64,000 nucleotides of DNA from Oceaniglobus ichthyenteri (lineage in GTDB: Bacteria; Pseudomonadota; Alphaproteobacteria; Rhodobacterales; Rhodobacteraceae): NCBI RefSeq assembly GCF_003057885.1, contig NZ_QAGK01000003.1:186001-250000 (forward strand), in the 5' to 3' direction. The translations under genes and the position numbers were made by a program. The notes beneath the pieces are model-generated. The model did no database searches. It worked only from the letters and a program-made list of their open reading frames with translations, and was not told the DNA's origin. This document shows, piece by piece, positions 1 to 64,000 of this stretch (within the stretch, counting starts at the first letter, position 1; each line of letters begins with the position of its first letter).

Positions 1-254
1 TTAGAGAGTTTTTCGGGCTCAACACCTGTCACACCGCCGCGATCGGCGACCATTTGCGCCATCGCGTCCAGTGCCGGCCGCTCCAGCACGATGAACCGCC
101 AGGGCTCCAGTTTGCCATGATCCGGGGTGCGCGCCGCCGCGGTCAGCAGCGGATGCAGCGCGTCGCGGTCAGGGGCGGGCAGGCACAGCGTGCGCCATGG
201 GCGCGACCGGCGGGTGAGCAGAAATTCAAGGGCGGCAGGGTTTGGTGTGGGCAT
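1..254 (-). CDS. Nitroreductase family protein (N-terminal part, cut by window edge)
   Basis: The reverse-strand frame opens at ATG 254-252 and stays open to base 1, so only the first 84 residues are visible and the C-terminal half lies outside the window. LLTRRSRPW (residues 12-20) and RTPDHGKLEPWRF (42-54) match the FMN-binding N-terminal signature of small YdjA-type NAD(P)H nitroreductases, soluble flavoenzymes that usually act as dimers on nitro compounds or quinones. The physiological substrate cannot be inferred. It is followed upstream, on the same strand, by a small uncharacterised gene at 318-551. Confidence 0.8.
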   Translation of the reverse strand, partial: MPTPNPAALEFLLTRRSRPWRTLCLPAPDRDALHPLLTAAARTPDHGKLEPWRFIVLERPALDAMAQMVADRGGVTGVEPEKLS

Positions 255-317
255 GGCGGGCCTTTATGCTTGTTTCCCTGTTATGTCGGGGTCCGGGCGC
301 GCGGGGTCAAGACGATC

Positions 318-551
318 CTAGGGTTTTGGCCGCTGATAGGCCCCTTCGGGCAGGTTAAGTGCGGCGGCGATGTCTTTTACCTGGGCCAGTGACAGAGTGA
401 TTTTCTGTATCCGGTCGCTTTGCGGATCAAGCTGTTCCAGGGTCACGCAATCGTCAAAGGCGTTGATGGTCACGTCTTCGCAACGATGGGCGGCGGCATC
501 ATCGATGAGGGTGATCACCGTGGCGTCAAATTCATGCTCAATGGTAAACAT
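318..551 (-). CDS. Small uncharacterised acidic protein (77 aa)
   Basis: An open frame of 77 codons from ATG 551-549; a GTG two codons further upstream (557) is an alternative start. I do not recognise a named domain. The protein is acidic, has no signal peptide or membrane segment, starts with FTIEHEFDATVITLIDD, carries two cysteines, and ends in a proline-rich tail. It looks like one of the short cytoplasmic proteins conserved in Rhodobacteraceae, but that is an impression. It sits on the same strand as the partial nitroreductase and back to back with the M48 lipoprotein gene. Confidence 0.55.
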   Translation of the reverse strand: MFTIEHEFDATVITLIDDAAAHRCEDVTINAFDDCVTLEQLDPQSDRIQKITLSLAQVKDIAAALNLPEGAYQRPKP

Positions 552-680
552 ACCCACAGCTTAGGGGCAGGGCGCAGGTTTGACTAGGCCCGTTGGGGCC
601 GCCGGTGCATGGAATAAATAAGCGGTGCCAAACACATATGCGCGAGGTGGCGAAAGACCGGCAAAAAAGCCCGCGCCACG

Positions 681-700
681 ACTGGTCGTCACAGACCAGT
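681..700. other. Inverted repeat upstream of the M48 peptidase gene
   Basis: ACTGGTC (681-687) and GACCAGT (694-700) form a perfect 7-bp inverted repeat around a 6-base spacer, 34 bases before the start codon at 734. It could be a protein-binding site or a hairpin in the 5' leader; no U-tract follows, so it is not an obvious terminator. Confidence 0.4.
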
Positions 701-733
701 GGGGTATTGTGGCACCAAACAGGAGGGCGCGGC

Positions 734-1432
734 ATGCGGGCGATTTGGGTGGCAGTGGTGATGTTTGGTCTGGCCGGTTGTGCGGTGGCGCCGCCCATCG
801 CGGCCCCGATTGCCCCGCCCCCCGCCGCCCCCTATCAAAGCGGCAAGATGGCGGCGCGCAATTTCATTTCGGTGGTCGAAACGGTTGAGCCGGTGGCCGA
901 ACGTGAATGTCGCGCCCGCACCACAGGGGTGAATTGCGATTTTCAGATCGTGGTGGATGATCGCCGCGAACTGCCACCCAACGCATTTCAGACCGTGGAT
1001 GAGAAAGGCCGCCCGATTGTGGGCTTTACACTGGCGTTGATCGCCGAGGCGCGCAATACCGATGAATTGGCGTTTATCCTGGGCCATGAGGCGGCGCATC
1101 ACATCGCGGGCCATCTCCCTAAGGCCCGGCAATCGGCGATGAGCGGTGCAATTCTGGCGGGTGTCTTGGTGACAATCGGCGGCGGTGATGCCACCAGCGT
1201 GCGCGAGGCGCAAAACATCGGTGCCACCCTTGCCGCGCGCCGCTTTTCCAAGGATTTCGAACTTGAGGCCGACGCGCTGGGCACGATAATCGCGGCGCGG
1301 GCGGGGTATGATCCGGTGCGCGGGGCCGAATATTTCACCCGCTCACCCGATCCGGGCAACCGGTTTTTGGGCACACACCCACCCAACGCCCAACGCATCG
1401 CAACCGTGCGCCGGGTCGCCGCAGGGCTTTAA
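734..1432 (+). CDS. M48 family metallopeptidase, lipoprotein
   Basis: A 232-residue protein that starts with a lipoprotein signal (MRAIWVAVVMFGLAGCA; lipobox LAGC, Cys16), followed by a proline/alanine-rich linker. Its HEAAH zinc motif lies at residues 118-122, and the downstream ELEAD motif (176-180) provides the third zinc ligand typical of M48 peptidases. It should be anchored in the outer or inner membrane facing the periplasm, probably in protein quality control, like short LoiP/YcaL-type proteins. The start at 734 was chosen because it follows a good GGAGGG ribosome site and gives an exact lipoprotein leader; the frame is open further upstream to 593. The stop overlaps the convergent mutarotase gene by 4 bases. 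Confidence 0.85.
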   Translation: MRAIWVAVVMFGLAGCAVAPPIAAPIAPPPAAPYQSGKMAARNFISVVETVEPVAERECRARTTGVNCDFQIVVDDRRELPPNAFQTVDEKGRPIVGFTLALIAEARNTDELAFILGHEAAHHIAGHLPKARQSAMSGAILAGVLVTIGGGDATSVREAQNIGATLAARRFSKDFELEADALGTIIAARAGYDPVRGAEYFTRSPDPGNRFLGTHPPNAQRIATVRRVAAGL

Positions 1433-1863
1433 TCGGGAGCGACCACGCCCTTTTTCAGGATGATATTGCCATACAGCCGGGTTTCACCGGTTTGCACGAT
1501 GGCAAAGGCGGTTTTTGCCCGCTCATAAAACGCGAACCGTTCCAGTTTGCCCAAGGTCACCGGATTGTCGGCGGTTTGGGTAACGATGGATTGAAACTCG
1601 GTCACGACCGGCGGTGTTGCATCGGGGTTATCGACCACCTGCATCACCAGAGCCGGATCGGGCACAAAACTGTCAAGTGGCATGATGGCAAGGATGGCGG
1701 ACAAAACATCGGTGGCGCTGATTCCGTCCAACCGGTGACAGCGCTGGCCCATTGCCGTGCCGGGAAAGTTTGCATCGACAATGACAATATCATCACCATG
1801 GCCCATGGCGCGCAGGGTCCACAACAGATCGGGTGACAGGATGGCGGGGATGTTACGCAGCAT
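1429..1863 (-). CDS. RbsD/FucU family sugar mutarotase
   Basis: A 144-residue protein matching the usual length of the RbsD/FucU family, which interconverts alpha and beta anomers of sugars such as L-fucose or D-ribose. The conserved active-site histidine is His22 in AMGHGDDIV, and the C-terminal YGNIILKKG is the family's other signature. The spacing and sequence look more FucU-like than RbsD-like, so L-fucose or a related 6-deoxy or aldohexose is the better guess. It lies 40 bases downstream of the GntR gene on the same strand and probably shares its transcript. This places it in the catabolic locus that continues in the opposite direction from 2705. Confidence 0.85.
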   Translation of the reverse strand: MLRNIPAILSPDLLWTLRAMGHGDDIVIVDANFPGTAMGQRCHRLDGISATDVLSAILAIMPLDSFVPDPALVMQVVDNPDATPPVVTEFQSIVTQTADNPVTLGKLERFAFYERAKTAFAIVQTGETRLYGNIILKKGVVAPD

Positions 1864-1903
1864 GGGGAATCCTTTGGTTTGAGCGGTTGTTCTGACGTAT
1901 ATG

Positions 1904-2602
1904 TTATATCGGGCGAAAATAATCGGGGTGTTGGCGTTTCAGTGGCACAATCCGTTCGATCAACTGGCGCAGATGCAGCGATGTTGCCGCGCGCGCCTCT
2001 TCGGGGTTTTGGGCGCGGATCGCATCCAGAATTGCGTGATGTTCGGTCAGTGCTTCGGCGGGGCGGCCCTGTTCGGGCAACAACAACATCCGCGCGCGGC
2101 GCAGTTGCAGTGAAATTTGCCCGGCAGCGGCCACCACCTTGGGAAATCCGGTAAATCCCAGGATCAATTCGTGAAAGTCCACATCGGCGTCAAAGAATCC
2201 CTGAAAATCTTCGTCTTCGATCAACAGCGATTGCAGGCGCAGGTTGCGCGCCAGAACGATCAGGTGGTCGTCGGTGCGTTCTTGTGCCACTTTTGCGGCG
2301 GCGGCTGTTTCGATCGCTTCGCGCAAAAAACATTCCTCGCGCAGTTCGGCGAGCGAAAATTGCGAGACCCGCGTCGCCGATTGCGGGATGATTTCAACCA
2401 ATCCATCCGATGCCAATCGCCCCAATGCCTCGGCCACGGGCGAACGGGATACGCCCAGCTGTTCGCACAGCGCCCCTTTGCGCAGAACGGTGCCGGGCGC
2501 AAAAGTCATATCCAGAATGCCATTGCGCAGGGCGGTATACACCCGCTGGCCCAAAGGCCCCTCAAGTCCGTCAATCGCAAGGTTCAAGGTGGGCTTGGGC
2601 AT
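1904..2602 (-). CDS. GntR family (FadR/FCD subfamily) transcriptional regulator
   Basis: A 232-residue regulator. The winged HTH covers about residues 10-75, including GVSRSPVAEALGRLASDGL, and an FCD-type all-helical effector domain follows, with FHELILGFTG and EHHAILDAI supplying the usual Asp/His metal-binding positions. FCD regulators commonly sense sugar acids or other carboxylates, which fits control of the aldonate/sugar locus. The start at 2602 gives the standard MPKP-type short N-terminus; the same frame is open further into the divergent gene, but that part is only antisense sequence. A near-perfect palindrome just upstream (2615-2632) is the likely operator for both itself and the divergent UxaA-ABC operon. 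Confidence 0.92.
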   Translation of the reverse strand: MPKPTLNLAIDGLEGPLGQRVYTALRNGILDMTFAPGTVLRKGALCEQLGVSRSPVAEALGRLASDGLVEIIPQSATRVSQFSLAELREECFLREAIETAAAAKVAQERTDDHLIVLARNLRLQSLLIEDEDFQGFFDADVDFHELILGFTGFPKVVAAAGQISLQLRRARMLLLPEQGRPAEALTEHHAILDAIRAQNPEEARAATSLHLRQLIERIVPLKRQHPDYFRPI

Positions 2603-2614
2603 TTCTGATCCTTC

Positions 2615-2632
2615 CAACTGACATGTTAGTTG
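2615..2632. promoter_or_regulatory. Candidate GntR operator palindrome
   Basis: CAACTGACATGTTAGTTG is symmetric at 16 of 18 positions. It lies 12 bases upstream of the GntR start and in the divergent region leading to the dehydratase at 2705. A second, wider inverted pair, TGACA (2631-2635) and TGTCA (2645-2649), overlaps its edge. Position and symmetry suggest autoregulation plus control of the divergent catabolic operon; this is inference, not shown directly. Confidence 0.6.
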
Positions 2633-2704
2633 ACAGGTGGAGCGTGTCAATCTAATCCAATGTGTAACACAGGCCCGATCCGGGCCAAGGGGGGAGCAGG
2701 ATCG

Positions 2705-4228
2705 ATGGACGTAAAAACCCGCACGCTGCGTTTGCATCCGCAAGACAACGTCGCAATCGCGCTGGCCGATCTTTCGGCGGGCGAATCCATTGGCGATTCG
2801 GGCGATACCCTGTTGCAATCGGTCAAACAGGGCCACAAGATTGCCGTTGCACCGATCAAGGCCGGGCAGAACGTGCTGCGCTATGGGCAGACGATTGGTC
2901 AGGCGACCCGCGATATTGCACCGGGCGAACATGTGCATGTGCAAAACCTTGGCATGGGCGAACATACCCGCGATTACGCCCATGCAAGCGAGGCTGTGGC
3001 GCTGAGCCCCGCCACCGAAGAACGTACATTCAACGGCTATCACCGCGCCGATGGGCGGGTGGGAACGCGCAATTATCTGGGCATTCTCACCTCGGTCAAC
3101 TGTTCCGGGTCGGTGGCGAAATTCATTGCCGAAGCGGCAGAGAAATCCGGCCTTTTGGATGATTTTCCCAATATCGATGGCATCGTGCCAATCACCCATG
3201 GCACAGGCTGTGGCATGTCGGGCGAAAATGAAGGCTACGATACCCTGTTTCGCACCCTGTCGGGCTATGCCCAGCACCCCAATTTCGGCGGTATCCTGTT
3301 GATCGGGCTGGGGTGTGAAGTGATGCAGGTGTCGGCCCTTGTTGGTGGTCGGCCGATCCGTGCCGATGGCGCGCTGCGCTATATGACCATTCAACACGAA
3401 GGCGGCACCCGCAAGACCATTGAAAAAGGTCTGATCGAATTGCGCGGCATTGCAGAACTGGCCAACACTGCCACCCGCAAACCGGCGCCGGTGTCGGAAT
3501 TGATGGTGGGGATGCAATGTGGCGGCTCTGATGGATATTCCGGCATCACCGCCAACCCGGCCCTTGGCGTGGCATCGGATTTGGTGGTGCGCCATGGCGG
3601 CACGACGATCCTGTCGGAAACATCCGAAATCTACGGGGCCGAACATCTTTTGACCCGGCGCGCGGTATCGGCCGAAGTGGGCGAAAAACTGATCGCGCGC
3701 GTGCGCTGGTGGGAGGATTACACCGCCCGCAATCTGGGCGAAATGGACAATAACCCAAGCCCCGGCAACAAACGCGGCGGGCTGACCACGATTTTGGAAA
3801 AATCACTGGGGGCCGTGGCCAAAAGCGGCAGCGCGCCGTTAAGCGACGTGTTTTTGTTTGCTGAGAAAATCGACACCAAAGGCTTTGTTTTTATGGACAG
3901 TCCGGGGTTTGACCCCTGTTCCGTGACCGGGCAAATCGCATCGGGCGCGAACCTGATCGTGTTCACCACCGGGCGCGGATCGGTGTCGGGGTATATGCCG
4001 ACGCCGGGCATCAAAATCGCCACCAATTCCGAAATGTACCGCCGCCTGTCCGATGATATGGATATCAACTGTGGCGACATCATCAGCGACGGTGTGCCGT
4101 TAAATGACAAGGGGCGCGAGATTTTCGAAATGTTCATCCGCGTTGCATCAGGCGAGGAAACCAAAAGCGAAGAACTGGGATTTGGCGGCGTTGAATTTGT
4201 GCCTTGGCAGATCGGCGCGGTGATGTGA
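2705..4228 (+). CDS. UxaA-family sugar-acid dehydratase (altronate/galactarate type)
   Basis: A 507-residue protein with the two-part UxaA/GarD architecture: an N-terminal SAF-like domain (about residues 5-85) joined to the large C-terminal domain. Conserved features include NYLGILTSVNCSGS (Cys133), HGTGCG (Cys169), QCGGSDGYSGITANPA and NNPSPGNKRGG. The family removes water from aldonates or aldarates (altronate, galactarate) to give 2-keto-3-deoxy acids, using a metal at the active site. The neighbouring FucU-like mutarotase and FAH hydrolase suggest the substrate may instead be a 6-deoxy aldonate such as L-fuconate, but no residue decides this. The start at 2705 follows GGGGGGAGCAGG; the frame is open upstream to 2630. 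Confidence 0.9.
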   Translation: MDVKTRTLRLHPQDNVAIALADLSAGESIGDSGDTLLQSVKQGHKIAVAPIKAGQNVLRYGQTIGQATRDIAPGEHVHVQNLGMGEHTRDYAHASEAVALSPATEERTFNGYHRADGRVGTRNYLGILTSVNCSGSVAKFIAEAAEKSGLLDDFPNIDGIVPITHGTGCGMSGENEGYDTLFRTLSGYAQHPNFGGILLIGLGCEVMQVSALVGGRPIRADGALRYMTIQHEGGTRKTIEKGLIELRGIAELANTATRKPAPVSELMVGMQCGGSDGYSGITANPALGVASDLVVRHGGTTILSETSEIYGAEHLLTRRAVSAEVGEKLIARVRWWEDYTARNLGEMDNNPSPGNKRGGLTTILEKSLGAVAKSGSAPLSDVFLFAEKIDTKGFVFMDSPGFDPCSVTGQIASGANLIVFTTGRGSVSGYMPTPGIKIATNSEMYRRLSDDMDINCGDIISDGVPLNDKGREIFEMFIRVASGEETKSEELGFGGVEFVPWQIGAVM

Positions 4229-4248
4229 CCATTGCATATGGAAAACCC

Positions 4249-4265
4249 GCGCCGGACACCGGCGC
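4249..4265 (+). other. Intercistronic hairpin between dehydratase and ABC ATPase
   Basis: GCGCCGG and CCGGCGC (7 bp, perfect) enclose a three-base loop in the 77-base gap between the dehydratase stop and the ATPase start. There is no U-tract, so it more likely protects or partially attenuates the message than ends it. Confidence 0.5.
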
Positions 4266-4305
4266 AATCTGAACCGCTGATCACAGTTTGGGAGGGCTGT
4301 CTGAC

Positions 4306-5832
4306 ATGACTTTTCTGGTCGAAATGAAAGGGATCGAAAAACGCTTTCCCGGCGTTCACGCGCTAAAGGGTGTGCAATTCGATCTGAAACCTGGCGAAGT
4401 TCACGCCCTGATGGGGGAAAACGGCGCCGGCAAATCGACCCTGATGAAAATCATGTCGGGCATTTATACCCCCGATGGCGGTGAGATGTTTGTTGATGGC
4501 AAGCCCGCCAATCCCGACAGCCCCCGCGCGGCACAGGAATTGGGCATTGGCATCATTCATCAGGAACTGAGCCTGATGAACGATCTGACGGCGGCGCAAA
4601 ACGTGTTGATCGGGCGCGAACCCCGGCGCAGCTTTGGCCGGTTGGATGAGGCGGCATTGAACGCGCAAACGGCGGAAATTTTTGCCTCGCTCAATCTGGC
4701 GATGGATCCGCGCGTACAGGTCAGCACCCAAACCATTGCCCGCCAACAGCTGATCGAAATTGCCAAGGCCTTGTCGTACAAACCGCGCGTGTTGATCATG
4801 GATGAACCCACGGCGGCCCTGAACGACACGGAAATTTCCGAACTGTTCAAAGTGATTGAAATGCTCAAGGCCGATGGCGTTGGCATTGTCTATATCAGTC
4901 ACCGGATGGATGAAATCAAACGCATCGCCGATCGTGTGACCATCCTGCGTGATGGGGCCTATATTGATACGCTCGATGCCGCCGACACGCCGCTGTCGAA
5001 AATCATTCAACTGATGGTGGGCCGTGAGGTGACGCAAAGCGCGCCGGTTATTCCTGACCTGTCGCAAAGCCCCGTCGCCCTTGAGGTGCGCAACCTGTCG
5101 CGGGGCAAAGACGTGCGTGATGTCAGTTTTGATGTGCGCAAGGGCGAAATTCTGGGCTTTGCCGGGTTGATGGGGGCCGGGCGCACCGAAGTGGCGCGCA
5201 TCATCTTTGGCGCTGATCCCCGCGATGCCGGCGAAATCCTGGTGGGTGGTCAGCCGGTGAATATCCGCACCCCCCACGCCGCGGTTGAGGCGGGCATCGG
5301 ATACCTGTCGGAAGATCGCAAACATTTTGGCCTGGCCGTGGATATGACCGTGCGCGCCAATGTGGCCATGGCCAATCTGGGGCAATTCACCAACCGGATC
5401 GGCGTGTTGGATGAGGCGGCCATGGAAACCACCGCCGTGAAATACATTGATCGCCTCGGCATTCGCACACCGTCGGATATGCAGGATGTGCGCCTTTTGT
5501 CGGGGGGCAATCAGCAAAAGGTGGTAATCGCCAAATGGCTGTTGCGTGATTGCGATGTTTTGATTTTCGATGAACCGACCCGGGGCATCGATGTGGGCGC
5601 GAAATCGGAAATCTATGATCTGCTTGAATCCCTTGCGGCGCAGGGGCGGGCGATTATCGTGATTTCATCGGAATTGCCCGAGGTCATGCGCCTGAGCCAC
5701 CGGATTGCCGTGATGTGCGAAGGCCGGTTGACCGGAATCCTGCCCGGCGGGGCAAAAACCACCCAGGAACAGATCATGGAATTGGCCACCCGGCGCGAAA
5801 GTGCCCTGGTGGATGCAGAGGATGGATTATGA
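4306..5832 (+). CDS. Sugar ABC importer ATP-binding protein (RbsA/MglA type)
   Basis: A 508-residue tandem ATPase of the CUT2 sugar importer family, which energises uptake of monosaccharides through an RbsC-type permease. The first nucleotide-binding domain has a canonical Walker A (GENGAGKST, about 37-45) and Walker B ([10 protein letters not shown]), with the usual weak signature ([14 protein letters not shown]). The second has the degenerate Walker A of this family ([10 protein letters not shown]), a strong LLSGGNQQK signature and an intact LIFDEPTRG Walker B. The start at 4306 sits 9 bases after GGAGGG. Its stop overlaps the permease start by 4 bases (ATGA), so the two are translationally coupled. 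Confidence 0.95.
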
Positions 5833-6836
5833 GCACAGCAGCAGACACCCCACCACCATCGGCCATTGCGCGCATTATCGCGGCGGGCACCCACCAAAGG
5901 GTGTTGGCCTTTGCCAGTTTGGTCGTGCTGCTGATCGGGTTTTCCATCGCCTCGCCGAATTTCATGCAAACCTCGAACATGATTGCGATTTTACAGGCGA
6001 CATCGGTGAACGGCGTGCTGGCGATTGCCGTGACATTGGTGATCATCACCGGCGGCATTGATCTGTCGGTTGGCACGATGATGACGTTTTGCGCGGTGAT
6101 CACCGGCGTCGTTCTGACCTATGCCGGGATGCCTTTGATCTTCGGGGTGGTTGCGGCGCTGGCCACCGGCGCGCTGTGCGGCACCTGTTCGGGCACGTTT
6201 GTGGCGAAAATGAAAATTCCGCCGTTCATTGCGACCTTGGGGATGATGCTGATCCTCAAAGGGCTGAGCCTGGTGATTTCCGGCACACGGCCGATTTATT
6301 TCAACGACACGCCGGGGTTTTCCGAAATCTCACGCGGATCCCTGATTGGTGAGGTTATACCCGCCCTGCCGATCCCCAATGGCGTGCTGATCCTGTTTAT
6401 CGTGGCCGCATTTACCGCCTATATCCTTAACCGCACGGTGTTGGGGCGGTATTGTTTCGCCCTGGGTTCGAACGAGGAATCCGTGCGCCTGTCGGGGGTG
6501 AACACCGACCGCTGGAAAATCGCGATTTATGCGCTGGCCGGGGCGATTGTGGGCATTGCGGGCCTGCTGATCGCCTCGCGTCTGAACTCGGCGCAACCGG
6601 CACTGGGCCTCGGGTACGAGCTTGAGGCGATTGCCGCCGTGGTGATTGGCGGCACGTCTTTGTCGGGCGGGCGCGGGTCGATCCTGGGGTCGTTGATTGG
6701 GGCGCTGATCATGGCGGTGCTGACCAATGGCTTGCGGGTTTTGTCCGTCGCGCAGGAATGGCAAACCGTTGTCACCGGCGCGATCATCATTCTGGCAGTC
6801 TACGCCGATATGATGCGGCGCAAAAACTCAAACTAA
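5829..6836 (+). CDS. Sugar ABC importer permease (RbsC type)
   Basis: A 335-residue hydrophobic protein of the BPD_transp_2 family, with about eight to ten membrane segments beginning near residue 25. Diagnostic strings are [18 protein letters not shown] (about residues 72-89) and the C-terminal [18 protein letters not shown], both hallmarks of RbsC-like permeases. It forms the membrane channel for the importer whose ATPase precedes it and whose binding protein follows. The start at 5829 is set by the ATGA overlap with the ATPase stop; the frame extends further upstream within the ATPase gene, but without support. Confidence 0.95.
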
Positions 6837-6849
6837 ACACAACCAAACC

Positions 6850-6870
6850 CCCGACCGGCAAACGGTCGGG
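6850..6870 (+). other. Intercistronic hairpin before the binding-protein gene
   Basis: CCCGACCG (6850-6857) pairs perfectly with CGGTCGGG (6863-6870) around a 5-base loop. Such hairpins just upstream of binding-protein genes often stabilise that segment of the mRNA so that the periplasmic protein is made in excess. There is no U-tract. Confidence 0.5.
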
Positions 6871-6897
6871 ATCATCGACAACCGAGGAGGAAACCAC

Positions 6898-7848
6898 ATG
6901 TTGTCACGTCGCGTTCTCATTGGCGCTCTCAGCGCCACACTCGCCCTGGGCACGGCCCCCATGGCCCTGGCCCAAGACGGCGAAATCTATATCCCGCTGG
7001 TATCAAAAGGGTTTCAGCACCAGTTTTGGCAGGCCGTAAAAGCAGGCGCCGACAAAGCCGCCGAAGAAGAAGGCGTGCGCATCACATTTGAAGGCCCCGA
7101 CAACGAAACCATGGTCGACCGTCAGATTGATATGTTGGCCGCGGCCCTGGCCAACAATCCTGCCGCGATCGGTTTTGCCGCGCTTGACAGTCAGGCCGCG
7201 ATCCCGCTGTTGCGTCAGGCCAATGAGGCCGGCATCCCGATCATCGCGTTTGATTCGGGCGTCGACAGCGACATTCCCGTCGCCACCGCCACCACCGATA
7301 ACGTTGCCGCCGCCGCATTGGCCGCCGATAAAATGGCCGAAATGATTGGCAGTGAGGGCAAGGTTGCCGTGGTTGCCCATGACCAAACCAGCCGCACAGG
7401 CATTGACCGGCGCGATGGATTCCTGGATCGGATCAAGGCCGAGTATCCGAATATCGAAGTGGTCAGCGTGCAATATGGCGCCGGCGATCAGTTGCAATCG
7501 ACCGAAGTGGCCAAGGCGATCATGACCGCCAATCCCGATCTGGATGGCATGTTCGGCACCAACGAAGGGTCGGCCATCGGCATCGTCAACGCCGTGCGCG
7601 AAATGGGGGCCGAGGGCCTGACCATCATCGGCTATGACTCGGGCAAGGCGCAAACCGACGCGATCCGCGATGGGCTGATGGCGGGTGCGATCACGCAAAA
7701 CCCCGTTGGCATCGGCTATGAAACCGTAAAGGCCGCCGTTGCCGCGATGAATGGCGAAGAATTGCCCGCAATCATCGACACGGGCTTTTTCTATTACGAC
7801 AAATCCAATATCGATGACGCTGAAATTCAGGCAGTTCTTTACGACTGA
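6898..7848 (+). CDS. Periplasmic sugar-binding protein of ABC importer (RbsB-like)
   Basis: A 316-residue protein with a clear Sec signal peptide (MLSRRVLIGALSATLALGTA, cleavage after about Ala25 in MALAQ) and a type-I periplasmic binding fold of the RbsB/LacI-like class. YIPLVSKGFQHQFWQAVKAG marks the first strand and helix, with AFDSGVDSD and IGYDSGKAQTDAI later around the hinge. It captures the sugar in the periplasm and hands it to the permease at 5829. It follows a strong GAGGAGG site and is separated from the permease by a hairpin. A second hairpin downstream, with a T-rich tail, may reduce read-through into the FAH gene. Confidence 0.93.
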   Translation: MLSRRVLIGALSATLALGTAPMALAQDGEIYIPLVSKGFQHQFWQAVKAGADKAAEEEGVRITFEGPDNETMVDRQIDMLAAALANNPAAIGFAALDSQAAIPLLRQANEAGIPIIAFDSGVDSDIPVATATTDNVAAAALAADKMAEMIGSEGKVAVVAHDQTSRTGIDRRDGFLDRIKAEYPNIEVVSVQYGAGDQLQSTEVAKAIMTANPDLDGMFGTNEGSAIGIVNAVREMGAEGLTIIGYDSGKAQTDAIRDGLMAGAITQNPVGIGYETVKAAVAAMNGEELPAIIDTGFFYYDKSNIDDAEIQAVLYD

Positions 7849-7858
7849 TCCTGTTTTC

Positions 7859-7890
7859 ACCACGGTCCGGGGGCACCCCTGGGCTGTGGT
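7859..7890 (+). terminator. Probable terminator or attenuator between binding protein and FAH hydrolase
   Basis: A long GC-rich stem runs from ACCACGG (7859) to GTGGT (7890), with only G-T wobbles interrupting the pairing, and is followed by TTCTTCCTTT. This looks like an intrinsic terminator of moderate strength. The FAH gene starts 30 bases later and may rely on read-through. Confidence 0.55.
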
Positions 7891-7919
7891 TTCTTCCTTT
7901 CCCGATCTTTGAGGATATT

Positions 7920-8774
7920 ATGAAACTTTTGCGTTATGGCCCCCAGGGGCAGGAAAAACCCGGCTGTCTTGATGATGAGGGCCGCGTGCGTGACCTTTCG
8001 GGTCATGTGGCCGATATTGCCGGGGCCGCCCTGTTGCCCGATGAAATGGCCCGCCTGATGGCGCTGGACATCAACAGTTTGCCTGTTGTCCCCGGCACCC
8101 CGCAAGAGGATCTGCGCCTTGGCCCCTGTGTGGGGCAGACCGGCAAATTTATCTGTATCGGGTTGAACTATGCCGATCACGCCGCCGAAAGCGGGCTGGA
8201 CGTGCCGCCCGAGCCGGTGATTTTCAACAAATGGACCTCGGCGATTGTTGGGCCGGATGATGATGTGATGATCCCGCGCGGATCGAGCAAAACCGATTGG
8301 GAGGTCGAACTGGGCATCGTGATCGGCAAGGGCGGTGTTTACATCGACGAAGCCAATGCAATGGATCACGTTGCCGGATTCTGCGTCATCAACGACGTGT
8401 CCGAACGCGAATACCAGATCGAGCGTGCCGGCACCTGGGACAAGGGCAAGGGCTGCGATACCTTCGGCCCCACCGGCCCGTGGTTGGTGACCCCCGATGA
8501 GGTGGGCGATTTCAACGCGCTGGCGATGTGGCTTGAGGTGGATGGCAAGCGGTATCAGGACGGGTCGACCGCGACGATGGTTTACAAGGTGCCACACCTG
8601 ATTTCGTATTGTTCGCAGTTCATGAGCCTGCAACCGGGCGATATTATCTCAACCGGCACGCCTCCGGGTGTGGGCATGGGGCAAAAACCGCCGGTTTACC
8701 TGGCCGGGGGCGAAACCATGCGCCTTGGCATTCAAGGTTTGGGTGTTCAGACACAGGTCGTTAAAAAAGCCTGA
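7920..8774 (+). CDS. Fumarylacetoacetate hydrolase family protein, diketo-deoxy sugar acid hydrolase-like
   Basis: A 284-residue FAH-family enzyme. The catalytic and metal-binding core is visible as FICIGLNYADHA (about residues 78-89), KTDWEVELGIVIGK with the two metal-binding glutamates, and ISTGTPPGVGMG near the C-terminus. Closest in pattern are the hydrolases of non-phosphorylative L-fucose or L-rhamnose breakdown, which split 2,4-diketo-3-deoxy-fuconate or -rhamnonate into pyruvate and lactate. With the mutarotase and dehydratase it supports a non-phosphorylated sugar-acid route, although the two dehydrogenases and the lactonase such a route needs are not in this window. Ureidoglycolate lyase-type annotations of this family are common and probably wrong here. 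Confidence 0.85.
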   Translation: MKLLRYGPQGQEKPGCLDDEGRVRDLSGHVADIAGAALLPDEMARLMALDINSLPVVPGTPQEDLRLGPCVGQTGKFICIGLNYADHAAESGLDVPPEPVIFNKWTSAIVGPDDDVMIPRGSSKTDWEVELGIVIGKGGVYIDEANAMDHVAGFCVINDVSEREYQIERAGTWDKGKGCDTFGPTGPWLVTPDEVGDFNALAMWLEVDGKRYQDGSTATMVYKVPHLISYCSQFMSLQPGDIISTGTPPGVGMGQKPPVYLAGGETMRLGIQGLGVQTQVVKKA

Positions 8775-8801
8775 TAAGGCGCTGAGTGGTCTGACAAAAA
8801 A

Positions 8802-8828
8802 GGCCCGGCATCATCGCGATGCCGGGCC
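8802..8828. terminator. Bidirectional intrinsic terminator
   Basis: GGCCCGGCATC (8802-8812) and GATGCCGGGCC (8818-8828) form a perfect 11-bp stem with a 5-base loop. T-runs lie on both sides (TTTCC on the plus strand, a run of T opposite AAAAAA on the minus strand). It sits between two convergent operons and can end both. Confidence 0.9.
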
Positions 8829-8852
8829 TTTCCATTTACCTATCGGTAAATA

Positions 8853-9974
8853 TTACTGTGCGCCCCAGGCTTGGGGATAGTTATCCATGGTTTCACAACC
8901 ACACATTGCATAGTGCAGTGGCGGCATTGCCGGGTTCACAAAATCGGCCAGGTTTTCCTGGGTGATCGTTGGCTGTGGCAACACCCATTCCGGGCCTGGC
9001 ACGGCTTCGCCCTCAATCACGCGGGCGGCGGCGATCACGGCTGTGCGCCACTGATAGGTGGGATAGGTGGGGGCGATGGCGGTCATGCCTTCGTCTTGCC
9101 ACTTGCGCAGGAAATCCTGCTGATCTTCGCCCACGAACACCGGAATATCGTATCCCGAATCCTCGAACGCCTCAACTGCGGCAACGGCGGTGGCCCCGGC
9201 ATCCATCCACACCGCATCGATTGTGCCGCGCATCAGGTAATCTTCGACAATGGATTTGGTTTTGGCATTGTCACCATCGGTGAATTCAACGCCGACAATG
9301 TTCATGCCCGCATCGTCCAACACCCGGCGCCCGGCGGAATAGCGGGTTTCCAACACGTCAACACCGGGCAAAATGCGCAGCATCAGCACATTCGCGCCTT
9401 CATCGACGTTATCCTTGATGAACTCGGCCCCTTGAATACCAAAACCGTAACCGCCCACAGGATGCACAAATGTGACCGGGCATTGCGTGTTTACGCCGCG
9501 GTCAAACACAACCACTGGCATCGCTTCGCAGGCTTTTTCAACCGCCGGGGTCAGGGCGGCGGTGGTGTTGGGCGATACGATCATCACATCGCAGTTTCCA
9601 CCCGCCAACAGATCGTTGATATCGGCGATCTGTTTGTCGTCCGATCCTTCGGCATCGACATGCACGAAATCGCCGATTGAATCGTGCAATTTCAATTCTT
9701 CCAGCATGTTGGTATAGCCGACAACGCGCCACGGATTGTTGACCCCCGCGTTCGAGAAACAGACGGTTGCGGGGCCTTCCATACCGGCATTTTCGACCAT
9801 GGCATCGCCGATATATTGCACCCAAGGCTGATCGGCGGGGCCGTTCGCGGTGGCGGTAAGCTGTGCCTGTTGTTTGGCAAATTCTTCGGGATCGTTAAAG
9901 TTTTGCGCATAGACAGGTGTGAGGCAAAAAGCCAAAGCAGTGGCCGCAGCGGTGGTTTGGACGATATGTTTCAT
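8853..9974 (-). CDS. Periplasmic sugar-binding protein of the second ABC importer
   Basis: A 373-residue binding protein with a signal peptide (MKHIVQTTAAATALAFCL, cleavage near VYAQ) and a type-I periplasmic fold. IVSPNTTAALTPAVEKACEA and VVVFDRGVNTQCPVTFV are the sugar-pocket loops, and ILPGVDVLETRYSAGRRVL lies at the domain interface. It is longer than the RbsB-like protein at 6898 and carries a C-terminal tail with a CGC motif (HYAMCGCETM), which is uncommon in this group. It is the last gene of the LacI-controlled reverse-strand operon, 44 bases after the second permease. The imported ligand is unknown; the neighbouring dehydrogenase and TIM-barrel genes suggest a sugar, sugar alcohol or anhydro-sugar. 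Confidence 0.92.
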   Translation of the reverse strand: MKHIVQTTAAATALAFCLTPVYAQNFNDPEEFAKQQAQLTATANGPADQPWVQYIGDAMVENAGMEGPATVCFSNAGVNNPWRVVGYTNMLEELKLHDSIGDFVHVDAEGSDDKQIADINDLLAGGNCDVMIVSPNTTAALTPAVEKACEAMPVVVFDRGVNTQCPVTFVHPVGGYGFGIQGAEFIKDNVDEGANVLMLRILPGVDVLETRYSAGRRVLDDAGMNIVGVEFTDGDNAKTKSIVEDYLMRGTIDAVWMDAGATAVAAVEAFEDSGYDIPVFVGEDQQDFLRKWQDEGMTAIAPTYPTYQWRTAVIAAARVIEGEAVPGPEWVLPQPTITQENLADFVNPAMPPLHYAMCGCETMDNYPQAWGAQ

Positions 9975-10018
9975 AGGTTTCCTCCCTTTGAAAAACGGGC
10001 GCTCGGTCCTGGCGCCTT

Positions 10019-10999
10019 TCAGGTTCCTGTTCGTTCTCTTCGGTGCATGGCCAGCGCGACAGCCGCGATCAGGATCAGACCCTGCACCACCTGCCGCACG
10101 GGTTGCGGCAGACCGAGGAAGTTCAAAAGTGTGAAGATGGCAGTCAGCGCCAGCGCGCCGCCAATGGCCGCCGGAACCGACCCGCGCCCGCCCAGCAATT
10201 GCGCCCCGCCCAAAACGGCGGCGGTGATCGCCTGAAGCTCGTAACCAAAGCCGACATCGGTCGAGACACCGGCAAACCCGCCCAGCAATATGCCCGCCAC
10301 CGCCGCCGAAAGCCCCGAAATCATGAACGCGGTAATCCGCACCCGGTTGACCGGCACGCCACCCAACCGCGCCGCCAGGGGGTTATCGCCAATCGCATGG
10401 ATCATCCGGCCCAGATTGGTACGGTGCATCGCCCAGGCCAGCAATCCGCCGATCACGATCAACACGATCACCGAAACCGGAATAAACCGCACCATCGGCA
10501 CATCGCGGATCAATTCGCGGCCAAAAAACCGGAATGTGTCGGGCAGGTATCCGCGCGGCGCACCGCCCGACCACATAAACGCCAACCCGTTCAGAGTAAT
10601 CATCATGCCCAGCGTCGCAATCAACGATGGCACGCGCAGAAAACACACCACCATGCCGTTGATCGCGCCAACGCCCAACCCCATGGCCAACATCAGCGGG
10701 ATCACCCAATAGGTGGCCGATGGGTCATTGTTGGTCAGCATCGATGCCCCCACAACCACCAAAGTGATCAGTGACCCAACCGACAAATCGAAACCGCCCG
10801 ACACGATCACATAGACCTGTCCCGCCGCCAGAATCGCCAGGGGCGCGGCGCGTTTGAGAAAATTCATGTATCCGGTGGGTTGGGCAAAGCCCGGATTCAT
10901 CACCACAATCGCGATGATCAGCACGATCAGCAAACCCCAAACCGGGTTAAACCGAAACGGCGCGCGGCGCTTTGCGGGGGCGGTGGCCTGATCACTCAT
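10019..10999 (-). CDS. Sugar ABC importer permease, second of a pair
   Basis: A 326-residue BPD_transp_2 permease with about eight to ten membrane segments. VIVSGGFDLSVGSLITLVVV and LGGAQLLGGRGSVPAAIGGA are the family hallmarks. The first 20 residues form a basic cytoplasmic tail (APAKRRAPFRF). The start at 10999 is fixed by a 4-base ATGA overlap with the stop of the other permease. Two distinct permease genes in a row imply a heterodimeric channel, unlike the single-permease importer at 5829. Confidence 0.95.
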   Translation of the reverse strand: MSDQATAPAKRRAPFRFNPVWGLLIVLIIAIVVMNPGFAQPTGYMNFLKRAAPLAILAAGQVYVIVSGGFDLSVGSLITLVVVGASMLTNNDPSATYWVIPLMLAMGLGVGAINGMVVCFLRVPSLIATLGMMITLNGLAFMWSGGAPRGYLPDTFRFFGRELIRDVPMVRFIPVSVIVLIVIGGLLAWAMHRTNLGRMIHAIGDNPLAARLGGVPVNRVRITAFMISGLSAAVAGILLGGFAGVSTDVGFGYELQAITAAVLGGAQLLGGRGSVPAAIGGALALTAIFTLLNFLGLPQPVRQVVQGLILIAAVALAMHRRERTGT

Positions 11000-11979
11000 G
11001 CGACGATCCTTTTTGAGCGGAAGGCATAGAATGCAACGGCAGCAACGATGATGATTCCGCGCATGACTTGTTTGGCAAAGCTATCGACGCCGGCGATGTT
11101 GAACACCGAATCGATCAGGGAAAAGATGATCATCCCGGCCATGGTGCCAAAGATGCCGCCGCGCCCGCCGGCCAATACCGTGCCGCCAATCACGACGACT
11201 GCGATACTTTCCAGATCATACACCCCGTCCGACCCGATCCAGGGCGCGCCCGAGCGCAGACGGCTGGCCAGATACAGCCCCGCCACCACGGCGCAGAGTG
11301 AACAGATGACATGGGCCGAAACGATCACGCGGTTGGTCTTGATCCCGGCAAAGCGCGCCGCCTCTTCATTGCCGCCCACGGCGTAAATGTCAGACCCCAG
11401 TTTGGTAAACCGCAACACTGCCCATGCCGCGAGCGCCAGGAGAACAAGGAAGATCAGCGCGGCAGGCACGCCCAGAATTTCACCATAGGCAAAGATCTGA
11501 AACTCGGGCGGCACCGATCCGGCAAAATTCGACACAAAGGCCGACAGGCAGCCTTGGATGATCAGGCTCATCCCCAAGGTTGCGATCAACGGATTCACCT
11601 TTAGCCCGGTGATGACCAACCCGTTGGCAACCCCAACGATCCCCCCCAACACCAACGCCGCCAAAATGGCCGGTACGATCATGCCCGGCGATCCATCCAT
11701 GATCACCGAGGCCAAAACCGATGTCGCCGAAATCAAGCTGGCGACGCTGAGATCGATCGAGGCGACGAGGATCACAAAGGTCTGGCCAATGGCGGTGATG
11801 CCAAGGGCGATGGAGCGGCCCAGAATGGCGACAAGGTTGCCAAAGGTCAGGTATTGCGTCTGATCGGTGATCAGCGCAATCGCCACATATAAACCAAATG
11901 CCAGCGCCAAAAGGATCACCGGCGCCCATTTTTCAAACCGGAATCCGGGTTTGGCGGGGGTGTTGTCAGTCACGCTCAT
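10996..11979 (-). CDS. Sugar ABC importer permease, first of a pair
   Basis: A 327-residue RbsC-type membrane protein. IGQTFVILVASIDLSVASL and GGTVLAGGRGGIFGTMAG match the two conserved permease signatures; in the first, SIDLSV replaces the more usual GIDLSV. The hydrophobic core begins at about residue 16 (WAPVILLALAFGLYVAIAL). It overlaps the upstream ATPase stop and the downstream permease start by 4 bases each, so the three membrane-complex genes are translationally coupled. Confidence 0.95.
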   Translation of the reverse strand: MSVTDNTPAKPGFRFEKWAPVILLALAFGLYVAIALITDQTQYLTFGNLVAILGRSIALGITAIGQTFVILVASIDLSVASLISATSVLASVIMDGSPGMIVPAILAALVLGGIVGVANGLVITGLKVNPLIATLGMSLIIQGCLSAFVSNFAGSVPPEFQIFAYGEILGVPAALIFLVLLALAAWAVLRFTKLGSDIYAVGGNEEAARFAGIKTNRVIVSAHVICSLCAVVAGLYLASRLRSGAPWIGSDGVYDLESIAVVVIGGTVLAGGRGGIFGTMAGMIIFSLIDSVFNIAGVDSFAKQVMRGIIIVAAVAFYAFRSKRIVA

Positions 11980-13487
11980 GCGGGTTCCCCGATTTCATGG
12001 GTGGCGGCGTGCATGATGTCACGCTCGGACGCGCCGCGTGGGAATTTGGCGGTGATCCGGCCTTCTTGCATCACCACGATCCGATCTGCCGCGCCGATCA
12101 CTTCGGGCAGGTCGGATGAGATCATCAATATCCCGGCCCCGTCGCGGGCCAGATCGCGCATCAGGTGGTAAATTCCGGCCTTGGCGTTCACATCAATGCC
12201 ACGGGTCGGTTCGATGAAAATCAACAATTTCGGGTTCATCGCCAGCCACCGCGCGACAATGGCTTTTTGCTGATTGCCCCCCGAAAGGCCGCGAATATCC
12301 TGCTCGTATGACGCGGCGCGAATATCCATCCGATCCAGCAAATCATCGATCCGCGACAGATCGGCATTGGCATTGCGTTTGTGGGTCGCCCAAAACGGCG
12401 CAAAGGCGCGGGGTGTCAACATCGCGTTGTCGCGCACCGATTGCATCAGCACCAAACCCTCTTTCTTGCGATCCCCGGGCAGCAGGCCAATGCCCGCCTC
12501 AATCGCCTGGCGGGGCGAGGTAAAGTTATGCGCGGTGCCATTCAGCACCGTTTCGCCCGATGTAAACGGCTCTTGCCCAAACAGCGCCATGGCCAAGGCC
12601 ACACGGCCCGCGCCCTGAATCCCGGCCAGACCAACAATTTCACCGGCCCGCACGGTCAGATCGATATTTTTCAACCGGGCGTTGCGGCCGCCTGTCACGG
12701 TCAGAACCGGCGCGCCGATTTCCGCGTCGGTGGCGGGGGGCGCGTAAAAATCAACGATATCGCGGCCCACCATGGCGCGCACGATGGCGTCGGGGGCTGG
12801 CACATGGTCGAACCGCGCGGCGACTTCGCCATCTTTCAACACTGTCACACGGTCGGCCAGGCGGGTGATTTCGCGCATCCGGTGGGTGATATAAATGATC
12901 GCCGCGCCCCGGTCGCGCAGTTTATCAACGGTTTCAAACAGTTCGGCACATTCGGTATCGTTCAGCGCCGCGGTGGGTTCGTCCATCACGATCACCCGCG
13001 CATCCAGCGATACCGCCTTGGCAATTTCCACCATTTGCTGTGTCGCCACGTCCAATTCGCCCACCGTGCTGTCGGGGTCAATCTTTGCGCCCGAGGCGAA
13101 CAGATCCAGCACACGGCGGGTTTCGCGCCGCATCGCGCGCTCATCGATCAGGCCGAATTTGCCGCGCGGTTCGCGGCCCAGAAACAGGTTTTGCGCGACG
13201 GTGCGTTCGGGAAGCAGGGAAAATTCCTGATAAATCACCGAAATTCCTGCATGAAGCGATTGCACCGGATGGGTAAAATGCACCGGTTCCCCGCCGAGGC
13301 GCACCGCGCCACTGTCGGCCTGATAGACGCCCGACATGATTTTGATCAGCGTCGATTTTCCGGCGCCGTTTTCGCCCACCAGCGCCTGAACCTCACCGGC
13401 GCGCGCATCAAAGCTGACATCCGACAGGGCCTTGACCCCCGGAAAGCTTTTGCAAATCCCCTGCATTTCGATCACCGGGGCGGTCAT
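11976..13487 (-). CDS. Sugar ABC importer ATP-binding protein with altered second Walker B
   Basis: A 503-residue tandem ATPase of the RbsA/MglA family. The first domain has an intact Walker A (GENGAGKST, residues 38-46) and Walker B ([11 protein letters not shown]). The second domain shows the family's degenerate Walker A (GIQGAGRVAL) and a good GLSGGNQQK signature. However, its Walker B reads LLIFIEPTRG: the magnesium-binding aspartate is replaced by Ile425 (codon ATC at 12213-12215). The glutamate is kept. The start at 13487 makes an ATGA overlap with the epimerase-like gene; an ATG four codons upstream (13499) is a weaker alternative. It energises the two-permease importer encoded downstream. 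Confidence 0.94.
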   Translation of the reverse strand: MTAPVIEMQGICKSFPGVKALSDVSFDARAGEVQALVGENGAGKSTLIKIMSGVYQADSGAVRLGGEPVHFTHPVQSLHAGISVIYQEFSLLPERTVAQNLFLGREPRGKFGLIDERAMRRETRRVLDLFASGAKIDPDSTVGELDVATQQMVEIAKAVSLDARVIVMDEPTAALNDTECAELFETVDKLRDRGAAIIYITHRMREITRLADRVTVLKDGEVAARFDHVPAPDAIVRAMVGRDIVDFYAPPATDAEIGAPVLTVTGGRNARLKNIDLTVRAGEIVGLAGIQGAGRVALAMALFGQEPFTSGETVLNGTAHNFTSPRQAIEAGIGLLPGDRKKEGLVLMQSVRDNAMLTPRAFAPFWATHKRNANADLSRIDDLLDRMDIRAASYEQDIRGLSGGNQQKAIVARWLAMNPKLLIFIEPTRGIDVNAKAGIYHLMRDLARDGAGILMISSDLPEVIGAADRIVVMQEGRITAKFPRGASERDIMHAATHEIGEPA

Positions 13488-14332
13488 GTCGTGGCCCATG
13501 TGTCGCGCAAGAATGTGTGAGACTCCCGGATTAGGGTTTCCAGATCGGGAAACAGCGGCCGCCAAACCCGCGTGGCGGCGGCCAGTTCCGGCACGCCCGC
13601 GCCAAACGCTTCGACGACGACCGGGCCATCAAACCCCTGTGCTTTGACCGTGCGAAACACGGTGGCGAAATCGATCTGGCCGGTGCCGGGAATGCCGCGG
13701 TCGTTTTCGGACACATGCAAAACGTGCATTTTGCGGCCCAATGTGGCGATGGCTTCGGTTTGGGATTTCTCTTCGATATTGGCGTGAAACGTGTCGTACA
13801 TGATGCCAAAGGCCGGGTGATCCACCGCTTTGGAATAGGCGGCGGCCTGTTCCATCGTGTTCAGGAAATAGGTTTCAAATCGCGACAACGGCTCAAGCGC
13901 CAAGGTATACCCATGGTTCGCCGCACGTTCGGCCATGGCACGATGCGCCTCGGCGCCCCAAGAAATTTCATCGACCGAGGGGCCAGAGCCGGTGAAATGC
14001 CCCATTGGCGCGTGAAATGGCCCGCCCACGGTTTGCGATCCCAACGCCTCGGCGCAATCCTGAATCCAATTCAGATGCGCAAGGCCGCGTTTGCGAATGG
14101 CCGGATCGGACGACAGTGGATTGGCATCCGGGTCAGGCACGATTGAGGTTTGCGCCCGCCCCAGGCCGAACTCGGCCAGCAGCGCGCCCAGCCATGCGTA
14201 ATGATCGGGGGTGCCGTGCATCACCGGCACCTCAACATGGTCATAGCCGGATTCGGCAATCAGGTTGAGAAGGGGCAGGGCGTTTTCATCGATATGCCCG
14301 CCAATGCACAACAGGTTGATGCCCAGTTTCAT
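13484..14332 (-). CDS. TIM-barrel sugar isomerase/epimerase, D-tagatose 3-epimerase-like
   Basis: A 282-residue AP-endonuclease-2-type TIM barrel. The four metal ligands expected for the D-tagatose/D-psicose 3-epimerase group are visible: the Glu in ALEPLSRFETYFLNT, the Asp in MYDTFHANIEEK, the His in HVLHVSENDRGIPGTG and the Glu in VVVEAFG. The SRFETYFLNT and SENDRGIPGTG motifs place it close to ketose 3-epimerases, though many relatives act on 3-keto sugars or inosose. It overlaps the dehydrogenase upstream and the ATPase downstream by 4 bases each. The start at 14332 (MKLGINLLC) was preferred over 14344 because of that overlap. Confidence 0.85.
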   Translation of the reverse strand: MKLGINLLCIGGHIDENALPLLNLIAESGYDHVEVPVMHGTPDHYAWLGALLAEFGLGRAQTSIVPDPDANPLSSDPAIRKRGLAHLNWIQDCAEALGSQTVGGPFHAPMGHFTGSGPSVDEISWGAEAHRAMAERAANHGYTLALEPLSRFETYFLNTMEQAAAYSKAVDHPAFGIMYDTFHANIEEKSQTEAIATLGRKMHVLHVSENDRGIPGTGQIDFATVFRTVKAQGFDGPVVVEAFGAGVPELAAATRVWRPLFPDLETLIRESHTFLRDTWATT

Positions 14333-15456
14333 GGCGTAACCCACGCCGCATTATCGCCCGACGATTGCACGCAAGCATTCACAAACCGCATTCCGGCCAG
14401 GCCATCGGCAACACCGGGCAACATCGGGTTGGGTGTGCCCGCGCGCAGGGCGGCGGCGGTGTTGGCATAGATATTGGCGAATGCCTCAAGGTATCCTTCG
14501 GGGTGGCCCGGCGGCACGCGCGATGCGTCAACCGCATCGGTATGGGCCTGTGCGCCCATCCGGGTCAGGCGGCGGGTGGGGTCGCCAAAGGGAGTGAACC
14601 ACAACTCATTGGGGTTTTCCTGATGCCATTCCAACCCGCCCTTGGTGCCATATACCTGAATCGACAGGCCGTTTTCATGCCCCGGTGCCACCTGACTGCA
14701 CATAAGGGTGCCGCGCATCCCGCTGGCATAGCGCAGCATGACATGGGCGTTGTCATCCAACGTGCGCCCCGCGCCAAAGCTGTGAATATCGGCGGCGAGG
14801 CTTTCAACCTCTTGGCCGGTGATGAACCCGGCCAGATTGTGGGCATGACTGCCAATATCGCCCAAGGCCCCACCAGCCCCGGCGCGGGCCGGATCAACCC
14901 GCCATTCGGCCTGTTTGCTGCCTTGGGTTTCCACCGCCTCGGTCATCCAATCCTGAAGGTATTTCACATGCACCAGGCGCAAATCGCCCAGATCCCCGGC
15001 GGCCACCATGGCGCGGGCCTGGCGCACCAAAGGATAGCCGGTGTAATTATGGGTCAGGATGAATTGTGCGTCGCTGTCTTGGGCGGCTTTGGCCAGTGCC
15101 TCGGCCTCGGGCAATGTTGCGGTCAGGGGTTTGTCGCAGATCACATGGATGCCGCGGCGCAGAAATTCGGTGGCAGCGGGGGCGTGCAGGTGGTTGGGCG
15201 TGACAATCGACACCGCCTCAATCCCATCATCGCGGCCTGCCTCAACCTCGGCCATTTTGGCAAAGCTGTCATAGCTGCGCGCGGGGTCCAGCCCCAGTGC
15301 CGCGCCGCTTTCGCGGGCCGTTTGCGGGTTGGACGACAGTGCGCCGGCAACAAGCGTGAAATGCCCGTCCATCCGCGCGGCGATGCGGTGCACACCGCCG
15401 ATAAACGCGCCAGTGCCGCCGCCCACCATGCCCAATCTGATCGGTTCCATGGTCAT
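14329..15456 (-). CDS. Gfo/Idh/MocA family oxidoreductase
   Basis: A 375-residue NAD(P)-dependent dehydrogenase. The Rossmann motif GMVGGGTGAFIGGVHR (about residues 9-24) is followed by CDKPLT (the family's EKP-like motif) and GALGDIGSHAHNLAGF, which contains the catalytic-region Asp and His. YLQDW upstream of the GALGDIGSH block is reminiscent of levoglucosan dehydrogenase and other enzymes that oxidise the C3 hydroxyl of pyranosides. The pairing with two TIM-barrel proteins fits oxidation to a 3-keto sugar followed by epimerisation, elimination or hydration. The start at 15456 makes an ATGA overlap with the upstream gene; 15450 is an alternative. Confidence 0.88.
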   Translation of the reverse strand: MTMEPIRLGMVGGGTGAFIGGVHRIAARMDGHFTLVAGALSSNPQTARESGAALGLDPARSYDSFAKMAEVEAGRDDGIEAVSIVTPNHLHAPAATEFLRRGIHVICDKPLTATLPEAEALAKAAQDSDAQFILTHNYTGYPLVRQARAMVAAGDLGDLRLVHVKYLQDWMTEAVETQGSKQAEWRVDPARAGAGGALGDIGSHAHNLAGFITGQEVESLAADIHSFGAGRTLDDNAHVMLRYASGMRGTLMCSQVAPGHENGLSIQVYGTKGGLEWHQENPNELWFTPFGDPTRRLTRMGAQAHTDAVDASRVPPGHPEGYLEAFANIYANTAAALRAGTPNPMLPGVADGLAGMRFVNACVQSSGDNAAWVTP

Positions 15457-16505
15457 ATCCCCAACATTTTAAGGTTCGCCGCCTGATCGACCCCGCCATC
15501 GGCAAAATCGTCGAATGCCTTGTCGGTCACGCGGATGATATGATCGCGCACAAAGGCGGCCCCTTCGCGCGCCCCGTCTTCGGGATGTTTCAGACAACAT
15601 TCCCATTCCACCACGGCCCAGCCATCGAACCCGGCGGTGGTGAGTTTGGAAAACACGGCGCCAAAATCAACCTGGCCATCGCCCAAGCTGCGGAACCGCC
15701 CGGCGCGGTTGATCCATGGCTGATAGCCGCCATAAACACCCTGTCGCCCGGTGGGGTTGAATTCGGCGTCTTTGACGTGAAACATGCCGATCCGGTCGGC
15801 ATAAATGTCGATATTATCAAGGTAATCAAGACATTGCAGAACGTAATGGGATGGATCGTACAGCATCTTCGCCCGTGCGTGGCCGCCGACACGGTCCAGA
15901 AACATTTCAAACGTCACGCCATCGTGCAGATCTTCGCCGGGGTGAATTTCGTAACACAGATCGATGCCGTTTTCTTCGGCATGGTCCAACAGAGGGTACC
16001 AGCGTTTGGCCAATTCATCAAACGCGGCCTCGACCAACCCGGCGGGGCGTTGCGGCCAAGGGTACAAATAGGGCCAGGCCAACGCGCCCGAAAACGTGCC
16101 AAGCGCGCTCAGCCCCATGTGGCGCGACGCAGTGATCGCCTGGCGCAGCTGATCCGCCGCCCAAGCCTGTCGTTCGGCGGGGTTGCCATGCACCGATGGG
16201 TGGGCAAACCCGTCAAACGCAATGTCATAGGCCGGATGCACCGCCACCAACTGCCCCTGCAGATGCGCCGAAAGTTCGGTTATGGTAATGCCGTTTTGCG
16301 CGGCAACGCCGATGATTTCATCACAGTAATTTTTTGAGGATGCAGCCTTGGCCAGATCAAAGAACCGGGCATCCCAACTGGGCAATTGCACCCCGGCATA
16401 GCCACATTCGGCGGCCCATTTGGTGATGCCGTGCCAAGTGTTGAACGGGGCCTCATCACTTGCGAATTGCGCAAGGAACAGGGCGGGCCCTTTGATCGTT
16501 TTCAT
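15453..16505 (-). CDS. TIM-barrel sugar isomerase/epimerase-like protein (350 aa)
   Basis: A 350-residue AP-endonuclease-2-family protein, longer than the 282-residue relative at 13484. Candidate metal-site motifs are CYEIHPGEDLHDG, YDPSHYVLQ, FHVKDAEFNP and VVEWECC, i.e. Glu, Asp/His, His and Glu in the usual order. Proteins of this size are often paired with Gfo/Idh/MocA dehydrogenases in sugar operons, where they act on keto sugars; the actual reaction is unknown. It is the first gene of the operon. The start at 16505 follows GAGGGGAGGCGAT; the frame is open further upstream, but that extension would run through the operators. Confidence 0.85.
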   Translation of the reverse strand: MKTIKGPALFLAQFASDEAPFNTWHGITKWAAECGYAGVQLPSWDARFFDLAKAASSKNYCDEIIGVAAQNGITITELSAHLQGQLVAVHPAYDIAFDGFAHPSVHGNPAERQAWAADQLRQAITASRHMGLSALGTFSGALAWPYLYPWPQRPAGLVEAAFDELAKRWYPLLDHAEENGIDLCYEIHPGEDLHDGVTFEMFLDRVGGHARAKMLYDPSHYVLQCLDYLDNIDIYADRIGMFHVKDAEFNPTGRQGVYGGYQPWINRAGRFRSLGDGQVDFGAVFSKLTTAGFDGWAVVEWECCLKHPEDGAREGAAFVRDHIIRVTDKAFDDFADGGVDQAANLKMLGI

Positions 16506-16543
16506 ATCGCCTCCCCTCGACATGGTTGCGTCGTGAAACGCTT

Positions 16544-16557
16544 GGTAATCGATTACA
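16544..16557. promoter_or_regulatory. LacI-type operator, copy 1
   Basis: GGTAATCGATTACA contains the perfect 12-bp palindrome GTAATCGATTAC (16545-16556), 39 bases upstream of the isomerase-like gene start. An identical core recurs at 16589-16600, and the centres are 44 bases apart, close to four helical turns. The AT-rich ends with a central CG are typical of LacI/GalR operators. It probably controls the reverse-strand sugar operon. Confidence 0.85.
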
Positions 16558-16587
16558 TCAAACCACATCTTGAAATCAACACAAATT

Positions 16588-16601
16588 TGTAATCGATTAC
16601 A
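16588..16601. promoter_or_regulatory. LacI-type operator, copy 2
   Basis: TGTAATCGATTACA is a perfect 14-bp palindrome, 22 bases before the LacI gene start. It shares the 12-bp core with copy 1. Together the two sites could hold a tetramer or two dimers and repress both divergent directions. Confidence 0.87.
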
Positions 16602-16623
16602 CGAAACTATATTCCGAAAGCCC

Positions 16624-17616
16624 ATGTCAGACAAAATCCGTATCTCCGATGTTGCCGCTTTGGCCGGTGTTTCAACCGCAACGGTCAGTCGTGCTCTGGC
16701 GGCACCGGGCCGGGTGGGCAAGGAGACCCGCGAAAAGGTGCTGAAGGCGGTGCATGCCACCGGATATCAGGTGAACGCCGCCGCGCGCGATCTGCGCCAG
16801 CGGCGGGCGCGGTCCATCCTTATTCTGGCGCCGAACCTGTCCAACACCTTTTTCAGCCGGATTTTTGCCGCGATTCAGGAAGAGGCCAGCGATGCCGGGC
16901 TGACGGTACAGATTTCAGACAGCAGGATCGGGCGTGAAAAACTGGCGACCCTTGGCCATGACGGACGGGCCGACGGTATCATCCTGTTGGATGGCGAAAT
17001 TGACCCGGAGCTGGTGAACAGTTGGCGTTTGCCTGTGATCCAGCTCTGCGAATGGAATCCGGCCTATCATGCGCCGTCGCTGGCCATCGACAATGCCGCC
17101 GCGGCCGGATTGGCGGTAAGGCATCTGGCCGATCTTGGTCACCGGAACCTGTTGCATATTGCCGGACCGGCGGGGAACATTCTGGCGCAAACCCGGCTTG
17201 CCGGATTTCAGGATGCGGCACAGGCGGCCGGAGTGGCGGCGGCGGTATTGCCCGGTGATTTCACGATGGAGTCGGGCGCAGGCGCGGCGCACCAATGGGC
17301 CGCGTCGACAAATCGCCCCACCGGTGTGTTTTGTGCGTCAGATGAATGCGCGCTGGGGTTTATCTCGGACGTGATGCGCCTGGGCTTTGATGTGCCGGGG
17401 CAGGTAAGCGTTGTCGGGTTTGATGACATCGAATTTGCCGATCGGTTCAACCCTGCCCTCACCACCGTGCATCAGCCCCGCGCGACACTGGGCCGTGACG
17501 GGGCGCGACAGCTGATCAAAATGCTGGCGGGTGGGGTAACCGATCCGGTGCTGTCGCAGGTGGTGCCGGCGCATTTGGTCACCCGGGTGTCGACCGGTAA
17601 GGCGCCAACCGTCTGA
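16624..17616 (+). CDS. LacI family transcriptional regulator
   Basis: A 330-residue regulator with an N-terminal LacI helix-turn-helix (ISDVAALAGVSTATVSRAL, residues 7-25), hinge (NAAARDLRQRRARSILIL) and a type-I periplasmic-binding-like sensor domain that ends in DPVLSQVVPAHLVTRVST. GFDDIEFADRFNPALTTVHQP is the typical GalR/CytR-like C-terminal block. It diverges from the isomerase/dehydrogenase/ABC operon across two matching palindromes and is the obvious candidate to bind them. The inducer is likely the imported sugar or a product of it. The start at 16624 leaves the second operator outside the coding region. Confidence 0.95.
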   Translation: MSDKIRISDVAALAGVSTATVSRALAAPGRVGKETREKVLKAVHATGYQVNAAARDLRQRRARSILILAPNLSNTFFSRIFAAIQEEASDAGLTVQISDSRIGREKLATLGHDGRADGIILLDGEIDPELVNSWRLPVIQLCEWNPAYHAPSLAIDNAAAAGLAVRHLADLGHRNLLHIAGPAGNILAQTRLAGFQDAAQAAGVAAAVLPGDFTMESGAGAAHQWAASTNRPTGVFCASDECALGFISDVMRLGFDVPGQVSVVGFDDIEFADRFNPALTTVHQPRATLGRDGARQLIKMLAGGVTDPVLSQVVPAHLVTRVSTGKAPTV

Positions 17617-17644
17617 GGCACGGCGTTTGACCCGAAAACAGGTA

Positions 17645-18343
17645 TTAACCCAGGTTTCTGATCTCATCCGTTGCCACACGGCCATCTTCCAAAGTGATGA
17701 TACGGTCGGCCATTTCCAGAATTCTGGGATCGTGGGTGACCATGACAGTGGTGGTGCCGCGCACCTGACCCAGGGTTTTCAACAACCGCACCACGTTTTG
17801 CCCTGATACCTTGTCAAGGGCCGCCGTGGGTTCATCGGCCAACACGATTTCGGGGTTCGACACCAAAGCGCGGGCCACCGCCACCCGTTGCTTTTGCCCG
17901 CCCGACAGGTTGCCGGGCAGATAATCGCGCCGGTCTGACAGGCCCACCAGATCAAGCATGTGATGGGCGGCGATACGTTGTCTATCGGCGTTGGCGCGGC
18001 CATGCACTTCAAGCCCCATAAGAACGTTTTGCGTCGCGGTCAGGCTTTCATGCAAATTATGCGCCTGAAAGATGAACCCCAACCGTTTGCGCAGCGCCAC
18101 GAGCGAGCGTTCATCTGCCCCGTGCAATTCTTGGCCCAGAACCCGCACGCTGCCGCTGCCCACTTCGCGCAGCGCCCCGATCAGGGTCAGCACAGTGGTT
18201 TTGCCCGATCCGGACGGCCCCATCAACACGGTCAAGCTGCCGCGCGCGATGGTCAGGTTGATATCAAACAAGGCCTGTTTGCGCGCATCGCCAGACCCAA
18301 AGAAATGATCAAGGCCGCGTACCTGTATCGGATCGCGTGTCAA
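17645..18343 (-). CDS. ABC exporter ATP-binding protein, DevA/LolD type
   Basis: A 232-residue ATPase with Walker A (GPSGSGKTT, about residues 42-50), signature LSGGQKQRVAVARAL and Walker B (VLADEPTAALD). It belongs to the MacB/LolD/DevA group that powers tripartite export or lipoprotein release. The order membrane-fusion protein, permease, ATPase in this operon (20735 down to 17645) matches DevB-DevC-DevA, a system first described for glycolipid export in cyanobacterial heterocysts and now seen widely. The start overlaps the permease stop by 4 bases. The substrate here is unknown. Confidence 0.92.
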   Translation of the reverse strand: MTRDPIQVRGLDHFFGSGDARKQALFDINLTIARGSLTVLMGPSGSGKTTVLTLIGALREVGSGSVRVLGQELHGADERSLVALRKRLGFIFQAHNLHESLTATQNVLMGLEVHGRANADRQRIAAHHMLDLVGLSDRRDYLPGNLSGGQKQRVAVARALVSNPEIVLADEPTAALDKVSGQNVVRLLKTLGQVRGTTTVMVTHDPRILEMADRIITLEDGRVATDEIRNLG

Positions 18344-19515
18344 AACAAATCCGCCGGGTCGGCATTGGCCAACCGCCGGGTTGCGATCGCGCCCGACAGG
18401 GTACAGGCGGCCAATGTGCCCAGAAACACCAGAATTGCGCGCCCGGCCTCCATTTCAACGGGCAGGCCCGTCACCGCATTCAGCCCTGCATAAAGCCCGA
18501 TGGAAACAATCAGCCCCGGGATGAAGCCAAAGATCGCCAGGATGATTGCCTCTTCAAACACGATGCCCAAAAAGAATGAATGCCCGTATCCCATGGCCTT
18601 GAACGTTGCATATTCGCGCAGATGATCGGCCACATCGGTGGACAGTACCTGGTAAACAATCACCAATCCCACCAAAATGCCCATGAACACCCCAAATCCA
18701 AAGATGATGCCGGTGGGGCGCTGGGTTGACATGTACGACAGGTCTGATTGTGCGGCCTCTGGCATCGCTTGCACCTTGACGCTTTGCGCCGGCAAGGTGG
18801 CGCGCAGCCGGGCCACCACCGTATCGTGCGACACGCCATCCGCGACCTTAAGCAAGATGTGACTGGGCGCGCCGCTGCTGCGCGTTGGAAAGAACCGCAA
18901 AAAGGTTTGATCAGACATCATCAACATGCCATCGGCCAAAAACCCGCCGCCCACATCCATCGTGCCCACCGCCAACAGGGTTTTGCCATTGGCCTCGAAT
19001 GCAAAGGATTCTCCGGTGCGCAGGCCCGCGACCACCGATTTTGGAATGCCCCGGGTGCCCAGATCCAGCAGGGCGGTGTTTTCCAGGGTCAGTTGGTTCA
19101 GATCGCCCCCGATTCCCGGTGCGACAAAGCCGGGCTGTGTGGAATCCACGCCAAAGGTCAGCATCGAAACCGATGTGCCATCGGGCAGGGTAAAGGGCAG
19201 GTTGCCAAGATACATCGGCGTCGCCCGTGCCACGCCGGGCACGCCCAACGCCTGAAACATCCTGACCCGCGCAACATTATCCTTGTCGGTCAGGGTGTTG
19301 CCGGCGGCAGAGGATAGGATGATATCAGCGTTGAACAATCCATAAGGCGCGATTGTCGAACTGTTCAGCGCGCCCATGATCCCCAATTGCATGAACACCA
19401 GCAGGTTGGCAAAGGCCACGCCGGAAACGGCAGCCACAAACCGCCCCTTGCTGTGGGACAGTTGCAACCACCCGATGGGTAAACGCCGGAATAACAGGGT
19501 CAGCAGGGTGTTCAT
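18340..19515 (-). CDS. ABC exporter permease, DevC-like
   Basis: A 391-residue permease of the FtsX/MacB-type fold. One membrane segment sits near residues 28-48 (AVSGVAFANLLVFMQLGIMG), followed by a large periplasmic domain to about residue 265 and three C-terminal segments (GIIFGFGVFMGILVGLVIVY, EEAIILAIFGFIPGLIVSIG, AILVFLGTLAACTLSGAIAT). The LSTDVADHLREYATFKAMGY loop is characteristic of DevC. It overlaps the ATPase start and the membrane-fusion protein stop by 4 bases each, so all three genes form one coupled unit. Confidence 0.9.
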   Translation of the reverse strand: MNTLLTLLFRRLPIGWLQLSHSKGRFVAAVSGVAFANLLVFMQLGIMGALNSSTIAPYGLFNADIILSSAAGNTLTDKDNVARVRMFQALGVPGVARATPMYLGNLPFTLPDGTSVSMLTFGVDSTQPGFVAPGIGGDLNQLTLENTALLDLGTRGIPKSVVAGLRTGESFAFEANGKTLLAVGTMDVGGGFLADGMLMMSDQTFLRFFPTRSSGAPSHILLKVADGVSHDTVVARLRATLPAQSVKVQAMPEAAQSDLSYMSTQRPTGIIFGFGVFMGILVGLVIVYQVLSTDVADHLREYATFKAMGYGHSFFLGIVFEEAIILAIFGFIPGLIVSIGLYAGLNAVTGLPVEMEAGRAILVFLGTLAACTLSGAIATRRLANADPADLF

Positions 19516-20735
19516 TCAGAACGGCCCGCGTCGATGCGAACGATGGTTTCCAGATTGGTAAAGGTGCGCGCACTGGCGGATGACGCCTCGTCCAGATCAA
19601 TGATTACCATAACGACCCGGGCATCGGTATTGGCCGCAGGATCCGCCGATGTGATGGATTGCCGCCCGATTTCCAACCCGATGGCCGATACCACGCCATG
19701 CAAATCCTGGCCCAGGGCATCGGCCGACACCGTTACCGGATCACCGATGGTCACGCGGCCGATCATGGTTTGGTAAACTTCGGCCTCTACCGTCATTTTC
19801 GAGATATCGCCAAGGTCGATCATGCCGCCGCTGGGCGGGCGTTCGCCCAGACGGGCGTTGATATCCAACACGGTGCCGCGCACCGGCGCGCGGACATAGG
19901 CGCGTTCAAGATCCTGTTTGGCGCGGGCCAGATCGGCGCGCGCGGCGTCCAGATTGGCCTCGGCCACGGCGATGTCGGCCTGGGCGGTTTCTGATCCGCT
20001 GTCATAGCGCGACAGGGTGGCGATGGCGCGTTCTTCGTCGCGCTGCGCCTCGCTGGCGCGTGCCAGGGCGCGGTCAAAATCGGCGCGGTTCATCACGCCG
20101 CGTTCAAACAGCGATGTGGCACGGTCCAATTCCGATTGCGCCACCTTTGCGGTGGCCTGAGCGCGCTCAAGCGAGGCCAATGCCTCGGCCGTGCTGGCGG
20201 CGATTGCGCTTTTGGTCTGGGCCAAATTCGCCTCGCGCACGCGCAGGTTGGCCGCGGCTGCGGCGGCGATGCTTTGCAATTGCGCCAGATTGTCGAGCAC
20301 GGCAAGGATATCGTCAGCCTCGACCGTGTCGCCAATCGCCACCCGGATTTCGGCAATCCGCGCGTCGCCCGCCCCTGACGGGGTTGCGACGCTGGAAATA
20401 TCACCAAAGGGGATGATCCGGCCCAAGGCGACAACATCGCCCTCGCTGATCACGGCCACCTGTTCTTGTGCGATGACCTGTTGAATGGCGGTGGCAATCG
20501 GGGTTTGGGTGCCGGCCCCGGGTTCAAGTCCGGTCGCGTTGAAAAATACCCGCAGGCCGGGGGGCTGAAAATACATGCCGATCACAGCGCCTGTGAACAG
20601 CGTGACCATGACCAGCGGTATAAGAAACCAGTGGGATCGCCGGGCGCGCCGAGGTGCCTGATCCGGGCCCGCCTTGGTGATCCCGTTGTCTTCCAAAGGC
20701 AGGGGCGGGGTGGTTTTTACGGGATCGGATGTCAT
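19512..20735 (-). CDS. HlyD/DevB-type membrane-fusion protein
   Basis: A 407-residue periplasmic adaptor. A cytoplasmic N-terminal tail with a basic patch (APRRARRSH) leads to one membrane segment near residues 35-55 (FLIPLVMVTLFTGAVIGMYF). A lipoyl-like barrel and a long coiled-coil hairpin rich in Ala, Glu, Gln and Arg follow (about residues 140-285). The barrel strand RAPVRGTVLDINARLGE closes the hairpin. It bridges the DevC-like permease to an outer-membrane channel such as TolC, which is not encoded here. The start at 20735 was chosen because it gives a compact MTSDP N-terminus; a 12-residue upstream extension lacks a ribosome site. Confidence 0.9.
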   Translation of the reverse strand: MTSDPVKTTPPLPLEDNGITKAGPDQAPRRARRSHWFLIPLVMVTLFTGAVIGMYFQPPGLRVFFNATGLEPGAGTQTPIATAIQQVIAQEQVAVISEGDVVALGRIIPFGDISSVATPSGAGDARIAEIRVAIGDTVEADDILAVLDNLAQLQSIAAAAAANLRVREANLAQTKSAIAASTAEALASLERAQATAKVAQSELDRATSLFERGVMNRADFDRALARASEAQRDEERAIATLSRYDSGSETAQADIAVAEANLDAARADLARAKQDLERAYVRAPVRGTVLDINARLGERPPSGGMIDLGDISKMTVEAEVYQTMIGRVTIGDPVTVSADALGQDLHGVVSAIGLEIGRQSITSADPAANTDARVVMVIIDLDEASSASARTFTNLETIVRIDAGRSE

Positions 20736-20778
20736 GGGCGGTCTTTCAAAAGTGATAGCGCAGCATAACATCGTTTGA

Positions 20779-20810
20779 CCGCCTGCACAGGTCGGGGCCC
20801 GTGCAGGCGG
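20779..20810. terminator. Strong hairpin between exporter operon and DsrE-like gene
   Basis: CCGCCTGCAC (20779-20788) pairs perfectly with GTGCAGGCGG (20801-20810). It lies just past the stop of the reverse-strand DsrE-like gene and upstream of the exporter operon. No clear U-tract follows on the minus strand, so it may be a Rho-assisted or 3'-protecting hairpin rather than a classical terminator. Confidence 0.6.
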
Positions 20811-20818
20811 CCGGTGTT

Positions 20819-21259
20819 TTAAAAGCTCATGACGGTCGTGTCATCGGCAACGATTGCCGCGCCCATCGCATCGGGCGCGGCAGCGGTGACACCGTCCAGC
20901 AATACCGATGCATCCGTGCCTTTGCCGGGCAGATAAATTGCACAGACCTGCACCTTCAGGCCCTTTTGCGCCATCATCATCTGCATCAACCCTTGCGGGC
21001 TTGCGTCTTTCGGGGGCTGACCCGTGGTGGCCGAGGCGGGCGCGTCTTTCAGCGCGATATCGCCTGCCGGACCGCACAACAGCATCTCGGCTTTTGCACC
21101 GGCATCAATGGCGTTCATGGTCAGAACCATCGCCATCAACTGAGTCTGGGGTTCGGCCGCTGTCAGGATGGTGATCAGTTTGTTCGGCTCATCAGCCTGG
21201 GCCGCAGTGCCAAGGCCAAGGGCAAGGGCGGTGGCGGCAAACAGTTTTGAGAAACGCAT
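20819..21259 (-). CDS. DsrE-like protein with signal peptide
   Basis: A 146-residue protein with a Sec signal peptide (MRFSKLFAATALALGLGTA, cleavage near AAQA) and a DsrE/F-like core: LITILTAAEPQTQLMAMVLT, then AGAKAEMLLCGPAGDIALKD with a conserved-type cysteine, and a second cysteine in LKVQVCAIYLPGK. DsrE-family proteins bind or relay sulfur, or serve as small structural subunits. A periplasmic version beside a cytochrome bd operon and near a sulfide operon suggests a sulfur-related role, but the family is broad. The start at 21259 follows AGGAGTATTCCA; upstream in-frame sequence belongs to the neighbouring small membrane gene region. Confidence 0.75.
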   Translation of the reverse strand: MRFSKLFAATALALGLGTAAQADEPNKLITILTAAEPQTQLMAMVLTMNAIDAGAKAEMLLCGPAGDIALKDAPASATTGQPPKDASPQGLMQMMMAQKGLKVQVCAIYLPGKGTDASVLLDGVTAAAPDAMGAAIVADDTTVMSF

Positions 21260-21290
21260 TGGAATACTCCTTTGGAGGGTGAAAAAAAAA

Positions 21291-21398
21291 TCAGACGTGG
21301 ATCGCCAGCCGGATGGCATAGGCCACAAGGCCAAGTGCAAGCACACTCATGATCCACAAGGCGACAAACCAGGTGATTTTGCGCCACCTGCCCGGCAT
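21291..21398 (-). CDS. DUF2474 small membrane subunit of cytochrome bd oxidase (CydX-like, 35 aa)
   Basis: A 35-residue peptide starting MPGRWRKITWFVALWIMS and continuing as one membrane helix, ending in IRLAIHV. The WRxxxWFVxLW pattern fits DUF2474, the tiny protein found after cioB/cydB in proteobacteria and thought to be a CydX-like stabilising subunit. Its ATG shares a base with the cydB stop (TGATG at 21398), so translation is coupled. The frame closes with TGA at 21293-21291. Length and context agree with the family; the assignment rests on pattern and position. Confidence 0.82.
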   Translation of the reverse strand: MPGRWRKITWFVALWIMSVLALGLVAYAIRLAIHV

Positions 21399-22402
21399 CA
21401 GTGGTACCCCACGGCCGGGTCAATCTTGCCGCGGAACACCCAATAGGCATAGGCGGTATAGCCCAGGATCATCGGCACCAGAACCACCGTGCCAACCAGG
21501 GCAAACCACAGGCTTTCATCAGGGGCGGCGGTTTCGGCAATGGTCAGGCTGGGCGGCACCATATTGGGGTAAAAGCTGATGCCGATTCCGATGAAACACA
21601 GAACAAACAGGCCCAGTGCGGCCAGAAACGGCTGTGCATCCTTACCGGCATTCAGCCCCGCAAACAGCGCCCAGGCCGTTGCCAGAACCGCGGCCGGCAT
21701 CAAAACGCTCAGGACACTGCCGGGCAGGTTGAACCAGCGCTGAAAATACTCCGGATCCTGAAACGGCGTCAGAATGCTGACGATTCCGATAAAACCCAGC
21801 GTGCCCGCGCCCAGCCACCAGGCATATCCCTGCATCTGGCGTTGCAGGCTGCCTTCGGTTTTCAGGATGATCCATGTCGCGCCCAGCAGGGCATAGCCGA
21901 CGATAACGGCAAGCCCGGTCAGCACGGAAAACACGCTCAGCCAATCCCACCAGCCCCCGGCATAGGCGCGGTCGACCACTTCGATGCCCTGAACCAGTGC
22001 GCCAAGGGCGATGCCCTGCATGAAGGCCGCAATCAGCGAGCCGCCGAAAAATGCCGCGTCCCAGACCCATTTCCAACGGGTCGTGCGCCAGCGATATTCA
22101 AAGGCCACGCCGCGAAAGATAAGCGCCAGCAACATTAGAATGATCGGCATGTAAAGGGCGGGCATGATCACCGCATAGGCCAGGGGGAAAACCGCAAACA
22201 ATCCCCCCCCGCCCAGCACCAGCCAGGTTTCGTTGCCGTCCCAGATCGGCGCGATGGAATTCATCATCGTCGCCTTTTCCCGCTCACTTTCGGCAAAAGG
22301 GAACAGGATTCCAACGCCCAGATCAAAACCATCAAGGATCACATAGGTCAGAACCGCAAAGGCGATGATCCCGGCCCAGATAAAGGAAAGTTCAAACATC
22401 AC
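21398..22402 (-). CDS. cydB: Cytochrome bd ubiquinol oxidase subunit II (CioB/CydB)
   Basis: A 334-residue integral membrane protein with the CydB N-terminus (FAVLTYVILDGFDLGVG, about residues 16-32) and the conserved APIWDGNETWLVLGGGGLFA. It pairs with subunit I (22411) to form the bd-type quinol oxidase, which reduces oxygen to water without pumping protons and tolerates inhibitors such as cyanide or sulfide. The start is MMFEL at 22402; the second Met (22399) is equally possible. It lies 8 bases after the subunit I stop and overlaps the DUF2474 start by one base. Confidence 0.96.
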   Translation of the reverse strand: MMFELSFIWAGIIAFAVLTYVILDGFDLGVGILFPFAESEREKATMMNSIAPIWDGNETWLVLGGGGLFAVFPLAYAVIMPALYMPIILMLLALIFRGVAFEYRWRTTRWKWVWDAAFFGGSLIAAFMQGIALGALVQGIEVVDRAYAGGWWDWLSVFSVLTGLAVIVGYALLGATWIILKTEGSLQRQMQGYAWWLGAGTLGFIGIVSILTPFQDPEYFQRWFNLPGSVLSVLMPAAVLATAWALFAGLNAGKDAQPFLAALGLFVLCFIGIGISFYPNMVPPSLTIAETAAPDESLWFALVGTVVLVPMILGYTAYAYWVFRGKIDPAVGYH

Positions 22403-22410
22403 ATATCTCC

Positions 22411-23820
22411 TTATTCGCCGGGCAGGGCATTGGGGTTTGTCTGGGCCACGGGCGTGGTGCCAGCGGCGCGCAGGGGGCCATCCTGCAGGTTTGGTTTCAA
22501 ATCACCCGTGGGGCTGTTCATCATGCGCAGCAGATAAAACGTGCCCGCGCCAAAGATGAAGAAATACACGATGATAAAGGCAATCAGCGAGGCAGCCACC
22601 GCCGGTGCGGCCACCGGTGCCAGACTGTCGCTGGTGCGCAGCAGGCCATAGACGGTGAAGGGTTGGCGCCCGACCTCGGTGGTGACCCACCCGGCCAGAA
22701 CCGCTATAAACCCGGTTGGCCCCATGACAATCGCCGCGCGGTACAACCATGGGTCGGTATAAAGCCGCCCGCGCAGCCGCCGCCATAACGCCCAGGCCCC
22801 TAGGCCCAGCATGGCAAAGCCAAGGGCAACCATCACCCGAAAGCTCCAGAATACGATGGCGACGGGGGGCTGATCGGCCTGTGGGATTGTATCCAACCCA
22901 TCCAGCGGCGCGTTCAGATCATGTTTCAGGATCAGACTGGAGAGTTTCGGGATTTGCACGGCATAATCGACCCGCTTATCCTCGGCGTTGGGGATGCCGA
23001 ACAGGATCAGCGGCGCGCCGTCGGGGTGACTGTCGTAATGCCCCTCCATCGCCATGACCTTGGCGGGTTGATGCTCCAACGTGTTCAGCCCGTGCAGATC
23101 GCCCGCGAAAATCTGAATCGGAGCGACGACAATCAACATCCACATCGCCATGGAAAACATCCGCCGTGCCGGTGTATCGCCACGATCCCGCAACAGATGC
23201 AAACCGCCCACCGCACCCACAACCAGCGCCGTGGTCAGATAGGCCGCCAGCACCATATGCACCAGCCGATAAGGGAACGACGGGTTGAACACGATCTGCC
23301 ACCAGTCTTCGGGAACGAACTGACCCAGATCATTGATCCCGTATCCCACAGGCGTCTGCATCCATGAGTTGACCGATAGAATCCAGGTGGCCGACATCAG
23401 CGTGCCAAAGGCAACCATCGCCGTGGCAAACATGTGCAACCCATCGCCCACCCGTTCACGCCCAAACAGCATGATACCCAGGAACCCGGCCTCAAGAAAA
23501 AACGCCGATAACACCTCATAGGCCATCAATGGCCCCAGGATCGGCCCGGTCTTGTCAGAAAACACCGACCAGTTGGTGCCAAACTGATAAGACATGACAA
23601 TGCCCGAAACGACACCCATGCCGAACGCCACTGCAAAGATCTTTTTCCAGTAGTTGAACAGCGTCAGATAGGTGTCGTCGCGGGTGCGCAGCCAAAGACC
23701 ATTCAAAACCGCCAGATAACTGGCCAATCCAATCGAAAACGCAGGAAAGATAATGTGAAACGATACGGTGAACGCGAACTGTGCGCGCGCCAGAGTTTCG
23801 GCTGTGAACTGGTCAAACAT
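22411..23820 (-). CDS. cydA: Cytochrome bd ubiquinol oxidase subunit I, short Q-loop (CioA) type
   Basis: A 469-residue protein with haem ligands in the expected places (His22 in SFHIIFPAFSIG, the conserved Met region around HMFATAMVAFG). GWVTTEVGRQPFTVYG near the C-terminus is the GRQP motif of quinol oxidases. Its length, about 50 residues shorter than E. coli CydA, indicates the short Q-loop form called CioA, often described as cyanide-insensitive. The gene order subunit I, subunit II, DUF2474 is standard. It is followed upstream by a peroxiredoxin gene on the same strand, 15 bases away. Confidence 0.96.
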   Translation of the reverse strand: MFDQFTAETLARAQFAFTVSFHIIFPAFSIGLASYLAVLNGLWLRTRDDTYLTLFNYWKKIFAVAFGMGVVSGIVMSYQFGTNWSVFSDKTGPILGPLMAYEVLSAFFLEAGFLGIMLFGRERVGDGLHMFATAMVAFGTLMSATWILSVNSWMQTPVGYGINDLGQFVPEDWWQIVFNPSFPYRLVHMVLAAYLTTALVVGAVGGLHLLRDRGDTPARRMFSMAMWMLIVVAPIQIFAGDLHGLNTLEHQPAKVMAMEGHYDSHPDGAPLILFGIPNAEDKRVDYAVQIPKLSSLILKHDLNAPLDGLDTIPQADQPPVAIVFWSFRVMVALGFAMLGLGAWALWRRLRGRLYTDPWLYRAAIVMGPTGFIAVLAGWVTTEVGRQPFTVYGLLRTSDSLAPVAAPAVAASLIAFIIVYFFIFGAGTFYLLRMMNSPTGDLKPNLQDGPLRAAGTTPVAQTNPNALPGE

Positions 23821-23835
23821 GGCGGGCCTGTCAGA

Positions 23836-24462
23836 TTAGAGTTTCACGGTACGCAGGTAGGGGCGCAGGGTGGTGAACCCCTGAGGGAACGCTTTTTGCG
23901 CATCGGCGTCGGATACCGACGGGGGAATGATCACATCCTGTCCGGGCACCCAATCGGCGGGGGTGGCGATTTTTTTGCTATCACCCAGTTGCAGCGCGTC
24001 GATCACGCGCAAAATCTCATCGAAATTGCGACCCACGTTCATGGGATAGGTCAGCGTCAGGCGCACCTTTTTGTTCGGGTCAATGATGAACACCGAACGC
24101 ACGGCGGCTGTTTCACTCTCGTTGGGGTGAATCATGTCGTACATCTTGGCGATCTTCAGATCGGCATCGGCCACGATCGGGAACTTCAGCACGGTGTTTT
24201 GCGTGTCGTTCACGTCTTCGATCCACTTGTTGTGCTCGTCCACGCTGTCGGTCGACAGGCCGATGGGCTTCACGTTCCGCTCGGCGAACTGTTCGGCCAA
24301 CTGGGCGGTGCGGCCCATTTCGGTGGTGCAGACCGGGGTGAAATCGGCCGGATGGCTGAAAAAGAACGCCCACTGATCGCCAATCCAATCGTGAAACTGG
24401 ATCGGGCCGTTGGTGGTTTCGGCGGTGAAATCGGGCGTGATGTCGCCAATTCTGATGCTCAT
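23836..24462 (-). CDS. 1-Cys peroxiredoxin (Prx6/AhpC-TSA family)
   Basis: A 208-residue thiol peroxidase with the peroxidatic cysteine in PADFTPVCTTEMG (Cys45) and the Prx6-type block KFPIVADADLKIAKMYDMIH. No other cysteine occurs in the protein, so this is a 1-Cys enzyme that needs an external thiol such as glutathione. It removes peroxides in the cytoplasm. It is the first gene of a run that continues with the bd oxidase and diverges from the Rrf2 regulator, suggesting shared control by redox or NO/sulfide signals. The start at 24462 gives the standard MSIRIGDITPDF N-terminus. Confidence 0.94.
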   Translation of the reverse strand: MSIRIGDITPDFTAETTNGPIQFHDWIGDQWAFFFSHPADFTPVCTTEMGRTAQLAEQFAERNVKPIGLSTDSVDEHNKWIEDVNDTQNTVLKFPIVADADLKIAKMYDMIHPNESETAAVRSVFIIDPNKKVRLTLTYPMNVGRNFDEILRVIDALQLGDSKKIATPADWVPGQDVIIPPSVSDADAQKAFPQGFTTLRPYLRTVKL

Positions 24463-24567
24463 GGTTTTTTTCCTATATTGCGAATAGTTCTTTACTGCAC
24501 CTATCAAGGCAGGTTTACAAATGCAATACTTTGAATATATCTTTTGGGTGCGACAAGAAGGTGCGCC

Positions 24568-25032
24568 ATGAAATTGACCAGTTATTCCAACTACGCGCTG
24601 CGCTCGCTTCAGCTGGCGGCGCTGAAGGCGCCCAATCTGGTGCGCATTGAAGATGTGGCCAGGATTCACAACCTGTCGCGCCCGCATATCATGAAGATCG
24701 TTCATGAACTGGGGCGGGCCGGGTATCTGGAAACGGTGCGGGGCCGGGGTGGCGGGTTTCGCCTGTCGCGCCCGGCGGATCAGATCATTGTGGGCGATGT
24801 CATTCGCATCACCGAAGGGCCGCTGGACGTGGTTGAATGTTTCAACCCGGCAAAAAATACCTGTCCGCTGATCGGAATTTGCGTGCTGTCAAAGAAGATG
24901 CAAGAGGCGACAGCCGCTTTCATGGCGGTTCTGGATGATTTGACGGTTGCGGATATTTCGGCCAACCGTGGGCAGTTGATGGCACGAATCGCCCCTCTGG
25001 ATATTCCAACACTGGACACAGCCGCAGAATGA
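24568..25032 (+). CDS. Rrf2 family [2Fe-2S] transcriptional regulator (NsrR-like)
   Basis: A 154-residue winged-helix regulator. The Rrf2 N-terminus is MKLTSYSNYALRSLQLAAL, the recognition region is RIHNLSRPHIMKIVHELGRA, and the wing is VRGRGGGFRLSRP. Three cysteines in the pattern C-x7-C-x5-C (ECFNPAKNTC then PLIGIC) should hold an iron-sulfur cluster as in NsrR or IscR. It probably senses NO or redox state and may control the divergent peroxiredoxin/bd oxidase genes as well as the sulfur genes that follow. The start at 24568 matches the family N-terminus exactly. Its stop overlaps the Crp/Fnr start by 4 bases. Confidence 0.92.
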   Translation: MKLTSYSNYALRSLQLAALKAPNLVRIEDVARIHNLSRPHIMKIVHELGRAGYLETVRGRGGGFRLSRPADQIIVGDVIRITEGPLDVVECFNPAKNTCPLIGICVLSKKMQEATAAFMAVLDDLTVADISANRGQLMARIAPLDIPTLDTAAE

Positions 25033-25700
25033 GTGACACAGATCAATGGGTCGAAGGATTTCCCGGGCTTGCGCGTTTGCAGCCGTCGGTGAAACAACTG
25101 CTGTTGTCGCGCAGCGCGATCATTACCGCCCCAGCGGGCACCATGTTGTTCGGACCGAACAGATCGCCGGAAAACATGCTGTTTCTGCTGGATGGTACGG
25201 TGCGGGTGCAACAGGTGTCGGAAACCGGCCATGAAATTGTGCTATACCGCATTCAGGCCGGGCAAAGCTGTGTTCTGACCACTGCCTGCCTGATCGCCTA
25301 CGAGGATTACTCGGCCGAGGGCATTGCCGAAACACCCGTGCGCGCCGCCGCCGTGCCGCGCGATGTGTTTGATGATCTGGTGGCCCAGTCAAAGGCATTT
25401 CGCGATTTTGTCTTTGCCGCGTTTTCCAAACGGATCACCGATCTGTTTCTGATGATCGACGAAGTCGCCTTTCAGCGGATGGATGTGCGGCTTGCCGACA
25501 AGCTGATCGAGCTGGCCGATGACACGGGGGTTGTGGCCACGACCCACCAAAAATTGTCGGTTGAATTGGGCACAGCGCGCGAGGTGGTGTCGCGCCAGCT
25601 TCAGGAATTTCAGCGCCGCGGCTGGATCGAACAAAGCCGCGGGCGCGTCGAAGTGTTGGATCGCACCCACCTGAAAGCCCTGGCAGATCATAACACCTGA
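25029..25700 (+). CDS. Crp/Fnr family transcriptional regulator with paired cysteines
   Basis: A 223-residue regulator with a cyclic-nucleotide-binding-like domain (about residues 20-135), a dimerisation helix (RITDLFLMIDEVAFQRMDVR) and a C-terminal HTH_Crp domain whose recognition helix lies in LGTAREVVSRQLQEF. It lacks the N-terminal cysteine cluster of FNR, so it does not carry that kind of [4Fe-4S] centre. Two cysteines, Cys81 and Cys87 (QSCVLTTACLI), sit in the effector-domain beta region and could sense redox or persulfide; this is a hypothesis. It is co-translated with the Rrf2 gene and immediately precedes the sulfur operon. A palindrome at 25717 may be its target. Confidence 0.9.
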   Translation: MSDTDQWVEGFPGLARLQPSVKQLLLSRSAIITAPAGTMLFGPNRSPENMLFLLDGTVRVQQVSETGHEIVLYRIQAGQSCVLTTACLIAYEDYSAEGIAETPVRAAAVPRDVFDDLVAQSKAFRDFVFAAFSKRITDLFLMIDEVAFQRMDVRLADKLIELADDTGVVATTHQKLSVELGTAREVVSRQLQEFQRRGWIEQSRGRVEVLDRTHLKALADHNT

Positions 25701-25716
25701 TTGATTTTACCGGCTT

Positions 25717-25731
25717 GGTGACATTGTCACC
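25717..25731. promoter_or_regulatory. Palindromic candidate operator for the sulfur operon
   Basis: GGTGACATTGTCACC is a perfect inverted repeat (6-bp arms, 3-base centre), 55 bases upstream of the DUF2892 gene and 16 bases after the Crp/Fnr gene. It resembles neither a consensus FNR box (TTGAT-N4-ATCAA) nor a hairpin with a T-tract, so a dedicated regulator site is more likely. Confidence 0.55.
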
Positions 25732-25786
25732 GACGATCCGCGGCGCGGCGGTTAATCTGGGTGTAACTTTTGAAGGAGTTTGAAAA

Positions 25787-25999
25787 ATGACTGCGAATGT
25801 AGGCACAATTGACCGGGTTTTCCGGTTTATTCTGGGCATCGTGCTGTTGGCTTTGCCATTTGTCAGCGGCATGGCGATTTTTGCATCCACCACAGCCACG
25901 GTTATTTCGGTGATCCTTGGGATCGTGATGGTGGCCACGTCGGCCATGCGGTTTTGCCCGCTTTACCGTATCTTTGGCATCCAGACGTGTAAGCTCTGA
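25787..25999 (+). CDS. DUF2892 (YgaP-type) small membrane protein
   Basis: A 70-residue protein with two membrane segments (FRFILGIVLLALPFVSG and TVISVILGIVMVATSAM) and a C-terminal FCPLYRIFGIQTC, the pattern of DUF2892, which also forms the membrane tail of YgaP rhodaneses. Such proteins occur in sulfide-responsive operons; the role may be sulfur or cyanide handling at the membrane. It has a good AAGGAG site and overlaps the next gene by one base (TGATG). Confidence 0.88.
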   Translation: MTANVGTIDRVFRFILGIVLLALPFVSGMAIFASTTATVISVILGIVMVATSAMRFCPLYRIFGIQTCKL

Positions 26000-26433
26000 T
26001 GTTTGAGACTGTTTTTACCCCGTTTCAATCGCTTGGTGGCGGTGCCCTGATTGGCATCGCTGCTGTTTTGCTTATGGCCACTCTGGGGCGCGTCATGGGG
26101 GCCACCGGCATTCTGGCCGGGTTCTTTCAACCGGCGGATCGCTCTGACTGGCTGTGGCGCGCGGCCATTCTGGCCGGTATGGTCAGCGGCCCGGTGTTCA
26201 TCCTGTTTGTCACAGGAGAGATGCCGACGGTGCAGGTGCCGGTTTCAACCGCAATGTTGGTGATCGGCGGTCTGATCGTGGGGGTCGGCGCGACCTTTGG
26301 ATCGGGCTGTACATCGGGCCACGGCGTGTGCGGCATTGCCCGGCTTTCGCCCCGGTCGATCGTGGCAACCGCCACCTTCATGATCGCCACCGCGATCACC
26401 GTATTTGTCATTCGTCATGTGATCGGAGGCTGA
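25999..26433 (+). CDS. YeeE/YedE family sulfur transporter half (TsuA/PmpA-like)
   Basis: A 144-residue membrane protein with about four helices and the YeeE/YedE signature GATFGSGCTSGHGVCGIARL (about residues 98-117), whose cysteines line the thiosulfate or sulfur path in TsuA. Here the usual single long YeeE protein is split into two small genes (25999 and 26437), probably a heterodimer. It likely moves thiosulfate or a related sulfur species across the inner membrane. It starts at the ATG that overlaps the DUF2892 stop. Confidence 0.9.
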   Translation: MFETVFTPFQSLGGGALIGIAAVLLMATLGRVMGATGILAGFFQPADRSDWLWRAAILAGMVSGPVFILFVTGEMPTVQVPVSTAMLVIGGLIVGVGATFGSGCTSGHGVCGIARLSPRSIVATATFMIATAITVFVIRHVIGG

Positions 26434-26436
26434 TCG

Positions 26437-26880
26437 ATGCGACTTTTCATAACCTATCTGATCGGGCTGGTGTTTGGCATCGGAATTGCGATTTCGGGCA
26501 TGGCGAACCCCGCCAAAGTGCTTAATTTCTTTGACGTGGCCGGTGATTGGGACCCCAGCCTGGCATTTGTGATGGGCGGCGCGCTGATTGTCACGATGAT
26601 TGGCTATCGCTTTGTGTTGAAACGTCCGGGGCCGATGTTTTCAGGCGCGTTTCAATTGCCCACACGCCGCGATCTTGATCTGCCGTTGATTGCCGGATCG
26701 GCCTTTTTCGGGGTGGGGTGGGGCATTGCGGGCTTTTGCCCCGGTGGTGCGTTGCCCGCGCTTGGCACCGGACGGTCCGAGGTTTTGATCTTTGTTGCGG
26801 CGATGGTCGCAGGAACGCTGGGCGCAAAATGGGCGCAAGGTGCCCTGAAACGCCGCGCCCAATCCACAGCCGAAGTTTGA
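26437..26880 (+). CDS. YeeE/YedE family sulfur transporter half, second subunit (PmpB-like)
   Basis: A 147-residue membrane protein containing AISGMANPAKVLNFFDVAGD (about residues 19-38) and GWGIAGFCPGGALPALGTG, the second half of the YeeE/YedE signature with a single key cysteine. It lies 3 bases after its partner gene and ends 10 bases before the MBL gene. In the sulfide-oxidation context it would complete the two-subunit sulfur transporter. Confidence 0.9.
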   Translation: MRLFITYLIGLVFGIGIAISGMANPAKVLNFFDVAGDWDPSLAFVMGGALIVTMIGYRFVLKRPGPMFSGAFQLPTRRDLDLPLIAGSAFFGVGWGIAGFCPGGALPALGTGRSEVLIFVAAMVAGTLGAKWAQGALKRRAQSTAEV

Positions 26881-26890
26881 GGAAATCAAG

Positions 26891-27772
26891 ATGAGCTATC
26901 CCATAGACATGTCCGTAAAACCCGAGGTTTCCGCCCATTTCGATGAGGCCACGAACACGATCACCTATATCGTCAAGGATCCCACCAGCAATCATTGTGC
27001 CATCATCGACAGCGTGATGGATATTGATTATGCCGCCGGGCGCATCACCTATGATCACGCCGATGGCTTGATCGCCGAGATCAAAGAGCGCGGTCTGACC
27101 CTGGACTGGATCATCGAAACCCATGTGCATGCCGATCATTTAAGCGCGGCGCCCTACCTTCAGCAAAAGCTGGGCGGCAAGATCGGCGTTGGTGAAAAAA
27201 TCATGGTGGTGCAGGAAACCTTTGGCAAGGTGTTCAACGAAGGCACCGAATTTCAGCGTGACGGATCACAGTTTGATGCGTTGTTCAAAGAGGGCGACAC
27301 CTATAAAATCGGAAATATGCAAGGGTTTGCCATGCACACCCCCGGCCACACACCGGCATGCATGGTGCATGTGATCGGCGATGCCGCCTTTGTGGGCGAT
27401 ACATTGTTCATGCCCGATGGCGGCTCGGCGCGGTGCGATTTTCCCGGCGGCGATGCGGGTGATCTGTATGACAGCATTCAAAAGGTGCTGTCGCTGCCCG
27501 ATGAAACCCGGCTTTTCATGTGCCACGATTACGGTCCGAACGGCCGCGCGATTGAATGGGAAACCACAGTGGCCGAACAAAAGCGCGACAATATCCATGT
27601 GGGGGGCGATAAAACCCGCGCAGATTTCATCAAATTCCGCACCGAACGCGATGCACAGCTTTCGATGCCGAAACTGATCATCCCATCGTTGCAGGTGAAT
27701 ATGCGCGCGGGCGAAATTCCAAAGGATAAAGACGGCAATCAAATGTTGAAAGTGCCGGTGAACGGACTTTGA
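26891..27772 (+). CDS. MBL-fold hydrolase, persulfide dioxygenase-like (Blh/ETHE1 type)
   Basis: A 293-residue metallo-beta-lactamase-fold protein. The metal motif HVHADH lies at residues 78-83 (His78, His80, Asp82, His83), and further ligands are in HTPGHTPACMVHVIGDA and MCHDYGP. Its length and the block KIGVGEKI after the motif are typical of the Blh/persulfide dioxygenase group, which oxidises glutathione persulfide to sulfite using iron. Position directly before the rhodanese-SQR fusion supports this: SQR makes the persulfide and this enzyme would consume it. Its ribosome site is TGAGGAAATCAAG. Confidence 0.9.
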   Translation: MSYPIDMSVKPEVSAHFDEATNTITYIVKDPTSNHCAIIDSVMDIDYAAGRITYDHADGLIAEIKERGLTLDWIIETHVHADHLSAAPYLQQKLGGKIGVGEKIMVVQETFGKVFNEGTEFQRDGSQFDALFKEGDTYKIGNMQGFAMHTPGHTPACMVHVIGDAAFVGDTLFMPDGGSARCDFPGGDAGDLYDSIQKVLSLPDETRLFMCHDYGPNGRAIEWETTVAEQKRDNIHVGGDKTRADFIKFRTERDAQLSMPKLIIPSLQVNMRAGEIPKDKDGNQMLKVPVNGL

Positions 27773-27788
27773 ACCAAGGGGACCATCC

Positions 27789-29462
27789 ATGGAAATGAAA
27801 GCACTGACCGCAGGTCTGTCCGTGAGCGGACAGATCGTGCCTGCCGATTTACCGAAAATCAAGGATGCCGGTTTCCGCGCAATCCTGTGCAACCGGCCCG
27901 ATGGCGAAGGGTCGGATCAGCCCTCGTTTGATGAACTTGCCAAGGCGGCGGGCGAACTTGGTCTGTCGGCGGCCTATTTGCCGATTGTCGCGGGCAAGGT
28001 CAGCGACAAGGACGCCGCCGATTTCGACAAGGCCCTGACCGAACTGCCCGGCCCCGTGTTGGCCTATTGTCGCACAGGCACACGTTCGGCCACCCTGTGG
28101 TCATTGGCGCAGGCGGAGAAACGCAGCCTGGCCGATATTCTGGCGGCGACCAAGGCCGCGGGATATGACATGGCGGGCGTCGTGCGCCGCATCGTCAATG
28201 GCGGCAAAACCCCGACCGACACGGGCGATGCCAGTTATGATGTCGTCATCGTTGGGGCGGGGGCCGGGGGCATCGCCGCCGCCGCCAGCCTGAAATCACG
28301 TCAGTCCGGTCTGGAAATCGCAATCATCGATCCGGCAGATATTCATTATTACCAACCCGGCTGGACCATGGTGGGCGGCGGTATTTTTGAACCCCAGGAC
28401 ACCGCGCGCACCATGGGGTCACTTATTCCGCGCGATGTACATTGGCTTAAATCTGCCGTGGCCGCGTTTGAACCTGAAAACAACGCGGTGATCCTGGATG
28501 GTTGCCGGGTGGTGAAATACAAGCGCCTGATCGTGTGTCCGGGTCTGAAACTGGACTGGAACAAGATCGACGGTCTGGTCGAAACCCTGGGCAAAAATGG
28601 TGTAACGTCGAATTATCGCTATGATCTGGCGCCCTATACCTGGCAATTGGTCAATGGCATGTTCGAAGGACGGGCAATTTTCACCCAACCACCGATGCCG
28701 ATCAAATGCGCCGGCGCCCCGCAAAAGGCGATGTATCTGTCGGGTGATGCCTGGCACCGGCGCGGTGTGTTGAAAGACATTGATATTCAGTTCAACAATG
28801 CCGGTGGCGTGTTGTTCGGGGTCAAGGATTACGTGCCTGCCCTGATGAAATATGTCGAAAAATACGACGCATCGCTGAATTTCTTTCACAATCTGGTGGC
28901 GGTCGATGGCCCGGCCAAAAAGGCATGGTTCGACGTGGCAAAACCCGACATGCCGGTGGAGCGGGTCGAGATGGAGTTTGACATGATGCATGTCTGCCCG
29001 CCCCAAACCGCCCCGGATTTCATCCGCGTTTCGCCCTTGGCCGATGCGGCGGGATGGGTCGATGTGGATCAGGCAACGCTGCGCCACAAAACCTATGACA
29101 ACATCTGGTCATTGGGCGATGTGATGAACGCGCCAAATGCGAAAACCGCCGCTGCGGCGCGGATTCAGGCGCCGATCGTGGCCGAGAACATCATCGCCGA
29201 TATCGCCGGACGGTCGCCAGTGGCGCAATACAACGGTTATGGCTCTTGCCCGCTGACGGTTGAACGGGGCAAGATCGTGCTGGCCGAATTCGGCTATGGC
29301 GGCGCGATGCTGCCCAGTTTTCCGAAATACGTGATCGACGGCACCAAACCATCGCGCGCGGCATGGTTTCTAAAGGAAAAGATGCTGCCGCCGGTCTATT
29401 GGAAGGCGATGCTGAAAGGTCGCGAATGGATGGCCAAACCCGAAAAAGTCACCGCCGGGTAA
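27789..29462 (+). CDS. Fusion of DUF442/phosphatase-like rhodanese domain with sulfide:quinone oxidoreductase
   Basis: A 557-residue two-domain protein. Residues 1-135 are a DUF442/TIGR01244 protein-tyrosine-phosphatase-like domain with the loop AYCRTGTRSA (Cys94), as in Blh-type sulfurtransferases. From about residue 148 a flavoprotein begins with the FAD motif VIVGAGAGGIAAA. Cys307 (IKCAGAPQKAMYL) and Cys487 (GSCPLTV) match the two redox cysteines of type II SQR. It should oxidise sulfide at the membrane surface, pass electrons to quinone and relay the sulfane sulfur to the fused domain. The C-terminal WFLKEKMLPPVYWKAMLKG resembles the membrane-associating end of SQR. Confidence 0.92.
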   Translation: MEMKALTAGLSVSGQIVPADLPKIKDAGFRAILCNRPDGEGSDQPSFDELAKAAGELGLSAAYLPIVAGKVSDKDAADFDKALTELPGPVLAYCRTGTRSATLWSLAQAEKRSLADILAATKAAGYDMAGVVRRIVNGGKTPTDTGDASYDVVIVGAGAGGIAAAASLKSRQSGLEIAIIDPADIHYYQPGWTMVGGGIFEPQDTARTMGSLIPRDVHWLKSAVAAFEPENNAVILDGCRVVKYKRLIVCPGLKLDWNKIDGLVETLGKNGVTSNYRYDLAPYTWQLVNGMFEGRAIFTQPPMPIKCAGAPQKAMYLSGDAWHRRGVLKDIDIQFNNAGGVLFGVKDYVPALMKYVEKYDASLNFFHNLVAVDGPAKKAWFDVAKPDMPVERVEMEFDMMHVCPPQTAPDFIRVSPLADAAGWVDVDQATLRHKTYDNIWSLGDVMNAPNAKTAAAARIQAPIVAENIIADIAGRSPVAQYNGYGSCPLTVERGKIVLAEFGYGGAMLPSFPKYVIDGTKPSRAAWFLKEKMLPPVYWKAMLKGREWMAKPEKVTAG

Positions 29463-29470
29463 AACACCTT

Positions 29471-29497
29471 GGCCGTTCCTGTTTATCAGGAACGGCC
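29471..29497 (+). other. Hairpin between the SQR fusion and SulP genes
   Basis: GGCCGTTCCTG (29471-29481) pairs perfectly with CAGGAACGGCC (29487-29497) around TTTAT. No T-tract follows, so it is more likely a processing or stabilising structure or a partial terminator; SulP begins 18 bases downstream. Confidence 0.6.
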
Positions 29498-29514
29498 CCA
29501 AATCCGAGAATCCC

Positions 29515-31227
29515 ATGACATTTGCACGATATCTGCCCATCCTCACCTGGGGGCGGGCGTATAACCGCACAGCCCTGTCCAACGATCTTGTGGCGGCTTT
29601 GATCGTTACGATCATGCTGATTCCGCAATCGTTGGCCTATGCGTTGCTGGCCGGCCTGCCGCCCGAGGCAGGGCTTTATGCCTCGATTGCGCCAATCATC
29701 CTGTATGCGATTTTCGGAACCAGCCGCGCCTTGGCGGTGGGGCCAGTGGCGGTTGTATCGCTGATGACGGCCGCCGCCCTGAACAATATCGTTGAGCAGG
29801 GCACGATGGGCTATGCGCTTGCCGCGCTGTCGCTTGCGGGGCTGTCGGGGCTGATGTTGTTGGTTATGGGGCTGTTTCGGCTGGGGTTTATCGCCAATTT
29901 CCTGTCTCATCCGGTGATTGCGGGGTTCATCACCGCATCGGGCATCATCATCGCGGCAAGTCAGCTGAAGCACATCCTGGGGATCAATGCCGAAGGTCAC
30001 AACCTGTTGGAATTGGTCGTTTCCTTGGTGCGGCATTTACATGAAATCAACTGGATCACCGCCATTATCGGCGTGCTGGCCACCGGATTTCTGTTTTGGG
30101 TGCGCAAGGGTTTGAAACCGCTGTTGCAACGGTTCGGCCTGGGCGCGGGGTTGACCAGTGTGTTGGTGAAAACCGGGCCGGTTGCGGTTGTGGTGGCGAC
30201 AACGCTTGCCGTCTGGCTTTTCGGGCTGGCGGATCAAGGGGTCAAAATCGTGGGTGAGGTGCCCCAAAGCTTGCCACCGCTGACCCTGCCGTCATTTTCG
30301 CCGGAATTATTGGGCCAACTTTTGCTGCCGGCGTTTCTGATTTCGATCATCGGCTTTGTCGAATCGATTTCCGTCGCACAGACCCTGGCCGCCAAGAAAC
30401 GCCAACGGATTGATCCGGATCAGGAATTGATCGGCCTTGGGGCGGCCAATATCGGCGCATCCCTGACGGGTGGATTTCCGGTGACTGGCGGGTTTTCACG
30501 GTCGGTGGTCAATTTTGATGCCGGGGCCGAAACCCCCGCCGCCGGGGCATTCACGGCGGTTGGTCTGGCCATTGCCGCGCTGGCGCTGACGCCGCTGATC
30601 TATTTTCTGCCCAAGGCGACGCTGGCCGCGACGATCATCGTTGCGGTGCTGAGCCTGGTGGATTTTTCGATCCTGAAACGCAGTTGGGGATATTCAAAGG
30701 CGGATTTCGCCGCCGTGTTGGCGACCATCGTGATCACCCTTGGACTGGGCGTTGAAATCGGCGTGTCGGCGGGCGTTGGGCTTTCCATTTTGCTGCATCT
30801 TTATAAATCGTCAAAACCCCATATTGCCGAAGTGGGGCAGGTGCCGGGCACCGAACATTTCCGCAATATCCTGCGCCATGATGTGATCACCGACCCGGGT
30901 GTTGTCACGCTGCGGGTGGATGAAAGCCTGTATTTTGCCAATGCGCGGTATCTTGAGGACAAGATTCACAACCGTGTTGCCGGGGATACCATGGTGCGCC
31001 ACGTAATCCTGCAATGTTCCGCAATCAACGAAATTGATCTGAGCGCGCTTGAGTCACTGGAGGTGATCAATGAGCGCCTGCGCGAAATGGGGGTCAAACT
31101 GCACCTGTCCGAGGTAAAAGGCCCGGTGATGGACCGCCTCAAAGAGCAGCATTTCCTGAAGGACATGACCGGCAAGGTGTTTCTGTCGCAATATCAGGCC
31201 GCTCTGACGGTTGGGTCGCAAACTTGA
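29515..31227 (+). CDS. SulP family sulfate/anion permease with STAS domain
   Basis: A 570-residue SLC26/SulP transporter. The N-terminal signature AALIVTIMLIPQSLAYALLA (about residues 24-43) precedes 10-14 membrane segments, and GGFPVTGGFSRSVVNFDAGA lies around residue 325. A STAS domain occupies about residues 440-560 (EIDLSALESLEVINERLREM). Family members move sulfate, bicarbonate or similar anions. Last in the sulfide-oxidation operon, it may handle sulfite or sulfate made by the upstream enzymes. It converges on the diheme peroxidase gene with only 19 bases between stops. Confidence 0.93.
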   Translation: MTFARYLPILTWGRAYNRTALSNDLVAALIVTIMLIPQSLAYALLAGLPPEAGLYASIAPIILYAIFGTSRALAVGPVAVVSLMTAAALNNIVEQGTMGYALAALSLAGLSGLMLLVMGLFRLGFIANFLSHPVIAGFITASGIIIAASQLKHILGINAEGHNLLELVVSLVRHLHEINWITAIIGVLATGFLFWVRKGLKPLLQRFGLGAGLTSVLVKTGPVAVVVATTLAVWLFGLADQGVKIVGEVPQSLPPLTLPSFSPELLGQLLLPAFLISIIGFVESISVAQTLAAKKRQRIDPDQELIGLGAANIGASLTGGFPVTGGFSRSVVNFDAGAETPAAGAFTAVGLAIAALALTPLIYFLPKATLAATIIVAVLSLVDFSILKRSWGYSKADFAAVLATIVITLGLGVEIGVSAGVGLSILLHLYKSSKPHIAEVGQVPGTEHFRNILRHDVITDPGVVTLRVDESLYFANARYLEDKIHNRVAGDTMVRHVILQCSAINEIDLSALESLEVINERLREMGVKLHLSEVKGPVMDRLKEQHFLKDMTGKVFLSQYQAALTVGSQT

Positions 31228-31246
31228 TCTATCGCTCTCACCGCCC

Positions 31247-32560
31247 TTAATGATCGATCGGCAGGCCGCTTGGGACAGTTTCGGGAATGCCCAAGCGCCC
31301 GGCCTGTGCCACCGGGTCGGTCAGGCTGTGCAGGAATGCCTCAAGTGCCGTAAGGTCGGCGTCGGTCAGGGCGATCGGTGGTGTTGTCACGGCGGCGCGA
31401 ATGGCATCAACATGGGCGATGTCGGCCAGTGGGCGCATATCATCGCCTGTGCCGATGCCAGGCATCATTTGCACATTCGCGATAATGTCATCCGGATTCA
31501 CAGTAAAATCGGTATGATGCTTTAGAAAATCCGACAATCGCGCAAATGCACCCGTATGCCCATAGGGCGCGGTCAGCGCGACGTTGCGCAGGCTGGGCGT
31601 GCGAAACCTGTAGGCATCTTGCGCCACGCCGGTCACTTCCATCCGGCCTTCATCGCGTTGGTGATCCTCGAACGACGCGGCCTTTCCGGGGCCAAATTGC
31701 GGAACGCCCATGGCGTGAAACCCGTGATCGGTTTGAAACGGGCCGCTGTGACAGGTGGCACATTGTGCGGCACCATGAAACAGATCCATGCCAAGGGCGG
31801 CATCATCGGCCAGGCTGTGTTCGCCGCGCAGCACTGTATCAAAGGGTGACGTATCGCTGCGCCATTCAAATTCGATGAAGGATGCAATGGCATTGGAAAT
31901 ATCGGTAAAGGCGATGGGCCGACCGGCGGCGATTTCGGGATATACCGCCTGAAACCGCAGCCTGTATTCAGGAATGTCGGCCACCCGCTGGCTCAGCAGA
32001 TGCCATGCGCCACCGGGGCCGGTGATCATGCCCTGACGTACCGCGCGGGCCACGTCGTTTTCGGAATAATGCCCGGCCATTTCATCCTGGCTAAGCACGG
32101 GAAACATGGTTTGTGCCGATAATACGCCATCAAACCCCACCACCATATCATCATCCATTGGCGTACGCAGCCCCGAGGCGCGGGCGCTATCGGCCTCAAC
32201 CCGACCATCGTGAAACAGCACGCTGAATTCCCGCGCGCCAAGGTTGAACAGGGCGGGCGCGTTGCGCGGTATCCGTTCTTCGGGCGGGTTATTGGGATCG
32301 GGGCGGCGATCGGGGCCCAGACCGATGCCACCTTCGCCAATCCCCAGGGGCAAGCCATCGGCGGTGCCGAATTTGGGGTGGTGGCAGGTGCCACAGGAAA
32401 TGTTGCGATTGCCCGACAGGATCGGATCCCAAAACAACAACTGCCCCAGTTTCGCGGCGTCCTGTGCCGCGGGCCGGAACATTGCATCGCTTACCGGCGG
32501 GGGCAGATCGCCCGCCTGTGCCGCGCCCGCGGTCAACAACACCCAAACCCATGATTTCAT
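31247..32560 (-). CDS. Diheme cytochrome c peroxidase/MauG family protein
   Basis: A 437-residue periplasmic protein with a signal peptide (MKSWVWVLLTAGAAQAG) and two c-type haem sites: CGTCH (Cys56, Cys59, His60) and CATCH (Cys267, Cys270, His271). SVLFHDGRVEAD and TPSLRNVALTAPYGHTGAF are shared by CcpA and MauG proteins. It probably reduces hydrogen peroxide using cytochrome c, or acts as a MauG-like oxidant. At 437 residues it is longer than classical CcpA (about 330) and nearer the MauG-like branch. The gene follows a candidate small RNA or leader with a terminator on the same strand (32628-32775). Confidence 0.9.
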   Translation of the reverse strand: MKSWVWVLLTAGAAQAGDLPPPVSDAMFRPAAQDAAKLGQLLFWDPILSGNRNISCGTCHHPKFGTADGLPLGIGEGGIGLGPDRRPDPNNPPEERIPRNAPALFNLGAREFSVLFHDGRVEADSARASGLRTPMDDDMVVGFDGVLSAQTMFPVLSQDEMAGHYSENDVARAVRQGMITGPGGAWHLLSQRVADIPEYRLRFQAVYPEIAAGRPIAFTDISNAIASFIEFEWRSDTSPFDTVLRGEHSLADDAALGMDLFHGAAQCATCHSGPFQTDHGFHAMGVPQFGPGKAASFEDHQRDEGRMEVTGVAQDAYRFRTPSLRNVALTAPYGHTGAFARLSDFLKHHTDFTVNPDDIIANVQMMPGIGTGDDMRPLADIAHVDAIRAAVTTPPIALTDADLTALEAFLHSLTDPVAQAGRLGIPETVPSGLPIDH

Positions 32561-32627
32561 GACATACTCCCACCATTCACAGGCCCAAGGATACAGGGTG
32601 AATGCCGGAATGCGTACAGGAATTTTG

Positions 32628-32775
32628 GATAAAAGAACACCGCCCCCGGGTTCACGGTTGGAACCTCAGGGGGCGGCGCCGATGGCGGTTATCCTTGCAC
32701 GCCCTTAGGCCGCTGGATGGTATCGGGTCTCCTCCCACGAACGCCATCAGATCTTGCAATCTCACATTGGTGTGA
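32628..32775 (-). ncRNA. Candidate structured RNA or leader ending in an intrinsic terminator
   Basis: The 261-base gap between the DUF2126 gene and the diheme peroxidase gene is packed with pairing. Read on the minus strand, a small hairpin (TCACA/TGTGA, 32762-32775) comes first. Then a domain closed by GATGGCG/CGCCATC (32742-32748 with 32681-32687) contains a GGG-AGGAGA-CCC hairpin. Last is a long stem (32661-32676 with 32640-32653) followed by TGTTCTTTT, a good intrinsic terminator. I cannot match it to a named RNA family. It may be a small RNA or a cis-acting attenuator of the peroxidase gene. Boundaries are approximate. Confidence 0.45.
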
Positions 32776-32821
32776 TGCCTTGTTTCCGGTGAAAAGTCCA
32801 CAAAAAACGTTTACGGATTGG

Positions 32822-35800
32822 TCATAAATTGGGCATCCGGCGCAGATCGAGGGTGAAGGGATATTCAGGATGCGGCGTTTCGGCCACCGGATCCCATGTG
32901 CCAACGGTGTGCCCGTGGGGTTGGAACCGCGACAGGCGGCGCGCCTCGGCCTCGTTTCCGTTGACCGGAAAGGTATCGTAATTGCGCCCGCCGGGATGGG
33001 CCACATGATAGGTGCAGCCGCCCAGCGCCTTGCCCGTCCAAGTGTCGTAAATATCAAAGGTCAACGGCGCATCGACCGGCAAAACCGGGTGCAGCGCCAG
33101 CGGCGGTTGCCACGCCTTGAACCGCACGCCGCCCACCGACACACCGTTGGTTTTGGTGCGGCTCATCGGCACCCGACGTTTGTTGCAGGTCACGATATAG
33201 CGGTCTGGATCGGCGCAAGTCAGCTTTGCCTGCATCCTCTCGACCGAACTGTCGGTATAGCGCACGGTGCCGCCGATTGCACCGGTTTCGCCCAACACAT
33301 GCCAAGGCTCTAACGCTTGGCGAATTTCCAGATGCGCGCCTTCATATTCGACCTCGCCGCAGAACGGAAAACGGAATTCGGCCTGGGCCTTGAACCAATC
33401 GGGCGACAGGTCAAATCCGTGATCGCGCAGGTCGCGCAGCACTTCAAGAAAATCCTCCCACACCAGATCGGGCAGCATGAACCGGTCTTGCAACGCTGTG
33501 CCCCACCGGGTCAGCGGCCCCTTCAGCGGGGCGGCCCACATCCGCGCGATGATGGCGCGCAACAGCAGTTGTTGCGCCAAAGACATGCGCGGGTCTGGCG
33601 GCATCTCAAAGCCGCGAAATTCGACCAGGCCCAAACGGCCCGTGGGGCCATCGGGGGAATACAATTTGTCGATGCAGATTTCGGCGCGGTGGGTGTTGCC
33701 GGTGACATCGACCAACAGATTGCGCAACAAACGGTCAACCAGCCAGGGCGGCGGCGGCGTGCCTTCGCCGGGGGCCGGAATTTGGTTCAGCGCGATTTCC
33801 AATTCATACAGCGCATCATGGCGCGCCTCGTCAATGCGCGGCGCTTGTGATGTGGGGCCGATAAACATGCCCGAAAACAGATAGGACAGGGCCGGGTGAC
33901 GCTGCCAATAGCGGATCAGCGAGGCCAACAGATCGGGCCGGCGCAAGAACGGGCTGTCGGCAGGGGTGGCCCCGCCCACCACCACATGGTTGCCACCGCC
34001 GGTGCCGGTGTGGCGCCCGTCGATCATGAATTTATCGGCGGCCAGGCGGGTTAGGCGGGCCTCTTCGTACACGATTTCGGTGATCGCGCGCACTTCGTCC
34101 CAATCTTTGGCCGGGTGCACGTTCACCTCGATCACGCCGGGGTCGGGGGTGACGCGGATCACATTCAGACGCGGATCATGGGGCGGGCCGTATCCCTCAA
34201 TATGCACGGGCAGACCTTGGGCTTTGGCCGCGGTTTCCGCTGCGGCGACCAGTTCAAGGTAATCCTCAAGCTTTTCAACCGGGGGCATGAACACGCACAG
34301 CCGCCCGTCGCGCGGTTCCACCGAAACCGCCGTGCGCACCGCGCCGCCGACTTCGCCCAATGTCTGTTCCACCCGATCCTGGGTGGGTTCCGAGGCGGTG
34401 AAGCTGCTGCGCGCCTGGTGTTTCTCGGCGGCTTCGGCATCGGTTTCGCCACCGTATTCGGGCAGGGGGGGCCGGGCATCAAACGGATCTTGCGGGATCA
34501 CATGGGGAAAGGCCGAGTCGGGCACATGGGGCAGGGTGCCAAGCGGCAGACGGTATCCAACCGGGCTGTCACCGGGCACAAGGTACAGGTGATTGCGGCG
34601 CAACGACCATTTTTCACTGCGCCAGCCTGCGGTGGCCTTTGCCTGCCATTTTTGCACGGGCAAGACATATCCCGAAGGTTCGGTCAGGCCGCGCGCAAAC
34701 ACCCGCGCGATGCGCTGCCGTTCTTCTGGGTCTTTCAGTTTTGAATTTTCCGGGGTGACATTTTCGGGCAGATTGGCCTCTTTGATGATCCATTCTGCCG
34801 GGTCTTCATAGGCGGGGGTCACGTTTTCGCCAGGCACGCCCAGGGTTTGCGCCATATCGGCCAAAAACTGCGCGGCTTGCTTTGGGGTTGCCTTGGCATC
34901 ACGGCCTTCTTCGGCCACCAGATCGGGGTTTTTCCAGACCGGTTTGCCATCTTCGCGCCAGTAGAGTGAAAATGTCCAACGGGGCAGGGTTTCGCCGGGA
35001 TACCATTTGCCCTGTCCGTAATGCAAAAAACCGCCGGGGGCGAACCGGTCGCGCAACCGGCGGATCAGTTGATCGGCAAAGGCGCGTTTGGTGGGGCCGA
35101 CCGCGCCGGTGTTCCATTCTTCGGCCTCGAAATCGTCAATCGAAACAAATGTGGGTTCGCCGCCCATGGTCAGGCGCACATCACCATCCGCCAGCGCCTG
35201 ATCCACCTTTTTGCCAAGGGCGTTCAGATCATCCCATGCGGTATCGGAAAACGGTTTGGTTATGCGTGGATGTTCGGCCACGCGCGTCACCTTCATGTCG
35301 AAATCAAACGTCACATCCGCCGCACTGGCCATGCCGGAAATCGGCGCGGCGTTGCGATAATGGGGCGTTGCGGCCAAGGGAATATGGGATTCGCCTGCCA
35401 ACAAACCGCTGGTCGGGTCCAGGCCGACCCAACCGGCACCGGGCAAATATACCTCGCACCAGGCGTGCAGATCGGTGAAATCCTTGTCGGTGCCTGCGGG
35501 GCCATCCAGCGCGGTCAGGTCGGGTTTCAACTGTACCAGATAGCCCGATACAAACCGTGCGGCCAGGCCGAGGTGGCGCATCGCCTGCACCAAAACCCAG
35601 GATGTATCGCGGCACGATCCCTTGCCGGTGGTGAATGTTTCTTCGGGGGTTTGCACACCCGGCTCCATCCGGATGACATAGCCGATTTCCTGTGACAACC
35701 GGCGGTTCAGCGTGACGATGAAATCATTGACCGGGGTCTTTTCGCGCGGCACCGACGCCAGAAAAGCCGACAATTGCGGACCCGCCGGTTCGGGCGACAT

Positions 35801-36151
35801 ATAGATCGACAGATCGGGCAAAATATCATCGTCATAATCAAACGGCCAATATTCAGCGCTGTCTTCGACGAAAAAATCGAACGGATTATAAACCGACATG
35901 TCGGCGGTGACGTCCACCTCGATCTTTAATTCGCGCACCGGTTCGGGAAACACATAGCGCGCCATCCAGTTGCCATAGGGATCTTGTTGGTGGTTCACGA
36001 AATGCGGCTGTGGCGATACCTTAAGTGCGTGGGAAATCACCCGCGTGCGGCTGTGCGGGGCCGGGCGCAGGCGAATGATCTGTGGACCCAAAGTCACGGG
36101 TCGGTCGTATTGATAGTGGGTCAGGTGATAGATGCTGGCATAAATCGACAT
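32822..36151 (-). CDS. Transglutaminase-like domain fused to DUF2126 putative amidoligase
   Basis: A 1109-residue cytoplasmic protein. Residues 1-85 are a bacterial transglutaminase N-terminal beta domain ([17 protein letters not shown]). Residues 160-260 carry the catalytic triad of a transglutaminase-like peptidase: Cys180 ([10 protein letters not shown]), His229 (DLHAWCEV) and Asp245 (LDPTSG). From about residue 290 to the end is DUF2126, classed in Pfam as a putative amidoligase, including [20 protein letters not shown]. The family is proposed to join or cut peptide bonds on small peptides, often beside alpha-E and ATP-grasp genes, which are absent here. The next gene upstream is a zinc peptidase. 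The start at 36151 fits the family N-terminus. Confidence 0.92.
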
Positions 36152-36184
36152 TAGGCCCCCAGGGGTTTGGTTTGCCTACAAATC

Positions 36185-37156
36185 TCACATAAAACCGTTG
36201 CTGACCACCCGATAGGGTGCAATCAGGCTGTGAATGAACTGCATCTTGTCGATAACCGGCGCGTTCAAAACGAAAGGGTAAAGATCGGGCTGGCCCAAGG
36301 CACGGTTGACCGCGTTGATCGCAATACTGACGGGCACAAAGGCATCAACCACCGCCTGCGCGTCCGGTGCGCCGTAAGGATCAAACGGCGCGCCGCCGCC
36401 CATGCCATAGGCCATGGCGGTATCCAACCCATCAACCATATGCAGCCAATGGGCAAAGGTTTCGGCGAAATCCTCCCACGGGTGGGACGCGGCATAGGCG
36501 CTGACGAAAGATTGATCCCAATCGGGGCGGGGGCCGTTGGCATAATGGGTTTTCAGCGCCTGCTGATAATCGGCGCGATCATCGCCAAACAGGGCGCGGC
36601 ATTCCTCCAGACGGTTGGAATCCTGTACCAGAACCTGCCAGTAATAATGGGCAACCTCATGGCGCATATGGCCGATCAGGGTGCGGTACGGTTCGCCCAT
36701 GGCGGTGCGGCGCGCCTCGCGGGTGGCATCATCGCCCTCAGCCACGTTCAGGGTGATCAGACCGTCGGCATGACCGGTCAGCACCTTTTCATCCTTGCTG
36801 TCGGCCAGAAAATCAAAGGCCAGCGCCTGTGCCCCATCCACGGGGGTGGGCAGGTTCCAGCGGATCAGCGAATAAAACAGCCGCCGCTTTGCGCGCTCGA
36901 TCTTGGCCCAGGGTTCGCCGTGATCGGCGGCATCGGGCACGGTGCGGTTGTGTTGGCACGCCCGGCAATACCCGCTGGCCGGATCGGCCACCCAATTGCA
37001 CAGCGCCGCGTTGGCGTTGCGGCACAAAACGGCGGGGGGGGCGGGGGTGAACGATTGGGATTCGGGCGCAAACCCCAAGGTGGTGGCACAATGCACACAG
37101 GAATGATTGCTAAAATGCACTTCTTCCTCACAGGTAGGGCAGGCAAAGCGTTTCAT
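36185..37156 (-). CDS. Mx-type putative zinc-binding metallopeptidase with N-terminal zinc ribbon
   Basis: A 323-residue protein starting with a zinc-ribbon-like stretch (CPTCEEEVHFSNHSCVHC, residues 6-23) and a second Cys cluster (LCNWVADPASGYCRAC, 53-67). The peptidase part has GHMRHEVAHYYW, an HExxH motif at 166-170, and a downstream ETFAHWLHMVDGL that can supply another ligand. This matches the uncharacterised Peptidase_Mx family (about 320-350 residues). Location 33 bases upstream of the transglutaminase-DUF2126 gene and on the same strand suggests that both work on the same peptides. No signal peptide, so it is cytoplasmic. Confidence 0.88.
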   Translation of the reverse strand: MKRFACPTCEEEVHFSNHSCVHCATTLGFAPESQSFTPAPPAVLCRNANAALCNWVADPASGYCRACQHNRTVPDAADHGEPWAKIERAKRRLFYSLIRWNLPTPVDGAQALAFDFLADSKDEKVLTGHADGLITLNVAEGDDATREARRTAMGEPYRTLIGHMRHEVAHYYWQVLVQDSNRLEECRALFGDDRADYQQALKTHYANGPRPDWDQSFVSAYAASHPWEDFAETFAHWLHMVDGLDTAMAYGMGGGAPFDPYGAPDAQAVVDAFVPVSIAINAVNRALGQPDLYPFVLNAPVIDKMQFIHSLIAPYRVVSNGFM

Positions 37157-37167
37157 CTTTGGTCCGA

Positions 37168-37326
37168 TCAGTCAGAGTTGCGCGGCAACGCGGCCAATGC
37201 TTTGTCAGCGGCCCAACCCGTGCCCAAGGCCACGATCAGGCCCCATATTGCCCATATGGCGAACAGAGCCATAAATACAAGGCAGAATGCCGAAACCAGA
37301 AAGGCGTTTGTGTAATCTTCGACCAT
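37168..37326 (-). CDS. Small single-span membrane protein (52 aa)
   Basis: A 52-residue frame beginning MVEDYTNAFLVSAFC at 37326, preceded by AAAGGGGGC, with a hydrophobic helix (AFLVSAFCLVFMALFAIWAI) and a basic, soluble C-terminus. I recognise no family. It lies 11 bases upstream of the Mx-peptidase gene on the same strand, so it may be the first gene of that operon. The frame extends upstream to 37377, but without a ribosome site. Confidence 0.6.
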   Translation of the reverse strand: MVEDYTNAFLVSAFCLVFMALFAIWAIWGLIVALGTGWAADKALAALPRNSD

Positions 37327-37389
37327 GTCATGCCCCCTTTCATAGGGCCATGATAGCCAGCTTGCGCGCGCTGTCATCTGACATTCGCG

Positions 37390-38490
37390 TCAGCGCGCGG
37401 CGTTCAGTGCCTTTGGCAGACAGTGCGCCAACAAATCCAGATCTTCGGGCAAACCACAGCCGATGCGGATACACCTGTCTTGCGGCGCGACAAACGGCAT
37501 CCGCACAAAGACACCCTGTTTGGTGAGTTCCGCCAAAACCCGGCGGGCAAATGCACCATCACCGCCACAATCGACAGTAACGAAATTGGTGGCCGAGGGC
37601 AGGGGGATCAACCCGTTATCGCGGGCGATTTCACCGATACGATCCCGCGCGGTGGCGATTTTTGCAATGACTTCGGTAAGATACGCCTGATCCTGTACGG
37701 CGGCCAAGGCCCCGGCCTGTGCGATGCGGTTCATCCCGAAATGGTTGCGAATCCGGTCAAATCCGGCAATCAGATCGCGTGGCCCGATGGCATAACCCAC
37801 CCGCGCCCCGGCCATGCCGTAGGCCTTGGAAAAGGTGCGCATGCGAATGACATTGGCTATGTCGGGGGCGATCTGTGGCGCGGTGCCAGCGGGGGCGGTA
37901 TCGATATAGGCCTCATCCAACACCAACAGCGTGGTTGCGGGCAGGTGCGCGATCATGTCTTGGATCGCAGTGGCACTGTGCCAGGTGCCCATGGGATTGT
38001 CGGGGTTTGACAGATAAATCAGCCGCGCATCGGTGGATTTTGCGGTGGCGATCAAGGCCTCCAGATCTTCGTGATCATCGCGATATGGCACCTTGTGCAA
38101 GGTGCCACCATATCCGGCCACATGGAAATTGAATGTCGGATAGGCGCCATCGCTGGTCACCACATTCACCCCCGGTTCCACTGTCATGCGGCAAAGATAA
38201 CCCAAAAGCGCGTCGATCCCTTCGCCGATCTGAATATGCGCCGGATCGATGGCGTGAAGATCGGCCAGGGCGTGGCGCAGGGCGTGATTTTCGGGATCGG
38301 CATACATCCAGACATCGCGCGCGGCGTTTTCCATCGCCTTTATCGCGCTGGGCGCGGGGCCGAACACGTTTTCATTGGCCCCAATCCGGGCGCGAAACGG
38401 CGCGCCGCGCTGGCGCTCTTGCGCCTCGGGGCCGACAAAGGGCACCGTGGCGGGCAGGCTGGCGATATGGCGGGTCAGGAACGTGGACAT
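37390..38490 (-). CDS. PLP-dependent aminotransferase, HisC-like
   Basis: A 366-residue fold-type I aminotransferase with the class I/II signature: the NPDNPMG loop (about residues 162-168), DEAYID (192-197) and the PLP-binding lysine Lys222 in TFSKAYGMAGARVGY. The pattern is histidinol-phosphate aminotransferase-like, but such paralogues also act on aromatic or other amino acids, and there are no his genes nearby. It is downstream of valS on the same strand, separated by 53 bases with a strong hairpin. The start at 38490 gives MSTFLTRHIASLP. Confidence 0.88.
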   Translation of the reverse strand: MSTFLTRHIASLPATVPFVGPEAQERQRGAPFRARIGANENVFGPAPSAIKAMENAARDVWMYADPENHALRHALADLHAIDPAHIQIGEGIDALLGYLCRMTVEPGVNVVTSDGAYPTFNFHVAGYGGTLHKVPYRDDHEDLEALIATAKSTDARLIYLSNPDNPMGTWHSATAIQDMIAHLPATTLLVLDEAYIDTAPAGTAPQIAPDIANVIRMRTFSKAYGMAGARVGYAIGPRDLIAGFDRIRNHFGMNRIAQAGALAAVQDQAYLTEVIAKIATARDRIGEIARDNGLIPLPSATNFVTVDCGGDGAFARRVLAELTKQGVFVRMPFVAPQDRCIRIGCGLPEDLDLLAHCLPKALNAAR

Positions 38491-38509
38491 CGGCGCGCCT
38501 TCTTATTGG

Positions 38510-38536
38510 GCCGGGGGCGGTGCGACAGCCCCCGGC
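38510..38536. terminator. Hairpin after valS
   Basis: GCCGGGGGC (38510-38518) pairs with GCCCCCGGC (38528-38536), a perfect 9-bp GC stem just past the valS stop on the minus strand. No U-tract follows, so termination may be partial and the aminotransferase could be co-transcribed. Confidence 0.55.
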
Positions 38537-38543
38537 GAATTGA

Positions 38544-41500
38544 TCAGCCGATTTCGGCCAAACGATGCAACGCGGTTTCAAGGCGCTGTTTTTCTTCGGC
38601 TTTCACGGCGGCCTGCGCCTCGGTTTCCTCAATCACCTGGGCATCGGCGTTTTCACGGAACTTGGGGTTTTTCAACCGCCCGTTCAGGCCCCCCAGTTCT
38701 TTTTCAACCTTGCCCAGAGCCTTGGACAGGCGCGCCTTTTCTGCCGACACGTCGATAATATCGGCAAGGGGCAGGGCAAATGTGCCCCCCGCAACCGGGA
38801 TTGTCGCGCTGCCTTTGGGGGCGGTTTCGGCCAAGGCCAGGCTGTTGAGCCGCGCCAGTTTTTCGATCATCGGCGCGTTGTTGTTCCATGCGGTCTGGCC
38901 CGGCTCATCCAGATCCAGCATCAACAGATCAACCTTCAGCGCGGCAGGCACGTTCATTTCACCGCGCACCGACCGGATGCCTTCGATCAGGGAAATCACC
39001 CAGTTCATTTCACTGTCGGCCTGTGGGTCGATCAATTCATCGCCATAGGTGGGCCAATCGGCATGGATCAACATTTTTGACCGCTCGATCTGGCCCCACA
39101 ACTCTTCGGTGATGAACGGCATGATCGGATGCAACAGGATCAGACACTGATCCAGCACCCAAGCCAAAGTTTGCCGGGTTTCGATTTTCTGTGCATCTGT
39201 CCCATCCAACAGCAGCGGTTTGGACAGTTCCACATACCAATCGCACACCTTGCCCCAGACAAAGACATACAGGGCATTGGCGGCATCGTTGAACCGATAG
39301 GCGGAAAGCGCGGCGTCAACATCGGCCCGCACCTTTGCCGTTTCGCCGATGATCCAGCGGTTCACGGTTTGGCTGGGTTGGGGCAGGCCCTTGTGGGTGG
39401 TGGCGCCATTCATTTCGGCAAAGCGGAACGCGTTCCACAGTTTGGTGCCAAAGTTGCGATTGCCGGCAATGCGCGCGGTCGACAGTTTCAGATCGCGCCC
39501 CATCGATGCCATGGCGGTGAGGGTAAAGCGCACCGCATCACAGCCGTATTCATCAATCAATTCCAACGGGTCCAGAACATTGCCCAAAGATTTGGACATT
39601 TTCTTTCCCTTTTCGTCACGCACCAGGGCATGCACATACACCGTATCAAACGGTTTTTGCCCGACCACGGCATATTGCATCATCATCATCCGCGCGACCC
39701 AGAAAAAGATAATATCAAACCCGGTGATCAGAACCGAAGTGGGGAAATATTTTTGCAAAGCTTCGGTGTTTTCGGGCCACCCCAAGGTGCCGATGGGCCA
39801 AAGCCCCGAGGAAAACCAAGTGTCCAAAACATCGGCATCGCGCCAAATTGGATAGACCAGTTTGGTGGGGTCCTGGGTCACGTTATATTCGGCAAGGGAC
39901 ACCGCCAGTTGATGAATCGCGGCGCTGCGATCGGCCACCTCAACCACACGGGCGTTGTTCAGCGGGTTTGGCAGGCTGGCCAGATCATCGCGAAACCGCT
40001 CGGTAATCGTGGCGGGATCGGCGGCGCAGTGGGTGCGCCGCCCGGCATGAACCAGATGATCGCGGGTCAACAGCGCCAAAAGCTCGACCTCATCCAAGGT
40101 ATTATCGCCTTCGTCGTCCTTGAAACTTGAGGTGTGCAGATCAAGGCCATACCAGACCGGAATCTGATGCCCCCACCACAATTGCCGCGAAATGCACCAA
40201 GGTTCGATATTTTCCAACCAGTTGAAATACACCTTGCGGTCTTGTTCGGGCAGGATCGTCACCTCACCCGATTTTACCGCATCAATCGCGGGTTGCACTA
40301 TTTTGGCGGTGTCCACAAACCACTGATCGGTCAGCATCGGTTCGATTACCACCTTTGAGCGGTCGCCAAACGGCTGCATGATCTTTTTATTTTCCACCAG
40401 CGGGATCGTGGCAGGTGCGCCTTCGTCCGTTGACGGGTTTGGCACCATCACGGCCAAACCTTCGTCGGTGATTTGTTCGACAATTTGTTTCCGGGCCTCA
40501 AACCGGTCAAGCCCGCGCAGATCTTCGGGCACCAGATTGGTTTCGCGCACATTCGGCACCGGCTGTTCGCCCGACGATTGAACCTGACCATGATAGGTAT
40601 TCACCCAATCGCGGGCATAATCCCCGGCTTGGCTTGCGCTTTCGTCATAGGGCAAGCCATCGGCGCGCATCTGCCCACGGGTATCGAGCAGGGAATAGAG
40701 CGGAATGCGATTACGCTGCGCCACGGCATAATCGTTGAAATCATGGGCACCGGTGATTTTCACCGCACCCGACCCAAAGGCGGGATCGGGGTAGTCATCG
40801 GTGATGATCGGGATCAGGCGGCGCTGTTCCTTTGGCCCCACCGGAATTTCACACAGCTTGCCCACAATCGACGCATAGCGCGCATCAGACGGGTGAACGG
40901 CGACAGCCCCATCGCCCAACATGGTTTCAGGCCGGGTGGTGGCAATGGAAATATAATCGCGGGTTTCGCGCAGGGTTTCTTTGCCGTCTTCGTCTTTTTC
41001 CACATATTCATAGGTGGCCCCATCGGCGAGGGGGTATTTGAAATGCCACATATGGCCGTCGGTTTCGATATTTTCGACCTCAAGATCGGAAATCGCGGTT
41101 TCAAATTGCGGATCCCAGTTGACCAGCCGTGTGCCGCGATAAATCAAACCCTTGTCGTACATATCGACAAACACTTTGATCACGGCATCGTGGAAATTGC
41201 CCTCTTCGCCCTCGGGGGCTTCGGGCGCGCCTGACATGGTGAAGGCTTCGCGCGACCAATCGGCCGAGGCACCCAAGCGTTTCAATTGGCCAATGATGGT
41301 GCCGCGCGATTTGATTTTCTGTTGCCAAACCCGTTTGGTGAAATCTTCGCGCCCCATTTCGGTGCGGGTTTTTTCGCCATTCGCGGCCATATCCCGTTCG
41401 GTGACCATTTGCGTGGCAATGCCCGCGTGATCGGTGCCGGGTTGCCACAACGTGTCAAACCCGCGCATCCGGTGCCAACGCACCAGAATATCCTGCAAGG

Positions 41501-41678
41501 TGTTGTTAAACGCATGGCCCATATGCAGGCTGCCGGTGACGTTGGGCGGCGGGATCATTACGCAAAACGTTTCGGCGCGGCTGGCATTGGCCCCGGCCAT
41601 AAAACATCCGGCGTCTTCCCAGGCATCATAAATGCGCCCTTCGGCGTCGGCGGCTTGGAATGTTTTTTCCATCGGCAT
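38544..41678 (-). CDS. valS: Valyl-tRNA synthetase
   Basis: A 1044-residue class I synthetase that charges tRNA-Val. It has [16 protein letters not shown] (the HIGH motif is HMGH at 52-55), [10 protein letters not shown] (KMSKS, about residue 690), the editing domain between them, an anticodon-binding domain and a C-terminal coiled coil (about 980-1044, rich in Lys, Glu and Ala). Length is in the upper range because of insertions in the connective domain. The start at 41678 gives [20 protein letters not shown], the family N-terminus; the open frame continues upstream, but only into non-coding sequence. Confidence 0.97.
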
Positions 41679-41763
41679 TGCGCTGTTCCTTTGGCTGCTT
41701 GGCCCTGATTTAACCGCTTGCGCCTGCAAGGGAAAGGGCGCGCGTTTATCGGCGTTGGATTTG

Positions 41764-41786
41764 GATATTTTTAGCAAGAAAAAACC
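41764..41786. repeat. Dispersed 23-bp repeat, copy 1
   Basis: GATATTTTTAGCAAGAAAAA and the following ACC match the copy at 60471-60493 at 22 of 23 positions. It lies in the intergenic space upstream of valS. Its AT-richness contrasts with the surrounding sequence. A short dispersed intergenic element is the simplest reading. Confidence 0.6.
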
Positions 41787-41864
41787 CAAACGTGGTGGGA
41801 AAGTCCGGCCGTGCCGCTGGTTGGTAAACAAATAATCATGTGCGCCGCAAGGCGCCCGTTTTGG

Positions 41865-42308
41865 TCAGGCCGCGGTGATTGACCGGTCGAGCTTTGTACT
41901 TAGATGCACCAGGCTTTCTGTGTCGACCACACCGGGCAGGGTGGCGACGGCTTCGATGGTGTCATCCAGATTTTCGGTGGTGTCGGCGGCCAGTTGCACG
42001 ATCATGTCAACCCGCCCCGATGTGGTGTGAACCACCTCAACCTCGGGGATTGCCTTGAGCCGGGCCAGAACGGCGGCGCCGCTGCGCGGTTCGATTTCCA
42101 TCATCACCGTGGCGCGAATCCGGCGCACTGTGACTGCCTGACCTAAGCGCACCGTGTAGCCGCCGATCACCCCGGTGCGCTCCATGCGTTCGATTCGCGC
42201 CTGCACTGTACTGCGCGCGACCTTAAATCGCCGTGCCAATTGCGATGTCGAGGTTGAGGAATTGGCCGCCAAAGCCGCCAAAAGTCGTTGATCCAGATCA
42301 TCCATCAT
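41865..42308 (-). CDS. Lrp/AsnC family transcriptional regulator
   Basis: A roughly 147-residue Lrp-type regulator with an N-terminal HTH (QLARRFKVARSTVQARIERM) and a C-terminal RAM domain (VEVVHTTSGRVDMIVQLAAD). The in-frame Met codons at 42329, 42308 and 42305 all compete; 42308 follows a GGCGGGCGAA stretch and gives the usual short N-terminus. It diverges from the ornithine decarboxylase gene, a common arrangement in which the Lrp protein senses an amino acid and regulates its neighbour. The likely effector is ornithine, arginine or lysine, by inference from context. Confidence 0.9.
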   Translation of the reverse strand: MMDDLDQRLLAALAANSSTSTSQLARRFKVARSTVQARIERMERTGVIGGYTVRLGQAVTVRRIRATVMMEIEPRSGAAVLARLKAIPEVEVVHTTSGRVDMIVQLAADTTENLDDTIEAVATLPGVVDTESLVHLSTKLDRSITAA

Positions 42309-42414
42309 TTCGCCCGCCAGTTTCGTCATTTTAACCGATGTTCTGGGCGATTTTACTCTTTTCTTAGGCGAAATCAACGGGCATATGACCATCAGACTTC
42401 AGGAGATAAGGGCG

Positions 42415-42490
42415 GCTTTCTCGCGCACCTGGCCTGGGGTGGTGGACCTTCGTGTGTGCCTCCCAACCGGTGATCCGGGCAAGAGAAAGC
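42415..42490 (+). ncRNA. Structured leader of the ornithine decarboxylase gene, speF-motif candidate
   Basis: In the 223-base gap before the decarboxylase, GCTTTCTC (42415-42422) pairs perfectly with GAGAAAGC (42483-42490). Inside this closing stem, GCGCAC (42423-42428) pairs with GTGTGC (42454-42459), and CCGG-TGAT-CCGG can form a further hairpin. Alphaproteobacteria are known to carry the speF RNA motif in the 5' leader of ornithine decarboxylase genes, so this is the natural candidate. I judge by position and pairing only, not by a covariance model. Confidence 0.5.
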
Positions 42491-42531
42491 AGCGTTCTTT
42501 TACGTAATCCTTCCTGAGGAGACCTTGTGTC

Positions 42532-43674
42532 ATGGGCCTGTCAAAAACCATTTTCGCCAACCCAACCGAATACCTTGTGCGCGAACAACCCGAGGATCCG
42601 GTTCTGTTTTTTGCGCCGATGGTTTTGCAAGCCACGGCGCGCCGGTTTTTGCGCGGTTTTCCGGGCCTTGTAACCTATGCCGTCAAATCCAACCCCGACG
42701 AAATGGTTGTGGCCAATCTGGCCGCTGCGGGAATTCGCGGATATGATGTGGCCTCGATTTTCGAGATTGATCTGATCCGCCGCGTCGCCCCCGGTGCGGC
42801 GATGCATTACAACAACCCCGTGCGCTCGCGCAGCGAAATTGCCCGCGCGGTTGAATTGGGTGTGCGGTCGTTCAGCGTGGACAGCCACAGCGAATTGGCC
42901 AAATTGCAGGATTTGGTGCCCGCTGGTGCCGAAATCGCCGTGCGTTTCAAGCTGCCGGTCAATGGCGCCGCCTATAACTTTGGCGCGAAATTCGGCGCGA
43001 CCGCTGAAAAGGCCACTGAACTGTTGCGCGCGGCCCGGGATATGGGGTTTGTCGCATCGCTTACCTTTCATCCCGGCACCCAGTGTGTCGATCCGATGGC
43101 ATGGGACAGCTATATCCGCACTGCCGCGCAGATTGCGACAGATGCGGGCGTGGAGATTGCCCGTCTGAATGTGGGTGGTGGGTTTCCATCGCACCGTCTG
43201 AGCGATGTGAACCCCGAGTTGGAAAACATCTTTGGCCTGATCGACCGGGTCACAACCGAAGCGTTTGGCGATGCACGCCCGGCGCTGGTGTGTGAGCCGG
43301 GCCGCGGATTGGTCGCGGAATCGTTTTCGTTGGCCACCCAAGTGCGGGCGATCCGCGATGATGAACATGTGTTCCTGAACGATGGCGTCTATGGCGGATT
43401 GGCCGAACTGCCGCTGATCGGGATCATTGACCGGGTCGAAGTGCGCGATCCTGCCGGTGCGCGCCGCAATGCCCCTGGGCGGGCGCGGATCGTGTTTGGC
43501 CCGACCTGCGATTCGGTTGATCGGTTGCCCGGTGAATTGGCGCTGCCCGGTGATATGGCCGAAGGCGATTTCGTGATGTTTCATGGGCTGGGTGCCTATT
43601 CTACCGCCACGGTCACCCGGTTCAACGGCTTTGGCAATTTTCAGATTGTCACTGTTATGGCGCTTCACGGTTAA
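42532..43674 (+). CDS. Ornithine/lysine decarboxylase, PLP fold-type III
   Basis: A 380-residue alanine-racemase-fold decarboxylase. The PLP lysine is Lys52 (VTYAVKSNPDEMV), with the HPGTQC loop, the LNVGGGFPS phosphate-binding loop and the EPGRGLV motif. FGPTCDSVDRL contains Cys326, the catalytic cysteine contributed to the partner's active site. It makes putrescine from ornithine (or cadaverine from lysine) in the cytoplasm, the first step of polyamine synthesis. The start at 42532 follows TGAGGAGACC. It diverges from an Lrp regulator and has a structured leader, so both transcriptional and RNA-level control are plausible. Confidence 0.93.
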   Translation: MGLSKTIFANPTEYLVREQPEDPVLFFAPMVLQATARRFLRGFPGLVTYAVKSNPDEMVVANLAAAGIRGYDVASIFEIDLIRRVAPGAAMHYNNPVRSRSEIARAVELGVRSFSVDSHSELAKLQDLVPAGAEIAVRFKLPVNGAAYNFGAKFGATAEKATELLRAARDMGFVASLTFHPGTQCVDPMAWDSYIRTAAQIATDAGVEIARLNVGGGFPSHRLSDVNPELENIFGLIDRVTTEAFGDARPALVCEPGRGLVAESFSLATQVRAIRDDEHVFLNDGVYGGLAELPLIGIIDRVEVRDPAGARRNAPGRARIVFGPTCDSVDRLPGELALPGDMAEGDFVMFHGLGAYSTATVTRFNGFGNFQIVTVMALHG

Positions 43675-43754
43675 AATAGCGTGGTGGCGGGGCTGGACAT
43701 GGCCCCGCCTGCCGTTACTCTTCGATGCGTAATCAGACGCGTAGGAGCAGACCC

Positions 43755-46049
43755 ATGGACACCTTCGGCAAATCACAATCGACGACGCGTGTTGAGGATA
43801 TTCGGTTTCTTACCGGTGGTGGGCGTTATGTGGATGATATTGCGCCGAAAGCTGCGCTGTTTGGCTATGTTTTCCGCTCGCCCGTGGCCCATGCTACGAT
43901 TGGTGATTTGAATGTGAATGCCGCGCGCCAGGCAACCGGTGTAAAGATGGTTCTGACCGCCGCCGATGTGCGCGATCTTGGCGTCGAACTGAACATGGGC
44001 GCGTCCCTGATCGACAACCGTGATGGCACCAAGGGCGCGGCACCCGCCCGCCCGTTTCTGGCCACCGACACGGTGCGGTTTGTCGGCGAACCGGTCGCCT
44101 TTATCGTCGCCGAAACCCTGTCACAAGCCCGCGATGCCGCTGAATTGATTGATCTGGATTACACCGATTTGCCGGTCAAGGTGGATGTGGAGCCGGGGGG
44201 CCAAACCCTTCATTCCGAGGCGCGTGATAACATTGCTTTTGATTATGGCTTGGGCGATGAGGCGGCGACCGACGCGGCATTCCGCGCCGCCGCCCATACC
44301 GTCAGCCTGCGCATTGATGACAACCGCGTCATCGCCAATTCGATGGAGCCGCGCGGGGCCTATGCAGAGTGGGAAAATGACCGCCTGCATGTCTGTTTCA
44401 ACGGACAGGGGGTGTGGGGCCTCAAGGGCGATCTGGCCAAGGCGTTTTCCCTGCCCCCTGAACAGGTGCGTGTGACCAATCCCGATGTGGGCGGCGGATT
44501 CGGGATGAAGGCATTCACCTATCCCGAATATCTGATGGTCGCCACTGCCGCCAAAGCGTTGGGAAAACCCGTGCGCTGGATGGGCGAACGCACTGAATCC
44601 ATGCTGTCGGACAATGCCGGGCGCGATCTGGTCAGCACGGCGGAGCTGGCCTTTGACGACGATTACAAGATCACCGCCTATCGCATCAAATCCCTGTGCA
44701 ACATGGGCGCCTATAACAGTTCGTTCGCGCAATTCATCCAGACCGAACTGTTCGCGAAGGTGTTGATGGGGGTGTATGATGTGCAAACCACCTGGATGAA
44801 CGCCATCGGTATTTACACCAACACCACCCAAGTTGACGCCTATCGCGGGGCTGGCCGCCCCGAGGCGATATTCGCGCTGGAGCGCGTGATCGATTATGCG
44901 GCGCGCGAATTGGGCGTTGATCCGTGGGAACTGCGCCGTCGCAATTTCATTGCCGCCGATAAATTTCCCTATACCAGTGCGACCAACGAAACCTATGATG
45001 TGGGCGATTTTCACCGGGTTCTGGCGTCGGCCGAACAACACGCTGACAGGGCCGGGTTCGCCGCGCGCCGCGCTGAATCGCAGGCGGCGGGCAAATTGCG
45101 CGGTCTGGGATTGTGCTATTACATCGAATCGATTTTGGGCAACCCGTCGGAAACCGCAACGGTTGAATTTCAGGACGATGGCACAGTGCTGATCTTTGTC
45201 GGCACCCAATCCAACGGCCAGGGCCATGAAACGGTCTATGCCAAATTCCTGTCCGATCAAACCGGCATCCCGTTTGAGGCGATATCGGTGATCCAGGGCG
45301 ACAGTGACCGGATCGCCAAGGGGGGCGGCACCGGCGGATCGCGCTCGGTCACGGTGCAAAACAATGCCACGCTTTATACCGTGCGCAAGATCATCACCGA
45401 TTTCAGCGCCTTCCTGGCCGAAGAATACGACACATCCGAAATTGAGTTCGATGATGAGCGTTTTCGCATCCCCGGCCGCAACGAAACCCCCACCATGCTG
45501 GAGGTCGCGGCCATGGCCCGCGCTAAGGGGCGTAGCGATCTGTTGCGCCAGACCGAAACCCAAACCTTGCCGGCCCGGTCTTTCCCCAATGGCGCCCATG
45601 TGGCCGAGGTTGAGATTGATCCCGATACCGGCGTCGTCAGTATCGCAAAATACACCGTCGTCGATGATTTTGGCAATCTGATCAACCCGATGCTGGCCGA
45701 GGGCCAAGTCCACGGCGGTGTCGCCCAAGGCATCGGTCAGGCGATCACCGAACGGGTGGTTTATGACGCCGAAGGCCAGCTTTTGACCGCCACATTCATG
45801 GATTACGGCATGCCCCGGGCCGACGATCTGCCGATGATTGCGTTTTCCACCGAACCGGTGCCATCGACCGCCAATATCATGGGCATGAAAGGCTGTGGCG
45901 AGGCGGGCACCGTCGGGGCATTGGCCGCGGTTTCCAACGCGGTTCTGGATGCGGTGTGGGATCGTGGAATCCGACAGATCGACATGCCGTTCACCCCGAT
46001 GCGGGTGTGGGCCACCCTGAACCAAAGCGCGCAAATCGCCGCCGAATAA
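43755..46049 (+). CDS. Molybdenum hydroxylase large subunit, CoxL form II type, without partner subunits
   Basis: A 764-residue xanthine dehydrogenase/CO dehydrogenase large-subunit homologue that binds molybdopterin cytosine dinucleotide. GGGFGMKAFTYPEY (about residues 246-259), AYRGAGR (362-368) and GCGEAG (713-718, with the catalytic-type Glu716) are all present. AYRGAGR rather than AYXCSFR marks the form II group, so CO oxidation is unlikely; an aldehyde or N-heterocycle is more plausible. The FAD and [2Fe-2S] subunits normally encoded beside it are missing here. The start at 43755 follows TAGGAGCAG; the next gene begins 4 bases after the stop. Confidence 0.9.
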   Translation: MDTFGKSQSTTRVEDIRFLTGGGRYVDDIAPKAALFGYVFRSPVAHATIGDLNVNAARQATGVKMVLTAADVRDLGVELNMGASLIDNRDGTKGAAPARPFLATDTVRFVGEPVAFIVAETLSQARDAAELIDLDYTDLPVKVDVEPGGQTLHSEARDNIAFDYGLGDEAATDAAFRAAAHTVSLRIDDNRVIANSMEPRGAYAEWENDRLHVCFNGQGVWGLKGDLAKAFSLPPEQVRVTNPDVGGGFGMKAFTYPEYLMVATAAKALGKPVRWMGERTESMLSDNAGRDLVSTAELAFDDDYKITAYRIKSLCNMGAYNSSFAQFIQTELFAKVLMGVYDVQTTWMNAIGIYTNTTQVDAYRGAGRPEAIFALERVIDYAARELGVDPWELRRRNFIAADKFPYTSATNETYDVGDFHRVLASAEQHADRAGFAARRAESQAAGKLRGLGLCYYIESILGNPSETATVEFQDDGTVLIFVGTQSNGQGHETVYAKFLSDQTGIPFEAISVIQGDSDRIAKGGGTGGSRSVTVQNNATLYTVRKIITDFSAFLAEEYDTSEIEFDDERFRIPGRNETPTMLEVAAMARAKGRSDLLRQTETQTLPARSFPNGAHVAEVEIDPDTGVVSIAKYTVVDDFGNLINPMLAEGQVHGGVAQGIGQAITERVVYDAEGQLLTATFMDYGMPRADDLPMIAFSTEPVPSTANIMGMKGCGEAGTVGALAAVSNAVLDAVWDRGIRQIDMPFTPMRVWATLNQSAQIAAE

Positions 46050-46053
46050 ACCC

Positions 46054-47025
46054 GTGATTGGTGGTATCCGTCAATCGCCCTGGCACGCGCGGCGGGGGCC
46101 CGTGACCCATGTTATCATCCTTGATGGTACCATGTCTTCTCTGCAAAAGGGCTGTGAAACCAATGCTGGGCTGATCTATAAACTCCTCGCCGAATTGCCG
46201 GTGCGGGCCAATGTTTCGCTGCGCTATGAACCGGGTATTCAATGGCGCACGTGGCACAGCCTGCGCGATGTGATCACCGGCAAAGGGCTGAACGGACAGA
46301 TTCAGCGGGCTTATGGCGCGCTTGCCTCGCGGTATCGGCGGGGCGACCGGATTTTCATGTTCGGATACAGCCGCGGGGCGTATGCGGTGCGATCATTGGC
46401 CGGGGTGATCGACCGTGTCGGGTTGGTGCGCGCCGATCACGCGACAGCGCGCACCGTGGCGCGGGCTTACCGCCACTATCGCGATCTGACCGATGCCACC
46501 GCTTTTTCCGCCGCCAATTGCCATGAAGCCGCGACTGTCGAAATGATCGGCGTGTTTGATACGGTCAAAGCTCTGGGGTTACGCGCGCCGTTGTTATGGC
46601 GCGATTCGGACCCGGCCCATGAATTTCACAATCACGAACTGGGCCAAACGACGCGCAACGGATTTCACGCGCTCGCCCTCAATGAAACCCGCCGGGCCTA
46701 TGACCCGATTTTGTGGGACAGCACGCCGGATTTCACCGGAACGCTGAAACAAATGTGGTTTCGCGGCACCCATGGCGATATCGGTGGCCATCAGTTGTGC
46801 CGCGCCGAATGCCGGCCGCTGGCAAATATTCCGCTTACCTGGATGCTGGAACAAGCCGAAGAATGCGCGCTTGCCTTGCCAAATGACTGGCGTGCAAGGT
46901 TTCAGACCGATCCGGAGGCCCCCAGTATCGGCAACACCGAAGGCTGGGGCAAATTCATCCTCAATCGTGCCCCCCGCATCCCCGGCCACGACCCGAGCGA
47001 GGCAATTCATCCCACGGCGCGGTGA
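46054..47025 (+). CDS. DUF2235 alpha/beta-hydrolase-like protein
   Basis: A 323-residue protein of the DUF2235 fold, the catalytic domain also found in Tle1 phospholipase effectors. MFGYSRGAYAVRSLAG has the nucleophile elbow with Ser106. VFDTVKALG (about residue 172) and GTHGDIGGH (about 245) supply the expected acid and histidine. An early IILDGTMSS replaces the usual N-terminal LDGT block. No secretion apparatus or immunity gene is nearby, so it is probably a housekeeping lipase/esterase rather than a toxin. Translation starts at GTG 46054, 4 bases after the hydroxylase stop; a GTG at 46102 is an alternative. Confidence 0.85.
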   Translation: MIGGIRQSPWHARRGPVTHVIILDGTMSSLQKGCETNAGLIYKLLAELPVRANVSLRYEPGIQWRTWHSLRDVITGKGLNGQIQRAYGALASRYRRGDRIFMFGYSRGAYAVRSLAGVIDRVGLVRADHATARTVARAYRHYRDLTDATAFSAANCHEAATVEMIGVFDTVKALGLRAPLLWRDSDPAHEFHNHELGQTTRNGFHALALNETRRAYDPILWDSTPDFTGTLKQMWFRGTHGDIGGHQLCRAECRPLANIPLTWMLEQAEECALALPNDWRARFQTDPEAPSIGNTEGWGKFILNRAPRIPGHDPSEAIHPTAR

Positions 47026-47122
47026 GGCGATATTTCGCTGAAATTAGCCAAAACAGACACCGCCAACCGTGGCGCGCCAGACAAAATATCAAATGCGCCA
47101 AAGGCGCTCAATCTGGTCAGGG

Positions 47123-47608
47123 TCAGCCCGGTATCGCCATGATCAAACACGTGGTCGACCCGCTTGCGTACAAGGTATCATCCTTGGCGTTGCGGATTTC
47201 GCCATGGGCCACGGCGGTTGAACGTCCGGCATGAACAACCCACCCGGTGGCCAGAATATCGGTGCCTGCGGGGATCGCGCGGTTGATGTTGATCTTGTAT
47301 TCCAGCGTTGTGTAAATCGATCCTTGCGCCACTTTGGTCATCACCGCGCAGCCCATGCAACTGTCCAGCACCGTGCCATACCAGCCACCATGGATGCCTC
47401 CGACCGGATTCATGTGGTCAAACCCGGGTGTGCCGGTAAAGACCACGCGCCCGGGGTCCACCTCACTCACCCGGCAATTCATCAGGCGGCCAATCGGTGG
47501 CCCGGCCTGACGGCCATCGCGCACGGCCTCCATGAACGCCATGCCCGACATGGATAACACCTTGTCGCGGCTGGGCAGATCATCGGGAGAGGTTGCAAAA
47601 AACATCAA
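47123..47608 (-). CDS. PaaI family hotdog-fold thioesterase
   Basis: A 161-residue hotdog-fold protein. MNPVGGIHGGWYGTVLDSCM (about residues 66-85) is the PaaI-type active-site block with the HGG motif and catalytic Asp. LEYKININRAIPAGTDI and GRSTAVAHGEIRNAKDDTLYA follow as in the 4HBT family. It hydrolyses acyl- or aryl-CoA thioesters; the substrate is unknown. It is followed by metF upstream on the same strand, 15 bases away, and converges with the DUF2235 gene. Confidence 0.9.
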   Translation of the reverse strand: MMFFATSPDDLPSRDKVLSMSGMAFMEAVRDGRQAGPPIGRLMNCRVSEVDPGRVVFTGTPGFDHMNPVGGIHGGWYGTVLDSCMGCAVMTKVAQGSIYTTLEYKININRAIPAGTDILATGWVVHAGRSTAVAHGEIRNAKDDTLYASGSTTCLIMAIPG

Positions 47609-47623
47609 ATCTGTGTGGCGTGA

Positions 47624-48499
47624 TCAGGCGACGTTTTCAAGGGTGGTCTTTTGCGTGACCCCGAGGGCATGGCAAACATCCCGCGTCAGATGCGGTTTGT
47701 TGAGGGTGTAGAAATGAAAATCCTCCACGCCTTCGTCCATCAGGGTGCTGCACAATTCGGTGCAAATGGTCGTGGCCAGCAATTCTTCGCGGCCATCGCG
47801 GATGGCGGTGGTAAAGGCATCATCCAACCACTGGGGCACCGATGTGCCACAGCGCGCGGCGAATTTCTTGACCCCGTTCCAGTTTTCGATCGGCAGAATG
47901 CCGGGAACGATCGGCGCATCGATTCCGGCGGCGGCACAGGTGTCGCGGAACCTCAGAAACGTATCGGGCTCGAAAAAGAACTGTGTGATGGACGAATGGG
48001 CGCCTGCATCGATCTTTTTCTTCAACCAATCCACATCGCCGCCGGGGGTTTTGCAATCGGGGTGGGGGTCGGGATAGGCGCCAACGCGAATGTGAAAATC
48101 GCCGGTTTCGGCCAAAGCGCGGGTCAGTTCGACGGAATTGGCAAAGCCATCGGGATGGGGCTGAAACGCACCGGCCCCCTTGGGTGCATCGCCGCGCAGG
48201 GCGACAATCTGGGTCACGCCCGCCTCTTTGTAGCCGCGCACGATGTCCATGGTTTCGTCGCGACTGGCGTTGACACAGGTCAGGTGGGCCGCAACGTTCA
48301 GTTGATATTTGCGATGCAGCAGGCGCACTGCCTCATGGGTCAGGTCGCGCGTAGTGCCGCCCGCGCCATAGGTGACGGAAACGAAATTCGGATCCAGCGG
48401 CGCAAGGGTCTGCACTGTGTCCCACAGCCGAAACGACGCCTCAAGCGATTGTGGCGGGAAAAATTCAAACGAAACATTGGGCGTGGGCATCTGGGGCAT
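47624..48499 (-). CDS. metF: Methylenetetrahydrofolate reductase
   Basis: A 291-residue TIM-barrel flavoprotein that reduces 5,10-methylene-THF to 5-methyl-THF for methionine synthesis. VSFEFFPPQ (about residues 9-17), FVSVTYGAGGTTRD, NVAAHLTCV, VALRGDAPKG and QFFFEPDTFLRF are the MTHFR motifs. The start at 48499 (MPQMPTPNVSFEF) was preferred; the Met three codons downstream (48490) is also possible. It diverges from a LysR gene that looks like MetR, the usual activator of met genes. Confidence 0.95.
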   Translation of the reverse strand: MPQMPTPNVSFEFFPPQSLEASFRLWDTVQTLAPLDPNFVSVTYGAGGTTRDLTHEAVRLLHRKYQLNVAAHLTCVNASRDETMDIVRGYKEAGVTQIVALRGDAPKGAGAFQPHPDGFANSVELTRALAETGDFHIRVGAYPDPHPDCKTPGGDVDWLKKKIDAGAHSSITQFFFEPDTFLRFRDTCAAAGIDAPIVPGILPIENWNGVKKFAARCGTSVPQWLDDAFTTAIRDGREELLATTICTELCSTLMDEGVEDFHFYTLNKPHLTRDVCHALGVTQKTTLENVA

Positions 48500-48545
48500 C
48501 CTGTGCTTGCGGTGTCCCCTTGTGCCAGAAATGTGAATGTGAGAC

Positions 48546-48562
48546 AAATTCATAAAATTCAT
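48546..48562. promoter_or_regulatory. Direct repeat in the metF-lysR divergent region
   Basis: AAATTCAT occurs twice, at 48546-48553 and 48555-48562, 9 bases apart, within the 81-base gap between metF and the LysR gene. It contains TTCA, the half-site of the MetR consensus TGAA-N5-TTCA, but as a direct rather than inverted arrangement. A regulator-binding region is plausible; the evidence is weak. Confidence 0.35.
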
Positions 48563-48580
48563 CAACATCATGAGGCGATC

Positions 48581-49492
48581 ATGCATATCGAGTTTCGCCA
48601 CCTGCGCACGATCAAGGCGATTCATGATGCCGGCGGGGTCGCCCGCGCCGCCGAGCAGTTGAACATCACCCAATCCGCGCTGTCCCATCAGGTGAAAGGG
48701 CTGGAAGATCAGGCCGGTGTGGAATTGTTTGCGCGCCGTTCGAAACCTCTGAAATTGTCAGCGGCGGGTATGAAATTGTTGCGCCTGGCCGAACGGATAT
48801 TGCCGGAAATCGAAGCGGTACAAGACGAATTTGCGGGGCTTGTCAGCGGCAAATCCGGCCGGTTGCACATAGCGATTGAATGTCACGCCTGTTTTGAATG
48901 GCTGTTTCCGGTGCTTGAGAAATTCCGCCATGCCTGGCCCGATGTGGATGTTGATATCCGCCCCGGTCTGGCCTTTGGCGCGCTGCCCGCGTTGCAAAAG
49001 GAAACAGTGGATCTGGTGATTTCATCCGATCCCGAAGATTTGCCTGGCGTAGGGTTCACACCTCTGTTTGATTACGAACCGGTGTTCGTGGCTGCGGCCA
49101 ATCATCCGTTGGCCAGCAAACCCTTTGTCGAAGCCGAGGATTTCCGCAATGAAACGTTGATCACCTATCCGGTGGAACGCGCGCGCCTTGATGTCTTTAC
49201 CGAGCTTCTGGCACCAGCCAGAGTAGAACCACATGGGGTCCGCCAGGTTGAATTGACGGCGGTGATCCTGCTTTTGGTGGCGTCGGGGCGTGGGGTGGCG
49301 GTGTTGCCCGATTGGGTGCTGCGCGAAGTGCGGTATCATTCCGACTATATCACCCGGCCCCTGACCGCGCAGGGTGTGACCAAACGCCTGTATGCCGCAA
49401 CCCGCAGCGAAGACACGACAATGCCGTACATGTCACATTTCCTGCGGCTGTGCCGCACCGAACCGATGAAGTTGCAGCGGGGCGGGGTTTGA
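48581..49492 (+). CDS. LysR family regulator, MetR-like
   Basis: A 303-residue LysR protein. The N-terminal HTH reads FRHLRTIKAIHDAGGVARAA and then LNITQSALSHQVKGLEDQ. The effector domain begins at about residue 90 with SGRLHIAIECHACFEWLFPV, the MetR-type block. It diverges from metF, which supports a MetR role using homocysteine as cofactor. The start at 48581 (MHIEFRHLRTI) matches the family; the same frame is open far upstream through the metF antisense strand, which is not coding. Confidence 0.92.
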   Translation: MHIEFRHLRTIKAIHDAGGVARAAEQLNITQSALSHQVKGLEDQAGVELFARRSKPLKLSAAGMKLLRLAERILPEIEAVQDEFAGLVSGKSGRLHIAIECHACFEWLFPVLEKFRHAWPDVDVDIRPGLAFGALPALQKETVDLVISSDPEDLPGVGFTPLFDYEPVFVAAANHPLASKPFVEAEDFRNETLITYPVERARLDVFTELLAPARVEPHGVRQVELTAVILLLVASGRGVAVLPDWVLREVRYHSDYITRPLTAQGVTKRLYAATRSEDTTMPYMSHFLRLCRTEPMKLQRGGV

Positions 49493-49626
49493 CCAAAAGG
49501 ACGCGCTGACGCGCGACACGATTTTTTGTCTGGTGCCCGTGGTCCGGTGTGGTGTGCCACCTCAGGGGTTGGCATTTGTCTGCCCGGGGTGTATCGCGCG
49601 GGCTTGGGGTTTTGAGGGTAAAAGCG

Positions 49627-50412
49627 ATGCAAGGCAGTGCGAATCTGAACGTGATGATCAAGGCGGCGCGCCGGGCGGGCCGGTCTTTGGTCAAGGATTT
49701 CCGCGAAGTGGAAAATCTGCAGGTGTCGACAAAGGGTGCCGGTGATTTTGTCAGCCGCGCCGACATTGCCGCCGAAGCGATCATTCGCGAAGATCTGATG
49801 GCCGCGCGCCCCAACTATGGCTGGTTGGCCGAAGAAAGCCCCGAGATCGAGGGCAAAGACCCGACCCGCCGCTGGATCGTTGATCCGCTGGATGGAACGA
49901 CGAATTTTTTGCACGGTTTGCCGCATTGGTGCATTTCCATCGCGCTGGAACACAAGGGCGAGATCGTGTCGGGTGTGATTTTCGATCCGGCCAAGGATGA
50001 GATGTTCGTCGCCGAAAAGGGCGGCGGGGCCTGGATGAATGAAAGCCGGATCCGTGTATCGGGGCGGCGGTCCCTGATCGAGGGTGTGTTTGCCTGTTCC
50101 ATTCCCCATTCCGGTGGACCCGGCTTGCCCGAAAAGTTGCGCGAATTTGCCCGCATTATGCCCGCAGTGGCGGCGGTGCGCCATTGGGGATCGGCCGCGC
50201 TGAACCTGGCCTATGTGGCCGCGGGGCGGTTTGATGGCCAGTGGGATCAGCGTTTGAAACCCTGGGATGTGGCGGCCGGCCTGTTGATCTGTCGCGAGGC
50301 AGGGGCCCTGATGGAGCCGATGCAAGAGGGCCGTTCGATGTTGGAACATGGCAACATGATCGTTGCCAATGAGGCGATGTTCACCGGATTTGCCAAACTG
50401 GTACGCGGTTAA
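49627..50412 (+). CDS. suhB: Inositol monophosphatase family protein (SuhB-like)
   Basis: A 261-residue magnesium-dependent phosphatase. WLAEESPE (Glu69/Glu70), WIVDPLDGTTNF (Asp86, Asp89) and KPWDVAAGLLI (about residues 213-223) are the three metal-site motifs of the IMPase/SuhB family. It hydrolyses inositol phosphates or related sugars; in E. coli SuhB also aids ribosomal RNA transcription. The start at 49627 follows GAGGGTAAAAGCG; the upstream extension in the same frame is unlikely to be translated. Its stop overlaps the convergent GFA gene by 4 bases. Confidence 0.93.
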   Translation: MQGSANLNVMIKAARRAGRSLVKDFREVENLQVSTKGAGDFVSRADIAAEAIIREDLMAARPNYGWLAEESPEIEGKDPTRRWIVDPLDGTTNFLHGLPHWCISIALEHKGEIVSGVIFDPAKDEMFVAEKGGGAWMNESRIRVSGRRSLIEGVFACSIPHSGGPGLPEKLREFARIMPAVAAVRHWGSAALNLAYVAAGRFDGQWDQRLKPWDVAAGLLICREAGALMEPMQEGRSMLEHGNMIVANEAMFTGFAKLVRG

Positions 50413-50771
50413 TTCTTTGCGTCTGAGGGGTGGTTTTGCCCATCGGCCCATGGGATCGGGTCATGGTCGGGCAGATACATCCCCTGGATGCAGGCGGCGT
50501 TGATACCCACTTCTGCGGGATTGCTGCGCCGGTTGTGGTGCGTGTAAATTCCACAGGTCTTGCAAAAGTGGTGGCGCGCGGTGTTGGTGCCGAACTGGTA
50601 AAGTTGCAGATTGTCCGCGCCTTGCACAATTACAACATTTTCGCGCAAGGCAGTCACCGCCGCCGCGCCCCGTTTTACACAAAACGAACAATCGCACCGG
50701 CGGATCGTGTTCATCCCATCGCTTAGGGTGACATCCAGAACCACGGCGCCGCAGTGACATGTTACTTTCAT
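50409..50771 (-). CDS. GFA family zinc protein
   Basis: A 120-residue protein of the glutathione-dependent formaldehyde-activating (GFA/CENP-V) family. Zinc ligands are visible as CHCGAV (residues 5-10), CDCSFCVKR (26-34) and HHFCKTCGIYTHH (about 67-79). Members bind zinc and were first linked to S-hydroxymethylglutathione formation, although most, probably including this one, are of unknown function. The start overlaps the rhomboid stop by 4 bases, so the two genes are coupled. Confidence 0.92.
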   Translation of the reverse strand: MKVTCHCGAVVLDVTLSDGMNTIRRCDCSFCVKRGAAAVTALRENVVIVQGADNLQLYQFGTNTARHHFCKTCGIYTHHNRRSNPAEVGINAACIQGMYLPDHDPIPWADGQNHPSDAKN

Positions 50772-51499
50772 CGGCGTCTCACGGTTGGCACGTTTGTGCG
50801 CGATAATTTATACTGCGCTTCGGGGTGGGGCGGTTTGCCTTGGGTGCGGTTCCAGAACGCCGGACCGCCCCGGCGCAGCCACAGACGAATGCTCAGAACA
50901 ATACCGGCGACAAACCCGCCCGCATGGGCCCAATACGCCACTCCGCCGCCATCCAGCGGGGTGTTGACACCTGAAAACATCTGAATGCCAAACCACAGGC
51001 CCAGCACGATCCAGGCGGGAACCGGGATGATGCGAAAAAACACGACAAAGATGATCAAAACATCGATTCTAGCCTTGGGAAACATCAGCAGATAGCCCCC
51101 CATCACGGCGGCAATTGCCCCCGAGGCGCCGATCATTGGAATGCCGCTGATCGGGTCGGCCATGGTTTGCGCCAGCCCCGCCGCAATACCCCCCGCCAGA
51201 TAGAAGGCCAGAAACGGCCAATGACCCATCTCATTTTCAAGGTTATCGCCATAAATCCACAAAAACAGCATGTTGCCCGCCAAATGCATAAAGCCGCCAT
51301 GCAGGAACTGTGAGGAAATATAGGTCAGCGGATCAGATTTGGCCGGAATCAGCGCCCAGTTGAAATAGAATTCATCCAACGCGCGCTGACTGGGTTCAAG
51401 CGTCAGCATCCCGGCAAACACCGCGATATTCAGCACGATCAGCGCATAGGTGACGAACGGTGTGCGTTCAGACGGGTTATGGTCGCGAATGGGAAACAT
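50768..51499 (-). CDS. Rhomboid family intramembrane serine protease
   Basis: A 243-residue membrane protein with six predicted helices. The catalytic serine is Ser126 in PMIGASGAIAAVMGGY and the histidine His192 in VAYWAHAGGFVAG. HGGFMHLAGNMLFLWIYGDN (about residues 67-86) is the conserved loop and second-helix block. It cleaves transmembrane substrates within the inner membrane. A basic C-terminal tail (RLWLRRGG onward) faces the cytoplasm. Start MFPIRDHNPSERTPF is typical for this alphaproteobacterial group. Confidence 0.93.
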   Translation of the reverse strand: MFPIRDHNPSERTPFVTYALIVLNIAVFAGMLTLEPSQRALDEFYFNWALIPAKSDPLTYISSQFLHGGFMHLAGNMLFLWIYGDNLENEMGHWPFLAFYLAGGIAAGLAQTMADPISGIPMIGASGAIAAVMGGYLLMFPKARIDVLIIFVVFFRIIPVPAWIVLGLWFGIQMFSGVNTPLDGGGVAYWAHAGGFVAGIVLSIRLWLRRGGPAFWNRTQGKPPHPEAQYKLSRTNVPTVRRR

Positions 51500-51532
51500 A
51501 GGCGGCAGAGTTGCCCGTGTTTCCCACTGTGG

Positions 51533-54500
51533 TCAAGCGGTTGCCGCCTCGGCCAGCAATTGCGCATTGCCCCCGGATGCGGTGGTGTCGATGCAAATGT
51601 GCCGTTCAAACGTGCAATCATTGGCGGTGATCCGGGCGGTGATCAACGGGGTGATTGCGCCGCGCCGTTTGGCCAGGGTCTGTGCGATGGCGCGCGCGGT
51701 GGCCGCGTCACCCCACCACACGACGCCGCCCATTTCCGGCAGGGTTTCAAGCGCGGCAATGTCCAGGGGCGGGCAGGGCAGGGCGGTGCCGCCCCTTGCC
51801 ATCACATCGCGCATTTGCGCGGCGCGGGCGGGTTCGCCCGGCCCCATGCACAAGATTGGCGCGCGGGGATGCACCGACAGGCGGTTGGATTCCCCGGTCG
51901 GGCCGGGCAATTCAACGGCGCGGCGTTTTGGATCGTTTGCGCCTTTGGTCAGACCGCGCGAAAGGGCATCCAGATTTGCGGCGTCTTTGGTGTCTTCGAT
52001 CGCTTCGCTCACTTTGGGGGGCGCGGTAAACCGGGGCAGATAAGATGGCCCGCCGGCCTTTGGTCCGGTGCCCGATAACCCTTCGCCGCCAAAGGGTTGG
52101 CTGCCCACAACCGCGCCGATCTGATTGCGGTTCACATACAGGTTGCCCGCTTTGATCCGGTCACTCACGTGTTGAACACGGGTGTCGATGCGAGTGTGCA
52201 GGCCAAACGTCAACCCATAGCCGGTGGCGTTGATATCGCTGATCACACGGTCCAGTTCATCCGCCTGAAACGTGGCAATGTGCAGGACCGGGCCAAAGAT
52301 TTCTTCCTTCATCGCGGTGATACCGGGCACCTGAATCGCGGTGGGGGCCAGGAAATGACCCTGCTTCGGCGCCTTGAGTTGTTTTAAAACGCGGCCTTCG
52401 GCCTGGGCCTGTCGGATATGGGCGGCAATGTTACGATGTGCCGTCTGATCAATCAACGGCCCCACATCACTGGCCAGATCCCAAGGGTCACCAAGGGTCA
52501 GTTCATCCATCGCGCCAAACAACATCTGTTGGAATTCATTGGCGATATCGGATTGCACATACAAACAGCGCAGGGCCGAACACCGCTGCCCCGCCGATTG
52601 GAACGCCGATTGCACCACATCGCGCACCGCCTGTTCCAACAATGCGGTGGAATCGACGATCATCGCATTCAGGCCGCCGGTTTCCGCGATCAGGGGCGCG
52701 CCGGGGTCCATGTGATCGGCCATATTGGCGCGAATGCGCAGGGCTGTGGCTGTTGAGCCGGTGAATGCCACGCCGTCAACCCGCCGATCTGCGGTCAGCG
52801 CGGCGCCGACCGCGCCATCCCCGGGCAACAACTGCAGCGCAGATTTTGGCACACCGGCCCGGTGCAACAGCGTTACCGCCGCATGGGCAATCAGCGGCGT
52901 TTGCTGTGCGGGTTTGGCCAAAACCCCATTGCCCGCGGCCAGTGCCCCCGCGATTTGGCCGGTGAAAATGGCCAAGGGGAAGTTCCACGGTGAAATACAG
53001 GTGAACGTGCCGCGCGCATCATCGGTCAGCCCGGTGCACTGGGCGGCGTAATAGCGCAGAAAATCAACCGCTTCGCGCAATTCGCCGGTGCAATCGGGCA
53101 AGGTTTTGCCAGCTTCGCGCGCAAGCAGGGCAAAGAACAGGCCGAAGTTTTCTTCGTAAAGATCGGCGGCACGGTTCAGGATCGCGGCGCGATCCTGCGC
53201 CGGGACCGGCCAGGGTTGCGCGGCCGCCATGGCTGTTTGCACATCGGCCGCGCTGGCATTGCGCACCTGGCCGATTTCCTGCCCATCAACGGGGCTGATC
53301 ACAGGCTGGGCCGCGTCAGGATTTGCCGGGCCTGCAAGGATTGGCGCGGCGCTGTGGGGCGTGTCGCGGTGCGGGGCGCGGGCGGCTTTGATTTGTATCA
53401 GGGTTGGGGCATCGTTCAAATCCCACCCTTTGGAATTTGCGCGCCCGTCAAACAGTTCGGTGCCGGGGCGCACCGGGGCCTTGCGCGCGATCTGATCAAA
53501 CGGGTCGGCGGCAACCTGTGCGGCGGGCACGTCTTTATCGACAATCTGGTTCACAAAGGATGAGTTCGCACCGTTTTCCAACAGGCGCCGCACCAGATAG
53601 GCCAACAGATCGCGGTGCGCACCCACGGGCGCATAGATACGGCAGCGGGTGTGTTCGGCCGCCAGAACGATATCGTGCAATTGTTCGCCCATGCCGTGCA
53701 GGCGTTGGAATTCGAATGCATTCTTATCACTGGCCATATGCAGAATGGCGGCAACCGTGTGGGCGTTGTGGGTGGCGAACTGGGGATAGATCCTGTCGGT
53801 CATCTGCAACAGTTTGCGCGCATTGGCGATATAGCTGACATCGGTGGCGGGTTTTGCGGTGAACACCGGAAACCCGCCCATGCCCAGGGTTTGGGCATGT
53901 TTGATTTCACTGTCCCAATAGGCCCCCTTGACCAGTCGCACCATGATCTTGCGATCCAGTTTGGTGGCCAGTCCGTGCAGCCAGTCAAGAACGGGTGCGG
54001 CGCGCAGGCCATAAGCCTGAACCACTACGCCAAAGCCATCCCAACCGGCCAGTTCGGGATCGGCAAGCACCTGTTCGATTACCTGCAACGACAGGGTGAG
54101 GCGGTCGGCCTCTTCTGCGTCAACGTTGAATCCGATGCCAAGGCGCGCCGCCTGACGGGCCAAAGTGGTGACACGCGGCACCAGTTCATCCAGCACCCGT
54201 TCGGTTTGTGCCACTTCGTATCGCGGATGCAGGGCGGAAAATTTCACGCTGATGCCGGGGTTTTTGCGGATATCGCCGTGGGTGGCGGCCGGGGCCATGG
54301 CGGTGATCGCATCGGCATAGGCCTTGGTATAGCGCGCGGCATCGGCGGCGGTGCGCGCCGCCTCGCCCAACATGTCATAGCTATAGGTGTATCCGCGCGC
54401 CTCCATCTTTGCGGCGCGCGCCATCGCGCGGGGCATGGTTTCGCCCAACACGAACTGGCGGCCCATTTCGCGCATCGCACGGGCCACGGCAGTGCGGATC

Positions 54501-54964
54501 ACCGGTTCGCCCAACCGTTTGATCGCACCGCGCAATGTGCCCGCCATGCCCGGTTTTTCATCCTTCAACACCTTGCCGGTCAGCATCAGTGCCCAGGTTG
54601 AGGCATTGACCAGCGGCGATGAGGAGTGGCCCAGATGGCTGCTCCATTTGCTGGGCGCGATCTTGTCTTCGATCAGATCATCGATCGTTGCGGAATCCGG
54701 CACGCGCAACAATGCCTCGGCCAGACACATCAGCGCGATGCCCTCTTCGGTGGACAGGCCGTATTCGGCCAAAAACACCTCCATCAAACCGGGGTTTGCG
54801 CCGTTGCGGATTTGCGTGACCAAGTCGGCAGCGCGGGCGCTGATTTTGACGCGGTCCCGGGGCGGCAACGCGGCGGTTTCGATCAGCGCCGCCAGAATTG
54901 CATCGGCATCGCCATAGGTTTCGGCGTCAAAGGGCAGGGCGGGAGAGTGAAGTGCGTCGCGCAT
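51533..54964 (-). CDS. putA: Bifunctional proline dehydrogenase / glutamate-semialdehyde dehydrogenase
   Basis: A 1143-residue PutA that oxidises proline to glutamate in two steps. The FAD-dependent proline dehydrogenase barrel lies at about residues 130-460 (FNVDAEEADRLTLSLQVIEQ, MVRLVKGAYWDSEIKHAQ). The NAD-dependent aldehyde dehydrogenase part spans about 560-1000, with its catalytic cysteine near residue 796 in SAGQRCSALRC. There is no N-terminal ribbon-helix-helix DNA-binding domain, so this PutA is not its own repressor; instead it diverges from an Lrp-type PutR gene (55072). It associates peripherally with the membrane and passes electrons to quinone. Confidence 0.96.
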   Translation of the reverse strand: MRDALHSPALPFDAETYGDADAILAALIETAALPPRDRVKISARAADLVTQIRNGANPGLMEVFLAEYGLSTEEGIALMCLAEALLRVPDSATIDDLIEDKIAPSKWSSHLGHSSSPLVNASTWALMLTGKVLKDEKPGMAGTLRGAIKRLGEPVIRTAVARAMREMGRQFVLGETMPRAMARAAKMEARGYTYSYDMLGEAARTAADAARYTKAYADAITAMAPAATHGDIRKNPGISVKFSALHPRYEVAQTERVLDELVPRVTTLARQAARLGIGFNVDAEEADRLTLSLQVIEQVLADPELAGWDGFGVVVQAYGLRAAPVLDWLHGLATKLDRKIMVRLVKGAYWDSEIKHAQTLGMGGFPVFTAKPATDVSYIANARKLLQMTDRIYPQFATHNAHTVAAILHMASDKNAFEFQRLHGMGEQLHDIVLAAEHTRCRIYAPVGAHRDLLAYLVRRLLENGANSSFVNQIVDKDVPAAQVAADPFDQIARKAPVRPGTELFDGRANSKGWDLNDAPTLIQIKAARAPHRDTPHSAAPILAGPANPDAAQPVISPVDGQEIGQVRNASAADVQTAMAAAQPWPVPAQDRAAILNRAADLYEENFGLFFALLAREAGKTLPDCTGELREAVDFLRYYAAQCTGLTDDARGTFTCISPWNFPLAIFTGQIAGALAAGNGVLAKPAQQTPLIAHAAVTLLHRAGVPKSALQLLPGDGAVGAALTADRRVDGVAFTGSTATALRIRANMADHMDPGAPLIAETGGLNAMIVDSTALLEQAVRDVVQSAFQSAGQRCSALRCLYVQSDIANEFQQMLFGAMDELTLGDPWDLASDVGPLIDQTAHRNIAAHIRQAQAEGRVLKQLKAPKQGHFLAPTAIQVPGITAMKEEIFGPVLHIATFQADELDRVISDINATGYGLTFGLHTRIDTRVQHVSDRIKAGNLYVNRNQIGAVVGSQPFGGEGLSGTGPKAGGPSYLPRFTAPPKVSEAIEDTKDAANLDALSRGLTKGANDPKRRAVELPGPTGESNRLSVHPRAPILCMGPGEPARAAQMRDVMARGGTALPCPPLDIAALETLPEMGGVVWWGDAATARAIAQTLAKRRGAITPLITARITANDCTFERHICIDTTASGGNAQLLAEAATA

Positions 54965-55015
54965 ATCGAACCTTTCGAAGGATTTAATCAGGTATATCGG
55001 ATATCAGACGTGACG

Positions 55016-55035
55016 ATGGCCCGATTATGCGCCAT
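55016..55035. promoter_or_regulatory. Inverted repeat in the putA-putR divergent region
   Basis: ATGGC (55016-55020) and GCCAT (55031-55035) flank a 10-base centre in the 107-base gap between putA and the Lrp-type regulator. Spacing of about 15 bases between half-site centres is compatible with an Lrp-family dimer site. It is a suggestion only. Confidence 0.35.
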
Positions 55036-55071
55036 TCTCGGGAAAAATGACCAACTTTCAGGGGTGCAGCA

Positions 55072-55536
55072 GTGCAAATGGATGTTTCCGATCTTGACCG
55101 GTTTGACCGCGCGATTCTGGCGATTCTGGCTGTTGAGGGGCGGATCAGCGTGACCGAGCTTTCCCAACGGATCGGGCTGAGCAAATCGCCCACGCAAACA
55201 CGGCTGAAACGGTTGGAACACAGCGGCATCATCACCGGATATCGCGCAATGATCGACCCGGTGCGCGTGCAGCGCGAACATGTGGCCTTTGTCGAGGTCA
55301 AGCTGACCGATACCCGCGAGGCGGCGCTGGCGGCGTTCAACACCGCCGTGCAAAAGGTGCCAGAGGTCGAGCAGTGCCACATGATCGCGGGCGCGTTTGA
55401 TTACCTGCTAAAGGTGCGCACCGCCGATATGACCAGCTATCGCGCGGTGCTGGCCGAGCGTATTTCATCACTGCCCCATGTGGCGCAAACTTCGACCTAT
55501 GTGGCCATGGAGGCGGTGAAGGACGTGGCGCTGTAG
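55072..55536 (+). CDS. putR: Lrp/AsnC family regulator of proline catabolism (PutR-like)
   Basis: A 154-residue Lrp-type activator with an HTH (LSQRIGLSKSPTQTRLKRLE, about residues 30-49) and a RAM effector domain (VEQCHMIAGAFDYLLKVRTA). Its position, divergent from putA, and the SKSPTQTRLKRLE recognition helix match PutR, which activates putA in the presence of proline in alphaproteobacteria. GTG at 55072 follows AGGGG at 7 bases; ATG at 55078 is a close alternative. A tRNA gene follows downstream on the same strand. Confidence 0.92.
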   Translation: MQMDVSDLDRFDRAILAILAVEGRISVTELSQRIGLSKSPTQTRLKRLEHSGIITGYRAMIDPVRVQREHVAFVEVKLTDTREAALAAFNTAVQKVPEVEQCHMIAGAFDYLLKVRTADMTSYRAVLAERISSLPHVAQTSTYVAMEAVKDVAL

Positions 55537-55633
55537 GCGCGAACAGGCGATCGTCGGGTGTTTCGCCAATGCGCAGAAAATTAGCCGCAAACCGCTTGAA
55601 GATTTTCGCGCGGCACCCTAGCAAGGCGGCACT

Positions 55634-55719
55634 GCGGGCGTGATGGAATGGTAGACATAGCAGACTTAAAATCTGTGGGCCTTTGAGCCGTGGGGGTTCA
55701 AGTCCCCCCGTCCGTACCA
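55634..55719 (+). tRNA. tRNA-Leu (anticodon UAA)
   Basis: The acceptor stem GCGGGCG (55634-55640) pairs with CGTCCGT, with two G-T pairs, and is followed by ACCA, so CCA is encoded. The anticodon stem-loop GCAGA-CTTAAAA-TCTGT carries TAA. A long variable arm of the class II type precedes GGGGGTTCAAGTCCCCC, the T arm. Total length with CCA is 86 bases. No integrase or attachment repeat is visible beside it. Confidence 0.96.
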
Positions 55720-55741
55720 TATTTGGGATTTGGGGGCTGGA

Positions 55742-57034
55742 TCAGACCAGCACCGCCTCGGCCTTTTGATTGCCCACACCGAACACCCGTTTGTAACGTT
55801 CGATTTCCAGGCCCGGCCCCATCGCCTTGTTCGGGTTGTCCGACAGTTTTACCGTCGGGCGGCCATTGGCGCTGATCGCCTTGCAGACAAGGGAAAATGG
55901 CTTCAGCTTGTCACCGGGCACCAATCCGCGAAAATCATTGGTCAACAATGTGCCCCAACCAAACGAAACCCGCACCCGCCCGTTGAACTGGGCCTGAAGC
56001 TGGGCGATTTTGGTGGCGTCCAACCCATCGGAAAAGATCACCAGCTTTTGCTTTGGGTCTTCGCCCCGGCTTTGCCACCATTTGATTGCGGTTTCCGCAC
56101 CCGTGGCCGGATCGCCCGAATCGATGCGGATGCCTGTCCAACCGGCCAGCCAATCGGGGGCATGTTCCAGAAACCCGACCGTGCCATAGGTATCGGGCAG
56201 GATGATGCGCAGGTTGCCTTCGTGTTCTTCGGCCCAATCGGCCAACACGTCATAGGGTGCCTGGCGCAGGGCGGCATCGGTTTCGGCCAGGGCGGAATAG
56301 ACCATGGGCAGTTCATGGGCATTGGTGCCGATTGCCTCAAGTTCGCGGTTCTTTGCGATCAGACAGTTTGACGTGCCGACAAATTTCTCGCCCAGCCCCT
56401 CTTGCATGGCTTGCACGCACCAATCCTGCCACAGGAACGAATGCCGCCGCCGGGTGCCAAAATCGGCCAGCCGCAGATCGGGCACATCGCGCAACGCCTC
56501 GACCTTTTCCCACAACTTGGTCATGGCGCGGGCATATAAGACCTGAAGCTCGAACCGCCCCATCCCGGCCAGCACCTTGCGCGAGCGTAGCTCCATCAGG
56601 ATGGCAAGTGCCGGGATTTCCCACAGCATGACTTCGGGCCAGTTGCCCTGAAACGTCAGCTCGTATTGGCCATCGCGCTTTTCCAGCTCATAGGCCGGCA
56701 GGCGCAGAGCCTCGAACCAATCCATGAATTCGGGGGTGAACATTTGCCGTTTGCCATAAAACGTGTTGCCGCGCATCCACGTGCTTTCGCCGCGCGACAG
56801 AGAAAGCGAGCGCACATGATCAAGCTGTTCGCGCAATTCGCCCTCGTCGATCAGATCGGCAAGGCGAATCGATTTGGTGCGGTTGATCAGGGAAAACGTG
56901 ACCTGGGTTTTGGGTTTGTTGCGAAATACCGATTGGCACATCAGCAACTTATAGAAATCCGTATCGATCAAAGACCGTACAATCGGATCGATCTTCCATT
57001 TGTGGTTCCAAACCCGGGTGGCAATATCGACCAT
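55742..57034 (-). CDS. pncB: Nicotinate phosphoribosyltransferase
   Basis: A 430-residue enzyme that joins nicotinate to phosphoribosyl pyrophosphate in the NAD salvage pathway, using ATP. SLIDTDFYKLLMCQSVF (about residues 21-37) binds substrate, DFGTRRRHSF contains His198, the phosphorylated histidine, and RIDSGDPATG lies in the phosphoribosyl pocket. The start at 57034 (MVDIATRVWNHKW) is the family N-terminus, although the frame stays open for another 256 codons through the argC antisense strand. With pncA at 58081 it forms the deamidating route from nicotinamide to NAD. Confidence 0.95.
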   Translation of the reverse strand: MVDIATRVWNHKWKIDPIVRSLIDTDFYKLLMCQSVFRNKPKTQVTFSLINRTKSIRLADLIDEGELREQLDHVRSLSLSRGESTWMRGNTFYGKRQMFTPEFMDWFEALRLPAYELEKRDGQYELTFQGNWPEVMLWEIPALAILMELRSRKVLAGMGRFELQVLYARAMTKLWEKVEALRDVPDLRLADFGTRRRHSFLWQDWCVQAMQEGLGEKFVGTSNCLIAKNRELEAIGTNAHELPMVYSALAETDAALRQAPYDVLADWAEEHEGNLRIILPDTYGTVGFLEHAPDWLAGWTGIRIDSGDPATGAETAIKWWQSRGEDPKQKLVIFSDGLDATKIAQLQAQFNGRVRVSFGWGTLLTNDFRGLVPGDKLKPFSLVCKAISANGRPTVKLSDNPNKAMGPGLEIERYKRVFGVGNQKAEAVLV

Positions 57035-57053
57035 GCTCAGTTTCCTCAAGATG

Positions 57054-57097
57054 CCGCCCCTTGTGGCCCAGTCCGGGGGGGCAGGGCAAGGGGGCGG
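57054..57097. other. GC-rich hairpin in the pncB-argC divergent region
   Basis: CCGCCCCTTG (57054-57063) can pair with CAAGGGGGCGG (57087-57097) with a single bulged base; a T-rich stretch (ATTTTCTGGTTT) follows on the plus strand. It might act as an attenuator ahead of argC or simply be a leader structure of pncB. Function is not established. Confidence 0.35.
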
Positions 57098-57166
57098 ATT
57101 TTCTGGTTTGGGCTTGGCACTTTGGCCGTGGTTGCGTATTTCAGGGGAATATTTGGAGGGCACGAT

Positions 57167-58084
57167 ATGACGGCGCAGGTATTTATCGATGGTGAGGTGG
57201 GCACGACAGGTCTGCAAATTCGCGAACGGTTGACCGGGCGCGATGATATCACGCTGATTTCCCTGCCCGAGGATCAGCGCAAGGATGCGTCGGCTCGTCG
57301 CGATGCCCTGGCCGCGGCCGATGTTGCGATACTGTGTCTGCCCGATGACGCCGCGCGCGAGGCGGTGACGCTGTGCCAGGGCACCGACACCCGGCTGATC
57401 GATGCCAGCACGGCCCACCGCGTGGACCCCGATTGGGTATATGGATTTCCCGAAATGACCGCAGGTCAGGGCGCGGCGGTGGCGGGTGCGGCACGGGTCA
57501 GCAACCCGGGCTGTTATTCCACGGCGGCGATTGCGCTGTTGCGCCCGTTGCGCCGCGCGGGCGTCATCGGCGCCGAAGCGCCGGTGTCGATCTTTGGCAT
57601 TTCCGGCTATTCCGGTGGGGGCAAAGGCATGATTGCCGAATTTGACCGCGGCGAAAGCGAGGGCAGTTTCATCTATGCCACCGGGCAGGGGCATAAACAC
57701 CTGCCCGAGATCGTGCGCCATGGGTTGTTGGACAATCTGCCGATCTTCATTCCGTCGGTGGGGCAGTTTGCCCAAGGTATGGTTGTGCAAATCCCGCTGC
57801 ATCCGGGTATGTTTTCGGGATCAATGAATGATGTTCACGCGGCACTGGCGCAATATTACCGCGCCGGTTTCGTTTCGGTGCGCCCTTTGGGCGATGATCC
57901 GGCGCGCGAATTGCCACAGGCGGTGAATGGCACCAACAGGTTGGAACTATCGGTGCTGGGTGACGCGGCCACCGGGCGCGTTGTGCTGTCGGCGGTGCTG
58001 GATAATCTGGGCAAAGGCGCGTCGGGGGCGGCGGTGCAGAACCTGAACCTGATGTTGGGCCTGCCCGCCGATACTGGACTTTAG
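57167..58084 (+). CDS. argC: N-acetyl-gamma-glutamyl-phosphate reductase (short type 2 form)
   Basis: A 305-residue NADPH-dependent reductase of arginine/ornithine synthesis that converts N-acetylglutamyl phosphate to the semialdehyde. FIDGEVGTTGLQIRERL (residues 5-21) is the nucleotide-binding start of the type 2 form. VSNPGCYSTAAIALL holds the catalytic Cys116, and SIFGISGYSGGGKGMI follows. It is shorter than type 1 ArgC (about 340). The start at 57167 follows TTTGGAGGGCACGAT. Its stop overlaps the convergent pncA by 4 bases. Confidence 0.95.
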   Translation: MTAQVFIDGEVGTTGLQIRERLTGRDDITLISLPEDQRKDASARRDALAAADVAILCLPDDAAREAVTLCQGTDTRLIDASTAHRVDPDWVYGFPEMTAGQGAAVAGAARVSNPGCYSTAAIALLRPLRRAGVIGAEAPVSIFGISGYSGGGKGMIAEFDRGESEGSFIYATGQGHKHLPEIVRHGLLDNLPIFIPSVGQFAQGMVVQIPLHPGMFSGSMNDVHAALAQYYRAGFVSVRPLGDDPARELPQAVNGTNRLELSVLGDAATGRVVLSAVLDNLGKGASGAAVQNLNLMLGLPADTGL

Positions 58085-58680
58085 GCCAGGGTCACGCCTG
58101 CCTTTTTCATTGCACTCAGTGCCGCGTCACGCGATCCGTCAAAATCGATGGCGCGGCACAGATCCGGGCGCACGGTGACGTCAAACCCCAATTGCGCCCC
58201 ATCCACCGCCGAATAATTGACGCAAAAATCCAACGCCAATCCAACCAGAGTGATCGCATTGATGCCACGGGTGCGCAAATACCCCTCCAGCCCCGTGGGG
58301 GTGGTGTGATCATTTTCAAAAAACGCGGAATAGCTGTCGATCGCGGGGTTGAACCCTTTGCGAATGATCAGATCGCCATCAATGCGCAAATCGGGGTGAA
58401 AGGCGGCGCCATGGCTGCCCTGAATGCAATGATCGGGCCACAATACCTGTGGTCCATAGGGCATTTCGATCACGCTCATCGGGGCGGCCCCGGGGTGGGA
58501 CGATGCAAACGAAGAATGCCCTGCCGGATGCCAGTCCTGGCTTAGAATCACGGCATCAAAGGCCGGCATCAGCGCGTTGATCCCGGCAACGATGTCATTG
58601 CCGCCAGACACGGCCAAGGCCCCGCCGGGGCAGAAATCATTCTGCATGTCGATCACAATCAGGGCGGATTTCTCTGTCAT
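58081..58680 (-). CDS. pncA: Nicotinamidase
   Basis: A 199-residue isochorismatase-fold amidase that converts nicotinamide to nicotinate. The triad is Asp11 (IDMQNDFCPGG), Lys108 (LIIRKGFNP) and Cys153 (LALDFCVNYSA). Zinc ligands Asp49, His51 (SQDWHPAGH) and His84 (WPDHC) are all present. It feeds the neighbouring pncB in NAD salvage. It converges with argC and diverges from trhO with 71 bases between starts. Confidence 0.95.
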   Translation of the reverse strand: MTEKSALIVIDMQNDFCPGGALAVSGGNDIVAGINALMPAFDAVILSQDWHPAGHSSFASSHPGAAPMSVIEMPYGPQVLWPDHCIQGSHGAAFHPDLRIDGDLIIRKGFNPAIDSYSAFFENDHTTPTGLEGYLRTRGINAITLVGLALDFCVNYSAVDGAQLGFDVTVRPDLCRAIDFDGSRDAALSAMKKAGVTLA

Positions 58681-58751
58681 GGCGATACCTCAACGTGTTT
58701 TGGCCATCCTACACCTTGCGGCGCGCGGGCCAAGGGCGTATTTGGCGCGCC

Positions 58752-59663
58752 ATGATTACCATTGCAGCCCTTTATCATTTCACCCGGTTTGACGATCCTG
58801 CCGCCCTGCGCGGCCCGTTAGCGGCCCTGTGTTGCGAAGGCGGGGTCAAGGGCATTTTGCTGCTCGCCCCAGAAGGGATCAATGGAACCATTGCCGGGTC
58901 ACGCGGCGCGATTGACGCGGTGTTGGCCCATATCCGCGCCTTGCCCGGCTGTGCAGATCTGGTGTGGAAGGAAAGCCAGGCCGAGACCCAACCGTTTTTG
59001 CGGATGAAAGTGCGGCTGAAACGCGAAATCGTGACCATGGGTCAGCCCGAGGTTGATCCGGTGGCGGGCACCGGCCATTACGTGGCCCCCGCCGATTGGA
59101 ACGAACTGATTTCAGCCCCCGATGTTGCGGTGATCGATACGCGCAACGATTACGAAGTGGGGATCGGCACGTTTGAGGGCGCGATTGACCCCGAAACCCC
59201 GACATTCCGTGATTTCCCGGCCTGGTGGGAAAAGAACAAAAACCGGTTCTCCAACAAACGCATTGCGATGTTTTGCACCGGCGGTATCAGGTGCGAAAAA
59301 TCGACAAATTATCTGATGTCTCAGGGGGTTGAGGATGTGTTTCACCTGCAAGGTGGCATCCTGAAATATCTTGAAGAGGTGCCAGCGGATCAATCTTTGT
59401 GGCGCGGCGAATGTTTTGTGTTTGATCAACGGGTCGCGGTCGGCCATGGATTGCAGGTTGGAACCCATGATCTGTGCCATGCCTGCCGCCGCCCGATTGC
59501 CGAAGCCGACAAGGCGCGCCCGGAATATGAGGCGGGCGTGTCGTGCCATCAATGCCTTGATACGATTTCCGATGCCGACCGGGCGCGGTTTCGCGAACGC
59601 CAGCGTCAGATCACCCTGGCCCGCGCCCGGGGGCAAACCCACCTGGGTGCCGATCAGGGATAG
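58752..59663 (+). CDS. trhO: tRNA uridine(34) hydroxylase (TrhO/YceA family)
   Basis: A 303-residue protein with an N-terminal acylphosphatase-like domain (APEGINGTIAGS), a central rhodanese domain with the active-site loop FCTGGIRCEKSTNYL (Cys175), and a C-terminal Cys-rich zinc-like segment (HDLCHACRRPI, SCHQC). The family hydroxylates U34 of certain tRNAs on the way to 5-methoxyuridine derivatives. The start at 58752 gives MITIAALYHFTRFDD; the frame extends upstream without a ribosome site. Its stop overlaps the phosphatase gene by 10 bases. Confidence 0.93.
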   Translation: MITIAALYHFTRFDDPAALRGPLAALCCEGGVKGILLLAPEGINGTIAGSRGAIDAVLAHIRALPGCADLVWKESQAETQPFLRMKVRLKREIVTMGQPEVDPVAGTGHYVAPADWNELISAPDVAVIDTRNDYEVGIGTFEGAIDPETPTFRDFPAWWEKNKNRFSNKRIAMFCTGGIRCEKSTNYLMSQGVEDVFHLQGGILKYLEEVPADQSLWRGECFVFDQRVAVGHGLQVGTHDLCHACRRPIAEADKARPEYEAGVSCHQCLDTISDADRARFRERQRQITLARARGQTHLGADQG

Positions 59664-60400
59664 CCCGGCGGGGTCAGCGGCACGCGGCCCCGGTTGGTCA
59701 GCACCCAGCATTTGCGCCCCTCAAACACGGCAACGGTCAGCGGATTGCCATATCCGGCCCCGGTATCAAGATTGACCCGGTTGCCGGCGTGATCCGGCGT
59801 TTCCGTCACTGTGTGGCCATGCACAACCAGCGGTCCATGATCGGTGGTGTCGGTGATGAATTCCTGCCGGATCCAGACCAGATCCTCTTCGGCCTGATGG
59901 TTCAGCGGCACACCGGGGCGGATGCCCGCGTGCACAAATATCAGATCGTCGGTCTTGTACGTCAGCGGCCGTGTAAACAGAAAATCGCGATGCGCCCGAG
60001 GAATGGCAAACGCCATATCGGCGGCAATGTCGCCGGGTGCGCGGGCCGGGTTGCCATCCACCCCGTAAGAGGCCAGCGTCGTCATCCCGCCCAAACGCGG
60101 ATGCCGCCAGGTCAGGCCATTGGTCAACCGCGCCTCGTGATACGTCGGGTCATCGGTAAAACGCTGAAACATGCGGTCATGGTTGCCCTTCAGCACGATC
60201 CAGGGCGCACCGGCGGTGATGCCATCAATCAGGTGATCAATCACCCCTTTGCTGTCTGGCCCCCTGTCGCACAGATCCCCCAGATGAACGACCGGTGCAT
60301 CGGCGGTGCCATGGGCGGCGCGGTCTTGCGCCACGCGATCATGGGCGGCGTGCAGCATTTCGATTTGGCCGTGAATATCCCCGATGGCATAGATCGTCAT
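59654..60400 (-). CDS. Calcineurin-like metallophosphatase (PrpA/ApaH-like)
   Basis: A 248-residue metallophosphatase with all the family motifs in order: IGDIHGQ (residues 6-12), LGDLCDRGPDSKGV (about 45-58), LKGNHDRMF (about 80-88) and VHGHTVTE (near 190). It resembles PrpA-type serine/threonine phosphatases and symmetrical diadenosine tetraphosphatases; sequence alone does not separate them. The start at 60400 (MTIYAIGDIHGQ) fits the family; a seven-residue upstream extension is less likely. Confidence 0.9.
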   Translation of the reverse strand: MTIYAIGDIHGQIEMLHAAHDRVAQDRAAHGTADAPVVHLGDLCDRGPDSKGVIDHLIDGITAGAPWIVLKGNHDRMFQRFTDDPTYHEARLTNGLTWRHPRLGGMTTLASYGVDGNPARAPGDIAADMAFAIPRAHRDFLFTRPLTYKTDDLIFVHAGIRPGVPLNHQAEEDLVWIRQEFITDTTDHGPLVVHGHTVTETPDHAGNRVNLDTGAGYGNPLTVAVFEGRKCWVLTNRGRVPLTPPGYP

Positions 60401-60470
60401 TTCATTTCTTTCCTCGGTCAATGCACCGCGTCAGCCATGCGGTGTTGAAACGTTCAATGCCTCCGGCGGG

Positions 60471-60493
60471 GATATTTTCAGCAAGAAAAAACC
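60471..60493. repeat. Dispersed 23-bp repeat, copy 2
   Basis: GATATTTTCAGCAAGAAAAA followed by ACC differs from the copy at 41764-41786 at one position. It lies between the metallophosphatase start and the ornithine cyclodeaminase stop, immediately after CTCCGGCGGG. Both copies are intergenic. Confidence 0.6.
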
Positions 60494-60497
60494 ACGG

Positions 60498-61403
60498 TCA
60501 GATTTCGTTATTGACGGCGTTCAGAATGTGAACCGCTGTCATCAAATCAAGATGTGCGCCGCCGCCGTTTTTGAAAAGGGTAATTTCATCCGCGTCGCTG
60601 CGGGCAAAACTGCCGCTGGCCAGATCATAGAAATCGGCGCGGATCGCATCACGGCTGATGGTGCCATTGTCGAGCGGGATTTTCAGCTCGCCGATGTGAT
60701 CCAATGTGGTATCGCGGCTGTCAACAAACAGGCTGGCGCGGGTGAGGGCGATATCATCCGCCTCGCGCATGTCAGGGCGGTAAGCGCCGATCAGATCAAT
60801 GTGTTGACCGGGGCGCAGCCATTCGCCACGAAGGATCGGCTCGGTCGTCATGGTGGTGGCGATGATGATATCGGCCTTGGCCACAGCGCCCGCCAGATCG
60901 GATGTGGCGGTGGTGATGTCATTTTCCATCGCCCGGGCATTGGCGGGGGAGCGGTTCCAAACCAAAAAGCGGGCGTTTGGAAACAGCGCGCCATAGGCGG
61001 CGCGGGTCGCGCGCGCCTGATTACCCGCGCCCAGGATCAGGATCGTTTCACTGTCCGGTCGGGCCAGATGGCGCGCGGCAAGCAGGCTGTCACCGGCGGT
61101 TTTCCATTTGGTGACGAGGTGAAAATCAATCAGCGCGGTCAGGGTGCCATCGTCGTCAGAATACAGATTGACGCCGCCGTTCACCATCGGGTCACGCCCC
61201 GGAAAGATCGTGGCGGTTTTCACCGCGATGCCCAGGCCATCAATCCAGGCGGCGCGCGATAAAACCGTATCCTTGCCCCGGTATAAAAAGCTGTCCTTGA
61301 TATCGGCCCGGGGCAGGGTGTGCCCCGCGGCCAGGGCATCGGTCAGCGCCAGCCAATCCAACGCCTGTTCGCCTTGATCAAATGAAATGGTGGTGAATGT
61401 CAT
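60498..61403 (-). CDS. Ornithine cyclodeaminase / mu-crystallin family protein
   Basis: A 301-residue NAD(P)-binding protein of the OCD/mu-crystallin family. The dinucleotide motif is LILGAGNQARATRAAYGALF (about residues 127-146). GVNLYSDDDGTLTALID and LIGAYRPDMREADD are conserved blocks. Family members cyclise ornithine to proline, or reduce imino acids such as delta-1-piperideine-2-carboxylate, or act as alanine dehydrogenases. The window also encodes PutA, ornithine decarboxylase and ArgC, which gives the ornithine/proline reading some weight. The start overlaps the HAD stop by 4 bases. Confidence 0.88.
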   Translation of the reverse strand: MTFTTISFDQGEQALDWLALTDALAAGHTLPRADIKDSFLYRGKDTVLSRAAWIDGLGIAVKTATIFPGRDPMVNGGVNLYSDDDGTLTALIDFHLVTKWKTAGDSLLAARHLARPDSETILILGAGNQARATRAAYGALFPNARFLVWNRSPANARAMENDITTATSDLAGAVAKADIIIATTMTTEPILRGEWLRPGQHIDLIGAYRPDMREADDIALTRASLFVDSRDTTLDHIGELKIPLDNGTISRDAIRADFYDLASGSFARSDADEITLFKNGGGAHLDLMTAVHILNAVNNEI

Positions 61404-62020
61404 GTCGCCTCTGCCTCGCTCAACAGGCCCGCGGCGATCAGGCGCTCGGCCCAGCCTTGGGGGGTGGTGAAATGGTGGGTTTGCCAGCCGCGCGTCTGGG
61501 CGGCACTGATGTTTTCGGTGCGGTCATCGGTAAACAACAAGGTGTGAGGAGGGAGGGCACAATCGTCCTCAACAATTTGGTAAATTCTGGCATCGGGTTT
61601 CACCACCCGCAACGCGCCCGACACATAGGTGCGGTCAAATTCCGACAGGAAATCATGTTCGCTTTTGGCCAGATCAAAACTGCCGACACCGAAATTGGTC
61701 AGGGCAAACACCGGCACGCCCTTGGTGCGCAGGGCGCGCAACAACCGCACCGATCGGTGAATCACCGGTTGTGCCAATTGCAGCCAGTTGTCATGCCAAT
61801 CGCGGATTTCGCGGTGCCATTCGGGGTGGGCATCGGCCATGTCGTAAATGGTTTGGGTGAAATCATGCCCCATATCCACCCGTTCGTTCATGCCGATCAC
61901 ATCGACCTGATCGAACAATGCCTTGCGCCGGGCCGGACCAATGGTGCGGTCGTAATATTTTTCGGGCTTCCATTCCAAAAGCACGTTTCCGATGTCAAAA
62001 ACAACCGCCTGAACGGTCAT
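61400..62020 (-). CDS. HAD family hydrolase, YihX-like
   Basis: A 206-residue HAD phosphatase. The nucleophile is Asp9 in [12 protein letters not shown]; as in YihX-type enzymes the second Asp of the DxD motif is replaced by Gly (DIGNV). [15 protein letters not shown] is motif II and [10 protein letters not shown] carries the motif III lysine, with [19 protein letters not shown] as motif IV. YihX dephosphorylates alpha-glucose 1-phosphate, but this specificity cannot be assumed. It is coupled by ATGA overlaps to both neighbours. Confidence 0.9.
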
Positions 62021-62469
62021 GCCACATCCTTTGCACTGGCGCGCACCGCGCGGTCCAACCCATCCAGAAACCGTGACCGGTCGGCCTTTGTGAACGGTTT
62101 CCCGCCGCCTTGGCGAAACGGATCGGCGGCGCGTAGATCGGTCATCAGATCGCGGGTGGCGAGGGTTTGGCCGATGTTCTTTTCGGTCAGCGGCTCACCA
62201 TCGTGTTTGATCACCCGCGCGCCGTTTTCAATGGCGCGCGCCGCCAGCGGGATATCGGCCGTGACCACCACATCGCCCTTGGTGGCACGGTCGGCGATCC
62301 ACATATCGGCGACATCGGGGCCATCATCCACGATCACCAGTTCCACATTGGGGTTGCGCGACGGGCGGATGCCGCCGTTGCACACCAGAAACATCTTGGT
62401 GTTCAGGCGCGTCGCCACGGTTTCCGCCTCGGTTTTGACCGGGCAGGCATCGGCATCGATATAAATCAT
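62017..62469 (-). CDS. UPF0178 (YaiI/YqxD) family protein
   Basis: A 150-residue protein of a widespread uncharacterised family. The family start [12 protein letters not shown] (residues 1-12) is followed by [20 protein letters not shown] and the C-terminal [19 protein letters not shown]. The acidic DADACP motif suggests a PIN-like or metal-binding nuclease fold, but no function is established. It lies between the HAD gene and fghA with 4-base overlaps on both sides. Confidence 0.92.
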
Positions 62470-63290
62470 GCCAGCGCCGCAGCGTGAAACGCGATATGCT
62501 CATCAATGAATGTCGAGATGAAGAAATAACTGTGGTCATATCCCGGCTGCATCCGGAATACGCCGGGCTGACGCCGCGCGGCCATGGCATTTGCCAATGT
62601 TTCGGGGCGCAGTTCTTCCATGAACTGATCATCCGTGCCCACATCGATCAACATCGGCCCCTCAAACCCGGTTTGCAGCATGAGCAGGCTGGCATCATGA
62701 GCCTGCCAGGTGGATTCATCATTGCCCAGATAGGCGGCCATCTGTTTGCGGCCCCAATCGCTGTGGGTGGGGTTGCAGATCGGCGAAAATGCCGAAACGC
62801 TGGAAAACCGACCGGCCAGGCCCATCGCCAAGGTCAGTGCGCCATGCCCGCCCATGGAATGGCCGGTGATCGCCTGGCGGTCAAAATCCAACGGCTGATC
62901 GGCCAGGGCGGCGGGCAGATCATCCGCCACATAATCCCACATCTGGTAATGGTGTGCCCAGGGGTCTTGGGTGGCATTTACATAAAACCCTGCGCCCTGG
63001 CCCAGATCGTAAGCCTCATCATCGGCCACGCCCGCGCCGCGCGGCGATGTGTCGGGAAACACCAAGGCCAGACCATGGCGCGCCGCGTGCGCCTGTGCGC
63101 CCGCCTTGACCATGGCGTTTTCATGGGTGCAGGTCAGCCCCGACAGAAACCAAAGCACCGGCACCTTGCCGTGTTTTGCCTGTGGCGGCAGAAACAGGCC
63201 AAAGGTCATTTCGCCCCCCGTGGCGGCGCTGTCATGGGCATAAACCCCTTGGGTTCCGCCGAAACATGTATTTTCTGATATGGTTTTCAT
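62466..63290 (-). CDS. fghA: S-formylglutathione hydrolase
   Basis: A 274-residue esterase of the FghA/esterase D family, which hydrolyses S-formylglutathione to formate and glutathione in formaldehyde detoxification. Motifs are [13 protein letters not shown] (oxyanion region), [17 protein letters not shown] with Ser145, and the C-terminal [15 protein letters not shown] containing the catalytic His. No formaldehyde dehydrogenase gene is nearby. It is the first of a four-gene overlapping run (fghA, UPF0178, HAD, ornithine cyclodeaminase). Confidence 0.95.
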
Positions 63291-63317
63291 GGTTTGACCT
63301 CTTTCGTTGCCCTATGG

Positions 63318-64000
63318 CTATCCCGTGGCAAGGGCGCTGGCAACACCGCCGCCGGTGATCCAGGCGATCACCAACGAAACGCTCAGCACCGACAGGGCAG
63401 TTGAAATCAGGATTGAGGCCGACACCCGCTGTGGCGCAACCCCGTAATGTTGGGCGATGATATACACATTTCCCGCCACCGGCAGCGATGCCGCGGCAAT
63501 CATCACCCCGGCGGCATAGGGATCAACCGGAATGACATACAACACGGCCACGGCCACCGCCAAAGGGTGCAGCGCCAGTTTGCAGGTCGACAGCCAAATC
63601 GCCACGCTGACCCGTTCGGCCGATTTTGACGCCAGCGATGCGCCGATGGCGAACAGGGCGCCGGGCGTGGCCGCGCCGCCCAATATCGCCAGAAATTCGT
63701 TCATCGGTGCCGGGATCGGCCATTCCAGTGCGGCCCAGCCAAACCCAAGAGCGATGGACATGATCATCGGATTGCGCATCAGGCCCAAACCCACAGTGCG
63801 CACTACTCCAAAGGCCAACCGCCCGTCGCGCCCGCCCGTGATCAGGATCACCACCAGCGATCCAAACACGATCAGATCGACGGCGATAATCAACATCACC
63901 GGGCCGATCGCCCCGTCGCCCAGAAGGAGAACCAACATCGGCACGCCTAAAAACCCGACATTGCCAATCACCGCGCATTGCGCCTCAATTGCGGCCTGTT
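63318..64000 (-). CDS. AEC family transporter (C-terminal part, cut by window edge)
   Basis: The reverse-strand frame enters from beyond base 64000 and ends at 63318, showing about 227 residues of a protein normally near 310. It is very hydrophobic, with six or so helices, including IGNVGFLGVPMLVLLLGDGA and LGGAATPGALFAIGASLASK, the substrate-binding-type blocks of the auxin efflux carrier/MdcF group. Such proteins move malonate, lactate or other organic acids. A GTG at 63971 is not the true start, because the frame continues past it. It lies 27 bases upstream of fghA on the same strand. Confidence 0.88.
   Translation of the reverse strand, partial: QAAIEAQCAVIGNVGFLGVPMLVLLLGDGAIGPVMLIIAVDLIVFGSLVVILITGGRDGRLAFGVVRTVGLGLMRNPMIMSIALGFGWAALEWPIPAPMNEFLAILGGAATPGALFAIGASLASKSAERVSVAIWLSTCKLALHPLAVAVAVLYVIPVDPYAAGVMIAAASLPVAGNVYIIAQHYGVAPQRVSASILISTALSVLSVSLVIAWITGGGVASALATG

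Follow-up and report, generated by a model that had tools for sequence, protein, structure and literature searches.

A conserved structured RNA in Oceaniglobus is a candidate loop-loop sponge for CcsR-like small RNAs

Background

The closest precedent found for the RNA described here is CrfA of Caulobacter crescentus, whose G/A-rich stem-loop acts as a sponge for the alphaR8 siblings SisA-D; this targeting, of RNAs with the core UUUCCUCCCU, was shown experimentally (PMC12559287). The present RNA likewise carries a G/A-rich stem-loop complementary to the C/U-rich, anti-Shine-Dalgarno-type core of sibling small RNAs, and would work alike with a different scaffold, a three-way junction, and a different main partner, for which the loops of CcsR-like RNAs are predicted. 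The likeness is drawn from the description of CrfA. StsR of Rhodobacter sphaeroides is also a small RNA that targets another small RNA, UpsM (PMC8307010); its partner differs from the one predicted here, and this likeness too is drawn from its description.

The presumed partners in our case are of the kind of CcsR1-4, the Cuckoo/CIN1-type small RNAs of Rhodobacter sphaeroides, similar arrays being found here behind a DUF1127 gene. According to three papers, the CcsRs of this species derive from the transcript of ccaF1, a DUF1127 gene, and in Rhodobacter they are linked to stress defence and C1 metabolism (PMC8307010, PMC8625941, PMC10253847). In a word search of those papers the term 'sponge' was absent. 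No report of a CcsR sponge was found in the open-licence papers searched, in which 'sponge RNA' and 'CcsR' never occur together, and no joint mention of Oceaniglobus and small RNA was found there. CcsR1-4 carry a CCUCCUCCC motif, and the RNA described here carries the complementary sequence, making it a presumed antagonist rather than a member of that group.

The window analysed is a 64,000-nt stretch of the Oceaniglobus ichthyenteri genome (G000), which was compared with five other genomes of the same genus (G001-G005; G001 is 99% complete and G004 75%). The RNA lies in a 261-nt gap (32561-32821) between two minus-strand genes. Upstream is a transglutaminase-like/DUF2126 protein gene (32822-36151; Pfam PF09899, PF08379, PF01841) and downstream a gene for a di-haem cytochrome c peroxidase of the CCP_MauG type (31247-32560; PF03150).

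Structure of the predicted RNA

A structured minus-strand RNA in the DUF2126/peroxidase gap was confirmed, and the elements named in the original prediction are present on that strand. The dense RNA structure it had described was borne out by a 165-nt minus-strand stretch that folds at -66.7 kcal/mol (z -2.86), with 1 of 200 shuffles as good. The whole 261-nt gap was less striking (z -1.42), and the fold of its plus strand was not above shuffles (z -0.39).

The predicted small RNA spans about 135 nt (32631-32765, minus strand) and is conserved in five genomes, its start being placed from the putative promoter and its end from the terminator-like stem. From the folds of the five relatives, its core is a three-way junction (32679-32750) closed by P1, in which CTGATGGCG (32750-32742) pairs with CGCCATCGG (32687-32679); the predicted 7-bp pairing of GATGGCG (32748-32742) with CGCCATC (32687-32681) falls here and was recovered. 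The P2 hairpin TCGTGGGAGGAGACCCGA (32723-32740) has the consensus loop GGAGGAGA at 32735-32728, a 7-nt GAGGAGA loop in the window's own best fold, and its invariance and complementarity to CcsR-like loops mark it as the predicted seed. The AGGAGA loop reported at the outset does lie in this loop region, but its complementarity to CcsR-like loops had not been named. P3 (32691-32718) varies in sequence and length among the five relatives.

The 3' end (32631-32678) consists of a GC-rich terminator-like stem-loop (32678-32638) and a T-rich tail (32637-32631); the first two bases of TGTTCTTTT (32639-32631) fall within the GC-rich stem. What had been called a classical terminator holds as to the stem, which is strong in all five relatives with differing sequences, but a U-rich tail is clear in only two of the five (the window and G002). 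The stem was unlisted by a simple terminator scan. At the 5' side, a putative promoter (32772-32800) comprises TGGACT (32800-32795), a 17-nt spacer and CATCAC (32777-32772). A TGGAC[A/T]-N17-box element precedes the RNA in all five relatives, about 19-24 nt before P1 as counted by hand; it was absent from the calls of a sigma-70 promoter scan, and the apparent promoter match is weak. Outside the conserved core, a 5' hairpin, TCACA-CCAA-TGTGA (32775-32762), shares bases with the putative promoter and start.

Folding energy was examined for all five copies. The full-length RNA gave z-scores of -2.65 (window), -2.77 (G004), -4.48 (G003), -3.13 (G005) and -6.21 (G002). For P1-P3 alone the values were strong in G003 (-4.20), G005 (-3.85) and G002 (-4.04) and unremarkable in the window (-1.05) and G004 (-1.57), so the case leans on conservation more than on energy. 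P2 appears in the minimum-energy fold of all five copies, but the centroid folds of the window and G004 lack it. A small-protein mRNA was rejected, as no reading frame with a start and a ribosome site is shared by the five, in which start, frame, length and sequence differ; the peptide VGGD follows from the invariant bases.

Conservation within and beyond the genus

By DNA search the RNA was found in five of the six genus genomes (the window genome and four of the five others), in each case just downstream of DUF2126. In G001 neither the RNA nor DUF2126 was found, the RNA model having been run there only around the peroxidase. This genome has three CTCCTCCCAC sites, each preceded by a non-T base, and the invariant GTGGGAGGAGA is therefore absent from it.

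The fourteen bases TCGTGGGAGGAGAC plus CGA are invariant in all five copies. P2 is the most conserved part. Its four modelled pairs are the same in every copy and thus give no covariation evidence for or against it. Some P1 pairs do vary, and both P3 and the terminator stem have drifted. In P1, 97-100% of cells are paired and 2 of 9 pairs change on both sides: at one, two genomes have G-C in place of A-U, and at the other a single genome has C-G in place of U-A. P3 is poorly aligned, with 70% of cells paired. Overall, 86.1% of cells pair in the alignment, a value reached by 3 of 500 shuffles. The compensatory changes that the original prediction had asked of relatives exist in 3 of 23 pairs, but 71 of 500 shuffles equal that number, and sliding the alignment by +2 gives 5. 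Covariation overall is modest.

That the original prediction could not place the RNA in a known family was upheld as regards Rfam: in release 15 no family reached its gathering score for the RNA, the window's only hit being a tRNA, and at E<=5 positions 32500-32900 gave one chance-level plus-strand match, outside the RNA. An exact-pattern search of 84,980 species genomes returned Oceaniovalibus sp. ACAM 378, Kandeliimicrobium roseum, a Rhodobacterales MAG and Oceaniglobus trochenteri, which are probably the same loci as in G002, G005, G004 and G003, respectively. Family-wide pattern and model searches, of limited sensitivity, yielded no convincing copy in other genera. Among 30 DUF2126 loci in 30 genomes, the five genus loci matched the model at E 4e-11 or better, the next best being at E 0.21.

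A hairpin-pattern search of 295 family genomes gave matches in five, two of which belong to the genus. None of the three others lay in the context of the RNA when inspected by eye, one (L011) being a purine-rich stretch just before an ATG and two (L012, L015) lying inside long open frames. Model R1 matched 7 of 394 genomes; twelve candidates were scored per genome, so distant relatives could be missed. Two of these matches were true, and five weak ones (E 0.008-0.065) were rejected as lying in long open frames. The weak match L018 (in G395) contains GGGAGGAGAC without a P2 stem, beside an array of GTCACCCCATGAGGGGTTAGGAG-type repeats (about 1250-1480, partly masked) that we take to be CRISPR-like. 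One weak match (G017), although placed about 2 kb downstream from DUF2126, is part of a coding frame.

CcsR-like arrays in the same genomes

The surroundings of 26 DUF1127 loci in the genus were scanned for candidate partners. One tandem CTCCTCC array was found behind a DUF1127 gene in each of the six genomes, including the RNA-less G001, and its tandem hairpins carry CUCCUCCC loops, which we take to be the mark of CcsR/Cuckoo RNAs. In three folded hairpin pairs (G000, G002, G005) the motif lies in open loops of 10-13 nt. The cut stretches (L114, L110, L109, L106, L113 and L112 for G000, G001, G002, G003, G004 and G005) contain 6, 4, 12, 12, 5 and 9 copies of CTCCTCCC in that order. Repeats are near-identical in the G002 and G003 arrays, and copy number ranges from 4 to 12 between congeneric species.

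The sequence TCTCCTCCC occurs twice in the G000 array, six times in G002, four times in G003 and once each in G004 and G005. The G001 array has none and carries GATCCTCCC four times instead. In the whole of G000 there are 15 TCTCCTCCC sites, two of them in the array and one opposite the RNA itself. The presence of TCTCCTCCC in the array appears to track that of the RNA, which is suggestive and not proof. The G005 array has five GATCCTCCC against one TCTCCTCCC, and CUCCUCCC loops are present in G001 although no RNA was found there, so the phylogenetic link rests on six related genomes.

Pairing of the P2 loop with CcsR-like loops

The P2 loop resembles a Shine-Dalgarno sequence, and its complement is CUCCUCCC. 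With opening costs counted, the contact between the P2 loop and a CcsR-like loop ranked first in all five RNA-bearing genomes. It comprises 10-12 contiguous pairs, some of them G-U, between predicted open loops; in the window genome, for example, GUGGGAGGAGAC pairs with GUCUCCUCCCAU with one G-U pair. Energies were -14.9 (G000), -15.8 (G002), -13.4 (G003, where the best site has 8 pairs), -9.9 (G004) and -13.2 kcal/mol (G005), and shuffled RNAs did as well in 1/120, 0/120, 1/120, 4/120 and 0/80 cases, respectively. None of 160 random 345-nt window segments was as good in G000, the best reaching -10.3 against -14.9.

Opening-cost energy was the second statistic tried, after raw duplex energy had failed. 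By raw duplex energy, 26, 100, 74, 166 and 90 of 300 shuffled RNAs and 36, 121, 149, 251 and 218 of 300 shuffled arrays were as good in G000, G004, G003, G005 and G002, respectively. Such raw energies are unexceptional, since chance alone gives GC-rich RNAs long matches. The accessible complementarity to a partner seed that a sponge should have was therefore found with opening costs and not by raw duplex energy, while the partner is encoded in all six genomes, including the one without the RNA. The five RNAs also pair with the array of G001, at -21.0 to -22.6 kcal/mol as raw duplexes and, with opening costs, at -9.8 (G000), -12.4 (G002), -9.6 (G003), -9.8 (G004) and -9.9 kcal/mol (G005). The G004 RNA pairs with its own array (-9.9) no better than with that of G001 (-9.8).

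A proposed sponge mechanism

A sponge role is predicted because the unchanging P2 loop is complementary to CcsR-like loops. In the proposed mechanism, the RNA's own promoter and terminator would yield a stand-alone RNA of about 135 nt, and the P1/P3 scaffold would display the P2 hairpin, the GGAGGAGA loop of which mimics a Shine-Dalgarno sequence. This loop would form loop-loop pairs with CUCCUCCC in the loops of the CcsR-like RNAs encoded behind the ccaF1-like DUF1127 gene, and the pairing may sequester or destabilise these RNAs and so relieve their mRNA targets. We give this reading, a stand-alone RNA acting as a loop-loop sponge or decoy against CcsR-like (Cuckoo) small RNAs, a probability of about 0.5. 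What the sequences themselves show is that the RNA is structured and conserved, that its loop is invariant, that the same genomes carry a CcsR-like array and that 10-12 contiguous pairs are predicted between the two; from these we infer transcription of the RNA and of the CcsR-like RNAs here, their binding in the cell and a regulatory effect. It counts against a sponge that CcsRs were described in Rhodobacter, whereas the predicted sponge is found in one genus only.

More tentatively, the RNA may represent a new one-genus family in which the three-way-junction loop antagonises the whole CcsR array, with UCUCCUCCC in arrays that co-occur with the sponge, only GAUCCUCCC where it is absent, and the two co-evolving. 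If the sponge reading is true, a natural CcsR antagonist would add an extra layer of control to the CcsR system, and would constitute a CrfA-like alphaproteobacterial sponge against anti-Shine-Dalgarno siblings of another partner family.

Alternative roles

The original prediction offered two roles, a small RNA and a terminator-controlled leader. Genus-wide conservation, the invariant loop, a putative promoter of its own and the terminator-like stem speak well for the former, and a riboswitch or attenuator that controls the peroxidase through that stem now looks quite unlikely. All five genomes do have junction, stem and peroxidase gene in this order on the same strand, but in G003 the RNA and the peroxidase are separated by a 275-aa gene, and the peroxidase occurs in all six genus genomes, G001 with no RNA detected among them, and in 16 further genomes (61 searched), so direct linkage fails. 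Only the five RNA-bearing loci among 29 peroxidase loci examined match the model at E below 0.6, and no conserved antiterminator pairing was seen by eye in the five folds. The intervening gene (L056, 680-1507, in O. trochenteri) is presumably TolB/WD40-like. That the element plays no regulatory part and is simply a conserved region where the DUF2126 transcript terminates fits the stem following DUF2126 in five of five genomes but sits poorly with P2, not that stem, being the most conserved part, and we consider it very improbable. A GGA-containing hairpin loop is also a feature of Csr/Rsm decoy RNAs, in which GGA loops bind CsrA; no CsrA gene was found in the six genomes, and this role was rejected.

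A trans-acting small RNA whose GGAGGAGA loop acts on C/U-rich mRNA sites, and not on CcsRs, seems unlikely, if less so than a leader. The best single mRNA-target candidate is CTCCTCCCACGA in the window genome, which is perfectly complementary to TCGTGGGAGGAG over 12 nt. It lies some 17-30 nt ahead of the start codon of a gene that we take to be ABC-transporter-like (L068, C37:160370, near 1500 on the reverse strand). Inspection by eye of the other genomes with the RNA showed no like site in front of this kind of gene, and CTCCTCCCAC is not enriched over a reversed control (26 against 29 sites in six genomes). We give still less weight than to a leader to a sponge for alphaR8-like small RNAs of the SisA/MmgR kind, instead of or besides CcsRs, as with CrfA in Caulobacter. 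Matches to the suhB model below the family cut-off that combine a terminator with TTCCTCCCT or CTACCTCCCT-like cores do occur in all six genomes, but pairing was weaker: eight such loci from the five genomes with the RNA gave -4.3 to -8.8 kcal/mol where the arrays gave -9.9 to -15.8, and the best site was off the core loop in 3 of the 8. The same pairing test gave -1.3 for L084, a suhB match without the core. Compared with these readings, the CcsR-directed sponge is the one that we prefer.

The suhB-model matches (L089 and L095 in G000; L083 and L091 in G001; L102 and L087 in G002; L086 in G003; L088 in G004; L085 and L093 in G005) end in a terminator and look like alphaR8-type RNAs, some of a TTCCTCCCTGACTGGACAGG-like and some of a CTACCTCCCTGTTGGACT-like type; no CTCCTCC was found near the match at these loci. 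The core pattern TTTCCTCCCT was set aside as a guide to alphaR8 RNAs, many of the 30 sites examined by eye, out of 37, lying opposite Shine-Dalgarno sequences. A highly conserved terminator-ended stretch, ACTGCTCGATAGGTTTCTTGCCTGTATGAAACCTGCCTCAATAAC..., is present in five genus genomes (L094, L096, L098, L099 and L101, about 1480-1600) and looks like another small RNA.
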